In this document: positions 1 through 64,000 of the stretch, one piece after another
Layout: each line of letters opens with the position of its first letter
How positions within the stretch are numbered: the stretch's first letter is position 1
Assembly (NCBI GenBank): GCA_937957915.1
Contig: CALGNZ010000047.1
Span: forward strand, 186,001 to 250,000
DNA: 64,000 bases
Origin: an uncultured Granulosicoccaceae bacterium
GTDB taxonomy: Bacteria > Pseudomonadota > Gammaproteobacteria > Granulosicoccales > Granulosicoccaceae
Direction of reading: 5' to 3'
Translations under genes and position numbers: made by a program
The notes under the pieces: model-generated
What the model was told of the DNA's origin: nothing
Database searches by the model: none
Seen by the model: only the letters and a program-made list of their open reading frames with translations

Positions 1-37
1 GTTATCAGCAAGATTGATTTGATTTTTTTCATATGTA

Positions 38-715
38 CTAGTTGCCACATCTATAAATCTGTGTTGGCGGCATGTTTTTCCATACAGTTTTGGTTTTATA
101 GACGGTGTTGAAGTGGGTGGGCAAGCTATCGATAAAGTGCCTGCCGCGACGCCTGGTTTTGGCACCGAGATAGACGATTGATACAAATGATCCTCCAGGG
201 GCGAGCACAGAGGAAAGTGTTTCAAGCAGTATATTCTGATCTTCCGGATCGAAAATGGTCCAGGGCAGGCTCGATACGATACAGTCACAATGATCTGCCT
301 CGTGTTTGTTCAGATAGTGCCTAATGCTCTGCGCTGTGTCGTGATACACCTCAGCCTGTGGGCAACGGTCTTTTGTGGCCTGTACAAAAACCTTGTTGAG
401 CTCGAGGGCAAAGAAGGTCGTGTCGCTGCCAATCTTCTTAATGATCTGCTCTGTGAATACGCCGGTGCCGGGGCCCAGTTCTACCACCGTTTTGGCATTG
501 TCCAGGTTGGCAAGTGACATCACACTATTGGCAACATATTTTGAGGATGGGGCGATTGCGCCAATTGACCCCGGTGTTTTCATTGTTTGTCGAGCAAAGT
601 CGAGTAGATTGAACTTTGGCTCGATCTTTTGCCTGACCTTGGATTGACCTGCAAGGGGTCTGTGTGTGATCGATCCTGGCGCGGTCCGGGACTGATCAAT
701 AACGGGTGGGGGCAT
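38..715 (-). CDS. Class I SAM-dependent methyltransferase, PmtA-like (phospholipid N-methyltransferase type)
   Basis: A 225-residue protein with a Rossmann-type SAM-binding site. The motif VVELGPGTGVFTEQI lies near residues 77-91, and an acidic residue (ALELN) follows after the next strand. The preceding stretch GSIGAIAPSSKYVA (about residues 49-62) is characteristic of the PmtA/rRNA-dimethylase-like family that methylates phosphatidylethanolamine or similar lipids. The post-motif sequence VSSLPWTIF corresponds to motif IV. It starts at an ATG and stands alone, with no partner gene for lipid synthesis nearby. The methyltransferase fold is clear. The lipid substrate is inferred from family resemblance, and an rRNA or small-molecule substrate cannot be excluded. 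Confidence 0.8.
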   Translation of the reverse strand: MPPPVIDQSRTAPGSITHRPLAGQSKVRQKIEPKFNLLDFARQTMKTPGSIGAIAPSSKYVANSVMSLANLDNAKTVVELGPGTGVFTEQIIKKIGSDTTFFALELNKVFVQATKDRCPQAEVYHDTAQSIRHYLNKHEADHCDCIVSSLPWTIFDPEDQNILLETLSSVLAPGGSFVSIVYLGAKTRRRGRHFIDSLPTHFNTVYKTKTVWKNMPPTQIYRCGN

Positions 716-921
716 CGTGGAAACCTTATTAATATTTTAGCGGTACTGGCTTGCGGTCGGCTCTGCTTTGCCCGATATCACAGACTCTAACAGACGGTGG
801 CAGACGTGGAACCTGATCTGAGTGAAAACTTCTCCATCAAGTTCGCTCTGCCGAAGTTGTAGAACGCACTTACATTTGGCGAGTTGCCTGCCTGGCGCTT
901 TTGCTCGCAAAAAACAGGCTG

Positions 922-1416
922 TTAACTATCAGCTGGTGATTCGACAGTCATTGCACCCACCACATCGAACGGTATGGGGGTGGACCAGTTTTCAATTCTT
1001 ACTGTGCCGGCCAACTCATAGTCGAGGTTCAAAGACTGGCCTTCCAGTAATGTTTTTAACGTCGACACCAGTCGATCAAGTCCGGCGGTCACATCGAGCG
1101 TCAATTCTCCATCGCTGTTTGCTGGAATCGAAACTGCCTGTTTGCTTTTTCCGTTGGCAATGTCGGATCCGTTGAATCGTGCGACGAAATCAATTGATTC
1201 AACAGGTAGTTCGAAATTGTTCGGGTTGCTTACTTTCAGCGTGAAACGAAGTTTTTGTTCGGTCAGACTGACATTCAGCGGTCTGACATCGACCAATTCG
1301 ATCTCGGGTTTTACCGGTTTGGCAGGTAATATCGAGCACGCAGTTATCCACAGCATAGACGCTGTTAACAGCAACCGAATTGCCGATTGAATAGTCACCA
1401 GGTTACTCCAGACCAT
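922..1416 (-). CDS. LEA14/WHy-domain lipoprotein
   Basis: A protein of about 164 residues starting at the ATG at 1416. A longer frame runs to 1509, but the ATG at 1416 places a normal signal peptide at the N-terminus. That peptide has a hydrophobic core (IRLLLTASMLWITAC) ending in a Cys that fits a lipobox. The mature part has the beta-sandwich pattern of LEA type 2 (water stress and hypersensitive response) proteins, for example LRFTLKVSNPNNFELPVES with the conserved NPN. Such proteins are usually outer-membrane lipoproteins of unclear role, linked to desiccation or stress tolerance. It is monocistronic; neither neighbour suggests a partner. Confidence 0.8.
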   Translation of the reverse strand: MVWSNLVTIQSAIRLLLTASMLWITACSILPAKPVKPEIELVDVRPLNVSLTEQKLRFTLKVSNPNNFELPVESIDFVARFNGSDIANGKSKQAVSIPANSDGELTLDVTAGLDRLVSTLKTLLEGQSLNLDYELAGTVRIENWSTPIPFDVVGAMTVESPADS

Positions 1417-1630
1417 GATAGAGCCCGCAGGTTGCGTGCAGCCACGATACTGTCCCAAATTCAAATCACTAGTGTAACACGCCGGGCGCAAGTGAAGTCT
1501 GACCAGCAAGTTATGATAGGGAGCTAAAGGTCGTATTTTCAGCAGTCGCTGCGTGGACCATTGTGCTGGATGTGGGGCATGAATCTGTCAGTGTCGCAAC
1601 GTTGACAGACCGGGGGAGATGAGCTGAAGC

Positions 1631-1650
1631 CCCCGATGGATGCATCGGGG
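1631..1650 (-). other. 8-bp perfect hairpin downstream of the HDOD gene
   Basis: CCCCGATG (1631-1638) pairs with CATCGGGG (1643-1650) around a 4-base loop, 19 bases after the stop of the HDOD gene on the minus strand. No T-run follows on either strand, so it is a stable hairpin in a terminator position rather than a proven intrinsic terminator. Confidence 0.4.
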
Positions 1651-1668
1651 ACCCCGGGTAGTGTGGTA

Positions 1669-2952
1669 CTAGTGCAGCAAGGTGTGCAGCGCTTTCAATT
1701 CAGCGGCTGCCTGTTGCAAAATTTGCTTGGGATTTTGCAGATCTATGCCGGCTTGCTGCAGTTTTCTTGGCAACAGCAGATTGACGACACTGGGTATCGA
1801 CTTGTTTTCGCCCTCTGGCATTTCGCTTTCGATTACCAGAAGTGCTGCGGTAACCAGGTCGGCATAACTGATGTCGCCAGTATGGTTGCGATAAAAATCT
1901 CGCGCTGACTCAACCGCTTCGATGAAGTTCTGGTTGAATCCCCAGGCACTCAGCAACCACATGCCAACGAATTCCCGCAGGTTTCTGACGGAAGCGTGCA
2001 GGGTGGCGGCATCTGCAAATTGCTCCGGGTGACTATTGGCATGCTCTAGCACAATGAGTTCGCCAATATCCGCCATCAAGCCAATTAGGTGGGCGCGTTC
2101 GTCAGACAGGTGCGGCAGTGACTTGGCAAATACCTTACATATGGCAGCCGTCAGCGTTGCTCGCCTCTGGTAATTGATCATGTGCGCTTCAATTACCGGA
2201 TTTGCTGCTTCCCACTGTTTGTCACCCGGGATCTTGATCGCAAGCTGATTTGCGCTTTCAACACCAAGACGTGTGATGGCTCCACGCATAGTTTGGGTGG
2301 TATCACCGGCACCGGCGATCTTGTTGGCTTCGTGCAGTGTATGGGCGGTAAGCGCCGGGTCCGATGCCAACGCTCGCGAAAGTTCCGGTATACCCATTGT
2401 GCCCTGATTGACCAGTGTAGAGATTCGCTTACCGATATCTGTCTGGCAGGTCAGAGATACCTTGCGCTCTTCAAAAGCGGTGACGATGCCATCAAAGATC
2501 AGATTGTCACTGTCGGTTACCCGAATGTCGTGAACCTTGGTTGCCGTCTTTTGCTGTTCGTTCAGCAGAATATCGAACAGCTCTCGACCGAACCTGACAA
2601 GCTGTGCCGTGGTTTTTGTCTTCACCACCAGTTGCTGACCGAATTCCTGCAATACCGGATTCGTCGATCTGTCAGAGTGCGCGTTAATGCTCTCGCCCTC
2701 GTCTTTGTCCTTGGTATTGACGATGTCTACCTGGCCTTCCAGCAGGTAGGTAAACCAGCGATGTTCCTTATTCGCAGGCAAATCGGTAGAGCGATTCATG
2801 TTGATGACAGAAGCCGACTTGCAGATAGTAAGTCTGTTGGCTTCGTTTAGCTCGGATATAGGAGACAGCTTGGCAGCGAGGCTGAGAAGAGCGCCCATAT
2901 CATTGGCGCTATTGTCAGCGGCCGCAGATGATTTAGAGTCGAAATTGAACAC
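1669..2952 (-). CDS. HDOD-domain regulatory protein with N-terminal cyclic-nucleotide-binding-like domain
   Basis: A 427-residue protein starting at GTG (2952). The first 130 or so residues contain FTYLLEGQVDIV, which resembles the beta-barrel of cNMP-binding domains. The typical phosphate-binding cassette is not evident, so it may not bind a nucleotide. Residues from about 175 to 390 form an HDOD domain: IPELSRALASDPALTAHTL, then AITRLGVESANQLAI, ICKVFAKSLPHLSDERAHLIGLMADIGELIVL and YADLVTAALLVIESE. HDOD proteins lack the catalytic HD metal site and act as regulatory scaffolds in signalling, motility and cell-cycle control. No neighbour indicates the target process. Confidence 0.85.
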   Translation of the reverse strand: MFNFDSKSSAAADNSANDMGALLSLAAKLSPISELNEANRLTICKSASVINMNRSTDLPANKEHRWFTYLLEGQVDIVNTKDKDEGESINAHSDRSTNPVLQEFGQQLVVKTKTTAQLVRFGRELFDILLNEQQKTATKVHDIRVTDSDNLIFDGIVTAFEERKVSLTCQTDIGKRISTLVNQGTMGIPELSRALASDPALTAHTLHEANKIAGAGDTTQTMRGAITRLGVESANQLAIKIPGDKQWEAANPVIEAHMINYQRRATLTAAICKVFAKSLPHLSDERAHLIGLMADIGELIVLEHANSHPEQFADAATLHASVRNLREFVGMWLLSAWGFNQNFIEAVESARDFYRNHTGDISYADLVTAALLVIESEMPEGENKSIPSVVNLLLPRKLQQAGIDLQNPKQILQQAAAELKALHTLLH

Positions 2953-3202
2953 GTAGTTACGCCCAAGTTATTGGTGACTAATCTATTTCAATAACCATCG
3001 GCGGTAAGCGGCGATTATTTAGACTTGCAGTCGATAACGTGTCCTGTAGCACGTGACGGGAATGGTTTGATTTATAACGCCTTTACCGGTTTCCACTTCT
3101 GACTGGATGTTGACGCGATATGGCAGTTTGCTGCCGGTCATTCAATTCACCGCTCTTAATGTCGAATCGAACAAGCTGTTGCGGGCTGGTATTCTGCCCG
3201 GT

Positions 3203-3694
3203 TCACTGCTCGTTACTGGCTGCGGCTTCCGGTTCATCTTTTGTAAAAAACGTCGACAACAGCAGTATTCCGGTGCCAACAAAGATAGCGGCGTCGGCAA
3301 TGTTAAAAGCCGGCCAGTAGAAACGATCGTAGTACCACTGCACAAAATCTACAACGTAGCCGTAGCTGACTCGATCTATCAGATTGCCGATTGCGCCGCC
3401 GAGTACCAGCGACAGCGCGATGCCCAGCCATTTCTCATGAGCTTTTAGTCGCACGATCCAGACGATTAAAACGATGCTGATAACGGTGGCGACAATTGTG
3501 AAGAACCATCGCTGCCAGCCACCGGCATCGCTCAGAAAGCTAAACGCCGCGCCATAGTTATGCATCAGTGTGAAATTAAATGATGGCATGACAGGCACCG
3601 GGTCGTGCATCTGCAAATTGTTGCTGGCAATCCACTTTGTGATCTGATCGATAAGTATCGTCACTATCGCTATAGCGAAATATACAATTTTCAT
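3203..3694 (-). CDS. lspA: Lipoprotein signal peptidase (signal peptidase II)
   Basis: A 163-residue inner-membrane aspartyl protease that removes the signal peptide from diacylglyceryl-modified prolipoproteins. Four membrane segments are visible. The catalytic motifs are GGAIGNLIDRVSYGYVVDF and AFNIADAAIF, containing the conserved Asn-Asp-Arg and the catalytic Asp in NIADA. The length matches the family. It begins 41 bases after the ileS stop and is the last gene of the murJ-ribF-ileS-lspA run. The fkpB and ispH genes that often follow lspA in gammaproteobacteria are absent here. Several predicted lipoproteins in this window would be its substrates. Confidence 0.97.
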   Translation of the reverse strand: MKIVYFAIAIVTILIDQITKWIASNNLQMHDPVPVMPSFNFTLMHNYGAAFSFLSDAGGWQRWFFTIVATVISIVLIVWIVRLKAHEKWLGIALSLVLGGAIGNLIDRVSYGYVVDFVQWYYDRFYWPAFNIADAAIFVGTGILLLSTFFTKDEPEAAASNEQ

Positions 3695-3735
3695 TTTTGT
3701 CTATGGGTCCTGGTGGATCTGTGGTCTTTTCGCTA

Positions 3736-6561
3736 TCAGGTAAAACGACGTGTCTCGCCACTGCCATCTACATTTTCGATGCAGCGCCCGCACAGTTCAG
3801 GGTGGTCCGGGTTCTGGCCTGTCTCGGGCCGGTGGTGCCAGCAACGAACACACTTTGTGTGTGGCGAGGCGCCAGTGGCAACCCACAACTCACCAGTTTC
3901 TAACTCGGCATTGACAGCAGTGGCAGGTTTGTCACCGAGAGAATGAACGGTGGCATCGGACGTAATGAGAACGAATCGAAGTTCATCTTCGAGCCTGGTC
4001 AGGAGCGCTTGCAGATTTTGGTCGCAGTAGAGTTGAACCTCGGCATCCAGTGACCCGCCGATTGCACCGTCGACACGTAGTTTTTCCAGTTCTCGCGAAA
4101 CGGCGATTCTGACTCGTACGATCTGATCCCACTCGTCATTGCTGAACAGTGAACTGTCGCTCAGCGGCTGTAGTCGGTCGTAGTAGGTTTCGGTGAATAT
4201 AGTTTCAGTATGCTCGCCAGGCAGGTTTTGCCAGATCTCCTCGGCGGTAAAACTCAACACAGGTGCTATCCAGCGAGTCATTGCTTCGGCGATATGATAC
4301 ATCGCAGATTGCGCTGAGCGTCTTGCCTGGCTGTTCGCCTGCGTTGTGTATTGCCGATCCTTTACGATGTCCAGATAAAAACCACCGAGCTCTGTTGTAC
4401 AGAAGTTATGCAGTCGCTGGTAAACCGTATGAAACTGGTAGTTTTCAAAGGCTTCCTGAATGTCGTGCTGCAGGCTGAGTGTACGATCAACTGCCCATTG
4501 ATCCAGCGCCAGTAGCTCATCATTTGCAATCAGGTCTTTTTCCGGATCAAAGCCGTTCAGGTTGGCAAGTAAAAAACGCATGGTGTTTCGTATCCGTCGG
4601 TACGAGTCGGACATACGATTGAGTATTTCGTCAGAGACACTCATCTCACCACGGTAATCCGCTGAGCATACCCACAGCCGTATGATGTCGGCGCCGAGTG
4701 TCTTCATTACTTTCTGTGGCGATACGACATTGCCTACCGACTTGGACATTTTGCGACCGTTTTGGTCTACCGTGAACCCATGCGTTAAAACCTGCTTGTA
4801 GGGCGCGATACCATTGATCGATACGCTGGTCAGCAAGGAAGAATGAAACCAGCCACGGTGTTGATCGGAACCCTCAAGATACATATCGGCCGGGTATGGC
4901 TGCCCGCGTTGCTGTAGTACGTGTGAGTAGGTCGTGCCTGAATCGAACCAGACGTCCAGTACGTCGGTGGCTTTGTCATAGTCGGCGGCATCGTCGCCAA
5001 GGAAGTCCTCGATGCCCAGATCAAACCAGGCTTGAATGCCCCCTTCTTCTATATGCTGTGCGGCGCGTTCAAGCAGATCGAGCGTGTCCGGATGTAACTC
5101 CCCTGTTTCCTTGTGTACGAACAGTGTAATGGGTACGCCCCAGTATCGCTGCCTTGAAATACACCAGTCGGGACGTTTGGCGATCATGCCGTCAATTCGT
5201 GCCTCACCCCAGGCAGGCACCCAACGTACTGTCTTGATTGCGGCCAGAGCGTCGCGTCGCAGGTTTTCTTTTTCCATGCTGACAAACCATTGAGGTGTGG
5301 CTCGAAATATAATGGGAGTCTTGGTACGCCAGCAAAACGGATAGCTATGTTGAAATTTTTCACTGAGCACCAGCTTGCCGCCTGACGTTAGTTCTTCGAG
5401 GATCGCACCTTCAACCTTGTACACGTGCTGGCCGGCAAATTTCTCGACATAGCTTTCATAGGTACCGGTTGCACTGACACTGTTTAACAGGCCCAGATCG
5501 TATTTGACGCCGGTGTAGAAATCGTCGACACCATGGTCCGGTGCGGTGTGGACAGCCCCTGTTCCTGCCTCTGTGGTGACATAGTCGCCCATCACTAACA
5601 GCGACGTTCGCTGATAAAAAGGATGTTGTAGCTGTACCTTGTCGAGTGCTGCACCGACAAAAGTCGCCACTGTGTCGTAATCTTCGCACTGGTAGCGCTT
5701 CATGCAGCTATCAACAAGATCAGTTGCAAGGATGACGGCCTCTTCACCCAGACCCAGATTACAGCGTACCACTGAGTATTCGAGTTCCGGGTGCAAGGCG
5801 ACACCAAGATTGCCAGGCAGCGTCCACGGAGTGGTGGTCCAGATGACAATCGATAGCGGCAACTCAGTGTGTGAGCTGCCAACGGCTTTGTGCAGGGCGT
5901 CGTTGTCGGTAGCGCTAAATCGAACGTCCACCGAAGTGGAAGTTTTATCTTCATATTCCACTTCTGCCTCTGCCAGCGCCGAGCGCGCGCCAACGCTCCA
6001 GTAGACCGGTCTGGTGCCCTTGTAGACATGACCGTTTTTTATCATTTGCCCGAGCGCACGCACAATGCCTGCCTCGTTTTTAAAGTCCATTGTTAAATAG
6101 GGGTTATCCCATTCACCAAAGATACCCAGGCGTTTGAAGTCGTTACGCTGTCCATCGATCTGTTCAAGGGCATACTCGCGGCAGCGGGCCCGGAAGGTGG
6201 CCTCGTCGATGTCCTCTCCGGGCTTGCCTATATCAGACTCAACCTTGTTCTCGATGGGTAAGCCATGGCAGTCCCAGCCCGGAATGTAAGGTGAGTTATA
6301 GCCATCGAGCTGGCGACTTTTGACGATCATGTCTTTGATGACTTTGTTGACGGCGTGGCCGATATGAATATCGCCGTTCGCATACGGAGGGCCATCGTGC
6401 AGAATAAACGTCTTTTCCCTGTCCGCCGACACAGATCGAATCTTTTTATAGATATCCATCTGCTCCCAGCGCGCGAGCATTTCTGGTTCGCGCTTGGCCA
6501 GATTGCCACGCATTGGGAAATCAGTTTTCGGAAGGTTCAGAGTTGTTTTGTAGTTACTCAC
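3736..6561 (-). CDS. ileS: Isoleucyl-tRNA synthetase
   Basis: A 941-residue class Ia aminoacyl-tRNA synthetase that charges tRNA-Ile and edits valine. The HIGH-type motif is in [14 protein letters not shown] near residue 58 and the KMSKS motif in [11 protein letters not shown] near residue 605. The inserted CP1 editing domain includes [11 protein letters not shown]. The C-terminal zinc site is CVRCW followed by CGRC. It begins with GTG (6561) and no strong Shine-Dalgarno sequence is visible. The gene lies 33 bases after ribF and 41 bases before lspA, the classical gammaproteobacterial order. Confidence 0.98.
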
Positions 6562-6594
6562 CAGGAGTCTCGTATTATTGCGCTAAAAGTGAAA

Positions 6595-7605
6595 TCAGTT
6601 AGTCGGATTGTTATCTGTCAGCCACTGCCGAGCGTTAACTTCGTCGTTTTTGATGGATTGTTTTAACTCGTCGAGCGAGGCGAATTTTTTCTCATCGCGC
6701 AGCCGCTGTAGAAATGATACCCGAAGTCGGGCGCCGTACAGATTTCCGTTGCCGCCTGGCTCCTGCGCAGACGCAGGCGGGTAGTCGAGCAAGTGCACTT
6801 CCAGTGTCATCTGTGTGCCATCAACGGTTGGTTTGTTGCCAATATTGGCAATACCGAATTGCCGCTGCTCAAAGGCCTGCTTAGCCGTCGGTTCAGACGG
6901 GGCTGACTCAAGCATTTCAACCTCAACGACAAAAACACCGCGCAACGACGGGTTGCGTCCTTTCAGATTGATGTTTGCTGTCGGGAAATTCAGCGTGCGC
7001 CCTAATTGTCGACCGTAAATTACCCGACCCTGAAGAGCATAGTGCCTTCCGAGCAAAGTGGTGGTGTCGGCCAGATTTCCATCCTGCAAAAGCGATCTGA
7101 TGCGCGTGCTGGAGACCCTTTGATTAGCGTGCAGAAAAGTTTCTGCCTGGTCTATGCTGAATTGATGATCGCCGCCGGCCTGCTGTAGCATTTTTATATC
7201 GCCGCGGCGATTGCGACCAAAATGAAAATCGTCACCAATGGTTAAGTGCTGCACAGCCAGGCCGTCGATCAGCAGGTTGCCGATAAAGTCTTCTGCTTCC
7301 GTTTGTGCCATTTTCCGATTGAAAGGCAACACCAGCAACTGGTCGATGCCACAGTGCTTTATTGCCCGGTATTTTTCACGCAGATACATAATGCGCACGG
7401 GGCGCTTTTCCAGCGGCGCAAAGTACTCTACTGGCAGTGGTTCAAACGTCACCACGCAGGCAGGGATGTTTTTGGCACTCGCCTGTTGGCAAACGCTGGT
7501 AAACAGATGCTGGTGGCCGAGGTGCACGCCGTCAAAATTGCCAATGGTTGCTGCACAACCCCGATGACGGGATTTAATATTGTGCAGTCCGAGTATTAAT
7601 TCCAA
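6595..7605 (-). CDS. ribF: Bifunctional riboflavin kinase / FAD synthetase
   Basis: A 336-residue enzyme converting riboflavin to FMN and then FAD. The N-terminal adenylyltransferase domain shows IGNFDGVHLGHQHL (nucleotidyl-transferase HxGH site) and the flavin-binding stretch TIGDDFHFGRNRRGD. The middle has VSSTRIRSLLQDG, and the C-terminal kinase domain contains GRTLNFPTANINL and RGVFVVEVE. The start codon is TTG (7605). It sits between murJ (35 bases upstream) and ileS (33 bases downstream), probably in one transcript. Confidence 0.97.
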   Translation of the reverse strand: MELILGLHNIKSRHRGCAATIGNFDGVHLGHQHLFTSVCQQASAKNIPACVVTFEPLPVEYFAPLEKRPVRIMYLREKYRAIKHCGIDQLLVLPFNRKMAQTEAEDFIGNLLIDGLAVQHLTIGDDFHFGRNRRGDIKMLQQAGGDHQFSIDQAETFLHANQRVSSTRIRSLLQDGNLADTTTLLGRHYALQGRVIYGRQLGRTLNFPTANINLKGRNPSLRGVFVVEVEMLESAPSEPTAKQAFEQRQFGIANIGNKPTVDGTQMTLEVHLLDYPPASAQEPGGNGNLYGARLRVSFLQRLRDEKKFASLDELKQSIKNDEVNARQWLTDNNPTN

Positions 7606-7640
7606 AGCCTGGATATTCCTGATGGGTCGAGTTGTATGAG

Positions 7641-9218
7641 TTAGCTGTGAGGCAACAGATCACGAGGATGAATTCTTGCAACAAGCAAAGCGGCACAGTA
7701 GGTCAATACCGCAACAGCAATTATAGCGATTAACCGTGTTGCACGTAGCGACGCTGACGAGTCGAACCAGAAATCGGCTTCAGGGGTGATTAGATAAACG
7801 GCAACCGCCATCAACAATGACGCGAACGCCGCACCTGCGATGATACGCTTGTTGTCAGCACTGAGCGAATAGGCTGATTCGCGGCGTAGCTGGCGAAGTA
7901 ACATAAAGGCCTGCTGGTTTGCTGACAAGGCTGTTGCAAGAGCCAAACCGGTATGCGGCGCCGGTAATGCCAGCAGTACCATTGAGCCGACCAGCACAAC
8001 GTTGTAACCCATATTGCACACCATGGCGATAATGCCGATGCGAACCGGTGTTTTAGTGTTTTGCCGTGCGAAAAACCCCGGGGCCAGTATTTTTACGAGG
8101 ATAAAACCCGGTAGTGCAATGGCGTACGCTTTCAGGCTCCACGAAGACATGACGACGTCGTGAGCGGAAAATGCACCGTAGCCAAACAGGGTTGCCAGCA
8201 ACGGGGTGGACAGCAGGAACAATCCAGTACAACAGGGCAGGGCAATCACAACACCTAGCCTGACTGCCCAATCCATTGTCTGTTGAAAGCCTTGTTGGTT
8301 GTCCTGAGCGTGGATAGAGGACAGGCGCGGCAAGATAACGGTGGCAATGGCAATGCCGAATACACCCAGCGGAAATTCCACCAGGCGATCAGCGTAGTAC
8401 AGCCAGCTGACGCTGCCAGCAACCAGAAAGGAGGCGATAATCGTGTCGAGCAGCAAATTGATCTGCGCCACTGATGAGCCGAATATTGCGGGCAGCATTA
8501 GTTCGCGAATTTTTTTTACACCGCAGTGTTGCCATCCCCATCGCGGCAGCACCAGCAATCCCAGCTTGTGCAGAGTCGGTAGCTGAAACAGCAATTGCAG
8601 AGCGCCCGCTGCGAATACACCCCAGGCCAGTGCCACCACTGGCTCTGGGAAAAATCGGGTTCCCCACAGGGCTGCGGTAATCAAAGAGATATTCAGTAGC
8701 ACCGGGGTAAATGCAGGTACCGCGAAACGGTGAAAGGAATTCAACACGCCGCCTGCGTAGGCAACCAGCGAGATAAAAAACAAATAGGGAAAGGTGATCC
8801 GCAGCATGTCGGTGGTGAGTTGTCGGCGTGGATCGTCAGTTTCAAATCCGGGGGCGAACACCGACACCAGCCACGGTGCACACAAACTGCCAACAATAGA
8901 CAAAATCAGCAATAGCAACCCCAGCGTGCCGCTGACCCTGGCCGCAAGTTCTTTCAATTCCCGCTTTTCGTACTTTTCCTTATATTCGGTAAACACGGGC
9001 ACAAAGGACTGAGCAAATGCGCCTTCGGCGAAAAGTCGGCGCAGGAAATTCGGGATTTTAAACGCGACAAAAAAAGCATCGGTCATTGGCCCTGCGCCAA
9101 GCAAAATGGCGAAGACCTGATCACGAACAAACCCGAGTAGCCGTGACAGCAGCGTCATCGCACTCACAATGCTGCCTGACCTGAGCAGGCGCATTCCCTT
9201 GTTTTGGCCGTCAGTCAT
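7641..9218 (-). CDS. murJ: Lipid II flippase MurJ
   Basis: A 525-residue polytopic inner-membrane protein of the MOP superfamily that translocates lipid II for peptidoglycan synthesis. The N-terminus has the conserved SAMTLLSRLLGFVRDQVFA followed by GPMTDAFFVAFKIPNFLRRL. The family-typical ARQNTKTPVRIG occurs near residue 395. About 14 membrane segments fit the length. It starts at ATG (9218) and diverges from rpsT across 145 bases. It appears to head the murJ-ribF-ileS-lspA transcript. Confidence 0.97.
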   Translation of the reverse strand: MTDGQNKGMRLLRSGSIVSAMTLLSRLLGFVRDQVFAILLGAGPMTDAFFVAFKIPNFLRRLFAEGAFAQSFVPVFTEYKEKYEKRELKELAARVSGTLGLLLLILSIVGSLCAPWLVSVFAPGFETDDPRRQLTTDMLRITFPYLFFISLVAYAGGVLNSFHRFAVPAFTPVLLNISLITAALWGTRFFPEPVVALAWGVFAAGALQLLFQLPTLHKLGLLVLPRWGWQHCGVKKIRELMLPAIFGSSVAQINLLLDTIIASFLVAGSVSWLYYADRLVEFPLGVFGIAIATVILPRLSSIHAQDNQQGFQQTMDWAVRLGVVIALPCCTGLFLLSTPLLATLFGYGAFSAHDVVMSSWSLKAYAIALPGFILVKILAPGFFARQNTKTPVRIGIIAMVCNMGYNVVLVGSMVLLALPAPHTGLALATALSANQQAFMLLRQLRRESAYSLSADNKRIIAGAAFASLLMAVAVYLITPEADFWFDSSASLRATRLIAIIAVAVLTYCAALLVARIHPRDLLPHS

Positions 9219-9363
9219 ATTTTATGTCCGACAGTGCTGGCAATGACATTCGCTTAATAATCCGGGCTACAGAATTGCTGATCGTCGCGATTGGTATTGA
9301 CAATGAATAGTCTGCAAACGATACTGGTGAGTTCTGTACACCATTTTCCTCCAGGAGAACGAG

Positions 9364-9624
9364 TTGGCAAACTCCCCCCAGGCCAAAAAGCGTGCTCGAC
9401 AGGCCGAAACTCACCGGATCAGAAACGCAGGAATGCGGTCGATGATGCGGACGCATGTAAAGAAAGTCGTTTATGCAATCGAAGCGGGTGATAAAACAGC
9501 CGCGCAAGATGCCTACAAGGAAGCGGTACCTGTGCTCGACAGCATGGCTCGCAAAGGCCTTGTGCACAGGAACAAGGCTGCCCGGCACAAGAGTCGGCTG
9601 AACGCACAAATCCAGGCACTGTAG
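9364..9624 (+). CDS. rpsT: 30S ribosomal protein S20
   Basis: An 86-residue basic protein beginning [17 protein letters not shown] after the initiator, typical of S20, which binds 16S rRNA in the body of the 30S subunit. The start codon is TTG (9364), preceded by AGGAGA about 5 bases upstream. The E. coli rpsT gene also uses TTG, where the weak start is linked to autogenous control. Conservation here suggests the same regulation. It is divergent from murJ. Confidence 0.97.
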
Positions 9625-9733
9625 GCTCGTTACACGCGTACTTTTCTTGAAAGTACCGTTAGCGTAAGTAGTATTTGCGCTTAGACGATACATAGCCGAA
9701 GCGTCGGATTGCGAATTTCTGATGCTCACTGGT

Positions 9734-12021
<2,288 letters not shown>

Positions 12022-12045
12022 TCAGCTTAAATTTGGTATTGCATG

Positions 12046-12072
12046 AATAAAAAACCCCGCAGAAGCGGGGCT
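12046..12072 (-). terminator. Intrinsic terminator between rpmA and obgE
   Basis: On the minus strand GCCCCGC and GCGGGG pair around a 4-base loop (stem 12055-12060 / 12065-12070), followed directly by a TTTTTTATT run (12046-12054). It lies 25 bases past the rpmA stop and 37 bases before the obgE start. It should end most rpmA transcripts or attenuate obgE-proB. Confidence 0.85.
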
Positions 12073-12097
12073 TTAGCGTCCGGGTACAGGTGGCCGT

Positions 12098-12355
12098 TCA
12101 GGCATCCAGTACGCTGACAAATTTACGATTTTTCGGGCCGCCTGTATGAAATTTGACGACACCACTGGCTTTCGCAAAGAGAGTGTGGTCTTTGCCAACA
12201 CCAACGTTTGTGCCAGCATGAACACGGGTGCCGCGCTGTCGGATCAGGATGTTTCCTGCCAGCACAGCCTCACCACCGTATTTTTTGACGCCAAGGCGTT
12301 TGGACTCTGAATCGCGTCCGTTTCGAGTACTACCACCTGCTTTTTTATGAGCCAT
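12098..12355 (-). CDS. rpmA: 50S ribosomal protein L27
   Basis: An 85-residue protein from the ATG at 12355. It has the canonical L27 start [20 protein letters not shown], then [21 protein letters not shown]27 reaches the peptidyl-transferase centre with its N-terminal tail. The same frame is open for 66 codons upstream, but these codons do not resemble any ribosomal protein and the family starts at this Met. Unusually, rplU (L21) does not precede it. Confidence 0.97.
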
Positions 12356-12808
12356 TTTCTTTAAACCTGATCGATTAAACGGGGCATTTGGCGGCTCGTT
12401 CCCAGAGTACAGGTTGCCGTCAAACTGATTTTTTGCGCCGGGTTTGCTGCCCCGCGTTGCGGTTCGTGCTACAACCCGAGGTTGCGCCGATCCATTATTT
12501 GTCGCCATCAGGCGATTTATTTCTGTGCGATTGAAACACGCTACGACAAACACTGTCCAATAACTGTTGCACCGGACCGGTACAGGTTGCAGTATTGTCG
12601 TATTGTACAGCTGTGAAGTATAAGCCAGTGGCTACATCAACCGTAAAAATCGCAGCCAAGCCCTTAATAATAGACTGACCCCAAACATGAGTCAAACGTC
12701 TGGCCCGAAAGGCCACTCGCTATCGAGACGCAGCAATCAAATGCCAGCGCACAACCCAACCAGCCTGGCATTCGTCAATGCACATATCCGGGCCTGCTAC
12801 AGGCAATT
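12356..12808. other. Intergenic region between rpmA and ispB; no rplU
   Basis: About 450 bases between divergent rpmA and ispB. In most bacteria the gene for L21 sits here, co-transcribed with rpmA. I read both strands and found no L21-like reading frame, intact or broken. The region presumably holds the two divergent promoters. No clear operator was recognised. Confidence 0.6.
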
Positions 12809-12817
12809 GTGCTGCTG

Positions 12818-13798
12818 ATGGGCGCGTCAGATCTCCATGCACTGACCGAAGGTGAGATGCAGCTTGTGAACCAACGTATTGCAGCTGCATTGCAGTCTGA
12901 CGTTGTGTTGATCAATCAAATGGGTAGCTACATTATTGGTGCCGGAGGCAAGCGATTGCGTCCGAAATTAGTGTTGTCATCGGCTTTGGCGCTCGGCTAC
13001 ACCGGTAATCAACACGTCAATGTTGCCGCGATAATCGAATTCATACATACCGCCACGCTGCTGCATGACGATGTTGTCGACTCGAGTGAGATGCGCCGCG
13101 GGCAGGATACCGCGAATGCGGTTTGGGGCAACGAGGCTGCAGTGCTGGTCGGCGATTTCCTGTACTCGCGTGCGTTCGAAATGATGGTCGAAGTAGGCGA
13201 AATGCGAGTGATGGAAATTCTCTCAGCTGCGACCAATACCATTGCAGCCGGGGAGGTCATGCAGTTGTTGAATATTGGCGAAGCTGATATCGACGAAACC
13301 CGATATATGGAGGTCATCGAGGCCAAAACAGCAAAACTGTTTGAAGCAGCGTCGCAGCTGGGAGCCATTTTGGCGGGCAGCAACACCCGGTTAGAACAGG
13401 CAATGGCAAGCTTTGGGTCCAATCTCGGCATTGCTTTTCAGTTGGTCGACGACGTGCTTGACTACACGGCGGACAGTTCGGAGCTCGGCAAAAATGCCGG
13501 TGACGATCTTGCCGAAGGCAAGCCAACCTTGCCAATTATCTACGCGATGCGCGATGGTGATGACGAAACACGGAGTTTGATCAGACAGGTGCTGACGTCA
13601 GCGGACCAGGAAGTATCGCTTGATCTGCTGACCAGAATTGTAGAGCTGGTAAGAAAATCCGGCGCTATTGAGAACACCTACGAGCTGGCAGCGAAACATG
13701 TTCAGTTGGCGATCGATGCAGTTGCACCGTTGCCAGCGAGCCCGCAAAAAGATGCGATGATTGAAGTCGTACAGTCTTCTCTTGGGCGGCGATTTTAG
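12818..13798 (+). CDS. ispB: Polyprenyl (octaprenyl-type) diphosphate synthase
   Basis: About 326 residues. It makes the long prenyl chain of ubiquinone from FPP and IPP. Both Asp-rich motifs are present: LLHDDVVDSSEMRRG (about residues 82-96) and FQLVDDVLDY (about 207-216). The substrate-binding GGKRLRPKLV and the KTAKLFEAA and GKNAGDDLAEGKPTLP blocks are typical of IspB. The start may be the ATG at 12818 or the in-frame GTG at 12809; there is no decisive Shine-Dalgarno. It is divergent from rpmA, as in E. coli, and its stop is 16 bases from that of the convergent protease gene. Confidence 0.95.
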   Translation: MGASDLHALTEGEMQLVNQRIAAALQSDVVLINQMGSYIIGAGGKRLRPKLVLSSALALGYTGNQHVNVAAIIEFIHTATLLHDDVVDSSEMRRGQDTANAVWGNEAAVLVGDFLYSRAFEMMVEVGEMRVMEILSAATNTIAAGEVMQLLNIGEADIDETRYMEVIEAKTAKLFEAASQLGAILAGSNTRLEQAMASFGSNLGIAFQLVDDVLDYTADSSELGKNAGDDLAEGKPTLPIIYAMRDGDDETRSLIRQVLTSADQEVSLDLLTRIVELVRKSGAIENTYELAAKHVQLAIDAVAPLPASPQKDAMIEVVQSSLGRRF

Positions 13799-13814
13799 TG
13801 CCCTAAAAGTTAGG

Positions 13815-15500
13815 TCAGCGGCGCAAGCGGCAGAGACCGCATTGCAACAACAACATTGCAAATAGCCATTCAAGCGCTGCCAGTGCGCCTCCACCGGAGG
13901 TTTGGCTCTGGTTGCTGCCTCCTGCTGCGTTGCCTCCGCTTGCATCGCCATCACTGGCGTCTGCGGTACCCGGGCTTTCATCATCTGTGTCAGGGTCGTT
14001 TTGCGCTGCAACAATCACCTCGGGTATAACGATCTGCGCGCTGTTGTTTGCGTTGTGTACGTCCAAAAAACCTTCTGGTTCGAGGCTGGCGGAGATCGTG
14101 ATCTCCTGACCTTCTTCCAGGTGTAAGTTAAACGCCAGTGACTGTGACTCTTCTGCAAACGTTGTATCTACAGCGCATTGCACACTGTTGTCAGAAATCA
14201 GTTCGCAACTTGCCGGTGCTGCAGCGATGGTGGCATGTTGCAAATCGACGGTCAGTGTGGCTGAAGGAAATGCGCGCACACCGTCGGTATTAGTTACAAG
14301 CGCGATGATGCCGGTGTCGTCCTGCCGGGCAAGCGTAATGTCCATATCAATTGCATCTTCGTGGCAGGTACTTTCTTCCAGTCGCTTGCTAATGGCATCA
14401 ACACTACAGCTGGAAAAGGCTCTGGTGGAGTTTTCATTGATGTGCGAAAACATCAGTCCGTCACTGATATTGTTGCATTGGCTGGTCTCATCGTCATGCA
14501 ACGCGCCGAGGTTGTGCCCGATTTCATGAGCCGTAAGCAGGATCGGGTAGCGAAACGGAAGCGACAGGCTGACGTCGTATCCATTCGTCTTGCATACCGT
14601 ATCAATATAGGCAAGCCCGACTGAGGGATCTGCGGTTAGAACCCCGGTAAACAAATGGACCAGAGCTAAATCGTTGCTGAGTTGATCTGCAAATAATCGG
14701 TAGTCGCGAAATCGGGTCAGGTTATCTTCCAGTGAAATATCACCCAGAGCCAGAGTTTCATTGTCAGTCACCATAATGGCTGTCTCGACTTTAAGAGCCA
14801 GACCGAATTCCTCGCGGTAAATGCCGTCAACAGCGTTTATTGTGGAAATTGCCTGAGCCAGACCTCTGCCACCAATGGCCTCGTCGTAGGCGCTGTCGAT
14901 GACGATGGCAATGCGCGCTACCTTTGTTACTTTTTCTGGTTTGTTAAAGAAGCCATTGCCGATATCGATCTCAACGATATCGCCTGTGAGGCTATCAGAT
15001 TGATCGTCAAACGGTTCGATGGGGTCTGCCAGCAACTGGCCGAATGGTGAATTGAAGCCGGATTGTATTTGTCTGATGACATCTGCCGAGACGATATGAT
15101 TGAGATGAATGCGCTCATCACCTGTATCAATAATGCCAGCGACTTCGTCGCCTTGAACTACGATCCGCACCCACGAGTCTGCGACGTTTTCGAGTTGTCC
15201 CTGATAGACCGAGATGTCGGTAAGATTGCCTTGGCGGCTGCCGGTTTCATCAATGGTAAGAATATTGGTGTTGCCAAATGCCTCGCTCTTGTTGAGCAGC
15301 AGCGTCTCCTCCCGATTGTCGAGCTGCAGGCGCAATTTGTGGCTGAACGTTGCATCACTGAACGGCCCGATGTCCACAATTGATACATTGCTGTAGACAC
15401 CCGCGGTTGCCATGTGTGAGGACAGGGGGAAGGATAATATGATGCTTGTCGCAAGCATCAACTTTTTGAAAAGATTACTAATTTTAATTTCTCGGCGCAT
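13815..15500 (-). CDS. Secreted reprolysin-type zinc metalloprotease with GlyGly-CTERM anchor
   Basis: 561 residues. A signal peptide follows a basic start (KKLMLATSIILSFPLSSHMATA). The metzincin zinc site HEIGHNLGALHDD lies near residues 323-335 and carries the three His ligands and the catalytic Glu. Upstream RIAIVIDSAYDEAIGG fits the first strand of an adamalysin-like catalytic domain. A region of possible beta domains follows, then an acidic/Gly linker. The C-terminus reads SGGGALAALEWLFAMLLL with a basic end (CRLRR): a Gly-Gly, hydrophobic, basic tripartite tail matching GlyGly-CTERM (rhombosortase substrate) signals. It is therefore probably exported by type II secretion and processed at the tail. 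The substrate is unknown. Confidence 0.88.
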   Translation of the reverse strand: MRREIKISNLFKKLMLATSIILSFPLSSHMATAGVYSNVSIVDIGPFSDATFSHKLRLQLDNREETLLLNKSEAFGNTNILTIDETGSRQGNLTDISVYQGQLENVADSWVRIVVQGDEVAGIIDTGDERIHLNHIVSADVIRQIQSGFNSPFGQLLADPIEPFDDQSDSLTGDIVEIDIGNGFFNKPEKVTKVARIAIVIDSAYDEAIGGRGLAQAISTINAVDGIYREEFGLALKVETAIMVTDNETLALGDISLEDNLTRFRDYRLFADQLSNDLALVHLFTGVLTADPSVGLAYIDTVCKTNGYDVSLSLPFRYPILLTAHEIGHNLGALHDDETSQCNNISDGLMFSHINENSTRAFSSCSVDAISKRLEESTCHEDAIDMDITLARQDDTGIIALVTNTDGVRAFPSATLTVDLQHATIAAAPASCELISDNSVQCAVDTTFAEESQSLAFNLHLEEGQEITISASLEPEGFLDVHNANNSAQIVIPEVIVAAQNDPDTDDESPGTADASDGDASGGNAAGGSNQSQTSGGGALAALEWLFAMLLLQCGLCRLRR

Positions 15501-15616
15501 AAATAACTTTGCCTGATGTACTTCGGTGTTTCAGTCGTGAACAGCAGTTTGCGTTGCAGTTGCCGACTTGGAATCCTTCCACAGTATCAACATAATGACA
15601 ATGTCTGTGCGCAAAA

Positions 15617-15650
15617 TCAAAAAAACCCGCGCCGGTATGGTGCGGGTTTG
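15617..15650 (-). terminator. Intrinsic terminator downstream of the repeat lipoprotein
   Basis: On the minus strand AACCCGCACC pairs with the GGCGCGGGTT side, followed by a run of T residues (complement of the A-run at 15619-15625). It lies about 105 bases after the stop at 15756. A second perfect 8-bp hairpin (GAGACGCC / GGCGTCTC, 15664-15686) precedes it without a T-run. Confidence 0.75.
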
Positions 15651-15755
15651 CTGGTTCAGCAGGTGAGACGCCTGATTCGGCGTCTCTGACTCTTGCGATT
15701 CAGATCGGTCAGTATCCCGACCAGCGGCAGGCCCGCTGGCGGTGTAGGGTTAAGT

Positions 15756-16967
15756 CTACTGTGGCGATACGCCCAATGCACGAACCGTTGCAATATTCAG
15801 GTAGTTATCAACTGGAAGTTTCTTCGCTCGCTGGAACGAATTAACGGCAGTCATTGTCGATTTGCCGACCACACCATCAATAGCACCCGGGTTATGGCCC
15901 GCTGATTTCAGCGCCTGCTGAATCTGTGTAATTCGGTCGCGGGTCATGTTGGTGTCGCACAGGATTTCGCGCCACTCCATTGAGCCATCCTTGACCAGTT
16001 TTCGCTTTGTGACGGTGGCATATTTTCCCGGAACCTTGATGCGCTTTTCTGTTGCCGGAGTTGTTTCGTCAGTAACGGTCACTGTTTTGTATTCAGCGGG
16101 GATTACAACCTTGCGGGTAGTCGGGGGAGTATCCACCACGCGCTTTTCTATGGTGTTGTATACCGCGGGAATTTCAACAACTTTAGTTGATGCGGGTGTT
16201 TTCAAAACGCGCTTTTTGACGGTTTTGTAAGAGGCGGGAACAGTGACCAGGCACATGATTTCACCGGTGGTTTCGTCAATGCGCTGAATTGGTCCGGTAC
16301 CTTTCTTCCAGGTGGTGTGAGCTGGCTTGTCGATTACACGTTCGGTGACTGTGTCATAGGTTGGCTCAACCTGGATCAGCTTCTTTGTTGCTGCCTTGAC
16401 CAGGACTCGTTCCTTCACCATTTTGTACTTGCCGGGAATGGTGACCAGTTTCTCCGACGCTTCTTTCACTAACACGCGTTTTTTTACGTTGCTGTATTTA
16501 GCTGGAATAATCTCGATGCGCTCGGACGGCTCCTGCACCAGGATTCTATCGGTGATCGTGTCATATTTCGGTCCGACCCACAGGCGTGTAAAACACTGTC
16601 CGGGTTTGGCACCGGGGGGCAGCAAGTCACCAGCACCATAGTTACTGCCAGCCTGCACGGGTGTTGCAGCTTGTGATGATTGCTGAGCGAGCAGTGACTC
16701 GCGCTTGTCCAGTTCCGCAGCTCGTCGGTTAAGTGCTTCTTCGCGAGATGCGAGTGCGTCTGCTTCGTCACCGCCGGTGACTGCATCGGCTGCGGCTCCA
16801 GCGGTGCTTTTAGCGGCACCGGCAATCTTGCCAGCTGTGCCCGTTACGCCGTCAGTTACTTTTCCAACGGTCGAGCAAGCAGACAGGGATGCAAGCAGAA
16901 TGGCTGCCGATGCCAGGGTTTGGAAGTTTCTGGTGTTTTTCACAGTTGATACTCCGGGTTTTACCAT
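15756..16967 (-). CDS. Peptidoglycan-binding lipoprotein with eight 23-residue tandem repeats
   Basis: 403 residues from the ATG at 16967, which gives a clean lipoprotein signal (LASAAILLASLSAC, Cys 31). An Ala/Gly-rich segment and a charged helix (about residues 70-98, ALASREEALNRRAAELDKRE) follow. Residues 129-337 hold eight repeats of the pattern Y-x-T-V-x-K-R-V-L-V-K-x-A-x-x-K-x-x-x-I-P. The fourth carries a 20-residue insert. Residues about 343-400 form a PG_binding_1 domain (ITQIQQALKSAGHNPGAIDG, then VVGKSTMTAVNSFQ). Three further Cys (125, 239, 337) could form disulfides. The protein probably tethers the outer membrane to peptidoglycan, with the repeats as a spacer. The repeat family was not recognised. 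Confidence 0.82.
   Translation of the reverse strand: MVKPGVSTVKNTRNFQTLASAAILLASLSACSTVGKVTDGVTGTAGKIAGAAKSTAGAAADAVTGGDEADALASREEALNRRAAELDKRESLLAQQSSQAATPVQAGSNYGAGDLLPPGAKPGQCFTRLWVGPKYDTITDRILVQEPSERIEIIPAKYSNVKKRVLVKEASEKLVTIPGKYKMVKERVLVKAATKKLIQVEPTYDTVTERVIDKPAHTTWKKGTGPIQRIDETTGEIMCLVTVPASYKTVKKRVLKTPASTKVVEIPAVYNTIEKRVVDTPPTTRKVVIPAEYKTVTVTDETTPATEKRIKVPGKYATVTKRKLVKDGSMEWREILCDTNMTRDRITQIQQALKSAGHNPGAIDGVVGKSTMTAVNSFQRAKKLPVDNYLNIATVRALGVSPQ
15957..16583 (-). repeat. Protein-level tandem repeats, unit about 69 bp
   Basis: Eight consecutive units of about 23 codons within the lipoprotein gene. Typical units are YSNVKKRVLVKEASEKLVTI, YKMVKERVLVKAATKKLIQV and YKTVKKRVLKTPASTKVVEI. 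The units diverge in nucleotide sequence, so the array is old and held by selection rather than a fresh duplication. Confidence 0.85.
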
Positions 16968-17245
16968 TTGGGGATAATGCAGGGTCGGATGCGAAAAGCG
17001 CATCTGTTCATATAAAAACAACAATTCAGTTTTTATGGCGAAAAAACCACAGGCGATATGTGGAAAGCCATCACAACACCGATCGAATGTTAAGCCAATT
17101 AATGCATGTTGATTGCAAATTATTGTAATGAAATGAAATTCTACAAAAATTCCTGGCGGTTTGCGCTGGTGCGAGATTACTGTGGGTCAATCATCGATGG
17201 GTTAGGCAGCATAAATAAAACGGAATACATTCCGAAAATTCGCTG

Positions 17246-17848
17246 TCATTTAATCAGCTCGTGAATCGATTTGAACTGTCTTGTTTGATATTTACCACAA
17301 TCAATGCTGTCCACAGTCCAGGGTCCGATTTGATACCGGATTAGTCTCAGTGTTGGTAAATCGACAGCTGCGGTCATGCGTCTGACCTGGCGATTTCTGC
17401 CTTCATCGATAATGAGTTCAAGCCAGTCTGTGGGAATAGACTGTCGTGATCGGATGGGCGGATCACGTACCCAGAGTTGCGCAGGTTCGCTGATTCGCCG
17501 TGCTTCAACCGCTGTGGCGAGTCCATCCTTTAACATGACCCCATTGCGCAAAGCCACCAGGGCCTTCTGTGTGACTTCGCCCTCCACCTGTACGCGGTAG
17601 GTTTTGAGTAGCTTTTGCGAAGGATGGGCAATTTTGTGTTGCAGTGTTCCGTTATCTGTAAGTAACAACAAGCCCTCGCTGTCTTTGTCAAGCCGTCCTG
17701 CCGGATACACATTCCTGGTCGTGACCAAATGGCTCAGATTTCTGTCAGCGCCGCTAAACTGACTGACGTAACCGAAGGGTTTGTTGAGCAGTATCAACTG
17801 CCCGCCGGATTTACGGGTCTGTTTGACAGAAGGTCGGTGTCTGTTCAT
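17246..17848 (-). CDS. rluE: 23S rRNA pseudouridine synthase, RluE type
   Basis: 200 residues. It isomerises uridine in 23S rRNA (position 2457 in E. coli). The catalytic Asp is in YPAGRLDKDSEGLLLLTDNG (about residues 50-69). The RluE-type C-terminal block VRDPPIRSRQSIPTDWLEL and GRNRQVRRMTAAV / LPTLRLIRYQIGPW follow the E. coli RluE sequence closely. No S4 domain is present, consistent with RluE rather than RsuA or RluB. It is monocistronic and starts with ATG. Confidence 0.92.
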   Translation of the reverse strand: MNRHRPSVKQTRKSGGQLILLNKPFGYVSQFSGADRNLSHLVTTRNVYPAGRLDKDSEGLLLLTDNGTLQHKIAHPSQKLLKTYRVQVEGEVTQKALVALRNGVMLKDGLATAVEARRISEPAQLWVRDPPIRSRQSIPTDWLELIIDEGRNRQVRRMTAAVDLPTLRLIRYQIGPWTVDSIDCGKYQTRQFKSIHELIK

Positions 17849-17960
17849 TGCTCACAAATTCTGGGAACGCAGATACAGGGCAGTGATGGTGAGGGTGTCG
17901 GCTGAGGATTCGCTGGTGTGTTACCCGATGGCTGAGAGGAACCCAACAATTGCTGACGAG

Positions 17961-18932
17961 TCATGGTGCTGTAACGACTTGCTCCAGCAGTCGCCGCCAT
18001 TTCTCGCGTCTGGCAGTGCTCATTTGCAGTTGATCGAATACCCCCTCCAACGCATCGGCATTGGGCTGAATATTCAGCTCGTGGCAGTTGTTAGTGGTCA
18101 TCGTTTCGTCAATCCATAAACCGGTTAACTGGCGAGCCAAGCGGATAGTATCCGCGTGCGTAGCCACAAGTGCAGAGACGCGCTGGGCCCCGCGGAATTT
18201 CATGCCTGCTACTTTATCTGCGTTGGCGAGCAAATTGTCAATGTTGCCCCATTTGATCAGCAGTCGCGCCGCGGTGGCAACACCCACTCCGGGCACACCG
18301 GGTATGTTGTCGACTTTGTCTCCGCAAATGGCGAGTAAGTCAGCTATCTGATTGGGCCTGACGCCAAATTTTTTTTCTACCAGACGTGCGTCGAGCCAGA
18401 CATCTTTTGCGAAATCCCAAACCGCATCATTTTTCCCGACAAACTGACACAGATCCTTGTCGGCACTGACGATGACAGATGCGAGGTCTTGCTCATGCGC
18501 CAAACCTGCGAGCATGCCTATTATGTCGTCGGCTTCAACTTTGTTACTGGCGAGGGCAGTGATTCCGGCCGCTGTAACGAAGTTCTTGCAGTGGGCAAAC
18601 TGTTTTTTTAGATCTTCCGGTGCCGGAGAGCGGTTTGCCTTGTACTCAGGATATACCGCGTTGCGACCGGAACCGGTCAGGCTTTCATCAAACGCACAGG
18701 CGAGAAGCCTTGGCTTGCGCCGTGAGATCAGCTGGTAGAGAAATTCGATAAAGCCGTACACTGCATTAGCGGGTCGGCCATCTGCGTCCACGATACTGCC
18801 TGGCAGCGTATGCCAACCTCTAAACACATAGATGCTGGAATCGACCAGATACAGAGCGTTCTGGTCAGAGCGCGCAGCGACGGGGGCTGCCACAATAGCA
18901 ACCCGAGACCGACAGCTGCCGGTCTCGGACAT
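17961..18932 (-). CDS. Stand-alone 5'-3' exonuclease (Pol I N-terminal domain / flap endonuclease type)
   Basis: 323 residues or fewer. The metal-binding acidic residues are visible in YLVDSSIYVFRGWH, ACAFDESL, EADDIIGML and VSADKDLCQFV. The helix-hairpin-helix GDKVDNIPGVPGVGVATAARLL binds DNA. These are the hallmarks of the 5'-nuclease domain of DNA polymerase I encoded as a separate protein. A role in primer or flap removal is the family expectation. The frame opens at ATG 18932, but a strong hairpin covers codons 3-10 and a GTG at 18893 is an alternative start just before the conserved domain. It lies 16 bases after rpmE. Confidence 0.9.
   Translation of the reverse strand: MSETGSCRSRVAIVAAPVAARSDQNALYLVDSSIYVFRGWHTLPGSIVDADGRPANAVYGFIEFLYQLISRRKPRLLACAFDESLTGSGRNAVYPEYKANRSPAPEDLKKQFAHCKNFVTAAGITALASNKVEADDIIGMLAGLAHEQDLASVIVSADKDLCQFVGKNDAVWDFAKDVWLDARLVEKKFGVRPNQIADLLAICGDKVDNIPGVPGVGVATAARLLIKWGNIDNLLANADKVAGMKFRGAQRVSALVATHADTIRLARQLTGLWIDETMTTNNCHELNIQPNADALEGVFDQLQMSTARREKWRRLLEQVVTAP
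18903..18928 (-). other. 9-bp perfect hairpin just after rpmE
   Basis: CCGAGACCG (18903-18911) pairs with CGGTCTCGG (18920-18928) around an 8-base loop, starting about 20 bases after the rpmE stop on the minus strand. No T-run follows. It either shapes the rpmE transcript end or, if the exonuclease starts at ATG 18932, sits inside its first codons and would hinder translation. Confidence 0.55.
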
Positions 18933-18948
18933 TCAAAACTGTGTGTCG

Positions 18949-19152
18949 TTATTTCTTGCCGTAGCGTCGCTTGAACTTGTCAACCTGGCCCGCCGAATCG
19001 AGAATCTTCTGCTTGCCGGTATAGAACGGGTGGCAGGAAGAACATACTTCGACGTTCAGATCTCTACCGAGAGTAGAGCGAGTGACGAACGCATTGCCGC
19101 AGCTGCAGGCCACGTTAACTTCGCCGTATTTTGGATGGATGTCTGCTTTCAT
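18949..19152 (-). CDS. rpmE: 50S ribosomal protein L31, zinc-binding type
   Basis: A 67-residue L31 starting [20 protein letters not shown]. The four zinc ligands are present as CSC and CSSC ([13 protein letters not shown]), so this is the C+ form rather than the zinc-independent paralogue. The C-terminal VDKFKRRYG is typical. The exonuclease gene follows 16 bases later. Confidence 0.97.
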
Positions 19153-19278
19153 GACAAGGGTCTCGCCTATTGTCCGAGACGTGCTGAGGCGATAGCCACA
19201 ACGTCGCTCGGTATTAAATTCCAGTCAGCCCGCCAGTATAGTGCCTGCGTAGGGCAATCACAAGCTATCGCGGTGGTA

Positions 19279-19464
19279 TTAACCGTTTTCCTGCTGTGCG
19301 TCGACTCTGGAGATATGCCCTTCCGGGTCAATTTCAATGGAGATGAGCATCGGTGAGCAGCAAACCTGACAGTCTTCGGTGTACTGCTGATGTTCAACCG
19401 AGCAATCGATCAGGATTCCGATACGTTCGGCGCAGAAGGGGCATTCAATTTGGTACTCCTCCAT
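19279..19464 (-). CDS. CPXCG-motif cysteine-rich protein
   Basis: A 61-residue protein with two Cys pairs (IECPFCAERI and DCQVCCSPM), as in the CPXCG small zinc-ribbon-like family of unknown function. Its ATG (19464) follows the hemW stop codon directly (TAAATG), so it is translationally coupled to hemW and is the last gene of the rph-rdgB-hemW operon. Confidence 0.88.
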   Translation of the reverse strand: MEEYQIECPFCAERIGILIDCSVEHQQYTEDCQVCCSPMLISIEIDPEGHISRVDAQQENG

Positions 19465-20688
19465 TTAGCTGTCTCTTTTAATCTCAATAATATTGACGGA
19501 GGCTAGTCCGCCATCAGCCTTGTGGCTGTCTCTTTCCATAAACCGTTCCAACAGGGTGTCGAGAAACTGCAGGCCCAGCGGGGTTGCGGCTATCCGGTTT
19601 GTATCGCGCTGCAATAGCCCGTCTCGTTCCACTTCGACCAGGGTTTTGGTCAGCGGATGTAACGTTTCTCCGGTACATTGCTCGAACTGCAGCGGTGTAA
19701 AGCCATCGTTAAGACGCAGGGCGTTCATCATAAACTCAAAACGGGCCTCGGCTTCTGAGACGTTGTGCGACGCTTGTATACGTTCCGGGCTGTGGGCAGT
19801 TTGCAAATACTTTTCCGGGTGTTTGTGTTTGCTGTGGCGCACAATCAGGTTGTTGGCCGGAAAACTCAATTTGGAATGAGCGCCCGCGCCAATGCCCAGG
19901 TAGTCGCCGAAGGTCCAGTAATTTAAGTTGTGCTGGCACCGCCTGTTTGCCTGCGCATAAGCGGATACTTCGTATTGCTCGTAGCCCGCCTCGGTGATCA
20001 TGCGCTGCCCGACAGACTGTATTGCTGCCAGTTTATCTTCGTCGGGCAAATGCGGTGGCCTGGCTGCAAACAATGTGTTCGGTTCCAGGGTCAGCTGGTA
20101 GTAGGACAGGTGGCTCGGGCTGAGCGCAATCGCACGTCTGATGTCGTCCGCTGCATCGTCTTCTGATTGGTCTGGCAAACCGTGCATTAAATCAATGTTG
20201 AAGTTGTCGAAGCCGGCCTTTGCCGCACTTTCACATGCCTGGGCTGCTTCATCACCGCTGTGAATACGGCCTAATACGTTCAGTTGATCGGCATTAAATG
20301 TTTGTACGCCAATGGAGAGCCTGTTGATACCGGCCTGCCGGTAACTTTCAAATCGTGACTGTTCTGTAGTGCCGGGGTTGGCTTCCAGGGTAATTTCAGC
20401 CAGGGGTTCGAGTTTGACGATGGCCCGGATTTTACCCAGAAGAAAGTTAAGTCCCTCTGCCGACATCAGACTTGGCGTGCCGCCGCCAAAGAAAATGGTT
20501 TCCACCGATCGGCCCCAGATATCCGGCGCGTGCTGCTCGAGGTCAGCAACCAATGCGTTTAGATAGTCTCTCTCAGGTATGTCACCGCGAACCGCATGCG
20601 AGTTGAAATCGCAGTACGGGCACTTTCGTACGCACCACGGATAGTGCACATACAGGCTGAGCGGTGGATACTCGGTGAAGTGTCTCAA
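19465..20688 (-). CDS. hemW: Heme chaperone HemW (radical SAM, coproporphyrinogen oxidase-like)
   Basis: A 407-residue radical SAM protein. The [4Fe-4S] motif is in YPWCVRKCPYCDFNSH (CxxxCxxC), and FFGGGTPSLM, ITLEANPGTTEQ and INRLSIGVQTF follow as in HemN/HemW. The position after rdgB and the short N-terminus before the cluster fit HemW, which inserts heme into respiratory enzymes, rather than HemN. It starts with TTG (20688), overlapping the rdgB stop as TTGA, so the two are coupled. Confidence 0.93.
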   Translation of the reverse strand: MRHFTEYPPLSLYVHYPWCVRKCPYCDFNSHAVRGDIPERDYLNALVADLEQHAPDIWGRSVETIFFGGGTPSLMSAEGLNFLLGKIRAIVKLEPLAEITLEANPGTTEQSRFESYRQAGINRLSIGVQTFNADQLNVLGRIHSGDEAAQACESAAKAGFDNFNIDLMHGLPDQSEDDAADDIRRAIALSPSHLSYYQLTLEPNTLFAARPPHLPDEDKLAAIQSVGQRMITEAGYEQYEVSAYAQANRRCQHNLNYWTFGDYLGIGAGAHSKLSFPANNLIVRHSKHKHPEKYLQTAHSPERIQASHNVSEAEARFEFMMNALRLNDGFTPLQFEQCTGETLHPLTKTLVEVERDGLLQRDTNRIAATPLGLQFLDTLLERFMERDSHKADGGLASVNIIEIKRDS

Positions 20689-21326
20689 CGGCTTTTTTGT
20701 CGCTGCTGCAATTGCTGTTGCAGGTTCTTTATGGCCATGCTGCGATGGCTGATGGTGCTTTTTCGTTCCTTGCCCATCGCCGCTGCTGTCAGGCCAGTCT
20801 GTGGGCAGTAGAAGATCGGGTCATAACCAAAGCCACCCTGGCTTTCGATCGACTCGGTAATCAGGCCCGACCAGTGTCCGCAGGCAATGATTGGTTCCGG
20901 ATCGTCTGCGTGGTTGAGATAGGCCAGCACACACACAAAGCGCGCAGCACGCTGTTCACCAGAGTAATCGCGCAGTTCGCGCAGCAGCTTTTGCATATTG
21001 TCGGCGTCGGACGGTTTTTGCGGTGTGTCAGGCTGTGCTTCCCCTAACAGCGCATAGCGTGCCGAATAGATGCCCGGTGCACCACCGAGCACTGGTACTG
21101 CCAACCCCGAATCATCAGCGAGTGCCGGCAGACCAGTCGCAAGGCTTGCATGTCTCGCCTTTATCAGTGCGTTTTCAATAAAGGTGACAGCGGTTTCATC
21201 TGCCTCGGTCACTGCATATTCGCTCTGCGGTACCAGATGAATATTGTGAGGCTCAAGCGCCCCGGCCAACTCAGCGAGTTTGCCACGGTTGCCGCTGGCC
21301 AGTACACAGGTGTTACGATCGGACAT
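20685..21326 (-). CDS. rdgB: XTP/dITP diphosphatase (non-canonical purine NTP pyrophosphatase)
   Basis: A 213-residue house-cleaning enzyme hydrolysing ITP, dITP and XTP. It carries LASGNRGKLAEL at the start, ALADDSGLAVPVLGGAPGIYSARYA and GGFGYDPIF, all RdgB signatures, and near the end KSTISHRSMA. It is 15 bases after rph and overlaps hemW by 4 bases. Confidence 0.96.
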   Translation of the reverse strand: MSDRNTCVLASGNRGKLAELAGALEPHNIHLVPQSEYAVTEADETAVTFIENALIKARHASLATGLPALADDSGLAVPVLGGAPGIYSARYALLGEAQPDTPQKPSDADNMQKLLRELRDYSGEQRAARFVCVLAYLNHADDPEPIIACGHWSGLITESIESQGGFGYDPIFYCPQTGLTAAAMGKERKSTISHRSMAIKNLQQQLQQRQKSR

Positions 21327-21341
21327 ACAGGGGCTGTAACC

Positions 21342-22058
21342 TCAGCTGCTTAGCGCTGTGCGCTGTAGTTCGACAATCTCATTCACTCCCTTGCGGGCGA
21401 GTGCGAGCATTTCCTGCAATTCGTTTTCTCGAAACGCATGGCCTTCTGCGGTGCCCTGGATTTCAATGTACCCGCCAGCTTCATTCATGACGACATTCAT
21501 ATCCGTTTCCGCATTTGAGTCTTCAGCGTAATCAAGGTCCAGCACGGGCTGGCCGTTGTAGATGCCAACCGAAATCGCAGCCACGTGTCCGTGCAATGGA
21601 TTTTTCTTGATACTCTTTGCCGTTTGCAGAGATGTTATCGCATCACTCAGCGCCACATAGGCACCACTGATTGAAGCGGTACGTGTGCCTCCGTCTGCCT
21701 GAATAACATCGCAATCGATTGTGACTGTTTTTTCACCGAGTGCTTCCAGATCAATGATTGCTCGCAATGAGCGGCCAATCAGTCGCTGTATTTCCATACT
21801 GCGCCCGGACTGTTTACCTGCTGTCACTTCACGCCTTGATCGAGTGTTGGTGGCTCTTGGCAGCATGCCGTACTCTGCTGTCACCCATCCACTGCCTTTA
21901 CCTTTAAGAAAAGGTGGCACTCTGTCTTCGATGCTCGCTGTGCAGATTACTTTGGTGTCGCCAAATTCTGTCAATACAGATCCTTCGGCGTGGCGAGTAA
22001 AGTTACGTGTAAAACTGATGGCTCTCAGCTGATTGTTCTCACGCTGGCTAGGGCGCAT
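21342..22058 (-). CDS. rph: Ribonuclease PH
   Basis: A 238-residue phosphorolytic 3'-5' exoribonuclease that trims tRNA 3' ends. It begins [20 protein letters not shown] and shows [36 protein letters not shown] and [19 protein letters not shown]. It heads the rph-rdgB-hemW operon and is divergent from yicC, an arrangement conserved in gammaproteobacteria. Confidence 0.97.
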
Positions 22059-22316
22059 GTATATCCTTTGTTTCTAGATTGGCTGGGGTTATGTTCTACA
22101 GTGCATAAGTCATTTGCAGAGTCAGCTGTCAACACAAGAGGTGTTGCAGTCGATGGCATCTGACGCTGGCACCGCTGCATGATACAGTGAGCAGACAGCA
22201 AAGCCGAGCCTGCTGTGTTTATTTTGTGTGCGTGGTTTAGTACAGGGTCGGTGCGCGTGTATTTTTTTAGCTGTTCATTGGCATAAATGTGTTTATCGAA
22301 TCAGGAGTCTGCGACT

Positions 22317-23183
22317 GTGCTTAAAAGTATGACCGCGTTTAGTCGGCAGGAAGAAGTCAATCAATGGGGAACCATCGTTTGGGAAATCCGTTCGGTTAAC
22401 CATCGCTACCTCGACTTGTCTATTCGCATCCCCGAGGAGCTTCGCAATGTTGAACCGAAAGCGCGTGATCTGCTGAATGCCAGTCTCAGTCGTGGCAAGG
22501 TCGAGGCCTCATTGCGATACAAGTCTGGCGATTTGGCTGGCGGAGAAATCATTGTCAACGACGCATTGGCGCAGCAATTAACGAAGGCTGCGCACTCGGT
22601 GCAGCAAATGACCGGTGATGCCGGGCCACTGTCAGCGATAGAAATACTGCGCTGGCCAGGTGTTGTTGGTCAGGCTGAAAAAGATCTTGGCCCGCTGCAA
22701 CAACAGGTGCTGGATTTACTATCAAAAACAATAGCTGATTACATCGAAACGCGTGGTCGTGAAGGGCAGAAAACAGCCACAATGCTCAGCGAGCGCTGCG
22801 ACGCGATTGAGGCCATCGTTGCAAAAGTTCGGGTGTTGCGACCACAGGCGATAGAGCGCCAGCGGGCTAAACTGATGGCACGTATCGAAGATCTTGATAC
22901 CGATCATGATAACGGCCGGCTTGAGCAAGAGTTGGTGTACATTGCGCAACGTCTTGATGTCGATGAGGAGCTTGATCGATTGACAGCACACCTGAGTGAG
23001 CTGCGCGATATTCTGCAAAGAGATGAGCCAGTAGGACGACGCCTTGATTTTCTGGTGCAGGAATTTAACCGTGAGGCAAATACGTTGAGTTCCAAGTCTG
23101 CTGATGCCGAAACCACGGCGCTGTCGGTTGATTTGAAGGTGCTTATTGAGCAGATGCGCGAGCAGGTGCAAAACATTGAGTAA
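22317..23183 (+). CDS. yicC: YicC family endoribonuclease
   Basis: About 288 residues, with the N-terminal SMTAFSRQEEVNQWGTIVWE and EIRSVNHRYLDLSIRIPEEL typical of YicC, and the C-terminal block QRDEPVGRRLDFLVQEFNRE / ANTLSSKSAD. The family is reported to act as a stress-related endoribonuclease. The start is the GTG at 22317, preceded by CAGGAG at 22302-22307. The frame is open further upstream to 22287 but lacks a better signal. It is divergent from rph. In many relatives gmk follows, but here a membrane-protein gene overlaps its end. Confidence 0.93.
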   Translation: MLKSMTAFSRQEEVNQWGTIVWEIRSVNHRYLDLSIRIPEELRNVEPKARDLLNASLSRGKVEASLRYKSGDLAGGEIIVNDALAQQLTKAAHSVQQMTGDAGPLSAIEILRWPGVVGQAEKDLGPLQQQVLDLLSKTIADYIETRGREGQKTATMLSERCDAIEAIVAKVRVLRPQAIERQRAKLMARIEDLDTDHDNGRLEQELVYIAQRLDVDEELDRLTAHLSELRDILQRDEPVGRRLDFLVQEFNREANTLSSKSADAETTALSVDLKVLIEQMREQVQNIE

Positions 23184-23724
23184 GGGCTCGCGCCCGCCTG
23201 CAAAGAAAGCCAGCCCGGCTCGCGAACCACAGAGCGCCGCAGACGCGGCAGTAGTATCCGGTCCGATTAAAAAAAATCCGGTGGAATCCGTGATTACGAC
23301 GTTGCCGATTATCATGTTACTCGGTGGACTTGCGTTCTATTACTTCAATGAGCGCCGGCAGGTGGACGGGCAAATTCTGATTGATCAAATCGAACAGATT
23401 GACGGTGCATTTTCCGGTATCAGTGCGCAGAGTGAAAAACCTGAAGCGCAAAGAATTCTGTGGATCAAAACGCCGTCGCGGCTGCGTGGCGGGCGAGTTA
23501 GTTACAAACAGGCGCAGCAACTCGACGTCTTAACTGATGGTGATCCGATAACCGTCTGGGCGGCGCCCAAAGTGCAGGGGTCAAAAACCCTTTGGGTAGT
23601 TAAGCTGAGCAGTGACGGGAAAGTGTTGATCGAGCAGGAAGTCGATTCTGCCAATGCAGATACTCAGACCAGTACTCGAGTGACAACTTCGGCAAACAAG
23701 CCAGCAACCCTGATGCAACAATAG
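23176..23724 (+). CDS. Single-pass membrane protein of unknown function
   Basis: About 182 residues. A basic N-terminal segment (SKGSRPPAKKASPA) precedes one membrane helix (VESVITTLPIIMLLGGLAFYY), and the rest is a soluble, probably periplasmic domain without a recognised family. The likely start is TTG at 23176, overlapping the yicC stop by 8 bases. An ATG at 23146 would lengthen the overlap. The overlap implies coupling to yicC. Function unknown. Confidence 0.7.
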   Translation: MSKGSRPPAKKASPAREPQSAADAAVVSGPIKKNPVESVITTLPIIMLLGGLAFYYFNERRQVDGQILIDQIEQIDGAFSGISAQSEKPEAQRILWIKTPSRLRGGRVSYKQAQQLDVLTDGDPITVWAAPKVQGSKTLWVVKLSSDGKVLIEQEVDSANADTQTSTRVTTSANKPATLMQQ

Positions 23725-23737
23725 TGACGATGTTTGC

Positions 23738-24712
23738 TTACGAGCCTTCCTGCACAAACAACAGCCACTGGTAGCCAATAAACACGGCAACCAAAATCAG
23801 GCCTTCAAAGCGATTAATACGGCCTCCGTTACCACGCCAGGCAACACAAAAGATCAGCAGGCAAATAGTTAGTCCGATATGTACAACTGCGTCGCGGTTT
23901 CTGACCATTGCATCAACATCGACCGGGCCGATGATCGCTACTACTCCGAGTACCGCCAGCGCGTTAAATAAATTCGAGCCAACAACACCGCCAATCGCCA
24001 GCCCGAACTCACGTCGCATGATGGCGGCGATGGTTGCTGCAAGTTCAGGCAAGCTGGTACCGACTGCCACAATTGACAGCCCGATCATCAACTCGCTAAC
24101 GTTTGCAGCCCTGGCAATTTCGACAGCGCCCCATACCAGTGCACGGGAACTGACCAGTAGTACGATCAGGGAAATAATGGTGATTGTTGACAATTTAACC
24201 ATTGGTTCCGGAGCGCTGACGTGGTCATTGAACTCTGTTGCGAGCATATCGTTAGGCTCTTTTTTCCCCTGCCAGATTAGCCAGCCCAGGCAAAGCATCA
24301 GTACACCAATGTAGGCGATACCGTCGCCACGAGATAGTTTCAGATCAAGTAACAATGCTGTTGAAAACAGCACCACGCCAAGCAACAGCGGTATTTCGCG
24401 GCGTAGCACGGTCGATGACACGGGAATTGGAATTAACATGCTGGAAAACCCGAGAATCAACGCGATGTTGGCAATGTTGGAGCCAATGGCATTGCCAATG
24501 GCGAGTGCTGAATTGCCGCTGGTTGCTGACATCACACCGATCAGAATTTCAGGCGCGGAAGTACCGAAGCTGACAATCGTCAAGCCAATAAGCAATGGCG
24601 AGAGGCCAAACTGAAAGGCGATTGAACTCGCGCCTTCGACAAACTTGTCAGCGCTGTATGCCAGCAATGCAAGGCTGACGATAATAGTGAATACCGGAAT
24701 CAGCAGGGTCAT
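23738..24712 (-). CDS. Calcium/sodium antiporter, CaCA family (YrbG-like)
   Basis: A 324-residue inner-membrane exchanger with about ten membrane segments and two inverted alpha repeats. The first repeat contains GLTIVSFGTSAPEILIGVMS and GNAIGSNIANIALILG. The second contains GLSIVAVGTSLPELAATIAA and VVGSNLFNALAVLG. These GTS-PE and GSN motifs line the cation site. It is convergent with the membrane-protein gene. Ca2+/Na+ exchange is the family expectation. Confidence 0.92.
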   Translation of the reverse strand: MTLLIPVFTIIVSLALLAYSADKFVEGASSIAFQFGLSPLLIGLTIVSFGTSAPEILIGVMSATSGNSALAIGNAIGSNIANIALILGFSSMLIPIPVSSTVLRREIPLLLGVVLFSTALLLDLKLSRGDGIAYIGVLMLCLGWLIWQGKKEPNDMLATEFNDHVSAPEPMVKLSTITIISLIVLLVSSRALVWGAVEIARAANVSELMIGLSIVAVGTSLPELAATIAAIMRREFGLAIGGVVGSNLFNALAVLGVVAIIGPVDVDAMVRNRDAVVHIGLTICLLIFCVAWRGNGGRINRFEGLILVAVFIGYQWLLFVQEGS

Positions 24713-24866
24713 GTTAATAGTGATCGCAACGTCGGATGAGTTTAATAGCTACACACCGGGCCAAAATCAATCCCGGGCACAGCCCACTGATTGTAGGACA
24801 ACCAAACTTTCTGCGTTCGAAGTTGAGTTAATTCTTTGCGCTGGACTTCAGTTGAGGCTTGCCTGA

Positions 24867-26270
24867 TCAGGCGGCTGCAGCGTTTAATGCACGGCTGCGA
24901 AAGCCCAGGCTGGCGGCCAGTCCAGGTTGATTGTCAGCCAGGCGCAGCTCAGCACCATGCATGCGGGCCACGGCCTGCACGAGGCTCAGTCCGAGACCGT
25001 TGCCCGGAGACTTGCGCTCGTGCTCAAGCCGCACAAATCGCTGCAATACACGGTCTCTCTCATGTCGCGGTATACCCGGTCCATTGTCTGTGACGGTAAT
25101 GGTGAATTCATCGTCATTGCCCGACAGATAAATGCCAACGGCGCCGGTGACGCGGGTGTACTTAATCGCATTGTCGAGCAGGTTGGTGATCGCCTGTGCA
25201 AGCAAGTGGCGGTTGCCGTAAAACAGCGGGTTGGAATTGATTTGTTCAATGAAATTCAGATTGGCATCCTCGGCAACCGCACCGTACAACTCGGCTATCT
25301 CGGCTGTCAGATCACCCATCTTTACGTATTCCCATTCAGTTTTATCCAGGCCAGCCTCAAGCCGCGCAATACTGAGCATAGCGTTGAAGGTGTGGATCAT
25401 ACCGTCGGTTTCGTTGATTGATGACTCGATGGTGTCGCGATATTCGTCGTCGCTGCGATTTTCCAGTAACGTGACTTCAAGACGGTTACGCAAACGGGTT
25501 AACGGGCTGCGCAGATCGTGTGCGACGTTGTTGGTGACCTGCTGCATGCTCTCCATCAGATCTTCAATTCGGGTGAGCATCTGATTGATCTTAACAGCGA
25601 TGGCATCGAATTCGTCGCGGCGTTCGGTAACCGGAATGCGTCTGGACATGGCGCCACTCATGATTTCACCGGCGGTTTTATTGACCGACGCAATGCGACG
25701 CAGCACGCTCATACTCATCCAGATACCACCGAGTACGGCGAAAATCAGAGTAATAACCGTTGCCCCTACGACCAACGCAAAGGTGTAGTCAAGCAGTGCT
25801 TTTTCGTCGCTGACCTCGTGTCCGATAGTCAGCTTCAGTCCGTTTGAAAACTGAGTTTGTGCAACCCGGACTGGCAGTAGCGTGCGCGGGCTGTCGGCGG
25901 GCAGGTCAACGACGTCGCCCATTGGTTTGGTGCTGTGAGTGCGAACCGATTTGATGCGCAACGGCCATTCCTGATCACCGCCGTCGGTGATGTCGCTGCC
26001 CTCGCTTTCGAGATAGTAGAAACGGCCATAGGTATCGACCTGATTGCGCTGTTGTATGGCATCGAGCAACTCGGTTAGCGCGCCGGATTTATAGAGGTTG
26101 ACCAGAAAGTCGGTTTCAAGCCGGAGACGTGCGTCGACCTGAGATTCAATCTCGTCACGCAAAGACCAGTAGATAAAACCGAGGGTAACTGCGGAGAACA
26201 GGCTGAACAGTGCCGCATAGATTATGGTTAAGCGAAAAGCTGTGGTACTAAACAGGCGTATGTCCATCAT
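24867..26270 (-). CDS. Membrane sensor histidine kinase
   Basis: 467 residues: an N-terminal membrane helix (LTIIYAALFSLFSAVTLGFIY), a periplasmic domain of about 130 residues, a second helix (VVGATVITLIFAVLGGIWM) and HAMP. The HisKA phosphoacceptor is in NNVAHDLRSPLTRLRNRLEV, and HATPase boxes are NLLDNAIKYT, VTDNGPGIP and GNGLGLSLVQAV. It follows its response regulator after about 150 bases, on the same strand. The signal is unknown. The pair diverges from a DegP-type protease gene, which suggests an envelope-stress role by context only. Confidence 0.93.
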   Translation of the reverse strand: MMDIRLFSTTAFRLTIIYAALFSLFSAVTLGFIYWSLRDEIESQVDARLRLETDFLVNLYKSGALTELLDAIQQRNQVDTYGRFYYLESEGSDITDGGDQEWPLRIKSVRTHSTKPMGDVVDLPADSPRTLLPVRVAQTQFSNGLKLTIGHEVSDEKALLDYTFALVVGATVITLIFAVLGGIWMSMSVLRRIASVNKTAGEIMSGAMSRRIPVTERRDEFDAIAVKINQMLTRIEDLMESMQQVTNNVAHDLRSPLTRLRNRLEVTLLENRSDDEYRDTIESSINETDGMIHTFNAMLSIARLEAGLDKTEWEYVKMGDLTAEIAELYGAVAEDANLNFIEQINSNPLFYGNRHLLAQAITNLLDNAIKYTRVTGAVGIYLSGNDDEFTITVTDNGPGIPRHERDRVLQRFVRLEHERKSPGNGLGLSLVQAVARMHGAELRLADNQPGLAASLGFRSRALNAAAA

Positions 26271-26422
26271 GACCAGCCATCCGGACTTGGCGGCAGGCTA
26301 ACATGGCAGGGCCTGGTTTTGTTCAAGCGCAAAGTGTCACCGTAAAAAGTACTGTGGCCCGCAAACACGAGCCACTTTGTCGATATCCTGATATGAAAGT
26401 CAGGACTGTCATCGGTGCGGAA

Positions 26423-27097
26423 CTAGCCTTCGACTAGCTTGTATCCGGCGCCTCTGACGGTATGCAGCAACGGTTGCTCGAAGTCCTTGTCGATTTTACT
26501 TCTGAGTCGACTGATCTGGACATCGATCACATTGGTCTGCGGATCAAAGTGATAGTCCCATACATTTTCCAGCAACATGCTGCGGGTGACAACCTGGCCA
26601 GCATGACGCATCAGATACTCAAGCAGGCGAAATTCGCGAGGTTGCAGATTAATGTTGGCGCCGGCCCGGGTTACTTTGTGCTTCAGCAGGTCCAGAGTCA
26701 GGTCTGCCACTCGCAACGTAGTGACTGCGTTTTCCGGCTGTGCCCGTCTGGCCAGCGCCTGTAGCCGGGCGCTTAGTTCCGACAATTGATAGGGCTTGGT
26801 CAGATAGTCGTCACCACCGGCACGCAGGCCGGTGACGCGCTCATCGACATCGTCGAGTGCGCTCAGAATCAGGACCGGAGTGTTGTCACCACCACGGCGC
26901 AGATCCTCGATCATGGATATACCGTCTTTCCTGGGCATCATGCGGTCGATCACCATCGCGTCATATGCGTTGGTTTTAGCGTAGCTAAGGCCAGATTCCC
27001 CGTCGTCTGCGTGATCGACCGCGTGGCCAATCTCGTTTAGACCCTTGACGAGATAACTCGCCGCCTCCATATCGTCTTCAACTAGTAGTATGCGCAT
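26423..27097 (-). CDS. OmpR-family response regulator
   Basis: 224 residues. The receiver domain has the acidic pair in VEDDME, the phospho-acceptor Asp in AMVIDRMMPRKDG and the Lys in DDYLTKPYQ. The C-terminal winged helix has LQPREFRLLEYLMRHAGQVV and DVQISRLRSKID. It partners the kinase gene downstream and is divergent from the degP-like gene across about 210 bases, which may contain its operator. Confidence 0.94.
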   Translation of the reverse strand: MRILLVEDDMEAASYLVKGLNEIGHAVDHADDGESGLSYAKTNAYDAMVIDRMMPRKDGISMIEDLRRGGDNTPVLILSALDDVDERVTGLRAGGDDYLTKPYQLSELSARLQALARRAQPENAVTTLRVADLTLDLLKHKVTRAGANINLQPREFRLLEYLMRHAGQVVTRSMLLENVWDYHFDPQTNVIDVQISRLRSKIDKDFEQPLLHTVRGAGYKLVEG

Positions 27098-27311
27098 GTA
27101 TTAAACTCTTACCGAAGCGGTGCATCGACGCTGCATGGGCGCCGTGAAAAAACCTCAGAGATGACGGCGGAGATCCAATGTGACCTCCAAATCGTTACTC
27201 TCTGGATGAAATCCGAATGTATCAACCCGAGTGCTGATTGCAGCGACGGTTAAGTCTGCTATTACCAACCCCATGGTTTCCACTCGTCGTCCCTTGACGC
27301 AGGAGTCTGAA

Positions 27312-28808
27312 ATGACTGTAGGTTTCAAACACCCGACTAGAGCATTGGTATCATCCCATATTGCGACGCGGTCTGCCACGGTCAGCAGTGTGGCATTTCG
27401 CGGTGGATTATTTTCCTGCGCACTGGCGCTCATGATGCTGGTTGGCGGTAAAACTGGTGCTGTTCAGGCCATTGACCTACCAGATTTTGAGGGATTGGTC
27501 GCGGACAAAGGCAAAGCGGTAGTGAAAGTTACTGTCAAAGCGACACGAGAATCGTCGCCTGGGCTGGATAACTTGCCAAACTTTAATGAAGAAGAGATGC
27601 CTGAATTCTTCAAAAAGTTTTTTGAAAATCTGCCTGATTCCCAGAACATTCCGCGAGATAACAGTCCAACGGCCGGATTCGGATCCGGATTTATCATCAG
27701 TGAAGATGGTTATATCGTCACCAATGCGCACGTCGTCAATGACGCAACGGAGATAGCCATTGGCTTGCCGGACCGCCGTGAGTTCGACGCGGAGCTGGTC
27801 GGCTCCGATAAACGGACTGATGTAGCGTTGCTCAAGGTTGACGCGAGCGGCCTGCCGACCCTGTCTCTCGGCGATTCAGACAAATTGAAGGTAGGCCAGT
27901 GGGTGCTTGCGATTGGATCGCCTTTCGGATTTGAGTACACCGCAACTCAGGGGATTGTGTCGGCACTGTCGCGCAGCTTGCCAAACGAGAATTACGTGCC
28001 CTTCATCCAGACTGATGTGGCTGTCAATCCTGGCAACTCCGGTGGGCCGCTGTTCGATCTCGATGGCAATGTGGTCGGGGTTAACTCGCAGATCTATTCC
28101 CGCTCTGGTGGCTATATGGGGCTTTCCTTCGCCATTCCGGTCAATGTAGTGCAATCGGTGGTAGAGCAGCTTCAGGAACAAGGCTTTGTCAGCCGTGGCT
28201 GGCTTGGCGTGGTGATTCAGGACGTTAATCGCGATCTGGCCAAATCATTTGGCCTGGACAGCCCTGCGGGCGCGTTAATCGCCCAGGTTAATCGGGGCAG
28301 TCCCGCCGCTGATGCCGGATTGAAGACCGGCGACGTCATCTTGTCTTTTAACGGTCAGCCGGTTGCGGAGTCGTCAGACCTGCCGGCATTGGTTGGCAGT
28401 ACACGGCCCGGTAATACGGTCGATGTTGAATTACTGCGCAGTCGTAAAACAATGACGCTGCCGGTGACGATACGCGAACTCCGGGAAAATCGCGCCGAGG
28501 CAGATTCAACAGAAGAGTCTACTGCAAAAACAAAAATGCTCGGTCTCAGCCTGCGCTCAATGACAGAAGACGAAATGGCTGAGCGTGGCGTTGAAAGTGG
28601 TTTATTGGTGACAGATGTCGACACCAACGGCGTGGCGGCAGCGGCCGGAGTGGCGGTGGGCGACGTGGTGATTTCCTACAACAATGCGACGCTCTCTGCG
28701 CCTGCAGATTTGCGACAGCTTATTGATGACAGCAGCAGTGGCGAGTCAGTGGCCCTGTTGATCAGTCGCAATAAAAATCCACAGTTTGTAGCGCTGACGC
28801 TACCGTGA
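27312..28808 (+). CDS. Do-family periplasmic serine protease (DegP/DegQ type)
   Basis: About 498 residues from ATG 27312, preceded by AGGAG at 27301-27305. A signal peptide (LFSCALALMMLVGG) leads to a trypsin-like domain. The catalytic triad is His in VTNAHVVND (about residue 139), Asp in KRTDVALLKVD (about 169) and Ser in NPGNSGGPLFD (about 239). Two PDZ domains follow (about 280-370 and 405-490). It degrades or refolds misfolded envelope proteins. It is divergent from the response regulator gene and is one of two HtrA paralogues in the window. Confidence 0.93.
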   Translation: MTVGFKHPTRALVSSHIATRSATVSSVAFRGGLFSCALALMMLVGGKTGAVQAIDLPDFEGLVADKGKAVVKVTVKATRESSPGLDNLPNFNEEEMPEFFKKFFENLPDSQNIPRDNSPTAGFGSGFIISEDGYIVTNAHVVNDATEIAIGLPDRREFDAELVGSDKRTDVALLKVDASGLPTLSLGDSDKLKVGQWVLAIGSPFGFEYTATQGIVSALSRSLPNENYVPFIQTDVAVNPGNSGGPLFDLDGNVVGVNSQIYSRSGGYMGLSFAIPVNVVQSVVEQLQEQGFVSRGWLGVVIQDVNRDLAKSFGLDSPAGALIAQVNRGSPAADAGLKTGDVILSFNGQPVAESSDLPALVGSTRPGNTVDVELLRSRKTMTLPVTIRELRENRAEADSTEESTAKTKMLGLSLRSMTEDEMAERGVESGLLVTDVDTNGVAAAAGVAVGDVVISYNNATLSAPADLRQLIDDSSSGESVALLISRNKNPQFVALTLP

Positions 28809-28839
28809 GCGCCTGCAGCCTGCACGATTGTTTTGCACA

Positions 28840-29481
28840 ATGAGTTTGCCGTTTTCGCCGTCAGCTGACCGCAATAAAGAAGTGATTGGTAATGCACTGG
28901 AAAGATGGCTTTGCAAGGCCAGCACCGTATTTGAGTTTGGCAGTGGCACTGGCCAACATGCGGTATATCTGAGTCTGCGGTTTCCTCATCTTCAATGGCA
29001 ACCGAGTGAACTGAAAGCAAACATTGAGACGATCAGATTGCTGATCCAGCAAGCGGGCGTGAGCAATATACTTGCACCTATCGAGTGCGATGTGCTGGCA
29101 CAACTGATACCAGGCAGAGATGCCGATGCCAGTCAGGTATCGAGTGACAACGTGCTTCAATATAGCTTTGCCTACTCTGCCAATACCGCGCACATTATGA
29201 GTATGCCAGCGGTAGAGCGGATGTTATCGATTGCGGCGGCGCTGCTGCAGCCAGCTGGATACTTCGCGCTGTATGGACCATTTAAATACGGATCAAAGCA
29301 CACGGCTGAAGGCAACAGTCAGTTTGATGCCATGCTGCGTGAACAGGACGCTGTGATGGGAGTTCGCGATAAATTTGAGCTCGATCAGATAGCAGTCGAG
29401 TGTGGCTTGACGCCAGTCGAAGATCTGGCGATGCCATCCAATAATCGAATACTGATGTGGCAACGCGTCGGAGAAATTTAG
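28840..29481 (+). CDS. DUF938 family SAM-dependent methyltransferase
   Basis: 213 residues from ATG 28840. The N-terminus FSPSADRNKEVIGNALERWL and the SAM motif VFEFGSGTGQHAVYLSLRFP are typical of DUF938. YSFAYSANTAHIMS and FALYGPFKYGSKHTAEGN correspond to later family blocks. No substrate is established for this family. The gene is 31 bases downstream of the protease gene and may be co-transcribed with it. Confidence 0.88.
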   Translation: MSLPFSPSADRNKEVIGNALERWLCKASTVFEFGSGTGQHAVYLSLRFPHLQWQPSELKANIETIRLLIQQAGVSNILAPIECDVLAQLIPGRDADASQVSSDNVLQYSFAYSANTAHIMSMPAVERMLSIAAALLQPAGYFALYGPFKYGSKHTAEGNSQFDAMLREQDAVMGVRDKFELDQIAVECGLTPVEDLAMPSNNRILMWQRVGEI

Positions 29482-29553
29482 TACAGGGTCTGCCGGGCTG
29501 CATTGCAGTGCTGCTACAAATTAAAGATGTATTGCGTCAGTCAGGCATGCAAA

Positions 29554-30591
29554 TCATCGCAATGTAGAAAGCGAGTTAATTACTTTTTTTGCAATGTCTG
29601 CTGACACCCATGGCTTCCACACTTCGGTGTGTTGAAGCAGAAATACCGATGCTGTTTCTGCTGCATTTAATTGCTGGTCAAACTGCAATGCTAACAGAGC
29701 ACTCATCAGCGCTCCCGGAAATTCACGTGCAGAGAGATAATCGATAGCCTCACCTGGCACTGCAGCGTCAAAGCTGTCTGTGACCACGGTTTGCAATTGC
29801 AATGGTCTCCAGGCGGATGGCTTTGGGTCGTCGCAATCTGCAACGGGCTTTGCAATGCAGCCATCCCAGTTTTTGGCGCCCGCAAACTCAATGCCGAAGT
29901 CTAGTTTGATCATGGTATGTCGGCCCATCATCGCAGAGGGAGACCCGTAGGAGCCAAACCAGTTGTGCCCCTTTTTAATGGCATCGGTTAGTGAGTGTTC
30001 AAGATCTGCCCAACTGTCGGGAGTAACCAGCATCCAGTTCTTTTCTTCCATCTCGAAAGCGCGAAAAAGGTTCGCAGTTATATGATGGCAATCTGAATCC
30101 GCCGGACAACCGAAAAATACACCCTCGGTTGTATCATCACTCACCGCGAACAATTCCGGGTGCTCGAGCACATCCAGTACGGTTTTTAACTCCGGGTGTT
30201 TTTTAACCGCTTCAGGTGATATCCACCAGCTTTGCCCCACTCCGGTGATCGGGTTATCGCTTATCGTGCGAAGTGTATTCGTGTCGGTAGTTGATTTAAT
30301 CGCTAAGCCAAAGTGATTGACCGGAATTGCACTCACAAGCACGGGTTCTGCAGATTCAAGGATGGCTGTCAATTCATTATCGGTTGCAATCCCTTCGATA
30401 GAGCAATCGAAACCGCCCTTCAGGATCAGTTCGTCGATGTTGGCTAACAGTTCGGTGGATGCATTTGTGCCGCTTGCCAGCTGTATGGATCCGCAATCAT
30501 CAGCTGCACCGGCGCCGGGTGTCTGTAACAGCGCCAGCGCGGCAGCTATGGCGAGCCAGCTATGACGAAGTCGTTGAGTGTTTATTCGCAC
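29554..30591 (-). CDS. Glycine betaine/choline-type ABC transporter substrate-binding protein (OpuAC-like)
   Basis: About 345 residues if translation starts at GTG 30591, which gives an ordinary signal peptide (LRHSWLAIAAALALLQTPGAG). The frame is open to 30798, but no signal peptide results from that start. The mature protein shows two-lobed OpuAC features such as VGQSWWISPEAVKKHPELKT, an aromatic-rich segment (NWFGSYGSPSAMM) and PGEAIDYLSAREFPG near the C-terminus. No permease or ATPase gene is nearby, so the transporter partners must lie elsewhere or the protein is a receptor or buffer. Ligand inferred from family only. Confidence 0.75.
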   Translation of the reverse strand: MRINTQRLRHSWLAIAAALALLQTPGAGAADDCGSIQLASGTNASTELLANIDELILKGGFDCSIEGIATDNELTAILESAEPVLVSAIPVNHFGLAIKSTTDTNTLRTISDNPITGVGQSWWISPEAVKKHPELKTVLDVLEHPELFAVSDDTTEGVFFGCPADSDCHHITANLFRAFEMEEKNWMLVTPDSWADLEHSLTDAIKKGHNWFGSYGSPSAMMGRHTMIKLDFGIEFAGAKNWDGCIAKPVADCDDPKPSAWRPLQLQTVVTDSFDAAVPGEAIDYLSAREFPGALMSALLALQFDQQLNAAETASVFLLQHTEVWKPWVSADIAKKVINSLSTLR

Positions 30592-30881
30592 GAGTTTGAT
30601 AAGCAGTATGGGGGAGAATTTAACAGGCAAAATCGACTGGGTAACCCTGGTAGCAAATAGTAGAAGAAATGTTTGCGAGAAGAGAATTGTTCGTTGAGCG
30701 ATGGCCGTAGCACTTGTGCTTACGCTTTGCCTCGATCGTTGTGTACACAATAACAAATGCTGGCATCGGCAGGTTGCTGACTGCGACTTGTTCCACACGT
30801 TTCGGGTGTGAACTGAACTCGCTTCTGTTGAACCTGTCTATACTAAATCAATTTTGCGTTTCAAACCGAGGAAACAAGCCA

Positions 30882-31682
30882 ATGAGAATGAGTATTCGGC
30901 CAGCACTGGTGTTGCTGTTAATGTTCGGCGTCGCTGCTTGCTCATCTGATAGCGCGACCACCATCACCCAAATCGACACAGACCAGACTGATGGTCAGGG
31001 TAATGAGACCGACGGTGAAACGTCTGAGGGCGACGGTGACTCGACCGAAAACAATGAGCAGGGGTCACCAGATGATTCGGCGCAACAAAGCGCAGATGCA
31101 ATGTATCGCGTTACCTTTAATGCAAGCTGGAGTCAGGCGACACATCCGACTAACTTCCCGGCTGACCCGCATTTCTCCGGATTGGTGGGCGCCGTGCATA
31201 GTGAGCAGGCAATTCTGTGGGAGCCCGGTCAAATTGCTACTGATGGCATTGAGTTGATGGCTGAAACCGGCGGCAAAAGTATCTTGCTGGAAGAGGTTGC
31301 GTCTGTCGTCAGTGAAGGGCGTGCGTTGAGCGAAATATCTGGTAGTGGTGTTGGTACCTCACCTGGTACAGCCGTAGTTGAATTCACTGTCACGCGTGAC
31401 AACCCGCTGGTCACTCTGGTGTCGATGGTGGCGCCGAGCCCGGACTGGTTTGTCGGTGTGCACGGTCTTAACATGCTCGACGACAGTGGTCAGTTCCGTC
31501 AGTCATTAACCGTTGATTTAGCGGTCTATGATTCCGGCACTGATAGCGGTTTGCAGTATGCATCAGGTGATCAGGATACCCAGCCACGCGAGCCAATAGC
31601 ACTGGTGAATTCAGATAGCGCTGACAGCGACCTGACTGACGGTCAGCCATTCGCGGGTCAGTTTGTATTTGAACGACTGTAA
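30882..31682 (+). CDS. Spondin-domain lipoprotein
   Basis: 266 residues from ATG 30882, preceded by GAGGAAA. The lipobox is in LVLLLMFGVAACSSD. Residues about 30-70 form an acidic, low-complexity linker (TDQTDGQGNETDGETSEGDG). The rest is a spondin_N-like domain: YRVTFNASWSQATHPTNFP, FSGLVGAVHS and VSMVAPSPDWFVGVHGLNML. Bacterial spondin-domain proteins are exported and may bind matrix or metal. It is monocistronic, with a 10-bp-stem hairpin just downstream. Confidence 0.85.
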   Translation: MRMSIRPALVLLLMFGVAACSSDSATTITQIDTDQTDGQGNETDGETSEGDGDSTENNEQGSPDDSAQQSADAMYRVTFNASWSQATHPTNFPADPHFSGLVGAVHSEQAILWEPGQIATDGIELMAETGGKSILLEEVASVVSEGRALSEISGSGVGTSPGTAVVEFTVTRDNPLVTLVSMVAPSPDWFVGVHGLNMLDDSGQFRQSLTVDLAVYDSGTDSGLQYASGDQDTQPREPIALVNSDSADSDLTDGQPFAGQFVFERL

Positions 31683-31702
31683 GTATGTGTAGTGGTGTCG
31701 CT

Positions 31703-31737
31703 GCCTGACCCGACTCTCTTCATTTATCGGGTCAGGC
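31703..31737. other. 10-bp perfect hairpin between convergent genes
   Basis: GCCTGACCCG (31703-31712) pairs with CGGGTCAGGC (31728-31737) around a 15-base loop, in the 68 bases between the stops of the spondin gene and glpK. No T-run follows on either strand. It could act as a bidirectional transcript-end stabiliser. Confidence 0.5.
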
Positions 31738-31750
31738 ATCCAGTTGTAAA

Positions 31751-33247
31751 TCAGCCAGCAGGCAACTGGCTTTTTACACCATCGATAGCTCTTGCCCAGC
31801 CTGCCAGTAGATCATCTCGTTCGGTGGCCTGCAACGTGGGTTGAAATTCCCGGTCGAGTTGCCAGTTGGCGATTAAATCATCGTGATTTTTGTAGTACCC
31901 GCAGTGCAAGCCTGCGAGGTAGGCTGCACCCAGCGCTGTGGTTTCAGTTTGTACCGGTCGCTGTACCGGAATGTTCAGTACATTAGCTAAAAATTGACAG
32001 AGCCAGTCATTGCGCACCATACCGCCATCGACCCTGACGGTTGTCGGTGTAACACCGTCTTCAGCCATCGCATTAAACAGATCGTTTGTTTGAAATGCCA
32101 CAGATTCCAGTGTGGCACGAACAATATGGCTGACCCCGCTATCGCGTGTCAGGCCAAATAAAGCGCCGCGTGCATCAGGATTCCAGTGCGGTGCGCCGAG
32201 CCCGGTGAAGGCAGGTACCAGATAGACTCCGTCATTGCCTTTCATCTCACTGGCAATCTGTTGTGTTTCTTCCGCTGATTTAATAACACCGAGTCCGTCG
32301 CGTAACCACTGCACGGCAGCACCGGCGACAAAGATAGATCCTTCGATAGCATAGGTTGGTTTGCCGTTGAGCTGGTAGGCTGTAGTCGTCAGTAACTTAT
32401 TGTCTGACGAGAGTGCTTCACCACCCGTGTTTAATAGTACAAAGCATCCGGTGCCGTAGGTGCTTTTAATCATTCCAGGTTCCAGGCAGACCTGTCCGAA
32501 AGTGGCTGCCTGCTGATCACCGGCAACCCCGCAAATGGGCACGGACGCGCCAAGTTCTTTTTCACTGGTAACGCCAAAATCATCACTGCTGTCTTTGACC
32601 GACGGCAACATTGATTTTGGAATATTTAAAATTTTAAGGAGCTCTTCATCCCATTCGCGAGTATGGATATTGTAGATAAGCGTACGCGATGCATTGGTAG
32701 CATCGGTGGCGAATACCTTGCCTTCTGTTAATCGCCAGATTAAAAATGTATCCATGGTTCCGAACAGCAAATCGCCGTCTTCGGCTTTGCGCCGGGCGCC
32801 GTCGACGTTGTCGAGTAGCCAGCTTATTTTGGTACCGGAGAAATACGGGTCGAGCAACAGGCCGGTTTTTGCAGTGAAGGTCTGTTCGTAGCCCGCGTTC
32901 TTTAGTTCCGTGCAGCGCTGTGCTGTGCGCCTGTCCTGCCACACAATGGCATGGTGAATCGGAGTGCCGGTTTGTCTGTCCCAGACAACCGTGGTTTCTC
33001 GTTGATTGGTAATACCGGCAGCTACCAGGGTGGCGCTCTTGTCGTCAGCCGCCCTGATCGCGTCTTTGCATACTTCGATCGTGGTTTGCCAGATCTCTTC
33101 GGCGTCGTGCTCAACCCAACCCGGCTGGGGGAAATGCTGGGTAAATTCCTTTTGTGCGGTATGGACCGACTGCCCGTCCTTTGCAAACAACATGGCCCGT
33201 GAGCTGGTAGTGCCTTGATCGATACTGAGAAGCAGTTGTTCCGCCAT
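31751..33247 (-). CDS. glpK: Glycerol kinase
   Basis: A 498-residue FGGY kinase forming glycerol 3-phosphate. The N-terminus has [20 protein letters not shown], and later blocks include [45 protein letters not shown] and [13 protein letters not shown]. The length and sequence are fully standard. No glpF, glpD or glpR is adjacent. An aquaporin gene (aqpZ) lies far away in the window but is of the water-channel class. Confidence 0.98.
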
Positions 33248-33696
33248 AAGTGAGATTGCCCAATGTGTGATGTTTGTTGTCCGTCAATGTAACGTGAACT
33301 GGCTCTGGATGCCAAGCCAACAGGTCAGTGTTCAGGGGGCCTAAAGCCCTAAAGTATGCGGTGCCCGGAGAGAATTGCTGAGGTGTTACAGCGAAAGTCT
33401 GCCGGCCTGATCTGCACCGGTTGACTGGCAGGTGTGTCGGCTTGTGGGGGGTGGCACGCACGGGTAGTTGCGCTGTCAGAGTTGTCTGCACATCGGTTGC
33501 AGCAGCCATTGAAGAAGCCTGTAGCGATCGATATATTTAGGCGTCGAGTGTTTTACTGTGAGCGTACGCCACCTGGGCAAAGAGCGAATCCACGGCATGG
33601 GAGTGTGGCTGGCAACGTTGTTAAGTTGCCATCAGGCATTGCGCTGGCAAAACCTCGATTCGTATTGTTGCAATCGCTGACCGGAACTATCACCTG
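33248..33696. other. Intergenic region between glpK and the second HtrA gene
   Basis: About 450 bases separating divergent genes. Short open frames exist but show no family resemblance and no ribosome binding site. Nothing beyond presumed promoters was recognised. Confidence 0.5.
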
Positions 33697-35052
33697 ATGA
33701 AATCACTGCTGTCACAAGGCCTGCTGTTACTGACGATTCTGTTGCTCGCGATAGCTCGTGCAAATGCGACCGGACTGCCTGCCAGTGTCGATGGCGAGCC
33801 CTTGCCCAGCCTGGCGCCGATGCTTGAACGTACAACTGCTGCGGTGGTGAATATCGCCACTCGTGGCTCTGTACCGGTGCAATCCAACCCGCTTTTTGAA
33901 GACCCCTTTTTTCGCCACTTCTTTGATCTGCCACAACGCTCGCAGCGCAAACAAACACAGAGCCTGGGTTCCGGGGTCATAGTCGATGCCGAAGCCGGGC
34001 TGGTCATCACCAACCATCATGTGATTGATAACGCCAATGAAATCTTGGTCACGCTTACAGATGGGCGCGAGCTTGACGCTGAAATTATCGGTCAGGATCC
34101 CGAGGCCGACGTGGCGGTGATCAGTATCGACGCTGACAACCTGACCGAGCTCAGCTGGGCCGATTCCGATAAATTGCGTGTCGGTGATTTTGTCGTCGCC
34201 ATTGGTAACCCGTTTGGTCTCGGTCAGACAGTGACATCCGGCATTGTGTCGGCACTGGGTCGAAGCGGACTGGGTATTGAAGAGATTGAAGATTTCATTC
34301 AAACCGATGCATCGATTAACCCGGGTAACTCAGGGGGGGCACTGGTTAACTTACGTGGTGAACTGGTTGGTATCAATACCGCAATTGTGGGTCCCTCAGG
34401 CGGCAATGTAGGTATAGGCTTCGCGATACCGTCGAATATGGCGCGCAGCCTGATGCAACAACTGGTCGATGCCGGCGAGGTGCGGCGCGGCAAGCTGGGT
34501 ATAGCGCTGCAGGAACTCACTGAAGATCTGCAGGATGTATTCGGGGTGAAGTACGGGGTTGTCATCGCTGCTGTTGAAAAAGATAGCTCGGCTGAACTGG
34601 CGGGGTTAAAAAGTGCTGATGTCATCACCCAGATTGACGGGCGGCGTGTGCGGCGCATAAGCGACCTGCGCAACACAATCGGACTGCTGCAGGTTGGTGC
34701 CGAAGTAAAAATTCGCTTTTATCGCGACCGTGAGCTCTATGAAACCAGCATTCGAGTTGGCGAATCGGAAGACTCAACCGTACGCGGAGAGGAGCTGGCC
34801 GATCAATTAAGCGGAGCCGTATTCGAGAATGCTGTTACCGCTCGTGGACAGCGACACGTTCGCATCGCTGAAGTGGAGTCTGGCAGTCTGATGGCAGAGT
34901 ATGGATTTCGTAGCGGTGACATCGTTCTCTCAGCCAACAGGCTGAGTGTGAAGTCAGTGAAAGATCTGATCAGTGCAGTTGCCACCAGAGGTGCTTCAAC
35001 CCTGCTCAATATTCAGCGTGGAGCCTACACCCAGTTCGTGTTGGTTGAGTAA
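33697..35052 (+). CDS. Second Do-family serine protease (DegQ-like)
   Basis: 451 residues. A signal peptide (LLSQGLLLLTILLLAIARANA) is followed by a protease domain. The triad is His in ITNHHVIDN (about residue 108), Asp in EADVAVISID (about 138) and Ser in NPGNSGGALVN (about 212). Two PDZ domains occupy roughly 255-345 and 360-450. The length and the segment IAIGNPFGLGQTVTSGIVSA match DegQ. It is shorter than the paralogue at 27312 and stands alone, without the regulator genes. Confidence 0.92.
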   Translation: MKSLLSQGLLLLTILLLAIARANATGLPASVDGEPLPSLAPMLERTTAAVVNIATRGSVPVQSNPLFEDPFFRHFFDLPQRSQRKQTQSLGSGVIVDAEAGLVITNHHVIDNANEILVTLTDGRELDAEIIGQDPEADVAVISIDADNLTELSWADSDKLRVGDFVVAIGNPFGLGQTVTSGIVSALGRSGLGIEEIEDFIQTDASINPGNSGGALVNLRGELVGINTAIVGPSGGNVGIGFAIPSNMARSLMQQLVDAGEVRRGKLGIALQELTEDLQDVFGVKYGVVIAAVEKDSSAELAGLKSADVITQIDGRRVRRISDLRNTIGLLQVGAEVKIRFYRDRELYETSIRVGESEDSTVRGEELADQLSGAVFENAVTARGQRHVRIAEVESGSLMAEYGFRSGDIVLSANRLSVKSVKDLISAVATRGASTLLNIQRGAYTQFVLVE

Positions 35053-35076
35053 TACCGCGTCGTGACAAGAGCCCGC

Positions 35077-35667
35077 TCAGTTTGCAGCCGGTGAGTGACC
35101 ATCGGTGTTTTTTTCCACCCAGCGCTGGCTGTTGTCGGTCAGTGTTTCTTTTTTCCAGAATGGTGCTCGAGACTTAAGTGCCTCCATCAGAAAGCGGCAG
35201 GCATCGAAGGCGGCAGCGCGATGAGCGGACCAGCAAACGACCAGCACTATCGGATCACCAGGGGTTATGTCGCCAACCCGATGTACGATCAATGACTGCA
35301 GCAATGGCCATTGCTGTTGCGCATCGTCGATAATCGCCTGCAACTGTGATTCGGTCATACCCGGATAGTGTTCCAGTGTCATGGCCTGAACATCATCGTT
35401 TTCATTGAAGTCACGCATTGTGCCGACAAAACTGGCCGTTGCGCCAAACTCGCCACTGGTTAATCTGCTTTCCTGAAACTGCTGTGTTAGCTGCCACGGA
35501 TCAAACGGGCCTGGCCTGATCTGAACGTTGTCGGTGGGCTCAGGGACGGTGTTTTTGTCGGCGGCAGGGCTGTTGCTGTCCGCGTTGTCGATTGCCACCC
35601 GGGTTTGTGCCAGCGATGGATCATTACGCTTTTTTGCAAGTGAACGGCTGACGGGTCCACGGTTCAT
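35077..35667 (-). CDS. moaE: Molybdopterin synthase catalytic subunit, with N-terminal extension
   Basis: 196 residues. The C-terminal 145 are a normal MoaE: ATASFVGTMRDFN, MTLEHYPGMTESQLQAI, CWSAHRAAAFDACRFLMEAL and KSRAPFWKKETL, including the catalytic Lys. About 50 extra residues at the N-terminus are polar and low in complexity. The ATG at 35667 has an excellent GGAGG signal formed by the last codons of moaD, so the extension is probably translated. MoaE transfers sulfur from MoaD to precursor Z to make molybdopterin. Confidence 0.93.
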   Translation of the reverse strand: MNRGPVSRSLAKKRNDPSLAQTRVAIDNADSNSPAADKNTVPEPTDNVQIRPGPFDPWQLTQQFQESRLTSGEFGATASFVGTMRDFNENDDVQAMTLEHYPGMTESQLQAIIDDAQQQWPLLQSLIVHRVGDITPGDPIVLVVCWSAHRAAAFDACRFLMEALKSRAPFWKKETLTDNSQRWVEKNTDGHSPAAN

Positions 35668-35670
35668 GAT

Positions 35671-35904
35671 TTATCCTCCGGTCACCGGTGGAAAGAACGC
35701 CACCTCGTCGCCGTCAGCTACCGGATGCGTCAAGCCGGCATGGGTTTGATTGACAGCGCACACCGTGTTCTCCGGCATTGGCAAATCCCCTGCGGCGATT
35801 TGCCAGACGTCGGCTACAGTTGACGCTTGTGAACTGTCGATATCCAGCTCACTTTGGTTGAGAGTTTCGCGCATACTGGCGAAAAATTTCACTTTGACGG
35901 TCAT
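35671..35904 (-). CDS. moaD: Molybdopterin synthase sulfur carrier subunit
   Basis: A 77-residue ubiquitin-like protein ending FFPPVTGG. The terminal Gly-Gly is thiocarboxylated by MoeB. The start [15 protein letters not shown] is typical. The stop is 3 bases from the moaE start. The gene is divergent from moaC across 72 bases. Confidence 0.94.
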
Positions 35905-35976
35905 GGGTGCATTATGCCTTGCGCTCGGGACGGTGCAATCACCGGGGCCACATTTAATTGTTATCGGGAACGACTC

Positions 35977-36456
35977 ATGTCAGATCTTACTCACTTTAAC
36001 CAGCATGGTGATGCACACATGGTCGATGTTGGTGACAAGCAGGTGACCCACCGTGTTGCCGTCGCAGCCGGCCATATCAGTATGAAGAGCGACACTCTGG
36101 CAATGATAATCAAAGGAGATCATCGAAAGGGAGATGTGCTCGGCATCGCCCGCATTGCCGGAATCATGGCCAGCAAGCGTACCAGTGACCTGATCCCGCT
36201 GTGTCATCCGATCGGGCTGACGCACGTTGAAGTCAATTTCGATATTGATGAGTCATCCGGTAGTGTCGCCTGTCAGGCCCGAACCGAAACGCGCTCCCAA
36301 ACCGGGGTCGAAATGGAGGCGTTGACCGCCGTACAGGTCGCGTTGCTGACCATTTATGATATGTGCAAGGCCATCGATCGGGGTATGGAAATGAGCGGAA
36401 TCCGGCTGCTCGAGAAATCTGGTGGCAAATCCGGTGACTGGAAAGCAGTAAATTAA
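35977..36456 (+). CDS. moaC: Cyclic pyranopterin monophosphate synthase
   Basis: 159 residues from ATG 35977. An upstream in-frame start at 35854 would overlap moaD and adds nothing conserved. Family blocks are [53 protein letters not shown] and [19 protein letters not shown] with the closing MCKAIDRGM. It forms cPMP in molybdenum cofactor synthesis. moaA and moaB are not in the window. Confidence 0.96.
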
Positions 36457-36586
36457 GTAAACACTGCGAGTTTGATGTTTCCACCGGAGTCAAGCTGATG
36501 CACAATAGCGTGGGTTACAAATGATCCACATTCACGCACATTTGGCGACGCCGCACCGCAACGGCGTTGTCACTTTTACAGGTTAG

Positions 36587-39325
36587 ATGAAACTGATTAC
36601 ACGCTTGCTGTTAGGACTGATTGCCGTGGTGGCGACCCTGTTCATTGCAGCGGCGTTTATTGTCAGCACAATCGACCCTGCGCAACATAAAGATCGTATC
36701 CAGCAATTTGTGTTTGATCAGACCGGTCGCACGCTGGAAATTCGTGGTCGCGTCGAGGCGCAGTTATTCCCGTGGGCCGGATTTTCCCTGCGAGATGTCA
36801 CCCTGTCTGGTGCGGAAGGCTTCTTCACAGAAAATTTCGCACAGATCAGACAGGTCGATGCGCGTCTGCGCTTCCTGCCACTGATTGTGGGTAGCGTCAG
36901 TATAAGACATGTCCATTTGCAGGGGCTTGAACTCGACCTGCAGCGCAATCTTGAGGGTCGAACAAACTGGGATGACCTGATGTCCAATACATCGGTTGTC
37001 ACCACCGATGTATCAAACGACGATGTTCTGCAGGAGATCGAGGCTGGTACGCCGGTCGTAGCAGCGCTGTCGGTCGGTCAACTTGTTGTGTCAGACAGTA
37101 TCGTTCACTGGCGCGACGAAATGGCTGACAAAAAATTCCTCCTGTCTGATTTTCGCTTATCAGCCGGCGAGGTTACATTGACCGAGCCCTTTCGTTTTGA
37201 CACCGGCTTTGTGGTTAACGGGGTGGCCGGGTTCCCCATCACACAATTGAGCGCGTCTGGCCTGGCAGGCATCGATCTGGCCGAGAATATCTACCGTGTC
37301 GATTCGTTTCAGGTGGACTCGGTGCTTACCTTCGCCAGCAACGATAGCCCGGCAGACGCTAGTTCAATTGAAACGGAGGCTGGTAAGTCCCCTGAACAGG
37401 AGATCGCTGATCCGAAACTCACAGCGCGATACACTGGATCGGTGGTCGCTGACCTGAGCGCGCAGCGTGTGGATTTTTCCCCGTTGACGCTGGCTGTAGA
37501 GGGTGTTGTTCTCAGTGGCGAGCTGCACATGACAGATTTGCTGCAAAACCCGGGTGTATTCGGGCACATTGCCAGTGATGCCAGTGACGTTGCTACCCTG
37601 CTGGAAACGCGGGGTGTTGTGTTGCCCGACACCTTTGATCGAACGCTGTTGCAAGACTTCAAACTGTCAGCAAATTTTCAGCGCGCTGACGAAAACTTTC
37701 TGATCAGCGATGTCAGTTTAGGCAATCAGCACGCGGCGTTAACCGGTAATTTTCAGATTGCCAACTTCCAGCGTGCGCCAGTGTTAACCGGAACGATCAC
37801 CAGCAATAACATCAACCCCGCTCTGTGGGCCGACGCAATCGGATATACCCCGTTCGACAAGACGGCGCTGACCAAGGCCCATATCAGTGCAGACGTTCGT
37901 CAGTCAGGTCAGTTACTGGTACTCAATGACATTGCGTTAAAACTGGATGACAGTACGGTCAGCGGTGATATCGAGTTGGTAAAAACCGACGATGGCCAGT
38001 ATCCGGTGCGCTTTGAGCTACAGGCAGACAGCCTTAATTTTGATCGGTATTTTCGCGGTGGCATTGATATCGATGGGCTGGCGGCTTTAGCTGATCGTGC
38101 TGATCTGGATCTGCCGGTAGAGACGATTCGTGCATTGGATATACAGGGAAAGCTGACGGCTGCACAACTGCAATGGTCAGGGATGCAGTTCACCGAAGTG
38201 GCTTTGCCGATACGCGTTGCTGAAGGGCGGGTCGAGGGGCTGGAAATCAAGGCGACAACCTATAAGGGTACATTGTTCACTTCTACGGTTCTTGATGTGA
38301 CACCCGATGAACCCCTGTTAACTGCAACAGTAAGTCTTAATGCCGTAGATCTGAACCCAATGTTGGATGCCGCATTGCAGGGCGAGGCTGCCTTGTCCGG
38401 TACCGGTATTGTTAACGTCGACTTGTTAAGTCGTGGCAGCACAGTGGCCGAAATGGCTGATCGCGCAGGTGGCGCTTTAAATGTACGAATCACCGATGGC
38501 GCTATTGATAACGTTAATCTCGCTCATGAATGGGTTACCTTGTTATCTGCCTACCTGTTGCCGGAAACTAATGATCAGACCGTCGTTGAAGCTGAACCTG
38601 GACAGTCATCAGAGCGTAATGCGGCGTCTGGGGCGTCGCCCGGTTCAACTGCCTTAACCGCTAATCAAAAAACCCTTATCAATGAGTTGAGTATGTCGTG
38701 GGAGCTTGCTGATGGTCGTCTGTACAGTAACGATCTGGATTTGCGTTCTGTCGGTATGAACCTGTCAGGGCAGGGCAGTATTGCTCTTGCAGAGCAGTCC
38801 ATTGATTATCTGTTGCAGGTGGCTTTTACAGAAGACGCGGTCGATGCAGCGGCCGATACCATCGATTCTGTATTAGCGCCAACACATAACCGAATGGTCG
38901 GTATGACAGTGCCCCTGGTTATTCGCGGGTCGGTAAAACCATTGCTAATTGACTTTATTGCTCGCCTCAATGAGTCACTGCAGGCGGAGTTGCAAAAGCC
39001 GGATATCTTCGGGTCGACGATCTCTGATTCAGAAACCACGGGTGCCGACGTCAGCACTGACACACCACTCGATATCGCCGTAGTGAAGGATCGACTGCTG
39101 CAACATAATGCAGAGGCTGAGACCGCGCTGAATGCGCGTCTGGAAGCGGTGCGTGATGCAGAGCAACAGCAGCAAAACCGGGTAACGCCGGTAGAAGAAG
39201 ATGTAGAGGCGTCGAATAGCATCAATGAACAGATTCAGCGCGAAACAGATGAGCTAAAAAACCGCCTGCAAAATAACCTGCAGAAAGATCTACAAAGAAA
39301 ACTCTCCAATCTCACTGAAGATTAG
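36587..39325 (+). CDS. AsmA family protein
   Basis: A 912-residue envelope protein. A single N-terminal membrane helix (LLGLIAVVATLFIAAAFIVS) is followed by the AsmA start FDQTGRTLEIRGRVEAQLFP and WAGFSLRDVTLSGAEGF. The C-terminal AsmA region includes LSMSWELADGRLYSNDLDLR and LSGQGSIALAEQSIDYLLQV. AsmA-type proteins bridge the periplasm and are linked to phospholipid transport and outer-membrane assembly. The last 90 or so residues are a Gln/Glu-rich predicted coiled coil. It is followed 16 bases later by mutY, as often seen in gammaproteobacteria. Confidence 0.92.
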   Translation: MKLITRLLLGLIAVVATLFIAAAFIVSTIDPAQHKDRIQQFVFDQTGRTLEIRGRVEAQLFPWAGFSLRDVTLSGAEGFFTENFAQIRQVDARLRFLPLIVGSVSIRHVHLQGLELDLQRNLEGRTNWDDLMSNTSVVTTDVSNDDVLQEIEAGTPVVAALSVGQLVVSDSIVHWRDEMADKKFLLSDFRLSAGEVTLTEPFRFDTGFVVNGVAGFPITQLSASGLAGIDLAENIYRVDSFQVDSVLTFASNDSPADASSIETEAGKSPEQEIADPKLTARYTGSVVADLSAQRVDFSPLTLAVEGVVLSGELHMTDLLQNPGVFGHIASDASDVATLLETRGVVLPDTFDRTLLQDFKLSANFQRADENFLISDVSLGNQHAALTGNFQIANFQRAPVLTGTITSNNINPALWADAIGYTPFDKTALTKAHISADVRQSGQLLVLNDIALKLDDSTVSGDIELVKTDDGQYPVRFELQADSLNFDRYFRGGIDIDGLAALADRADLDLPVETIRALDIQGKLTAAQLQWSGMQFTEVALPIRVAEGRVEGLEIKATTYKGTLFTSTVLDVTPDEPLLTATVSLNAVDLNPMLDAALQGEAALSGTGIVNVDLLSRGSTVAEMADRAGGALNVRITDGAIDNVNLAHEWVTLLSAYLLPETNDQTVVEAEPGQSSERNAASGASPGSTALTANQKTLINELSMSWELADGRLYSNDLDLRSVGMNLSGQGSIALAEQSIDYLLQVAFTEDAVDAAADTIDSVLAPTHNRMVGMTVPLVIRGSVKPLLIDFIARLNESLQAELQKPDIFGSTISDSETTGADVSTDTPLDIAVVKDRLLQHNAEAETALNARLEAVRDAEQQQQNRVTPVEEDVEASNSINEQIQRETDELKNRLQNNLQKDLQRKLSNLTED

Positions 39326-39341
39326 AGCAGCAGACCTACCC

Positions 39342-40535
39342 ATGTCACCAACCGTAAAAAACCAGCCGACCCGTCGATCGCCCGCGCCTGCAAAGGAGGT
39401 GCCTGCAAAGGAGGCGCCTGCACAGATAGGGAATGCACAGATTGAAGACAATCGTGTGTTGCCTGCACTGTCTGCAGCACAGCGAAAACGATTTGCCAAA
39501 GCAGTGCTGAGCTGGTTCGATGATTTTGGTCGTAAAAATCTGCCGTGGCAGCAAGATGCATCGCCCTACCGGGTTTGGATTTCCGAGATCATGCTGCAAC
39601 AGACGCAGGTAACAACCGTTATTCCCTACTACCAGCGCTTTATGCAGTCGTTTCCGACAGTGGCCGTACTCGCAAAAGCCAGTCAGGACGATGTGCTGGA
39701 CCACTGGACAGGCCTCGGCTATTACGCCCGTGGTCGTAATCTGCACAATTCAGCTCAGGTCATTGTTGAACAATACGGTGGCGAGTTGCCAACAACAGTT
39801 GACGAACTGGAACGGTTGCCCGGCATTGGCCGATCAACCGCTGGTGCGATAGTCAGTCTTGGTGTTGGAAACTGGGCGCCCATTCTTGATGGCAACGTCA
39901 AGCGAGTGCTTTGCCGTCACTACACAGTTGATGGCTGGTACGGACAAACAGCCGTACAAAAGCAGTTATGGCAACTGTCAGAACAACTGACTCCGGCCAA
40001 CCGGGCCGGCAATTTTAATCAGGCAATGATGGATGTGGGTGCCACGGTTTGCACACGCAGTAATCCGAACTGCAGCGCCTGCCCGGTCAGTAAAACCTGC
40101 CGAGCGCTTGCCCGGGGCAAGCCCACCGACTGGCCTCATCGCAAACCGTCCAAAGAAAAGCCCAAACGACAGTGCTGGATGCTGGTCGCAATTGACAAGT
40201 CCAGCGGTGAAGTATTGCTCGAAAAAAGACCACAAACGGGTATCTGGGGCGGTCTGTGGAGTTTGCCCCAGTACGATTCAGTGGGTGAGTTGGGTGACGC
40301 TGCCAACCTGCTTGACGGTAACGTTGTACCACTCGAAAAACTCGGCCCGATCGAACACACGTTTACCCACTTTCACCTGACTATCCATCCGTTAATTGCA
40401 CGTATCAGCAGGCAGAGCCGCGATGCAATCATGGATACCGAACAGCTGGTTTGGTATAAACACGGAGATACGCCCGGTGGCTTTGCAGCGCCTGTTGCCA
40501 AATTGCTTGATAAGCTAATGCAATCGCTGGTGTAG
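39342..40535 (+). CDS. mutY: Adenine DNA glycosylase with N-terminal extension
   Basis: 397 residues. It removes adenine mispaired with 8-oxoguanine. The catalytic Glu is in WISEIMLQQTQV, the helix-hairpin-helix is LERLPGIGRSTAGAI with the Asp in ILDGNVKRVLCR, and the iron-sulfur cluster is CTRSNPNCSACPVSKTC. The C-terminal NUDIX-like domain recognises 8-oxoG (VLLEKRPQTGIWGGLWSLPQ). About 45 residues precede the usual MutY start and contain a short PAKE repeat (15-bp DNA unit at 39386-39422). yggX follows, the usual partner. Confidence 0.96.
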   Translation: MSPTVKNQPTRRSPAPAKEVPAKEAPAQIGNAQIEDNRVLPALSAAQRKRFAKAVLSWFDDFGRKNLPWQQDASPYRVWISEIMLQQTQVTTVIPYYQRFMQSFPTVAVLAKASQDDVLDHWTGLGYYARGRNLHNSAQVIVEQYGGELPTTVDELERLPGIGRSTAGAIVSLGVGNWAPILDGNVKRVLCRHYTVDGWYGQTAVQKQLWQLSEQLTPANRAGNFNQAMMDVGATVCTRSNPNCSACPVSKTCRALARGKPTDWPHRKPSKEKPKRQCWMLVAIDKSSGEVLLEKRPQTGIWGGLWSLPQYDSVGELGDAANLLDGNVVPLEKLGPIEHTFTHFHLTIHPLIARISRQSRDAIMDTEQLVWYKHGDTPGGFAAPVAKLLDKLMQSLV

Positions 40536-40579
40536 TGGCTTCGGTAACCTCTTAATGAATTCAAACACTTGGAAAAGTA

Positions 40580-40852
40580 ATGGCTAGAATGGTTCAGTGC
40601 GTCAAGCTCGATAAAGAGGCAGAAGGCCTCGATCGACCCACTTACCCGGGAGATCTCGGCAAGCGGGTTTATCAAAATGTTTCAAAAGAAGCATGGCAGG
40701 GCTGGCTCGGCCATCAAACCATGTTGATCAACGAGTATCGCCTCACGCCGGTTGATCCAAAAGCGCGAAAATTTCTTGAAGAAGAGATGGAAAAGTACTT
40801 TTTTGGTGGCGGTTCGGACATGCCGGACGGATTTGTGCCGCAAAATGACTGA
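40580..40852 (+). CDS. yggX: Fe(II)-trafficking / oxidative damage protection protein
   Basis: A 90-residue protein with the YggX blocks [38 protein letters not shown] and [16 protein letters not shown]. The single conserved Cys (position 7) is present. It protects iron-sulfur proteins such as MutY from oxidative damage, and lies 44 bases after mutY in an apparent operon. Confidence 0.96.
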
Positions 40853-40912
40853 AGACTGCTGCGGCGGGCTTGACTACAGCCACGCCAATAGGTCTAATAC
40901 GCCGCTTGGTTA

Positions 40913-40965
40913 GACGTTGTTGGCTCTGGAGCCGAAACCCGATCGGGTTTGCCCGCAACAACGTC
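40913..40965. other. Predicted three-way-junction RNA/DNA structure upstream of tRNA-Phe
   Basis: A perfect 10-bp outer stem (GACGTTGTTG at 40913-40922 and CAACAACGTC at 40956-40965) encloses two inner elements: GGCT-CTGG-AGCC (about 40922-40933) and the perfect 16-base palindrome AAACCCGATCGGGTTT (40935-40950). It lies 60 bases after yggX and 44 bases before tRNA-Phe. No T-run follows, so it is not a classic terminator. It could be a processing signal, a small RNA or a protein-binding site. Confidence 0.5.
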
Positions 40966-41009
40966 AGGTAAAACCAAACCCTCAGCCTGTATCGATTCAA
41001 TCTGTATAT

Positions 41010-41085
41010 GGCCAGGTAGCTCAGTCGGTAGAGCAGGGGACTGAAAATCCCCGTGTCGGCGGTTCGATTCCGTCCCTGGCCACCA
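41010..41085 (+). tRNA. tRNA-Phe (GAA)
   Basis: A complete 76-base cloverleaf with encoded CCA. The acceptor stem is GGCCAGG / CCTGGCC, the D-stem GCTC / GAGC, the anticodon stem GGGGA / TCCCC with loop CTGAAAA (anticodon GAA), and the T arm GGCGG-TTCGATT-CCGTC (one G-T pair). Confidence 0.97.
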
Positions 41086-41388
41086 TTGTTAATTCCCTAC
41101 TTATCCCTGGCGATTTCAAAGCGACAGGAATTCGCAGCTGTATTCCTGCGAACTCCCTATATTGGTAGCGCTTTGCTACTTAGTGCTTTGCTACAAGTCG
41201 GTATCCGCTTCTTCGCTGAACACCTGGTTCAATAGTCGTATTCTCTCGTCGAACCAGCGCTTTGCGATTGCTACCATATTGTCCATCCTTGGAGGGGAGC
41301 GCCGTGTTACGGCAGATGCTCGGAGAACTTTAGGGGTTAGTCGCTAATGGCGGGGCGGTACAAAGCTAAAAACATGCTCAATAAAAGC
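41086..41388. other. Intergenic region after tRNA-Phe
   Basis: About 300 bases. Just after the tRNA is a small inverted repeat (TTCGCAG / CTGCGAA around 41131-41152) that could help end the transcript, though no T-run follows. No integrase, second tRNA or direct repeat of the tRNA 3' end was seen, so no integrated element is supported. Confidence 0.5.
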
Positions 41389-42264
41389 TCACAGACTCGC
41401 GCGAAGATGATCCGCCGCGGCTTCAACCGCTTCTGAGGGATTGGCCATGATGGTCAGTGCCAGTGCGTATTGACTTAGCTTGGGTAAGCCGTGTTGTTTA
41501 CCCAGCTGAATTATTCCCTCGCCGCAACTTGAAAGTGGTATCGGGGCGATGGCGAGGTCTGCCAGCATTGCTGCTCTTTGTCCGGAAATATGTGCGCTCA
41601 TAAATGCTATTCGATAATCACGCTTGTGTTTTTTCAGACTTTCGATAGCTGTCGCGCGCCACGAACAGCCTTCCTCCCAAACTGATATTGGCACCGGGTT
41701 CTGCTCCCAGGCAACACCGTTGCGTGCGCCTGCCCAGACCAGGGGTTCTTTGAGTAAAACTTCCGCGCCCTCAGCTTTTGCGGCTTCCGGGCTGGTGGCA
41801 TAGAGACACATATCCAGCTGTCCCTTTTTGACTTTGGCAGTGAGGTTGGTCGAGCTGTCGACAACAACATCAACGGTCACACAGCAATGGGTTGAAGCAA
41901 AGCGTTGCAGCATGGATGGCAGCCATCGTTCGGCGACATCGTCGGGTGCACCCAGCCTGACAACACCGCTAATCCCGGGTGTGACGAACTGGGCCATCAT
42001 GTCCCGATTGAGTGCCAGCAAGCGACGACCATGCTCGAGTAGTCTGTCGCCATCCGCTGTCGGGGTAACTGATCTTGAATCGCGAGTAAACAGAGGTTTG
42101 CCAACGAGTTCTTCGAGTCGCTTAACCTGCATTGATACAGCGGACGGAGTACGAAATACCGTTTCGGCCGCGGCCGAGAAATTACCGGTATCCGCAATGG
42201 CCACCAGCGTTTTCAGTAAATCGAGCTCCAGAAGCGGTGTTTGCTCGGCTCCGTTTGCACTCAT
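41389..42264 (-). CDS. LysR family transcriptional regulator
   Basis: About 291 residues. The N-terminal winged helix reads LELDLLKTLVAIADTGNFS and AAAETVFRTPSAVSMQVKRL, followed by a substrate-binding domain with short motifs such as VVRLGAPDDVAERWLP. I prefer the ATG at 42264, which is preceded by GAAGGAAAG, over a TTG at 42282. It is divergent from the DUF1127 gene across about 135 bases and probably controls it. The co-inducer is unknown. Confidence 0.93.
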   Translation of the reverse strand: MSANGAEQTPLLELDLLKTLVAIADTGNFSAAAETVFRTPSAVSMQVKRLEELVGKPLFTRDSRSVTPTADGDRLLEHGRRLLALNRDMMAQFVTPGISGVVRLGAPDDVAERWLPSMLQRFASTHCCVTVDVVVDSSTNLTAKVKKGQLDMCLYATSPEAAKAEGAEVLLKEPLVWAGARNGVAWEQNPVPISVWEEGCSWRATAIESLKKHKRDYRIAFMSAHISGQRAAMLADLAIAPIPLSSCGEGIIQLGKQHGLPKLSQYALALTIMANPSEAVEAAADHLRASL

Positions 42265-42400
42265 CTGCTTTCCTTCTATCAATAAAACTCAAAGATGGTG
42301 TCAATACTATTCGTTTGATTGAATCACTAATCGGGCCGATAGTCCAGTTGCGCCAACAAAACCGGCGAAAAAAACTTATTGCACCCAAAAGGAGAGCAAC

Positions 42401-42691
42401 ATGACGACGAACTGCATCGCGACCGAACTCAACCCTTGCGCAAGCACTGCTGATAGACGACAGTCCGCGCTGCGGAAGCTGTGGGCGACAGTTAATGGCT
42501 GGTGGTTAGAGACCAGGCGGCGCTGTACCGATCGTCAGGCAATCCGGTACCTTTCAACACTGGATGATGCCGTGTTAAGAGATATTGGTGTTAACCGGGG
42601 TGATGTGGAATGGGCGGGCAGGTTGCCGAGTTCGGTGGACGCGTCAGTTCAGTTGGAAATTATTGCAAGGGGAGGAGGTCGCAGGCGGTAA
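42401..42691 (+). CDS. DUF1127 (YjiS-like) small protein
   Basis: 96 residues. The C-terminal half carries the DUF1127 signature RQAIRYLSTLDDAVLRDIGV followed by NRGDVEW. Such short Arg-rich proteins are common in proteobacteria, and some bind RNA and affect metabolism. A good AAAGGAGAG ribosome binding site precedes the ATG. Divergent from a LysR gene, a common context for this family. Confidence 0.88.
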   Translation: MTTNCIATELNPCASTADRRQSALRKLWATVNGWWLETRRRCTDRQAIRYLSTLDDAVLRDIGVNRGDVEWAGRLPSSVDASVQLEIIARGGGRRR

Positions 42692-42752
42692 CGATAGATT
42701 GGACCGCATACTTTGTCACACCGCCTGATCAGAGCGGGTTACCTTTTTTCGA

Positions 42753-43898
42753 TTATTTACTTGTGAAAAAACTGACCAGTTGTCTGGTATCGATAGATTG
42801 GCATATCTGATCAGGTGGTCTTAGTGTTGTCATAGTTTCGGCAGCGACCATGGCGTTGATTATAGATTCTTCGATCGCTTCAGTCGCTGCCAGATAGATC
42901 GGGTCGAACAGTCCGTCATTGATGGTTTCGAGTGTGCGACGAGGCCCAGCAAGTTGCGGTATCGGACCTCGGTTGGCGGTACTGAAGGCCATGAAGATGT
43001 CACCGGAACTGTTGCCACCGGGTGTGCCACCTCTGCCAATACCTATAGCGGCTCGCTTTGCCAGACGCCTGAGTTGATGTGGTGCCATTGGAATATCAGT
43101 GGCCAGAATAACAATGATCGAACCCCGTTCGCTTTCGAACAGACGGTTATCTGTCATTACTTCTCCCACCCGTTTTCCCAATGCAGTAAACCAGGGCCGG
43201 GTTCCGTGGTTGGCTTGTACAAGTGCACCAACAGTGAAGGCTTCGTTATCGATAGCAAGCTGTCTTGATGATGTGCCGGTGCCACCCTTGAACTCATAAC
43301 AGATCATGCCGGTACCACCACCAACATTGCCTTCGGCTATGGGGCCATCGGCTGCGGCATTAAGTGCTGACAACGCATCGGCTTCAGTGATATGCAGGCC
43401 ATTGATATCGTTTAGTACACCATCATAGGTTTCTGCTACAACCGGCATGGCCCAAAGGTGCTCGGACTGCCATGCAGATTTATAGGTGTCGATCATCCAT
43501 TTGACGGCAGCGTGATGCACCATGCCAACACTGTGGGTGTTGGTGAGACAGACTGGCCCGACAAAATATCCACCATCTTCTATCCAGTGAGTACCGGTCA
43601 TCTCACCGTTGCCGTTAAGCGCGTACATGCCAGCCCATACAGGTTGCGGCTCAGTGTTATGGCCGAGCGGCAGAATTGCGGTTACGCCGCTGCGTACCGG
43701 TCCATTGCCTTGACGCAGTGGTGGTTCACCTTCAATGCGTGTGCAGTAACCAACCTCTACGCCGGGTACATCGGTTATCGCATTGTGCTGGCCGGTCTGC
43801 CCTGGAAAGGGCAGACCCAGTTCACGACCACGAGGTTTCATCATAGGTATCGGAGACCAAAGAAGTATTGGGTCTGGCTGTGCCTGGCGCATAGCCAT
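42753..43898 (-). CDS. P1 family peptidase (DmpA-type aminopeptidase)
   Basis: Up to 381 residues. The family start RGRELGLPFPGQTGQHNAIT / DVPGVEVGYCT and the autocleavage and active-site segment GRGGTPGGNSSGDIFMAFST are clear; cleavage occurs before the nucleophilic Ser. Other blocks are GNVGGGTGMICYEFKGGTG and VGALVQANHG. These N-terminal nucleophile enzymes release N-terminal residues from peptides or hydrolyse beta-peptides. The start could be ATG 43898 or the ATG pair at 43841-43844, the latter placing the conserved sequence at the N-terminus. Confidence 0.92.
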   Translation of the reverse strand: MAMRQAQPDPILLWSPIPMMKPRGRELGLPFPGQTGQHNAITDVPGVEVGYCTRIEGEPPLRQGNGPVRSGVTAILPLGHNTEPQPVWAGMYALNGNGEMTGTHWIEDGGYFVGPVCLTNTHSVGMVHHAAVKWMIDTYKSAWQSEHLWAMPVVAETYDGVLNDINGLHITEADALSALNAAADGPIAEGNVGGGTGMICYEFKGGTGTSSRQLAIDNEAFTVGALVQANHGTRPWFTALGKRVGEVMTDNRLFESERGSIIVILATDIPMAPHQLRRLAKRAAIGIGRGGTPGGNSSGDIFMAFSTANRGPIPQLAGPRRTLETINDGLFDPIYLAATEAIEESIINAMVAAETMTTLRPPDQICQSIDTRQLVSFFTSK

Positions 43899-43981
43899 GT
43901 GCAGAGCAGGTTGTGCAAGGCTGCATGAGTCAGGCGTGTGCGCAATCGAAATTTGGGCTGCACACGTCGAGGTGCAGGTGA

Positions 43982-44446
43982 TCAGGGTCGTATGTATGCA
44001 TAACCTTGTTCCTGCAAGGTGATCAGCTGCACAACACCGGAAGGCACCATGCTGGCTTCATCGAGCAGCTTGATTGCCTCGCCTGCTTTTTTACTCATTG
44101 CTGCGTGAGTATTGCCACAAGCGGAAAAGGTAAGATCTTCTATTTCCAGTGACATAACACTGATGCGCTCGGCTACCGGTGAGGTGTCGGCGCGCAACAT
44201 ATGCAGGCCCGGGCCATAGGCGACCAGCTCGATCTGAACTTTCTCTCCCACCGAGTCATAGTATTTGCGCAAATTTTTAATATTGTTAAGCGCCATGTTC
44301 ATACGTTTTGGGTCGTTGTCATCAACATGAATGGCAACCTTATGCACGACATCGTCACCAGCCCAGGTAACGTTTGCGAAAGTAAGACACAACATTAGCG
44401 TGGCGCATACAGTCAGGAATATTTGATTGGTTTTTACACAGATCAT
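43982..44446 (-). CDS. Periplasmic DsrE family protein
   Basis: 154 residues with a signal peptide (LTVCATLMLCLTFANVTWAG). The DsrE-like fold is indicated by KVAIHVDDNDPKRMNMALNN, VQIELVAYGPGLHML and a Cys in DLTFSACGNTHAAM at the position of the conserved sulfur-relay Cys. The C-terminus has VVQLITLQEQGYAYIRP. AAAGGA precedes the ATG. Related proteins are linked to sulfur handling, but the exported form has no assigned function. Confidence 0.85.
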   Translation of the reverse strand: MICVKTNQIFLTVCATLMLCLTFANVTWAGDDVVHKVAIHVDDNDPKRMNMALNNIKNLRKYYDSVGEKVQIELVAYGPGLHMLRADTSPVAERISVMSLEIEDLTFSACGNTHAAMSKKAGEAIKLLDEASMVPSGVVQLITLQEQGYAYIRP

Positions 44447-44680
44447 GGCTTAGTCCTTTGGGATAGGGGAAGCCAACAATCGCATTGTTAGTTCTGTAAA
44501 GTCAACTTGATGACACGGATGGCGCGGAGTGATTTGATCCGATGTATAGCCTGTAACCAGCACGGCAAAGGGGGATTGAAATGGCTGTAACAGTGATCGG
44601 AGCAGTGTCGTTGGAGGTCGGAGGGCAAGGAGTTCCTGGAGAGTGTGGAGGATGTGCAGGTTATCGACCTGCCAAGCCGC

Positions 44681-44944
44681 TCAATTTGATTCGTTTGGTC
44701 TGGTGCGGCGCAGCCCGGCACTTATTCGTTCGCCCATTCGATCTTCAACCCAGGTGATGCCACGGTTGAATCGAGGAAGTCGTATTCGACAATTTCGAAT
44801 GAATCGCTCAACGGTTTTACTGGCGCGGACCATCAGGCCTCCGCCGGTCGCAATGAACAGCGAACTGCCCGGTAGTGGCGTTACCAGTGAAATCATGCCG
44901 AGAACCAGAAGAGCTGATCCGGCAATCAAAAGAAGGATTCGCAT
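44681..44944 (-). CDS. Small PGPGW-like membrane protein
   Basis: About 87 residues from ATG 44944 (an ATG at 44986 is also open). Two hydrophobic stretches flank SLVTPLPGSSLFIATGGGLM, resembling the PGPGW transmembrane family, in which PLPG lies between helices. The basic C-terminus (FIRNCRIRLPRFNRG) is probably cytoplasmic. Function unknown. Confidence 0.65.
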   Translation of the reverse strand: MRILLLIAGSALLVLGMISLVTPLPGSSLFIATGGGLMVRASKTVERFIRNCRIRLPRFNRGITWVEDRMGERISAGLRRTRPNESN

Positions 44945-45076
44945 GAATAGTGCATTCCGCAGTGTCAGTAAGCCCCGTGCTCGCATGGCCTCTCGCAGAC
45001 TACACGCCTGTTATCGCGACTTCTCGGTCACCGTTAACGCTTGCGTTTTATTATCGAAAATTAACAGCTTTGCTGT

Positions 45077-45511
45077 TTACTCGATCTCGCAAGCTCTCCT
45101 GTACGGGCCCCAAATGAATAACAACAGAATGCCAATCAGCAAGGCCAGAGAGACATAACACAACGGGATAGCGGCCGATGTGATTGCGCCGCGGATACTG
45201 CCACCACCGGAAGTCGGGCAAACTCCGCCACCTGCTACCAACTCGGCGACTGAGCCGACCAGGGCGATCGCAGCAGCAATTGACCAGCCAGTAACAAAAA
45301 AGTGATGTTTGCATCCGTTGTGATTGATAATCACAGACAGCACCATCAGTGTGTAGCCAATGAGTACGGCGTAGCATACTGGTACCAAAAATACGTGAGG
45401 GCACGGGTTCCCTGTCAGGTTTTCGTAGCTGACTTTTATCGCACCGATAAATCCGATTGCCAGTAGTACCCAAAGGGTGTAATCAACCCAGTTTCTCGGT
45501 GTTGAATTCAT
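45077..45511 (-). CDS. Four-helix membrane protein with paired Cys motifs
   Basis: 144 residues, about four membrane helices. Two parts look alike: NPCPHVFLVPVCYAVLIGY in the first half and VCP followed by IPLCYVSLALLIGIL in the second, each with a Cys-Pro and a Cys-Tyr. The arrangement recalls thiol oxidoreductases of the VKOR or DsbB type, but no CxxC pair is present, so that is only a suggestion. It lies 35 bases downstream of the FG-GAP gene and may share its transcript. Confidence 0.65.
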   Translation of the reverse strand: MNSTPRNWVDYTLWVLLAIGFIGAIKVSYENLTGNPCPHVFLVPVCYAVLIGYTLMVLSVIINHNGCKHHFFVTGWSIAAAIALVGSVAELVAGGGVCPTSGGGSIRGAITSAAIPLCYVSLALLIGILLLFIWGPYRRACEIE

Positions 45512-45546
45512 TGTGTCGCTCTCGCTCTCTCTCAGTATCGGGTGAT

Positions 45547-47157
45547 TTAAAAACTAAGCGTTTCGTTGCGAAAACTACCGTTGCGTTCGGCGTTGTTGCC
45601 GTCCAGTCTGACAACGGAGACGCTGGTCGCCTGTTGCGACGAGAGCCCGAATATCAGCGTGTGTGACTGGTCTGAAAGCAGCCCTTCGCCAACAACAAAG
45701 GTTTGTACGATCTGATTGCCGTCGTCGAGTGTTACGGTTACTTCGGCGCCGACTGACTCAATGACATTGGGTAATTTGACTTTCAGATATCCCTGGTCTC
45801 CTGCCTCGCTCAGGAATACTTTTTGTTCACCAAGTAAGTTAATGTGGATGAGATCCGGGTAACCATCCTGGTTAAAGTCTGCGGTTAGCGGGGTAATGCC
45901 GTACTCGCGGTTCTGTACACCCGCGGCCTTACCGGCATCCATGAATATCGTATTCTCCGCCTGCAGGAAAAAGCGCCCGTCCAGTCTCCACATTGGCAGC
46001 TTGTGCAATGGCCAGCCCTCATAGTTTTCAGATACCACCAGGTCGTCACGGCCGTCGAGATTGAAGTCTTCGAATACTGCGCCCCAGGAAAACTCATAAC
46101 TTGCAACCTGAGCATCTTCTGCAGAGTCTTTAAAGGAAAAGTCGCCCGTGTTTTCGAATAGCAACCAGTCGGTATGGAGTGTTTGGTCGTCTCGAAGGTC
46201 GCCGCGCACCAGTGACATTGGGACCGTGCTGCCGACATTGGAGAAAAAGAAATCGGGCAGACCATCGTTTTTTAAATCAGTGACTGCAATACCCATCGGG
46301 TAGGCAAATTCATCACTGCGCGGATTAGAGATATTTTCAAATTTCAATCCACCTAGGTTTTTCCAGGTGCGTACCTGACCGGTGTCGTGGGCTACGATCA
46401 AGTCTTCCCGTTGATCGTTATCGACATCGATAAATACGCCCATGAAGGTGTTGTGATGATAGTAAAGCCCGGCTTCTTTAGTGATATTGCGAAACTGCCC
46501 ATCGCCCTCGTTCAGGAACAGTGCGCTGACGCCACCGTAGTCGCGATTGAAGATGGTTTCTCCCTCTACGTGTTTGCGCGCGATATAGCCTGATACGTAC
46601 ATGTCGAACAATCCGTCGCGATTAAGATCGGCAACGGCCACTGACAACGGTACTGTTCGTGGGTCGAGTTCGAGTTCGAGTTTTGCCCCGGTGAATGAGC
46701 CGTTATCGTTGTCGTAGAGAAAAACCCCGGACTGTCTGGTTACCAGTAAATCGTTGTCGCCATCGTGATCAAAATCGAGTGAAGACGCGCTGAAGGTTTT
46801 ATCGGGTGTAGTCTTGCTCCAGCCTGTGTCTGAAGTGATATCTGTAAATTTATTATCGACGAATCGGTAGATCGCATCTTGCTGGTTGATGCCGCCGCCA
46901 AGGAACAGTTCCTCTGTGCCGTCGCCGTCAATATCGATGATTGCACCTGCGGTAAACGGAAGTGTTTTTTCGCCATCGTAGGTGGGTATGAATGCAATGG
47001 TTTGATTGGTGAACGTTGGCACTATCAGTGAGCCAAGGTCACTCTGATAATCACTGGTCCGGTCGTTTGATGCCATGTAGGTGAGTGCTACAAACAAAGC
47101 AGTGATTAAAAAAAGCAGGAAGAACGCTATTGACCGCAATAGTCCTTTGATACTCAT
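45547..47157 (-). CDS. FG-GAP/VCBS repeat protein with ASPIC/UnbV C-terminal domain
   Basis: About 536 residues from ATG 47157 (a TTG at 47163 is also in frame). An N-terminal membrane helix (SIAFFLLFLITALFVALTYM) anchors an exported beta-propeller. At least seven calcium-loop repeats are visible: DIDGDGTEELF, DFDHDGDNDLL, DLNRDGLFDMY, DVDNDQREDLI, DLKNDGLPDFF, DFNLDGRDDLV and DFNQDGYPDLI. The last 80 residues (ESVGAEVTVTLDDGNQIVQ onward) match the ASPIC/UnbV domain. A surface protein, probably for adhesion or ligand binding. Confidence 0.9.
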   Translation of the reverse strand: MSIKGLLRSIAFFLLFLITALFVALTYMASNDRTSDYQSDLGSLIVPTFTNQTIAFIPTYDGEKTLPFTAGAIIDIDGDGTEELFLGGGINQQDAIYRFVDNKFTDITSDTGWSKTTPDKTFSASSLDFDHDGDNDLLVTRQSGVFLYDNDNGSFTGAKLELELDPRTVPLSVAVADLNRDGLFDMYVSGYIARKHVEGETIFNRDYGGVSALFLNEGDGQFRNITKEAGLYYHHNTFMGVFIDVDNDQREDLIVAHDTGQVRTWKNLGGLKFENISNPRSDEFAYPMGIAVTDLKNDGLPDFFFSNVGSTVPMSLVRGDLRDDQTLHTDWLLFENTGDFSFKDSAEDAQVASYEFSWGAVFEDFNLDGRDDLVVSENYEGWPLHKLPMWRLDGRFFLQAENTIFMDAGKAAGVQNREYGITPLTADFNQDGYPDLIHINLLGEQKVFLSEAGDQGYLKVKLPNVIESVGAEVTVTLDDGNQIVQTFVVGEGLLSDQSHTLIFGLSSQQATSVSVVRLDGNNAERNGSFRNETLSF

Positions 47158-47211
47158 CGGCAAGAACCTGGTTGGTGGGACGGACTTTCAATGGCTATGG
47201 TGAAGCGAGGG

Positions 47212-48051
47212 TCAGACATCAGTGGAATCTAAAGGTTCGTCGCTACGAACCCGCGTTGCAATCAGTACCGAAAGCAGAAAAAAGATGAAAAAGGCCACAT
47301 TGAGTGCTATCGGCATGGTGTGCTTGCCAATCGCTGGTACCGCGATGAACAATACAAAATTAGCAACGATCAATAATATCGGGTTAAAAATGGCAATCCA
47401 GCGTGGATAGTGTGAGCGCCCGCCAATGGCCAGCCAGACAATAATTCCAGATAAAACGAGGGTGGTTAGCCGTGTCACCTGAAGCAATGTTTCGTAGCGT
47501 GTTTGATACAGCGCGATCAAATGATCGGTCAGGTCAGAAGGTGGCATTTGCACCAGTGCCGACACACTGGCCCGTGAACCAATCCACACTGTGCCGACAA
47601 TAAAACCAAAACTCCCGATCAGAAACGCGATAGATGCCCAACGTCGGCTGGCCGGCTTCAGCATTAGATAGATATGGAAACAACCGACCGGGTAAAGAGT
47701 CGCCCCGAAAACACCAAAGAAGTGTCCAACGGTTGAGTGGTTGTCACCCGTGCCCAGCATGAAGTCATAGCTGGTTTCGCTGTATCGCGCCAATTCGTCG
47801 TAGTGCAGCAGGTATTCGCCAATACCAACAAGTATGGCTGCCAGAATGCCCGCCAGTCCGGTAACCACCAGATATTTTTGCAAAGGTGAGTCTCTTTTGG
47901 TTTTGTTCAGTATAGTGATTAAGAGGGTTGCAACTAGCGGAAGCAGTCCACTATTATTGCTCAATCGTCCAGCCAGAGAGCGTGAGTAGCAGCGCCTTTG
48001 CTGTTGCCAGGACACCAGGACACCGCCGCAGGACAGGCCCGTTTCAACCAA
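47212..48051 (-). CDS. Multi-pass membrane protein of unknown function (DUF6796-like)
   Basis: Up to 279 residues with about six to seven membrane helices. The segment DFMLGTGDNHSTVGHFFGVF and GATLYPVGCFHIYLML resembles conserved membrane proteins of unknown function. The true start is unclear: the first 30 or so codons are polar and Cys-rich, and a TTG at 47964 is possible. It lies 54 bases downstream... of nothing on its own strand, and its stop is about 55 bases before the FG-GAP gene, which may follow in the same transcript. It is divergent from the AraC-family gene. Confidence 0.7.
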   Translation of the reverse strand: MVETGLSCGGVLVSWQQQRRCYSRSLAGRLSNNSGLLPLVATLLITILNKTKRDSPLQKYLVVTGLAGILAAILVGIGEYLLHYDELARYSETSYDFMLGTGDNHSTVGHFFGVFGATLYPVGCFHIYLMLKPASRRWASIAFLIGSFGFIVGTVWIGSRASVSALVQMPPSDLTDHLIALYQTRYETLLQVTRLTTLVLSGIIVWLAIGGRSHYPRWIAIFNPILLIVANFVLFIAVPAIGKHTMPIALNVAFFIFFLLSVLIATRVRSDEPLDSTDV

Positions 48052-48174
48052 TGATTTTCGCTACCTATGAATAACTATGTACCCTAAGCCACCTTCAAGG
48101 TGTTCTCGCGGTGGTTCGCTCTTGCTACATGGGCTCCTGCTGTGCACGCTTCGCGATGCCTGTGACTATCAGAC

Positions 48175-49140
48175 ATGTCGTACCTGAACCTTAGAATACT
48201 CGGGGCGCAAGTAGTTCCGGTCACCAGTGATTTTTTGGGTAGCGTAGCACTCCACAGTGCCGATACTGATAGATCCGATAGCGGGTTTTTAGTTCTACCG
48301 CTGCAGAATGGCTTATACGGATCTGATAACCAGCATCAAATGTTAAGCCTGAGTCGGGGAGATCTGCTTGTGTTTCCAGGTAAGCGCACAGGCTATCTGA
48401 GCACGACACTCAATCCGCCGGCGGAGTTGTTAAATGGTGCCCCTGGCTCTGCCTGTGCAGACCAACGAAACCCGCGCGGGAGTTCACCTGACAATGTAAT
48501 CAGTGTTGATCAATTAACCGGAACCGCGGGTGCTGTCATAGAGCAGTTGCAGGCGGTTATCCTGAAGGTTCAGTTGTGTGAAATTGTAAAAGGAGGTGTC
48601 GGTGACTTTCTGCCTGACTGCTTGCTGCTGACACCGCCCGACAGTAGAAGATCCTATATTATTTCTATTGGCGAACAACTGGCAAAAATTGCCAACCACT
48701 CAGAAGATATTAACAAGGCAAAAGTAGTGAGGTTCACAGAACTTTTGTTAATCGAGGCGCTGGATTTATTTCTTAATCAGGATTCGACAACGAGTCGATT
48801 GATGGCAGGCAGCAAAAACCCGCGCATCGGTGAGGCTATAAGAGCTGTTCATGATAATCCTGAGCAAAACTGGACGGTGTCGCGGCTCGCTGCAATTGCG
48901 AATATGTCTCGTTCTCTGTTTGCCATTCAGTTTAAGGAAGCCTGTGGGGAAACACCATTGAGGTATGTCAGGCAATGTCGAATTCATCGAGCGAAGCTTT
49001 TACTGACGGAATCAGTCGCACCCTTAGAACAGATTGCTGATCAGTGTGGATATGCCTCGCAGTCTGCGTTTATAAAAGCGTTCAGCGAAGCGATTGGCTA
49101 TTCGCCCGGGCGTTGGCGAAATCTGCAAAAAAGCAATTGA
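48175..49140 (+). CDS. AraC family transcriptional regulator
   Basis: 321 residues. The N-terminal 190 or so residues fit a cupin-like sensory domain (SDSGFLVLPLQNGLYGSDNQ, LLVFPGKRTGYLS). The C-terminus has both helix-turn-helix motifs: WTVSRLAAIANMSRSLFAIQ and LEQIADQCGYASQSAFIKAF, ending in YSPGRWR. It is divergent from the membrane-protein gene at 47212-48051 and so may control it. The effector is unknown. Confidence 0.93.
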   Translation: MSYLNLRILGAQVVPVTSDFLGSVALHSADTDRSDSGFLVLPLQNGLYGSDNQHQMLSLSRGDLLVFPGKRTGYLSTTLNPPAELLNGAPGSACADQRNPRGSSPDNVISVDQLTGTAGAVIEQLQAVILKVQLCEIVKGGVGDFLPDCLLLTPPDSRRSYIISIGEQLAKIANHSEDINKAKVVRFTELLLIEALDLFLNQDSTTSRLMAGSKNPRIGEAIRAVHDNPEQNWTVSRLAAIANMSRSLFAIQFKEACGETPLRYVRQCRIHRAKLLLTESVAPLEQIADQCGYASQSAFIKAFSEAIGYSPGRWRNLQKSN

Positions 49141-49210
49141 TGACACCGAACGACCGCGTTCAGATGTGGGTTCCTGATTCACGCCTCGCCGATTTTCAAA
49201 TGTAATAATA

Positions 49211-49230
49211 TACTGTATATAAAAACAGTA
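49211..49230 (+). promoter_or_regulatory. LexA (SOS) box overlapping a -10 element
   Basis: TACTGTATATAAAAACAGTA matches the E. coli LexA consensus (CTGT-N8-ACAG, with flanking TA/TA) at 18 of 20 positions. A TATAAT -10 hexamer (49229-49234) overlaps its right end, the classic arrangement for LexA repression. The first codon downstream is 45 bases away (49276). No -35 element close to consensus is seen. Confidence 0.85.
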
Positions 49231-49275
49231 TAATAATGCCGATCTTCATCAACTTGCTGAGAATACGGGAGCCGC

Positions 49276-49590
49276 ATGAGCCTGACAGAGTCGCAAGAGA
49301 AGTTCATCGAAAAGGTGTTGTTGTCTATTCCCAGAGTTATTAAGGCCTGTGCTGAGCAGGGAGGTAAGGCGTCACTGATTCTGGGCCGAAAACAAGTAGG
49401 TAAACACATCATAAAGGTGAGTGTTGTTGCGGAGCGTGAGCAGAGTTTTAAAGCGCCGCTGCAAAGCTATTCAGATAAAACACCTGCCGACTCGGTTTTA
49501 AAAGTGACCGTCGCCGGAGATACCAGTAAGGCTCAAACTGTACACAAAAATCATCGGCGCAGCAGTCGATGGCAAAAGCCCGTATTTTAG
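49276..49590 (+). CDS. Small protein of unknown function, predicted SOS-regulated
   Basis: 104 residues, with GGGAG placed 5-9 bases before the ATG. The N-terminal half looks helical (LTESQEKFIEKVLLSIPRVI), the middle is strand-rich (HIIKVSVVAEREQ), and the C-terminus is basic (KNHRRSSRWQKPVF). No membrane segment, signal peptide or known domain was recognised. It does not resemble SulA, UmuD, RecX or DinI. The LexA box just upstream predicts induction by DNA damage. It stands alone, between the AraC gene and the convergent truC. A cell-division inhibitor or DNA-repair accessory role is only a guess. Confidence 0.75.
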   Translation: MSLTESQEKFIEKVLLSIPRVIKACAEQGGKASLILGRKQVGKHIIKVSVVAEREQSFKAPLQSYSDKTPADSVLKVTVAGDTSKAQTVHKNHRRSSRWQKPVF

Positions 49591-49629
49591 ATCTGCTCTG
49601 TAATATGCGCTGTATCTTTAGCCCGATTC

Positions 49630-50370
49630 TTAGTCAGTAGTAACAGGGCGGCAAAAGTATTCTGCATCAGTGGCAGCCTGCCATTGCCAGGCAGGTTCGT
49701 TAAGCACTCGTAAAAACTGTGTGTCATTGACCGGAGCGGTAATTGTCACAGCCTGACTGGAACCCGGTTCTGTCAGGCAGATAGAGTGTGCGTGTAGCAG
49801 CAGGCGCCTGCATTGATAGTGACTGGCAAAAAATTTGTTGTGTGGAGTTTTGCCATAGTTGGTGTCTCCGACTATCGGGTGGCTGATATGCTTCATATGC
49901 AGCCTGATCTGATGGCGGCGTCCGGTTTGCGGCTGAACCTGCAGCAGGCTGTAGCGCGTCGTCGGATATCGATCGACGTAATATGGCAACTCAATTGTCG
50001 CAGCTACTGTGTAGCGAGTAATTGCATCTGCCGGTTTTTTATCTTTTGCGTCACGGTCGCGCACAGCGTGGTCTATTATGCCGCCGTCTTCGCAATGGCC
50101 TCGAACCACAGCCAAATAGTTTTTCTGTACCTGTGCGTTTTCAAACTGGGCTGACAGACTGGTAGCGGCCGCTTTAGACAACGCGAACACCAGCACGCCC
50201 GAGGTTGGTTTATCGAGCCGATGAACCGGGTATAGATAATGCCCGGTTTGGTCACGCAGGCTGCGCAGTGCGTTGTTCTGCTCGTGCCGATCTAGTGCAC
50301 TACGATGGACCAGCAAACCAGAGGGTTTGTCTATCGCAATCAGGTGCTCGCTTTCGTACAGAATCTTCAG
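49630..50370 (-). CDS. truC: tRNA pseudouridine synthase, TruC/RluA type, with a non-canonical start
   Basis: About 246 residues if started at CTG 50370. The catalytic Asp is in LYPVHRLDKPTSGVLVFALS, and QPQTGRRHQIRLHMKHISHP and RRLLLHAHSICLTEP follow, close to E. coli TruC (tRNA uridine 65). The conserved TruC N-terminus (KILYESEHLIAIDKPSGLLV) is encoded upstream of the first TTG (50316) but contains no ATG, GTG or TTG. An in-frame stop lies farther upstream, so CTG (50370) or ATT is the probable initiator. It follows the TIM-barrel gene by about 40 bases. Confidence 0.88.
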   Translation of the reverse strand: MKILYESEHLIAIDKPSGLLVHRSALDRHEQNNALRSLRDQTGHYLYPVHRLDKPTSGVLVFALSKAAATSLSAQFENAQVQKNYLAVVRGHCEDGGIIDHAVRDRDAKDKKPADAITRYTVAATIELPYYVDRYPTTRYSLLQVQPQTGRRHQIRLHMKHISHPIVGDTNYGKTPHNKFFASHYQCRRLLLHAHSICLTEPGSSQAVTITAPVNDTQFLRVLNEPAWQWQAATDAEYFCRPVTTD

Positions 50371-50411
50371 TGGCGAGGCAGGCTGCTCCGCCGGTACGGC
50401 CGGAGATTCGG

Positions 50412-51308
50412 TCAGCTGACTGTCTCGCTGGGCTGGCGGCTGCTGACAGAGACGGCCTGTTCAATCACTTCGTTTTCCAGCCGTGTCCAGATATCTTCAA
50501 TCCATCCTTTCATGATTAAAGACTCCTGCCATCGGTCAGACATTTCCATGCCGTCCGGGCCCGTCATGGCATAGTCAGGTGGCGCAAGCTCGGTTTGAAA
50601 GATCAGACTGTCGTCGTCGCCGGCGCGTTTTCTCCAGTAGCGAAAGCCCGCTTCCCACCAGTCGAGAAACTGGACTACCCACTTTTGGTGTTGCGGAAAC
50701 TCGAGTTGCAGTTGTATCTGCTGTGCCGATGCTACGCGCCCCTGAAATGCATTTGCACGCCTCAGGATTTTGTCGATGAGCTCCTGCTCTTCTTTTCGCA
50801 GCGGAAGTGCGAGTTCGCGATCAACGACGTAGTGCGACAAATCAACGCTGAGCTTCATGTCAGGCACAGCTTCAAGTAGCTGGGTGGTGTAGCTGAGGTC
50901 GTTGGTCACAGAGTTGCGGTGGGTTTCAAATTCAATATTGATTCCCTCTTTTTCTGCTTCCTCCATCCAGTCCTGAACCATGAGCGACGCTTCGTCGACG
51001 CTGCTGGGTATTACCTGGGCGATGATATTGACTACCTTTGCGTCAAACTCACGTGCCATTTCGAGTACCGGCAACATATCTTCCATGCTATGTGGAAATG
51101 CGTTGATAACGCAGCCGAGTTCGAACTGCTTGAACATCGGCAGTGTTTTGTAGGCAGTGTCCCGATCTGCGGCAGCCAGATTAATCGCCATACCGGTATA
51201 ACCGGCATTTCTGACGAGTTCAAATGCCTTCTCAGTCGAGAAAGCTTCATGGCTGCCCCTGCCGGCATCCATGGCCCACAGTGATTGGTAAAGTTCTAGT
51301 CGTGGCAC
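50412..51308 (-). CDS. Sugar phosphate isomerase/epimerase-like TIM-barrel protein
   Basis: 298 residues with the AP-endonuclease-2/xylose-isomerase-like barrel pattern: LVRNAGYTGMAINLAAADRD, AREFDAKVVNIIAQVIPSS, a metal-ligand Glu in INIEFETHRNSVT, and MKLSVDLSHYVV. The start is GTG 51308 with a strong GGAGG 5 bases upstream. The substrate is unknown; an isomerase or epimerase of a sugar or inositol-type compound is expected. truC follows, probably co-transcribed. Confidence 0.82.
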   Translation of the reverse strand: MPRLELYQSLWAMDAGRGSHEAFSTEKAFELVRNAGYTGMAINLAAADRDTAYKTLPMFKQFELGCVINAFPHSMEDMLPVLEMAREFDAKVVNIIAQVIPSSVDEASLMVQDWMEEAEKEGINIEFETHRNSVTNDLSYTTQLLEAVPDMKLSVDLSHYVVDRELALPLRKEEQELIDKILRRANAFQGRVASAQQIQLQLEFPQHQKWVVQFLDWWEAGFRYWRKRAGDDDSLIFQTELAPPDYAMTGPDGMEMSDRWQESLIMKGWIEDIWTRLENEVIEQAVSVSSRQPSETVS

Positions 51309-51739
51309 AATGCCTCCGTTTGGGCATACCGCAAGGCCCGATCATATCAATGCGCACACCGCTCATGGCGTGCAGGTCGCGATTATAACTAATTGGGGCA
51401 TTTACAACCGAATCAATGACAATTAAGCGAACTTGGTCAACAGCCGATCCTGGCGTGTTACCATCGGCCCGCTTACACCAGTCGAGGGTAGTCGGTGCGG
51501 TGCTCCGATCGCGGGCGCAGCGGTTTCTGCCTGACATTGTCACACTTTATTAATACTCGGTTAACAATGGTTTACCAAATGGGCCTTGTGCTTGGGTATC
51601 CGCTAGACGAGAATTCAGCGAAGGGTCAGGCGTGAGTTGCTTGCCTGCGGTTTGGGTAGACTAGCAAACTCGGGGATTCCCGCCTTTCAGTACACGTTGT
51701 TAATTTCAGAGCCTGATTTTCAAAAAAGGAAATTCACTT
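51309..51739. other. Intergenic region upstream of aqpZ
   Basis: About 430 bases separating divergent genes. It should contain the promoters of aqpZ and of the TIM-barrel gene. Good ribosome binding sites lie at each edge. No further structure was recognised. Confidence 0.5.
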
Positions 51740-52636
51740 ATGCATTTTCACAATAAATATCTTGCCGAGATGTTCGGCACTTTCTGGCTGGTGCTGGGCG
51801 GCTGTGGCAGTGCCATCTTCGCTGCCACTTTTGCCGGTGACGCTGGTATCAATATCGGTCTGGTGGGGGTTTCACTCGCATTCGGTTTAACTGTAATGAC
51901 TATGGCCTACGCGGTAGGACACGTGTCCGGTGGACACTTTAATCCTGCCGTATCAATTGGCTTATGGGTCGGTGGTCGTTTTGGTTTTGCACACCTGATT
52001 CCCTATATCGTTTTCCAGGTGCTGGGTGCAATCGCGGCTGCTTTCGTTCTGCAGTGGTTGGTTACCGAGGCGGGCACTACCGCTGCTGCTGAGGCATTGA
52101 ATGCCGGTGCAGCGCCTACTCTGGCATCAAACGGCTACGCTGAAGCATCTCCTGGCAAGTACTCAATGGAAGCTGTCATCGTCATGGAAGTAATCATGAC
52201 TGCCTTTTTCCTGATCATCATCATGGGTGCCACAGATGAGCGTGCTCCAGCTGGTTTCGCACCGATTGCAATTGGATTAGGTCTTACCCTGATTCACCTG
52301 ATTTCTATTCCAGTTTCTAATACTTCTGTTAACCCTGCTCGAAGCACGGGTCCTGCACTGATATCCAAGTTTTTCGGTGATGGCGACAGCACAGCATTGA
52401 CTCAGTTGCCAGTATTCTGGGCAGCGCCAATCGTCGGTGCAGTATTAGGTGCCATTTTGTATCGATTGATCGTTTCAGGTGCCAGCCCGGTTGAAAAAAC
52501 GGCTGAGCGAGTAGAAGTACGTGAGCCTGAGTATCGCGAGCGTGTTGAGTATCGTGACCGTGGCGACTACCGTGATGATCATCGCAGTGAGTATCGTGAC
52601 GAGTACCGTACTGAGTATCGTGACGAGCGCTACTAA
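51740..52636 (+). CDS. aqpZ: Aquaporin Z with a charged repeat tail
   Basis: 298 residues; E. coli AqpZ has 231. The six-helix channel includes both NPA boxes ([11 protein letters not shown] and [13 protein letters not shown]) and the start [19 protein letters not shown]. The water-selective Arg follows the second NPA. After the last helix (residue about 250) comes a tail of about 45 residues built on Tyr-Arg-Asp/Glu units ([16 protein letters not shown] and similar). The tail is cytoplasmic by aquaporin topology. AAGGAAA precedes the ATG, and a strong terminator follows, so it is monocistronic. Confidence 0.96.
52509..52633 (+). repeat. Imperfect tandem repeats encoding Tyr-Arg-Asp/Glu units
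   Basis: The last 40 or so codons of aqpZ repeat a 9-12 base core such as GAGTATCGTGAC or GAGTACCGT about eight times ([24 protein letters not shown]). The codons are much alike, which suggests recent growth by slippage. Confidence 0.85.
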
Positions 52637-52666
52637 GCCTCGCTACACAACTCCAGCTACACAAAG

Positions 52667-52695
52667 AAGCGGCGCCATCGGCGCCGCTTTTTTTT
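52667..52695 (+). terminator. Strong intrinsic terminator after aqpZ
   Basis: AAGCGGCGCC (52667-52676) and GGCGCCGCTT (52680-52689) form a 10-bp perfect stem with a 3-base loop, followed by a run of eight T (52688-52695). It lies about 30 bases after the aqpZ stop. Confidence 0.93.
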
Positions 52696-52709
52696 GCCTC
52701 CACTTATTC

Positions 52710-53648
52710 CTAATAACCGTCAGACCGATTGACCAGGCCGGCTGGCCATTTACCACTTTCTATCAGTTGGATTGACTCGGCAATTTGCTGTGCAGACTGG
52801 GCAATCTGAGTTGGGCCTGCCACATGCGGGGTCAGGGTAATTGCGTCATGTGTCCAGAATGGATGGGAGTCTGGGAGGGGTTCAGTTTCGCATACGTCCA
52901 GCACTGCCGCTGTAAGCTGTCCACTGTCCAATGCGGCCAGCAGATCGCTTTCGTTTACTTGTTTGCCGCGACCAACATTTACAAACCTCGCGCCTGCCGG
53001 TAGCTGCGCGAATATTCGCTTGTCGATCAACCCGTGTGTCTGGTCAGTCAGCGGCAATACGGCGACGAGCAGGTCCAGATCCTTCAGAAATGCACCGAGC
53101 TCTGTATCACCGGCGAAGAGCGGGTAAGCGCATTCAACCGTTGATCTTTTCCAACCACTGACCTGGTAACCGGAGTGATGCAGGCGATCGGCGATAATGG
53201 TGCCAATGACCCCGAGGCCCATAATGCCTACGCGGTAATTTGCCGCATCGATGTCGGCGAGTGGTTGCCATAACTGCTGCTGCTGTTGCTTTCTGTATAG
53301 ATCAAACTGCCGATGACCCTGTAGCGCTGCGTACAACACGTACTCGGCGATTTTGTCACCCATACCCGCGTCGCTTAGCCGAATTATCGGCACGTCTGCC
53401 GGTAAGCCTGGATTGCTCGTCAAATGATCAACGCCGGCGCCGAGTGACAATGCGGCACGCAGGTTTTTCATGCCATTAAAGAAATTGTCCGGAGCGCCCC
53501 AGCTGATGCTGTAGACGACGGACGCCGGGTCGGTGTTGTCTGACCAGGGCTCAATGATGTGAGTAACGCTGGTGCTTGCGAGTTGCCGGTGCAATGCCTC
53601 GAGCAGGTCACTATCGTTGTCGGATGCCGAATAAAAACTGATGACCAT
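52710..53648 (-). CDS. ghrA: Glyoxylate/hydroxypyruvate reductase A
   Basis: A 312-residue D-2-hydroxyacid dehydrogenase. The NAD(P)-binding motif is VGIMGLGVIGTIIADRL, then FVNVGRGKQVNESDLLAAL (catalytic Arg region), LDVCETEPLPDSHPFW (catalytic Glu) and LTPHVAGPTQ (catalytic His). The length and the short N-terminal domain match GhrA. It reduces glyoxylate or hydroxypyruvate. It is convergent with aqpZ, sharing the terminator region. Confidence 0.93.
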   Translation of the reverse strand: MVISFYSASDNDSDLLEALHRQLASTSVTHIIEPWSDNTDPASVVYSISWGAPDNFFNGMKNLRAALSLGAGVDHLTSNPGLPADVPIIRLSDAGMGDKIAEYVLYAALQGHRQFDLYRKQQQQQLWQPLADIDAANYRVGIMGLGVIGTIIADRLHHSGYQVSGWKRSTVECAYPLFAGDTELGAFLKDLDLLVAVLPLTDQTHGLIDKRIFAQLPAGARFVNVGRGKQVNESDLLAALDSGQLTAAVLDVCETEPLPDSHPFWTHDAITLTPHVAGPTQIAQSAQQIAESIQLIESGKWPAGLVNRSDGY

Positions 53649-53679
53649 GGTTGCTCTCGGTTAGTGGGCGAAAAATGGT

Positions 53680-53898
53680 GTGCCGCAGGGTAAGAATACG
53701 AGCGAAAATACACTCCGACAAGCTGTATTATGCATGGGGGTTCGGCATCAGATTGTTGTCATGGACGATGGTGTGGTCGTTGAGACAGGCACGCTTGATC
53801 AACTATTGCAGCGCGATGGTTTGTATCAACGCTTGTGGGAGCTGCAGCAAAGCGAAGAAAGCGAACCTGGTTCCGCGGCCAGCCACAACAATAAGTAA
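53680..53898 (+). pseudogene. Remnant of an ABC exporter ATP-binding domain
   Basis: A 72-codon frame. From about 53743 its sequence (HQIVVMDDGVVVETGTLDQL then LQRDGLYQRLWELQQ) is exactly the C-terminal end of an MsbA-type ABC exporter, after the H-loop. No Walker A, signature or membrane part exists upstream in any frame. The gene is reduced to about 50 C-terminal codons and an intact stop. Everything before it is lost, and ghrA begins on the other strand. Confidence 0.8.
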
Positions 53899-53906
53899 AC
53901 GGCTGT

Positions 53907-53934
53907 GGCAGCCCGCTGATTAACGCGGGCTGCC
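53907..53934. other. 10-bp perfect hairpin between convergent genes
   Basis: GGCAGCCCGC (53907-53916) pairs with GCGGGCTGCC (53925-53934) around an 8-base loop, between the ABC remnant and the DUF1501 gene. The minus-strand side is followed by a weakly T-rich stretch. It may serve as terminator for either gene. If it is the old terminator of the exporter gene, it has outlived it. Confidence 0.55.
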
Positions 53935-53943
53935 GGGCAGCAG

Positions 53944-55293
53944 TTACCCCAGAAACCCAAGGTCGCGCTGATCAAAATTGCGCAGCGTCGGCAGTAGATC
54001 GTCAAGTTCCGTTTCGCTCATACCCAACCAGCGCAGTGAGGTTGCGGCATATTGACTGGCTGCGGTGGTTGGAACGATACGGCCATTGCGAGAGTCGTCT
54101 GGTCCATCAACGGCGATGCGTGGCAGTGTGCCATAGATATCTGCACCGGCTACTGAGCCGCCCATAACAATATGGTGGTTGCCCCAGCCATGGTCCGTGC
54201 CATCACCGTTGCTGGTGACGGTGCGACCAAAGTCTGAGGTGGTAAAGCTGGTGACATTGTTCAGCTGTCCGATTTCACCAAGTGCCTCATGGAAGAATGC
54301 GAGAGCCGAAGACAGTTTGCTGAAGAGCTCCGGTTGTTCTTTTAGTTGGTTGTCGTGAGTATCAAAGCCGCTGAGGCTTACGTAGTAAAGCTGGCGAGTC
54401 ATACGAAACTCGTCTTTTATCGCAATGAGTTTTGCAACCATCGCGAGCTGCGCTGCCAGTTTGTTATCTTCCGGTACCGGAGTTTGCAGCTCACCCAGTT
54501 TGTCCAGTGCGGCACCAACATTGGCTGATAACACCAGCGCTCTGGCTTGCAGATCTGCGTATTCCTGAGCAAACAGATTGCTATAGCGCTGGTGTAGGAG
54601 CTCGATAAATGCCTGGCGGCGTGGCTGTTGCCAGTTGGAGTCCATTTTATCCATACCGGAGTAGTTTTTAATGCCGTTGGCACTCACATTAAATGGTGAT
54701 TGCTCGCCGCCGTTAAGCCAGTCATTGTTGCCGTCGAGGCTTATGGCAGTCAGGTTAGGGTAAGCCTGCAGGCCAGCGAGCAGGTCGGTGGTTCTCGCTC
54801 CCCAGCCCGAATAGGCATCACTCAAATGATCGAGCTGTTGCCACTGACGCGCCTGGTCGTGATGTGAAAACAACTGCTGTGGCAGCTTTGCAGTTTTATT
54901 GCGAACTTCTTCAGCGGTGACTGGCTCAACCAGTGTGCCGACGTTCGCCTGAAAACCCAGATGCCCCTGGTTAAACAGGGGTTTTAGCGCCGCCATACCG
55001 GGGTGCAGGCCCGCGGGTGTGGTGTTGGCGGAGATGGGGTCCAGCGCAATCAGATCGCCCGAGTTGATGGCCAGATGGCCGCGATCGTTTGCGTATTCCT
55101 GATAGGCAGCACCGCTTCTGGGAACCAGCATATTAAAGCCGTCATTGCCGCCTTTAAGGTTGATACAGACCAGTGCTCGATAGTCGTCACTCGCCGCATG
55201 CGAGAGGCGAGCGGATGTTGTCGCAGCGAGTCCGGCTGCAGCAATAGTCTGACAACCCAGTTGCAGAAATCTTCTTCGATTAAATTGATGCAA
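53944..55293 (-). CDS. Tat-exported DUF1501 protein
   Basis: 449 residues. The N-terminus FNRRRFLQLGCQTIAAAGLA is a twin-arginine signal (RRRFLQ). DUF1501 blocks are CINLKGGNDGFNMLVPRSG, SLSGFDTHDNQLKEQPELF and FTTSDFGRTVTSNGDGTDHG followed by WGNHHIVMGG, related to the sulfatase/alkaline phosphatase fold. The start is TTG 55293, with GAGGGAA upstream. It lies 25 bases after the DUF1800 gene. The two are almost always paired. The function of the pair is unknown. Confidence 0.92.
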   Translation of the reverse strand: MHQFNRRRFLQLGCQTIAAAGLAATTSARLSHAASDDYRALVCINLKGGNDGFNMLVPRSGAAYQEYANDRGHLAINSGDLIALDPISANTTPAGLHPGMAALKPLFNQGHLGFQANVGTLVEPVTAEEVRNKTAKLPQQLFSHHDQARQWQQLDHLSDAYSGWGARTTDLLAGLQAYPNLTAISLDGNNDWLNGGEQSPFNVSANGIKNYSGMDKMDSNWQQPRRQAFIELLHQRYSNLFAQEYADLQARALVLSANVGAALDKLGELQTPVPEDNKLAAQLAMVAKLIAIKDEFRMTRQLYYVSLSGFDTHDNQLKEQPELFSKLSSALAFFHEALGEIGQLNNVTSFTTSDFGRTVTSNGDGTDHGWGNHHIVMGGSVAGADIYGTLPRIAVDGPDDSRNGRIVPTTAASQYAATSLRWLGMSETELDDLLPTLRNFDQRDLGFLG

Positions 55294-55318
55294 AACTGTT
55301 CCCTCGTGGGTGTACGTG

Positions 55319-57028
55319 CTAGCGCTGAATGGATGCTTCTGGCGAGCTTGCGAAAAGGAACAACAATTCCTCGGCGCGTACTTCCGCTTCAGCAGTATCG
55401 CGTTTATCGACCAGGTAACCGGCCTGCTCCAGCAGGCCGGGGCTGGCAGGTTGCCCCAGCGTGAGTCGCGACAGGTAATTCAATTGTTCGGTGAGGTTGC
55501 CATCGAGTTCAATCAGCGGTCGCAGTTCAATCGGTGCGTTGGCGTAGTCTGACTCGGAGTTCGTGTTTATCCAGACGGTGTGGGCCAACAGCGCGCTGGT
55601 AAGATCTATAATGCTGCTCTCATTCATTAACTGAAATTCCGGTGACAGCAAACCCGCGTCACGAATAGCGCCGCTCTGGCTAAAATCCGGTGAGAAAAAA
55701 TTAAACACACTGGGTGATTGCAGCGGACCCTGCGACAGGCGATTGGCTATCCAGCCATAGTCAAACTGAGGATGAGCGGGGTTGGCATCGAATGCGCGCC
55801 ACAGGCCGACCATTCGAATCAGCGGCTCTCGTAATTTGCCGAACGATTCCGGGTTGGCCTGATGCCCCTGTAGTGCTTCCTCGTCCAGCAGCACTGCGTT
55901 GACTACTGCAGCGATATTGCCACGCTGGCCGTTGCTGTCTGCATTGAACACGCTGGCTACACGTTCGACATAGAGGTCAGACGGATTGCTGGTGACCAGC
56001 TGCCGAATCATATGCCTGCTGAAAAACGGCCCGACGTTGCGATGGTTAAAAATATTGTCGAGGGCGTCCTGTAAATCCTTTTCAATGGACTGACCGGCGG
56101 GCAGCAATACGCCATCCAGCAGCAGCTTTTCACCGCTATCGTGTCGCTCAGGGTACGGCTGCATCGGCGTAAACCAGTCTTTTACCGATGGATAGTTCCA
56201 GTTGTCGACATCTTTGAAGTGCCATCCGGTGAACGCTTTGGCAAAGCCTTCCACGACTTCCTGGTCATAGGTTGGAATGGCTATGCCGTCGGCGTCGCGT
56301 TGCACCGTACCATTGGCATTGAGTTGCACCAGGCCGATGGTAAAAAGCTGCAACACTTCACGCGCGAAATTCTCATCGGGCCGGATATTCTTCTCTACGT
56401 CAGCCTTTTGGTTGCCCTTCATGCTCAGATAGTCGCCCATCACCGGACTCAGGGTTACCTGCTCGAGCAGATCGCGGAAATTGCCAAAGCTGTTTGCGAT
56501 CAGCAGATCGTAGTAGTTGGCCAGTGCCACTTGCTGCTGGCCAAGCCCGTCCTGATCGGAAACAACAAATAGCTGTGACAAGGCAAAAGCGACCCGCTGA
56601 CGCAACTGGTCGTTGGCCAGCACGCTAAGTTCCAGCCAGTTGGTCACGTGTTCGCCCCAGCGCGGGTCTGCCCGCTCGCGTGTCAGCGGCATCAGGAACG
56701 TTGGCGGTAATTGCATTTGCTGGCTGATCCAGTTTGCGTACCCTGTGTCTTTGAGTTTATTGATGTCTTCGTCGCGAGGGCCGAAGCTTGTGCGATGTAG
56801 AAACCGTACGGCTTCAAAATCGTCGTTGAGCGGGGCTGAGGCCAGTGCCGCACCGATAGCCGGGATACCCGAAGGGCTCGGTGCAGAGGTCCCCTGGGTC
56901 TGGCTGCTGACGCTGCCAGTGTCGATGCCGGGTGCGGAAAATTGATCATCGCCACCTCCGCCGCCACCACAGGCGCTGATTGTTACGGCAATCGCTATCC
57001 CTAATGACAATTGTCTAAACTGTGACAT
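55319..57028 (-). CDS. DUF1800 lipoprotein
   Basis: 569 residues. The lipobox is in LGIAIAVTISACGGGGGG. DUF1800 features are AVRFLHRTSFGPRDEDINKL, NFAREVLQLFTIGLVQLN, VEGFAKAFTGWHF and NVGPFFSRHMIRQLVTSNPS. GAGGG precedes the ATG. It is the first gene of the pair with DUF1501, and is divergent from recQ across 133 bases. Confidence 0.92.
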   Translation of the reverse strand: MSQFRQLSLGIAIAVTISACGGGGGGDDQFSAPGIDTGSVSSQTQGTSAPSPSGIPAIGAALASAPLNDDFEAVRFLHRTSFGPRDEDINKLKDTGYANWISQQMQLPPTFLMPLTRERADPRWGEHVTNWLELSVLANDQLRQRVAFALSQLFVVSDQDGLGQQQVALANYYDLLIANSFGNFRDLLEQVTLSPVMGDYLSMKGNQKADVEKNIRPDENFAREVLQLFTIGLVQLNANGTVQRDADGIAIPTYDQEVVEGFAKAFTGWHFKDVDNWNYPSVKDWFTPMQPYPERHDSGEKLLLDGVLLPAGQSIEKDLQDALDNIFNHRNVGPFFSRHMIRQLVTSNPSDLYVERVASVFNADSNGQRGNIAAVVNAVLLDEEALQGHQANPESFGKLREPLIRMVGLWRAFDANPAHPQFDYGWIANRLSQGPLQSPSVFNFFSPDFSQSGAIRDAGLLSPEFQLMNESSIIDLTSALLAHTVWINTNSESDYANAPIELRPLIELDGNLTEQLNYLSRLTLGQPASPGLLEQAGYLVDKRDTAEAEVRAEELLFLFASSPEASIQR

Positions 57029-57161
57029 TCAATCCCTCTAAGCTGGCCCGCGGTCGGAAGGCGTTATTTATTCGAAGTCATAACGCGTGAGCAGATACAA
57101 TCGGGGGTGTGCATTTCCGCGCGTATTCTGCTGCGGGTGTAGCGACAGTTAGATTGATAAC

Positions 57162-59327
57162 TTGAACGGAGAAATTTCGATTAACGCGGTCAACCGATCA
57201 CTTGAGTGTTTGCAAACCTATTTCGGATATGAGTGCTTTCGAGGCGAGCAGGAGAAGATCATTGATCGGGTCTGTCGCGGCGGCCATGCCCTGGTATTGA
57301 TGCCGACAGGCGGTGGCAAAAGTCTGTGTTTTCAGATACCGGCGATTCTGCGTCAGGGGACTGGTGTGGTTGTCTCCCCGTTAATCGCATTAATGCAGGA
57401 TCAGGTTCAGCAGCTACGGCAAAACGGTGTTAAAGCCGCATTTATAAACTCAAGCCTGTCGATGGATGAGTTGCGGGCTGTTGAACATCAGGCGGTGCAG
57501 GGCGAGCTCGATTTACTGTATATGGCGCCGGAACGGCTACTGACCGACTACGGTGAGCGGTTGCTGTCGCGCATGCAGATAGCACTGTTTGCGATTGATG
57601 AGGCGCACTGCGTGTCTCAGTGGGGGCATGACTTTCGGCCCGAGTACACGCAATTGTCGATGTTTGCTGATAGGTATCCTGATGTGCCGCGCATCGCTCT
57701 GACAGCCACAGCCGACGAAAACACACGCGCAGACATCAGTGTGCATTTGCAGTTGCAACATGCCGAAACGTTTATCAGCAGCTTTGACAGACCCAACATT
57801 CGCTATCGAATTGAGGCGAAGAATAGTCCACGTACTCAGTTACTGCAGTTCATACACTCCGAGTATCCAAAGGCGTCAGGCATTGTGTATTGCATGTCGC
57901 GAAAAAAGACCGAAGACACAGCACATTTTCTAAGTCAAAAAGACATAGTAGCGTTGCCCTACCATGCAGGCATGCCGGCGGCGCAGAGATCGGCCAACAT
58001 GGCTCGCTTTATTGCCGAGGAAAACATAGTGATGGTCGCCACCATTGCTTTTGGTATGGGCATAGACAAGCCGGATGTCCGCTTTGTTGCACATCTCGAT
58101 ATGCCAAAGAGCATCGAATCGTATTATCAGGAAACAGGCCGCGCCGGTCGCGATGGATTACCGTCAACAGCGTGGATGGTGTACGGGTTGCAGGACGCTA
58201 TCACCTTCCAGCAGATGCTAAACGACTCTCAGGCAGCGCAAGAGGTTGTTCAGATTGAACGACATAAACTCACCGCCATACTTGGCCTGTGTGAGGCGAC
58301 CGACTGTCGCAGACAAACACTGCTGCGTTACTTTGGTGAAGACCTGCAAAGTGCGTGTGGTAATTGTGATACCTGTTCGTCGCCGCCAGAGACGTGGGAT
58401 GCCACCGACGCTGTGCGTAAAGCGTTGTCTGCGGTCTACCGCACCGGTCAACGGTTCGGCACCAATTACTTAATAACGGTACTGCGTGGCGAGGCCGATG
58501 AACGAGTGCAGCGCCTTGGACATGACAAGCTATCTGTGTACGGCATAGGTGCCGAGCACGATGCCAATACCTGGCGAAGTATATTCAGGCAAATTATTGC
58601 GCGTTCCTTCCTGACCACAGACATGGACAGTAAGGGTGGCCTGCGTCTAACCGAAGCTGCTCGACCGGTACTAAAAGGGCAGGTGGATGTGTCGTTTCGC
58701 GTTGAGGAAAAGCCCGCAACACGAAAGAAATCTGCAGCATCAGCACCGCGAGGCGTGTCATCAGAACACAGTAAAATGTGGGAGAAACTTCGCGAGTGTC
58801 GTCGTCGACTGGCCAGCGAACAAGGCCTACCGGCCTACGTTATTTTTCATGATGCCACTTTAATGGATATGGCTGAAAAGCGACCCGCCACACTATCGGC
58901 GATGGCTTCAATTTCCGGCGTCGGTGCGGCAAAGCTTGAAAAGTACGGGCAGACTTTTCTCGACGAAATTAACTCAGCTGAAAGTGCAGCCAGTGAAGTG
59001 GAATCACCAGATGCAGTAAGAGCACGAATTCTGGCGCGTGCGTTGGATGGTGTATCGGTCGATGAAATAGCACAACAATATGACCTGGGAGAGGATGAAC
59101 TGCACCAGCATCTGGCAGCTCTCGTTCGTCAGGGAGAGTTGGTGCTGGAGCAACTAAACCTTGAATTCGACTCTGCGGATATAGAAGAGCTGCAAAGTGA
59201 AATGCTCAATGCAATGGACAGAGATGACTTTTCTACACAGGCGTTTTTTCAGTCTTTGGATCAGGCTTATCCTCTGTCGTTACTTAAGCTGATTCACGCT
59301 TCTATTCTTGTGGAACTGGGCGGGTAG
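57162..59327 (+). CDS. recQ: ATP-dependent DNA helicase RecQ
   Basis: 721 residues; E. coli RecQ has 609. The helicase core has Walker A in [20 protein letters not shown] in [20 protein letters not shown], and [13 protein letters not shown]. The zinc site is [17 protein letters not shown] then CGNCDTC. The winged helix ([13 protein letters not shown]), the HRDC domain ([20 protein letters not shown]) and a C-terminal extension of about 110 residues with an HTH ([20 protein letters not shown]) follow. It starts at TTG 57162, right before the family core, without a strong ribosome binding site. Monocistronic. Confidence 0.96.
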
Positions 59328-59378
59328 CTGTAACCGGTACCAGAGCACCCCCGAAAGCTCGAGGGTGCATGAGCACGA

Positions 59379-59954
59379 TTAAGTGTTCGGCTTCTGTTTC
59401 TTGCTCGATTTCTTGCTCGACTTCTTGTCGTTTTTGGACTTTTTCGAGGTAGATTTTTTACTGGTTGTTTTAGATTTCTTTTTACTTGTCTTGCTTGTTG
59501 TTGAGGATGCAGAGCTGGATGCATTGGATTTTTTACTGCTGTTAGACGACGCTTGCTGATTGGCAGATGATTTCTTGGCAGTCGATTTTTTCTTGTCAGT
59601 TTTGCTGGTGGTAGATTTTTTTGAAGACTGCCCGGCGCTTGCCTTCGCCTTGCCGGTCGGCTTTACCGCACCTCGGCTGGTTGACATTAGTTTGCGATTG
59701 TTTTTCAGTAATCCTTCTCCGATTCCCTTGACGTTAGCCAGCTCGTCAACGGATTTGAACGGGCCGTTTTTCTTTCTATAGGCAACGATAGCCTTTGCTT
59801 TTACTTCTCCAATGCCTTTCCAGTTTTCAATCATGGTTGCAGCGTCGGCGCGATTGATGTTGACAGTTTCAGCCGCAGCCAGTGTCAGACTCGTTGTAAG
59901 ACAGCAAAGAAGGACGAAGACTTTCAGTGTATTGCTAAATAGGTTTGGGCGCAT
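59379..59954 (-). CDS. ComEA-like helix-hairpin-helix protein with Lys/Ser-rich tail
   Basis: 191 residues. A signal peptide (TLKVFVLLCCLTTSLTLAAA) precedes a helix-hairpin-helix domain (VNINRADAATMIENWKGIGE, then ELANVKGIGEGLLKNNRKLM), as in the DNA-uptake protein ComEA. The remaining 100 or so residues are a low-complexity tail almost only of Lys, Ser, Thr and Ala. The tail could bind DNA or the cell surface electrostatically. The HhH domain is near-certain; a role in DNA uptake is inferred. It is convergent with recQ. Confidence 0.9.
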   Translation of the reverse strand: MRPNLFSNTLKVFVLLCCLTTSLTLAAAETVNINRADAATMIENWKGIGEVKAKAIVAYRKKNGPFKSVDELANVKGIGEGLLKNNRKLMSTSRGAVKPTGKAKASAGQSSKKSTTSKTDKKKSTAKKSSANQQASSNSSKKSNASSSASSTTSKTSKKKSKTTSKKSTSKKSKNDKKSSKKSSKKQKPNT

Positions 59955-60400
59955 AGTGGATCCCCGATTATTGTAAGTGTCGCGACTCAGGCACCGCTTG
60001 TTCTATGCAGTGATTTAAGTCTATTTAATGTTATACGACCAATGTAGCAACATTTAGCTTAACGGCTGCGAGGATTCACTTTGTTTTTCATTCCGGCCAT
60101 TTTATGGCTCGGATACGCGCACCTGCCACTACACAATTCGATGGCTGGTATCGTCAATAGCTCACTGACCACAGTCTTCCTGCCGGTACTGCCTGTGAAC
60201 CAGAGTTTTTACCTGTTACCGAGGTCAGATCTAGCTGGCAAGTGGCGGGTGGGGGTTATGTTCAAAAAGGATAGTTGCTGATAAACCGAGAAGTGGCGCA
60301 GGTCGGTGAGTCGGGCGCCATAGTGCGGTAAGCGCCAGGTTTACAGCCAGGTGATCAAGCAGTGGTCGGCTGCTGCCGTTGCAGTGATATATGACGCGCT
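59955..60400. other. Intergenic region upstream of the large lipoprotein
   Basis: About 450 bases between divergent genes. A short open frame (60081-60281) begins with TTG, lacks a ribosome binding site and resembles nothing known. Otherwise only presumed promoters. Confidence 0.5.
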
Positions 60401-63400
60401 GTGGATTTACCTAAAAAAGTGAACACGTTCAAAGTTCTTCGCATCCTGTTGACCAGTGTCGCCTTGCTGGTTACCGTTAGCTGCGCTCAGGAAAACTCAT
60501 CGACGCACAACGTTGGGGTGACTACCGGGCCTGATATTGCCTCTGCACTGGTGCAATTGCCGGTTGAGGAGCGTCGCATCGCGATTGTGCACTCGGCCGC
60601 ATCTCGCGATCAGTTTTACGATCCTTTTGCCTATGATCAATTGTTTGCATCGCTTCAGGGGCAAGCGACTCACGCTGGATTTCCGTTTGACCTGTTGACT
60701 GAGGACGGTCTGGCGGATGTGAATGCGTTGTTGCAGTACGACGCGATCGTAATACCATCTCTGCAAAATGTTAAGAACGCAAATCGAACTGCTATTGCCA
60801 GTGCGCTGATGCAGGCGCAGGCCGCAGGGGTAGCGTTGGCGGTATCAGGTGAGCTGATGACCTACGACGAAAATGGCGTGTATGTCGGCTCGACTGCGCT
60901 TGCCGACCTGATGGGGCTTGAGGTCGCAAGCTTCCTGAACGAGGTGGTTGCTACTGTGAAGATTGCCACCAATGATCACCCGGTTACCGATACCTACTCA
61001 GTGGCTGAGACGATAACGGAATATGACCCGTTTTGGTTCCCGAGCTTTGTGCCGGTAAACGGTGAGCAATCTACGGTACTGCTGGACATTGAAGTTAACG
61101 GTACTAAATATCCCGGTGCCCAGGTGGTAGATCGATCGAGTCGGGCTCTGCATTTTGCCAACGAGCAGGTTATGGCAGATAACCAGGTTATCTGGAAAGC
61201 ACTGCAATGGCTGGTATACGGCGATGTCGCACCGGTGACGCTGCAGATGTCACGCGAGGGCAGCATATTCATCGCGCGAAATGATATGGATCAGGCAATG
61301 ATTGCAGCGGAGATGGATCAAACTGAAATTCCGCTGCTGGATATCATCAAAGACTGGAAGAGAGACTACAACTTTGTCGGATCCTACTATATCGACATTG
61401 GTAACAACCCCGCCGGTGGTCAATACACCGACTGGTCTGTGTCTGCACCTTTGTATCAGGAGTACATTGCACTGGGCAGCGAGATTGGCACTCACTCATG
61501 GACTCATCCTCATCACACCAGCCTCCTGACAGATGACGAGCTGGAGTTTGAGTTTAATCAAAGCCGACAGGAAATCGGTGATCGTATTGGTGTGCCTGTA
61601 CTTGGCGGTGCTGTACCGGGTAATCCTGAGTCATTGAGCGTTGTTGAAAATCTAAACCAGTGGTTTACCTATTTTAGCGGTCGAAGTGGTGAGGTTGGAT
61701 CAGGATACCCGCGGGCAATTGGCTTCATGGAGCCACACCATGACATGATGTATTTCAGTTTAAATATGGCGCCTGATTTTACCTTAATAGATGTTTGGAA
61801 CCTGACGCCGGAACAGGCAACCAACCTGTGGATCAACGAAATAGACGGGCTGTGGAAACATGCGCAGCAACCGATCATGCACTGGCTGTGGCATGACTAC
61901 GGACCAACGACCGCAACACAGGCTGGCACCTACAGCAGGGAGATGTTCGAAGATACATTGGCATACGCCAATAGCAAAGGTACAGAATTTTTAACGCTGG
62001 CGGATTTGCAGTCACGTATTAGAGCACTTAAATCGGCTACTTACACCGTTGGGTCCGGAACTGTTATTGATGCTACTGTTAGCGCTGCTGATGTTGGACA
62101 GTTTGCGTTGAAGGTAGGAGCGGGCAATAACATCTCGTCGGTGGCCAACTGGTATGCCTACGATGAGGATCAGGTTTTTCTGGCGAACGAAGGCGGGCGT
62201 TATGAAATTAGCGTTGGCACCGAGGTGGCTGATGTAACCCGTATCAGTCAATTGCCTATGCGCGCTAAGTTGATGACGCTCTCGGGCGACGGCAATCAAT
62301 TGCAATTTACTGTGCAGGGCGAGGGAGAAGTTGCAGTCACTCTGAGCCAGGCAATGCTGGGTAATGTCAGTGTTAGCGGTGCTGACTCTTTTAGCGAGAC
62401 CGATGGTGTCCTGAAACTCGTGTTTAATTCGAATGGAGAGCATCAGGTAACTATTGAGCCAACAACACCGATTAACACCGCTCCGGTATTGTCTCCGGTG
62501 AGTGTGACCGTGGCAAGCGGTGAGTCTATTGACATTGTACTTGCGGCCACAGATGCAGAAGGTGATTCACTGACCTTTGAATTGCTGTCTGGTCCGCGTA
62601 CAGGCACACTGACGGGTGCGGCTCCAGCGCTAACTTATGTGTCGACAGCAAATTTCACTGGAAACGATTCATTTACCTATCGAGTGAGTGATGGCGGGCT
62701 CGAAAGTGCGGTGGGTACAGCACAAATTACTGTTACACCTGCCGTGGCGATTAACAGAGTGCCGGTGGCCAACCGTCAGGTACTGACAACTCTGGTCGAT
62801 CAGCCACTGGCGATACTGTTGTCAGGTAGTGATACTGAAAACCAGGTGCTCACTTATACGGTAAGCGCGCAGCCCGTAAATGGAACGTTAACCGGAACCG
62901 CTCCGAATCTTGTGTACACACCAACTGCAGGGTATGTCGGTGAGGATCAGCTGGAGTTCACTGTCAGTGACGGTACCAGCAACAGTGTGCCCGCCGCAGT
63001 GGTGGTTAACATCACCGCGCAAGCGATCGAAACTGGTGGCACAATATCACACGAGGTGTTGAATATTTTGCTTGATGGCGGGTTAACCGAGTGGCCCGGT
63101 AATGCCTCCTTTGGACTGGATGCTGATGATGTCACCGGGGTAATCGATTGGAGCGAGGCCTGGATGGGGCACGATTCAACGAACTTCTATTTAGCCTATC
63201 GAGCCTACAGTCCAATAGCTTTGTCCTGGGGCTATGCGGTCTACCTCGACACCGATACCAGTGATGCCAGCGGGTTCAAAGGGTTTTCCAATGAGTTCCC
63301 ACTAGGAGCTGATTATCTTCTCGAAGGTGATAGCCTGTACCGATTCAATGCTGCCTCGCAAACCAGTTGGGGTTGGGAGTACCTTGGTAGTATGACCGCA

Positions 63401-64000
63401 GCCATACAAAATGACAGTGTAGAGCTCGAACTGCCACGCGCGTTGTTGGGTAATCCGACAAATATCAATTTACTATTGAAGGGTAACAGTGCCGCAAACG
63501 GTGGTACCGATATTGATCTATATCCGGATACTGCCGCGTCGGCGAATTCCATTTTAAAGGCCAGAAGGTTCAGTTACTCGGTCAACGAAAACACAACGCT
63601 AGAGAACGTCGCACCGGTTGCTAACTCACAGACACTGAATACTCAAAACAATGCGCAGTTGCAACTGGTATTGACAGGGTCTGATCTAAACCGGGACACC
63701 TTGACTTATAGTGTGGCATCCAGCCCTGTACATGGCAGCGTTACCGGCACACCACCGAATCTGACCTATCAGCCCGATGAAAACTATGTTGGCAGTGACG
63801 AGTTTACCTTCGTTGTTTCTGATGGTGCGCTGAATAGCAACGAGGCAAAAGTGACCTTTAGCGTACAGGCCACACCAGAGACAAACAGTCCGCCGGTGGC
63901 TAATAATCAGGCGCTCTCAACGATAGTGGATATAGTGCTCCCGGTAGAGCTGACTGCCAGTGATGCCGATGGAGATGCACTTGGCTATACACTTGTTAAT
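60401..64000 (+). CDS. Large multidomain lipoprotein: NodB-like deacetylase, CBM9-like and cadherin-like domains (3' end outside window)
   Basis: Open from GTG 60401 (or GTG 60419) to the window edge, 1200 codons without a stop. A lipoprotein signal (LRILLTSVALLVTVSC, Cys 28) leads to an N-terminal alpha/beta domain (RIAIVHSAASRDQFYDPFAY). A polysaccharide-deacetylase-like domain follows: FIARNDMDQAM (Asp 295/297) and HSWTHPHH (His 365, His 369), the NodB HxxxH metal pair. Cadherin-like repeats of about 90 residues begin at 692, 785, 1069 and 1162, each with APNLxYxP-xxYxGxDxFxxxVxDG. A sugar-binding, CBM9-like domain (LDGGLTEWPGNAS) sits at about 889-1043. The layout recalls CE18/Agd3-type exopolysaccharide deacetylases. 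Substrate unknown. Confidence 0.82.
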   Translation, partial: MDLPKKVNTFKVLRILLTSVALLVTVSCAQENSSTHNVGVTTGPDIASALVQLPVEERRIAIVHSAASRDQFYDPFAYDQLFASLQGQATHAGFPFDLLTEDGLADVNALLQYDAIVIPSLQNVKNANRTAIASALMQAQAAGVALAVSGELMTYDENGVYVGSTALADLMGLEVASFLNEVVATVKIATNDHPVTDTYSVAETITEYDPFWFPSFVPVNGEQSTVLLDIEVNGTKYPGAQVVDRSSRALHFANEQVMADNQVIWKALQWLVYGDVAPVTLQMSREGSIFIARNDMDQAMIAAEMDQTEIPLLDIIKDWKRDYNFVGSYYIDIGNNPAGGQYTDWSVSAPLYQEYIALGSEIGTHSWTHPHHTSLLTDDELEFEFNQSRQEIGDRIGVPVLGGAVPGNPESLSVVENLNQWFTYFSGRSGEVGSGYPRAIGFMEPHHDMMYFSLNMAPDFTLIDVWNLTPEQATNLWINEIDGLWKHAQQPIMHWLWHDYGPTTATQAGTYSREMFEDTLAYANSKGTEFLTLADLQSRIRALKSATYTVGSGTVIDATVSAADVGQFALKVGAGNNISSVANWYAYDEDQVFLANEGGRYEISVGTEVADVTRISQLPMRAKLMTLSGDGNQLQFTVQGEGEVAVTLSQAMLGNVSVSGADSFSETDGVLKLVFNSNGEHQVTIEPTTPINTAPVLSPVSVTVASGESIDIVLAATDAEGDSLTFELLSGPRTGTLTGAAPALTYVSTANFTGNDSFTYRVSDGGLESAVGTAQITVTPAVAINRVPVANRQVLTTLVDQPLAILLSGSDTENQVLTYTVSAQPVNGTLTGTAPNLVYTPTAGYVGEDQLEFTVSDGTSNSVPAAVVVNITAQAIETGGTISHEVLNILLDGGLTEWPGNASFGLDADDVTGVIDWSEAWMGHDSTNFYLAYRAYSPIALSWGYAVYLDTDTSDASGFKGFSNEFPLGADYLLEGDSLYRFNAASQTSWGWEYLGSMTAAIQNDSVELELPRALLGNPTNINLLLKGNSAANGGTDIDLYPDTAASANSILKARRFSYSVNENTTLENVAPVANSQTLNTQNNAQLQLVLTGSDLNRDTLTYSVASSPVHGSVTGTPPNLTYQPDENYVGSDEFTFVVSDGALNSNEAKVTFSVQATPETNSPPVANNQALSTIVDIVLPVELTASDADGDALGYTLVN

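Follow-up and report, generated by a model that had tools for sequence, protein, structure and literature searches.

The window, a 64,000-nucleotide stretch of DNA, carries a gene for a repeat-containing protein on its minus strand. The preliminary description had begun the reading frame at an ATG at 16967 (ORF 15756-16967, 403 amino acids). The ORF and its parts were borne out, but the gene probably starts at a GTG at 16943 instead (15756..16943, 395 amino acids), because GGAG lies 8 bases 5' of this codon (at 16952-16955) and a Met at the GTG column starts most of the orthologues (alignment A1). Residue numbers throughout are those of the frame that begins with the ATG at 16967.

The protein begins with a lipoprotein signal peptide (16875..16943, minus strand): the stretch ILLASLSAC-S includes a lipobox (LSA-C) with Cys31 and a Ser at +2, and it is preserved among orthologues. 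In E. coli, Ser at +2 is a signal for sorting to the outer membrane. Past the lipid anchor, the AlphaFold2 model has a helix in the linker (residues 67-99; 16671..16769). By sequence periodicity and AlphaFold2, two array halves follow, both on the minus strand. The first half (16302..16595) consists of Cys125 and four 23-residue units and ends just past Trp220; the second half (15957..16253) consists of Cys239, four units, Trp332, and Cys337. Between them, the 17-row alignment A1 delimits a central insert, W220-C239 (WKKGTGPIQRIDETTGEIMC; 16251..16310). The protein ends with a PG_binding_1 domain (PF01471; residues 343-398; 15774..15941), which was identified by Pfam with E = 5.8e-13 and 49.3 bits, compared to a gathering cut-off of 23. 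This domain shares the fold of the wall-binding domains of SltB3 and SleB (5ao8_A; Z = 10.3, with a root mean square deviation of 1.9 Å over 62 residues). The combination of a lipid anchor, a repeat array, and PG_binding_1 in one protein thus stands as first described, with each part found in the sequence.

On the 3' side of the gene, there is a terminator-like hairpin with a T run (15623..15649, minus strand; z = -2.3 when folding 15590-15670), which is absent from the list of a separate scan. The downstream neighbour (13815..15500, minus strand) encodes a secreted M12B (reprolysin-like) protease, as identified by Pfam, and is in place at all 10 orthologous loci (L021-L030). The C terminus of this metalloprotease has a Gly-rich stretch, a hydrophobic helix, and an Arg tail, which we take to resemble the GlyGly-CTERM sorting signal. 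In the window's genus, both genes belong to a conserved block, obgE-rpmA-ispB-protease-repeat gene-rluE-like-exonuclease-hemW-rdgB. All nine genes are present at 6 of the 10 loci, and the remaining four loci miss only genes towards rdgB. This conserved block says little about the function of the repeat protein.

The repeat array and its fixed spacing

The self-similarity of residues 120-345 at a lag of 23 (mean BLOSUM62 score) was 0.99 per position, compared to at most 0.10 at any lag in 2,000 shuffles. The repeats span residues 125 to 337, approximately. The Tyr of each unit is at 135, 158, 181, and 204 and then at 247, 270, 293, and 316; the step from Tyr204 to Tyr247 is 23 + 20 residues, that is, one 20-residue insert. 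Eight 23-residue repeats, one such insert, and three further cysteines (125, 239, and 337) had been described, and all are present. The count of eight units was right, but the layout is better given as two groups of four framed by Cys and Trp: each half begins with a short strand that bears a conserved Cys (125 and 239) and ends with a strand that bears a conserved Trp (220 and 332). Cys337 comes after the second Trp, directly ahead of the wall-binding domain. Across 17 aligned relatives, conservation is highest in the W220-C239 insert, and T234-V241 (TGEIMCLV) is invariant in all 17 rows.

The preliminary description did not recognise the repeat family, and this holds for Pfam, NCBIfam, and the sequences in the PDB. 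We looked for a match to a described repeat domain, and no model in Pfam or NCBIfam matched the array of the window protein at E values of up to 1. The arrays of six divergent relatives yielded only hits below the cut-offs of these databases. Sequence searches of the PDB matched the wall-binding domain, and the linker that precedes the array gave two weak matches to Bd3460 (E of about 0.2). A literature search, mostly outside subscription journals, found no description of the family; a paper on leucine-rich repeats that it turned up proved unrelated. Among viral sequences, endolysin models from PHROGs matched, chiefly on the wall-binding domain; none of 53 pattern matches in viral contigs was confirmed, and phage records gave no match. 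Plasmids gave a single weak match that covered 26% of the query.

The array is predicted to form beta structure. In the AlphaFold2 model from alignment A1, it consists of alternating strands of 7 and 12 residues, with a pLDDT of about 85 and a pTM of only 0.31. A model of half of the array also reached a pTM of 0.31, with one good run of five and four poor ones. Our guess, from the strand lengths and the ribbon-like matches from Foldseek, is that the array may be a staggered ribbon. The fold searches, which used query models of limited confidence, gave no reliable match to the array in the PDB (Foldseek and VIA), and viral models gave no usable match. The likeness that Foldseek reported to the stems of pore-forming toxins (lysenin, aerolysin, and CDTb) is that of long two-strand ribbons. 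With VIA Z scores of at most 3.1 and deviations of 4-17 Å, we claim a common arrangement and no kinship.

The length of the array is fixed in the window type. In all 11 of the window-type orthologues that we compared, the three cysteines are separated by 114 and 98 residues, and the linker from the lipid Cys to the first of them varies from 83 to 97. The array is therefore the constant part of the protein, and the N-terminal linker is the variable part. Among 112 distinct ORFs from the family, many of which are from close relatives, 43 have spacings of exactly 114/98 and another 12 have spacings of 114-141 and 98-99; in the four longer ORFs that we read (L094, L096, L102, and L105), the extra residues are in the central insert. 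Twenty-two belong to a longer type, in which the array is divided into four parts and the spacings are near 106/91/89/75. Five lack the middle Cys and keep the outer two, 209-219 residues apart. The other 30 are truncated, are giant, or have different Cys layouts. The preliminary description had proposed an adjustable tether and had suggested comparing the number of repeats among strains. We found no variation in repeat number within the window type; the number of units differs only between types of paralogues. Given the strict spacing in orthologues and far relatives, we reject adjustability by repeat number for the window protein.

Arrays can apparently expand within the family, but as separate proteins, judging by the longer type and by a giant paralogue in a genome of the same genus (L041; G013:C220, 2-4897). 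This paralogue has at least 1,632 amino acids, as it is truncated at the start of the contig, and its array has 36 clean 23-residue steps and 35 different units that are nearly uniform. The giant form was recognised in just one genome. Besides its repeats, this paralogue has a wall-binding domain, and its tail is rich in Gly and Ser.

Distribution of the family and nearby channel genes

Of 40 near relatives, 28 have the family, as do 55 of 369 genomes sampled from the class (E = 1e-10) and 13 of 398 genomes from the phylum (E = 1e-15). Two of 200 genomes from another phylum also have it; one of these is a metagenome-assembled genome labelled Gemmatimonadales (L037). The relatives with names are mostly Granulosicoccaceae. 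The window's genome contains four copies (on C47, which is the window's, and on C41, C150, and C117), and only the window's copy has a lipobox. On this sequence evidence, the lipid anchor is not a trait of the family. Two relatives from the same phylum but outside the class (L067 and L069) lack the wall-binding domain. In one genome from that phylum, the products of two adjoining genes (L067/L173) are relatives that each have three Cys; the scan covered the longer of the two, which lacks the wall-binding domain and has very regular PAVYGYRSKRV units.

When neighbouring genes in other lineages were compared all against all, mechanosensitive channels stood out. Pfam confirmed these (163 bits for MscL, with MscS-type models in four other proteins). 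Of 98 neighbourhoods, 11 encode MscL no more than 3 kb from the repeat gene. In five of them (L034, L035, L110, L111, and L139), it is downstream on the same strand at a distance of 61-310 bases. A gene of the MscS type lies within 1.4 kb in 5 of the 98 (L033, L034, L035, L037, and L119). At L034 and L035, an MscS-like gene, the repeat gene, and MscL come in this order on the same strand, and the matches are 61-353 bases apart; at L033, MscL is 396 bases upstream and MscS is 99 bases downstream of the repeat gene. A gene with DUF4332 (helix-hairpin-helix) also recurs within 1.7 kb (L034, L035, L116-L119, L133, and L139), and some of these loci have a DUF937-like gene as well.

Of the 55 genomes in the class sample with the family, 31 contain mscL. 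We tested linkage in the 29 of these in which the genes could be placed, among the matches listed; G437 and G190, for which the repeat positions were missing from the list, were left out. mscL was within 3 kb of a repeat gene in 7 of the 29 genomes, or 3 of 18 families, compared to 0.13 families expected by chance (P = 2e-4). A bound of 5 kb gave P = 8e-4. At 16 kb, mscL was linked in 13 of the 29 genomes and 7 of the 18 families (0.57 expected, P = 4e-7), but this bound was picked after the positions were known, which affects the two narrower bounds less. Outside the class sample, only 5 of 25 genomes that contain mscL have it 16 kb or less from a repeat gene, among the matches listed. These five genomes (G002, G003, G006, G012, and G017) have mscL about 6.4-6.7 kb from the repeat gene and share the C41-type paralogue of one family, so they represent one lineage. 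In G821, the second genome from the phylum Gemmatimonadota with the family, mscL is on another contig, and none of the channel seeds matched in the 16 kb covered at the repeat gene.

The window's own repeat gene has no channel gene nearby, and a search of its genome for mscL found none. In the C41 block of this genome (L194, about 10350-10723), roughly 370 bases separate the flanking matches, and mscL and a large neighbouring ORF are absent. Five relatives carry mscL at exactly this gap, and the flanking genes are kept in the window's genome. A tree of 60 proteins, several forks of which are weak, puts a minimum of two changes in MscL adjacency on branches with good support; a single recent event therefore does not explain the adjacency.

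A proposed tether between the outer membrane and the wall

The reading that we favour, at about even odds (roughly 0.5), is that the protein is a tether of fixed length from the outer membrane to the wall that aids envelope mechanics. The lipid anchor would place the protein in the outer membrane, the C-terminal PG_binding_1 domain would grip the cell wall, and the array of eight beta repeats would act as a spacer of fixed length between them. Such a brace might help the envelope to bear turgor, and the link to turgor and osmotic stress is inferred from the gene neighbourhoods of relatives, not from the window's own locus. A tether had been proposed from the start, and the lipobox, the array, and PF01471 in the sequence support that much of it; the adjustable part fell away. 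The strict Cys spacing, an array model with nothing but strands, and relatives near channel genes also argue for it. Against it, the lipid anchor is dispensable in the family, L067 and L069 lack the wall-binding domain, the models of the array and of its half are of low confidence (by pTM and by run), and the window's copy is away from channel genes in a genome that lacks mscL. A broader proposal strikes us as speculative and rather unlikely: that this family, widespread and so far undescribed, consists of beta-repeat proteins that are bound to the wall in the periplasm and work with MscL and MscS, as strain-bearing struts of fixed length that protect the envelope or report stretch during osmotic downshock.

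We considered other roles for the same parts. Because the central insert is more conserved than the repeats, a binding site fits better than a plain spacer does, and the protein could serve in the periplasm as a scaffold or to bind a ligand. A site for binding or redox chemistry would then be made up of the insert, with its Cys239, and the frames of Cys and Trp; the wall domain would only position it. The invariant TGEIMCLV is consistent with this, as is the Cys at every border of a half-array in two architectures. But the middle Cys is gone, with the first and last kept, in those 5 of 112 ORFs, and outside PG_binding_1 nothing in the protein resembles a known enzyme or binding domain (in Pfam or NCBIfam), so we hold this alternative only tentatively. 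A wall-bound accessory factor of murein turnover, with the repeats as an arm that binds a partner, seems improbable. The top matches to the wall-binding domain, by fold and by sequence, are indeed SltB3, SleB, and other murein enzymes, but the protein has no catalytic domain (Pfam and NCBIfam), and no murein enzyme was recognised among the recurrent neighbours, ten of which were scanned with Pfam. It is more improbable still that the repeats assemble between molecules or cells as a fibre or matrix that is rooted by the lipid and wall domains. The nearly uniform units of the giant paralogue would suit a fibre, but the layout of the window type is strictly fixed and the giant form was recognised in a single genome.

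Comparison with known tethers

Tethers between the outer membrane and the wall govern the width of the periplasm and the stiffness of the envelope; Lpp, Pal, and OmpA are well studied. A repeat family that is absent from Pfam and NCBIfam, has a fixed geometry, and recurs near genes for pressure-release channels is a testable lead on envelope mechanics in bacteria with no detected Lpp. Braun lipoprotein (Lpp) links the outer membrane to the wall through a lipid anchor, as the window protein would, and the length of the tether matters. The stiffness of the E. coli envelope is set by tether length and covalent linkage (PMC7156740), tether length sets the distance from the outer to the inner membrane (PMC5736177), and lengthening Lpp in E. 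coli makes Pal, OmpA, and YiaD essential (PMC8824477). Lpp differs from the window protein in that it forms a short coiled coil of helices with a covalent bond to the wall, and the window protein does not match PF04728 (LPP) at E values of up to 1. PF04728 did not exceed its cut-off in any of 25 relatives, and Lpp had no match in the 369 genomes of the class sample at E values of up to 1e-4; the E. coli control was positive. We had also considered whether the repeat protein replaces Lpp, but because no genome in the class sample has a match to Lpp, a test for mutual exclusion was uninformative.

Pal and YiaD (PF00691) have a lipid anchor and a domain that binds the wall non-covalently, a plan that the window protein would share. 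The window protein has PF01471 in place of PF00691 (the OmpA-like domain, which it does not match at E values of up to 1), with the beta-repeat array in between. Its genome encodes 28 OmpA-like wall-binding domains, so other proteins could also serve as tethers. SltB3 and SleB have the same family and fold of wall-binding domain, and where they have an enzyme part, the window protein has a repeat array and a lipid anchor instead.

Follow-up and report, generated by a model that had tools for sequence, protein, structure and literature searches.

A predicted LexA-repressed orphan gene and its family of helix and beta-hairpin proteins in the Granulosicoccaceae

A 104-codon gene in a 64,000-nucleotide stretch of DNA from an uncultured Granulosicoccaceae bacterium (hereafter the window) is almost certainly a member of the LexA regulon, as judged from its upstream sequence and that of its relatives. 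Since its near-perfect LexA box has counterparts before most relatives across the Granulosicoccaceae, the family very probably represents genuine, undescribed proteins of the DNA damage response. The best explanation as a whole, that of a LexA-repressed, lineage-specific SOS gene whose product has an accessory role at DNA or repair complexes, is held with a little more than even confidence. Its supports in the sequence are the box, the matching class of the host LexA, the conservation of the box and the fold prediction.

Operator, promoter and gene

The sequence TACTGTATATAAAAACAGTA is found at positions 49211–49230 and is identical at 18 of 20 positions to the E. coli LexA consensus TACTGTATATATATACAGTA, which was used for scoring; both CTGT/ACAG half-sites are intact. 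The features of the region are as follows.

49211..49230, + strand: SOS operator (LexA box) identical to the E. coli consensus at 18/20 positions, kept before homologues
49229..49234, + strand: TATAAT, probable −10 element read from sequence, overlapped over 2 bases by the LexA box (right end)
49267..49271, + strand: GGGAG, probable ribosome-binding site read from sequence, 4 bases 5′ of the ATG at 49276
49276..49590, + strand: 104-codon gene of an uncharacterised, putatively LexA-controlled family; domain at residues 1–57, disordered basic tail ending RWQKPVF

Recomputation thus gave the same result as an earlier note on this DNA, which had described the 18/20 match, the two half-sites, the overlapped perfect TATAAT and a good GGGAG site before the gene. 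The box is separated from the gene by 45 bp (49230 to 49276), and the promoter scan displayed no good or consensus −35 element before 49229–49234. When the window was searched with a degenerate form of TACTGTATATAAAAACAGTA, allowing up to 3 mismatches, the only match was 49211–49230 itself (a palindrome, found on both strands), with 0.02 matches expected per window. Three exact CTGT-N8-ACAG cores are present elsewhere in the window, at 6419–6434, 26240–26255 and 38315–38330 (0.86 expected in all).

The open reading frame starts with the ATG at 49276, and its stop codon ends at 49590. Sequence comparison indicates that it is a real gene, because homologues are 36–42% identical over the full length and have the C-terminal motif R-W-(H/Q)-K-P-(I/V)-F in common with the window protein. 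Upstream is an AraC-type regulator gene (48175–49140) in the same direction, and downstream a pseudouridine synthase gene (50316–49630) that is convergent with the 104-codon gene; therefore the box can serve only 49276–49590. The gene is monocistronic.

No family of Pfam, NCBIfam (E up to 1), PHROGs or PADLOC matches the 104-aa protein. SulA models (PF03846 and NCBIfam) show no match to it at E up to 1, DinI, UmuD, RecX and YebG were not detected in a Pfam scan of the window protein and two relatives, and an Rfam search revealed nothing. The earlier reading of the protein as unlike any known SOS gene is thus confirmed for these collections.

LexA and other SOS genes of the host genome

The host genome is a Granulosicoccaceae draft of 5.38 Mb, 89% complete. 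It encodes one LexA, with a standard LexA_DNA_bind domain (PF01726, E 9.4e-25) and an S24 peptidase domain (PF00717), and its lexA gene carries its own box, TATTGTATATAAACACAGTA (17/20), 57 bp 5′ of the ATG. The motif class of the host LexA, which had been proposed as a check, is thus the same as that of the window site. Boxes of this class also adjoin dnaE2 (TACTGTATAAGTATACAATA, 17/20) and lie upstream of a radical-SAM gene of the PA0069 family (TAGTGTATAGATATACAGTC, 17/20). These three genes resemble the 104-codon gene in operator, promoter position, genome and LexA, but belong to known families, whereas the 104-aa protein has none. The site at 49211–49230 is the best match genome-wide to the search pattern, a ranking that is only indicative because the pattern was modelled on this site.

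The usual arrangement of these SOS genes is a lexA-imuA-imuB-dnaE2 cluster. It is split in the host: lexA is followed by imuA and by a gene which, from reading its sequence, we take to be imuB-like (L110:524-4032), and dnaE2, with a box to itself, lies on a separate contig (L006:1-1498). The recA gene (L114, G000:C27:88578-89363), unlike lexA and dnaE2, has no recognisable LexA box in roughly 1.5 kb upstream. A second strong LexA-like box of the same genome, AACTGTATATAATAACAGTA, is found at L002:1501-1520 (G000:C90) on the other strand of the contig. An open reading frame of 104 codons and without a Pfam family (1526–1840, + strand) begins 5 bp after this box, and it is possibly a second orphan SOS gene.

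Distribution and paralogue groups

A domain profile search detected the family in 36 of 48 Granulosicoccaceae genomes, with 1–3 copies each and up to three copies per genome in the genus of the window, which differs from Granulosicoccus. It was not found in the other 12 genomes, some of which are incomplete. Outside Granulosicoccaceae, 369 genomes of the class yielded one weak match (L037, E 6.5e-6), and a sample of 398 genomes of the phylum revealed no relative beyond the host genome itself. The match is a lone distant relative at about 1480–1720 in another family of the same class, and there is no LexA box within 600 bp of it. Thus the family appears, from these searches, to be undescribed and specific to the Granulosicoccaceae lineage, and present almost nowhere else. 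A mobile or phage origin was also considered; it is not supported, because searches of plasmids, phages and viral contigs gave no relative of the 104-aa protein.

Three groups are seen within the genus of the window in a domain tree that is weakly resolved (65 columns). Group I is the window type, and most of its members have a tail ending in RW[HQ]KP[IV]F. Group II consists of N-terminally extended frames, and group III of minimal paralogues of 61–76 aa with little positive charge. Many pairs within the family are less than 35% identical.

Conservation of the box

A LexA-like box with no more than one core mismatch is found upstream of 44 of 51 distinct members (52 were listed, one of them a duplicate fragment). 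The distance from box to start is mostly 8–12 bp or 25–55 bp and differs between groups, and one or two scored boxes lie far from the start (176–275 bp). All 26 members of groups I–III (genera g1 and g5) display the box. The seven members without a recognisable box are all in the Granulosicoccus-type branch; in one of them, listed both as L094 and as L065, the right half-site is kept and the left is degenerate.

As an unbiased control, all 256 palindromes of the form h-N8-rc(h) were counted in the 200 bp upstream in 52 regions. CTGT-N8-ACAG is found in 31 of the 52, and the runner-up palindrome in 3; in dinucleotide shuffles the mean for CTGT-N8-ACAG is 0.15 and the maximum 2. It should be noted that kinship among members inflates these palindrome counts, but identities are often below 35%, the spacing varies between groups and the neighbours are unlike those of the window. 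The gene neighbours of the window are not common to the relatives, and the box is present through changed neighbourhoods and in three paralogue groups; thus the box travels with the gene. The neighbourhoods give no functional clue, those in Granulosicoccus being generic. The presence of the box before orthologues, a check named in the earlier note, is therefore borne out in most members, and together with the match in LexA class it leaves the proposal of a new SOS effector well supported at the level of regulation, about as firmly as sequence evidence allows.

It is very improbable that the gene lies outside the SOS response, with a box that is either incidental or an operator for some other repressor whose palindrome is similar. 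In favour of this reading, seven family members have no box, and the SOS link is a prediction from sequence. Against it stand the 31 regions with the palindrome, compared with the 0.15 expected, and the box of the same class that the host LexA has before its own gene. In Vibrio cholerae, the near-consensus LexA-like box of nrdA shows that such a site can fail to bind LexA (PMC5963079).

Between the box and the start codon, 11 family genes of groups I and II have a conserved leader, GTCAGYGCAGCYRC (L011, L012, L013, L014, L015, L016, L031, L032, L073, L077 and L078; alignment A6). For most of the carriers, pairing is conceivable between its GCC(A/G)C part and a GTGGC-like stretch of the ribosome site, and the leader may possibly serve in translational control. 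The window copy lacks it.

The leader bears on the possibility that the product is, like TisB or SymE, a toxin or growth-slowing protein induced by damage, with the paralogues as diversified copies. Such a protein would be small, orphan, lineage-specific, multi-copy and tightly controlled, as this family appears to be, and pairing of GTCAGYGCAGCYRC with the G-rich region of the ribosome site would resemble that of translationally controlled SOS toxins. However, the 104-aa protein has no evident membrane segment and no family match, no antitoxin gene or antisense RNA was recognised nearby, and the leader is absent from the very copy in the window. A toxin is thus considered improbable.

Predicted structure

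An AlphaFold2 model was made from 15 sequences, the alignment consisting of the window and related-locus sequences with the closest relatives of the genus left out. It displays a helix (residues 5–28) and two strands (31–41 and 44–53) with pLDDT above 90, followed by a disordered tail, and a distant member is modelled with the same helix and beta-hairpin. Structure prediction, also among the checks proposed, thus gave a confident helix and beta-hairpin with no clear known fold. The proposed profile search against PDB returned matches at chance level only, and Foldseek found nothing at E below 0.001 in PDB and viral models.

In the VIA comparison of the window model the best match is NRF1 (Z 4.3, rmsd 4.5, 53 aligned), with several MADS-box domains at Z 2.9–3.9; MADS-box domains are not listed for the second model. 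The likeness to NRF1 and to MADS-box proteins (MEF2, SRF), which are dimeric DNA binders, consists of a helix followed by a beta-hairpin (Z 2.9–4.3). However, the Z scores are too low to indicate kinship, the rmsd is mostly 4.5–6.8 Å, and the helix of the window protein is not basic. The likeness is taken as a common arrangement that gives no sign of kinship.

Most members have a basic hairpin (up to +6); Arg/Lys-rich tails, e.g., RRRPRKR, are also frequent. Because the helix and hairpin unit is open in the model, we infer that it would suit a dimer.

Possible roles

SulA is small, induced in the SOS response and tightly controlled through a LexA box, and it offers a possible functional parallel, as does ImuA, which is described as a paralogue of RecA that is inactive and has kinship to SulA (PMC3765255). 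There is no sequence match between either of them and the 104-aa protein, which is predicted to form a helix and hairpin and not a RecA-like fold, and ImuA is present separately beside lexA in the host. Matches to PF03846 are found in 29 of the 48 family genomes, one in each and always in frames of 227–318 aa. As SulA they were rejected: those inspected are ImuA beside lexA, with NF033429 above its cut-off and the SulA models far below theirs. True SulA therefore appears, from the sequences at hand, to be absent from Granulosicoccaceae genomes, and this leaves room for a substitute.

The family could be such a substitute, an SOS division inhibitor of the lineage in which an unrelated protein, made only upon damage, would take the role of SulA and stop septation until repair is done. 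In addition to the apparent lack of SulA, the near-perfect box suggests tight repression, which is typical of costly products such as those of sulA and tisB. However, a division inhibitor would not usually have two or three LexA-controlled paralogues in one genome, as are found in the genus of the window, and the family was not detected in a quarter of the genomes searched. The known non-SulA inhibitors YneA, SidA and SosA are membrane-anchored, and no membrane segment is evident here. A division inhibitor is thus considered rather unlikely. The wider idea, that a lineage without SulA draws its SOS checkpoint or repair effectors from an unrelated soluble helix-hairpin family, expanded to several LexA-controlled paralogues in each genome and unlike any known SOS protein in fold and mechanism, is marginally more credible but still doubtful.

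With several paralogues per genome, and none found in 12 genomes, the family looks more like an accessory than a lone checkpoint. The role preferred here is that of an accessory acting on DNA or on repair complexes, followed by division inhibition and then by a toxin. LexA bound at 49211–49230 would cover the −10 element and block transcription; upon damage, RecA filaments on the DNA would promote LexA self-cleavage, and the gene would be switched on. The product would be a small, soluble protein with a helix and basic beta-hairpin of about 55 residues, probably a dimer, and a flexible, usually basic tail. Through hairpin and tail it may bind DNA, a DNA-protein complex or a partner within one. 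Taken by itself, action on DNA or repair complexes is a tentative assignment, drawn from charge and a weak fold resemblance, and the low positive charge of group III speaks against it.

Significance

Any SOS response depends on effectors, which either hold back division or work on damaged DNA, and the choice of effectors differs by lineage. In V. cholerae, regulon studies show that unknown genes are still being found in SOS regulons (PMC5963079). PA0922 of P. aeruginosa, a LexA-regulon gene divergent from dinB, is known from regulon studies (PMC8944484) and is similar to the 104-codon gene in LexA control, which is predicted for the latter. PA0922 is set beside the family by description, and the class and phylum profile searches gave no outside relative except the one weak match.

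A literature search found no SOS study of Granulosicoccus or Granulosicoccaceae. The family described here would be an undescribed effector family, linked to the SOS response by a strong comparative signal and not by a single box. Through this family the SOS programme of the marine Granulosicoccaceae becomes directly testable, and there is a concrete candidate for the replacement of SulA.
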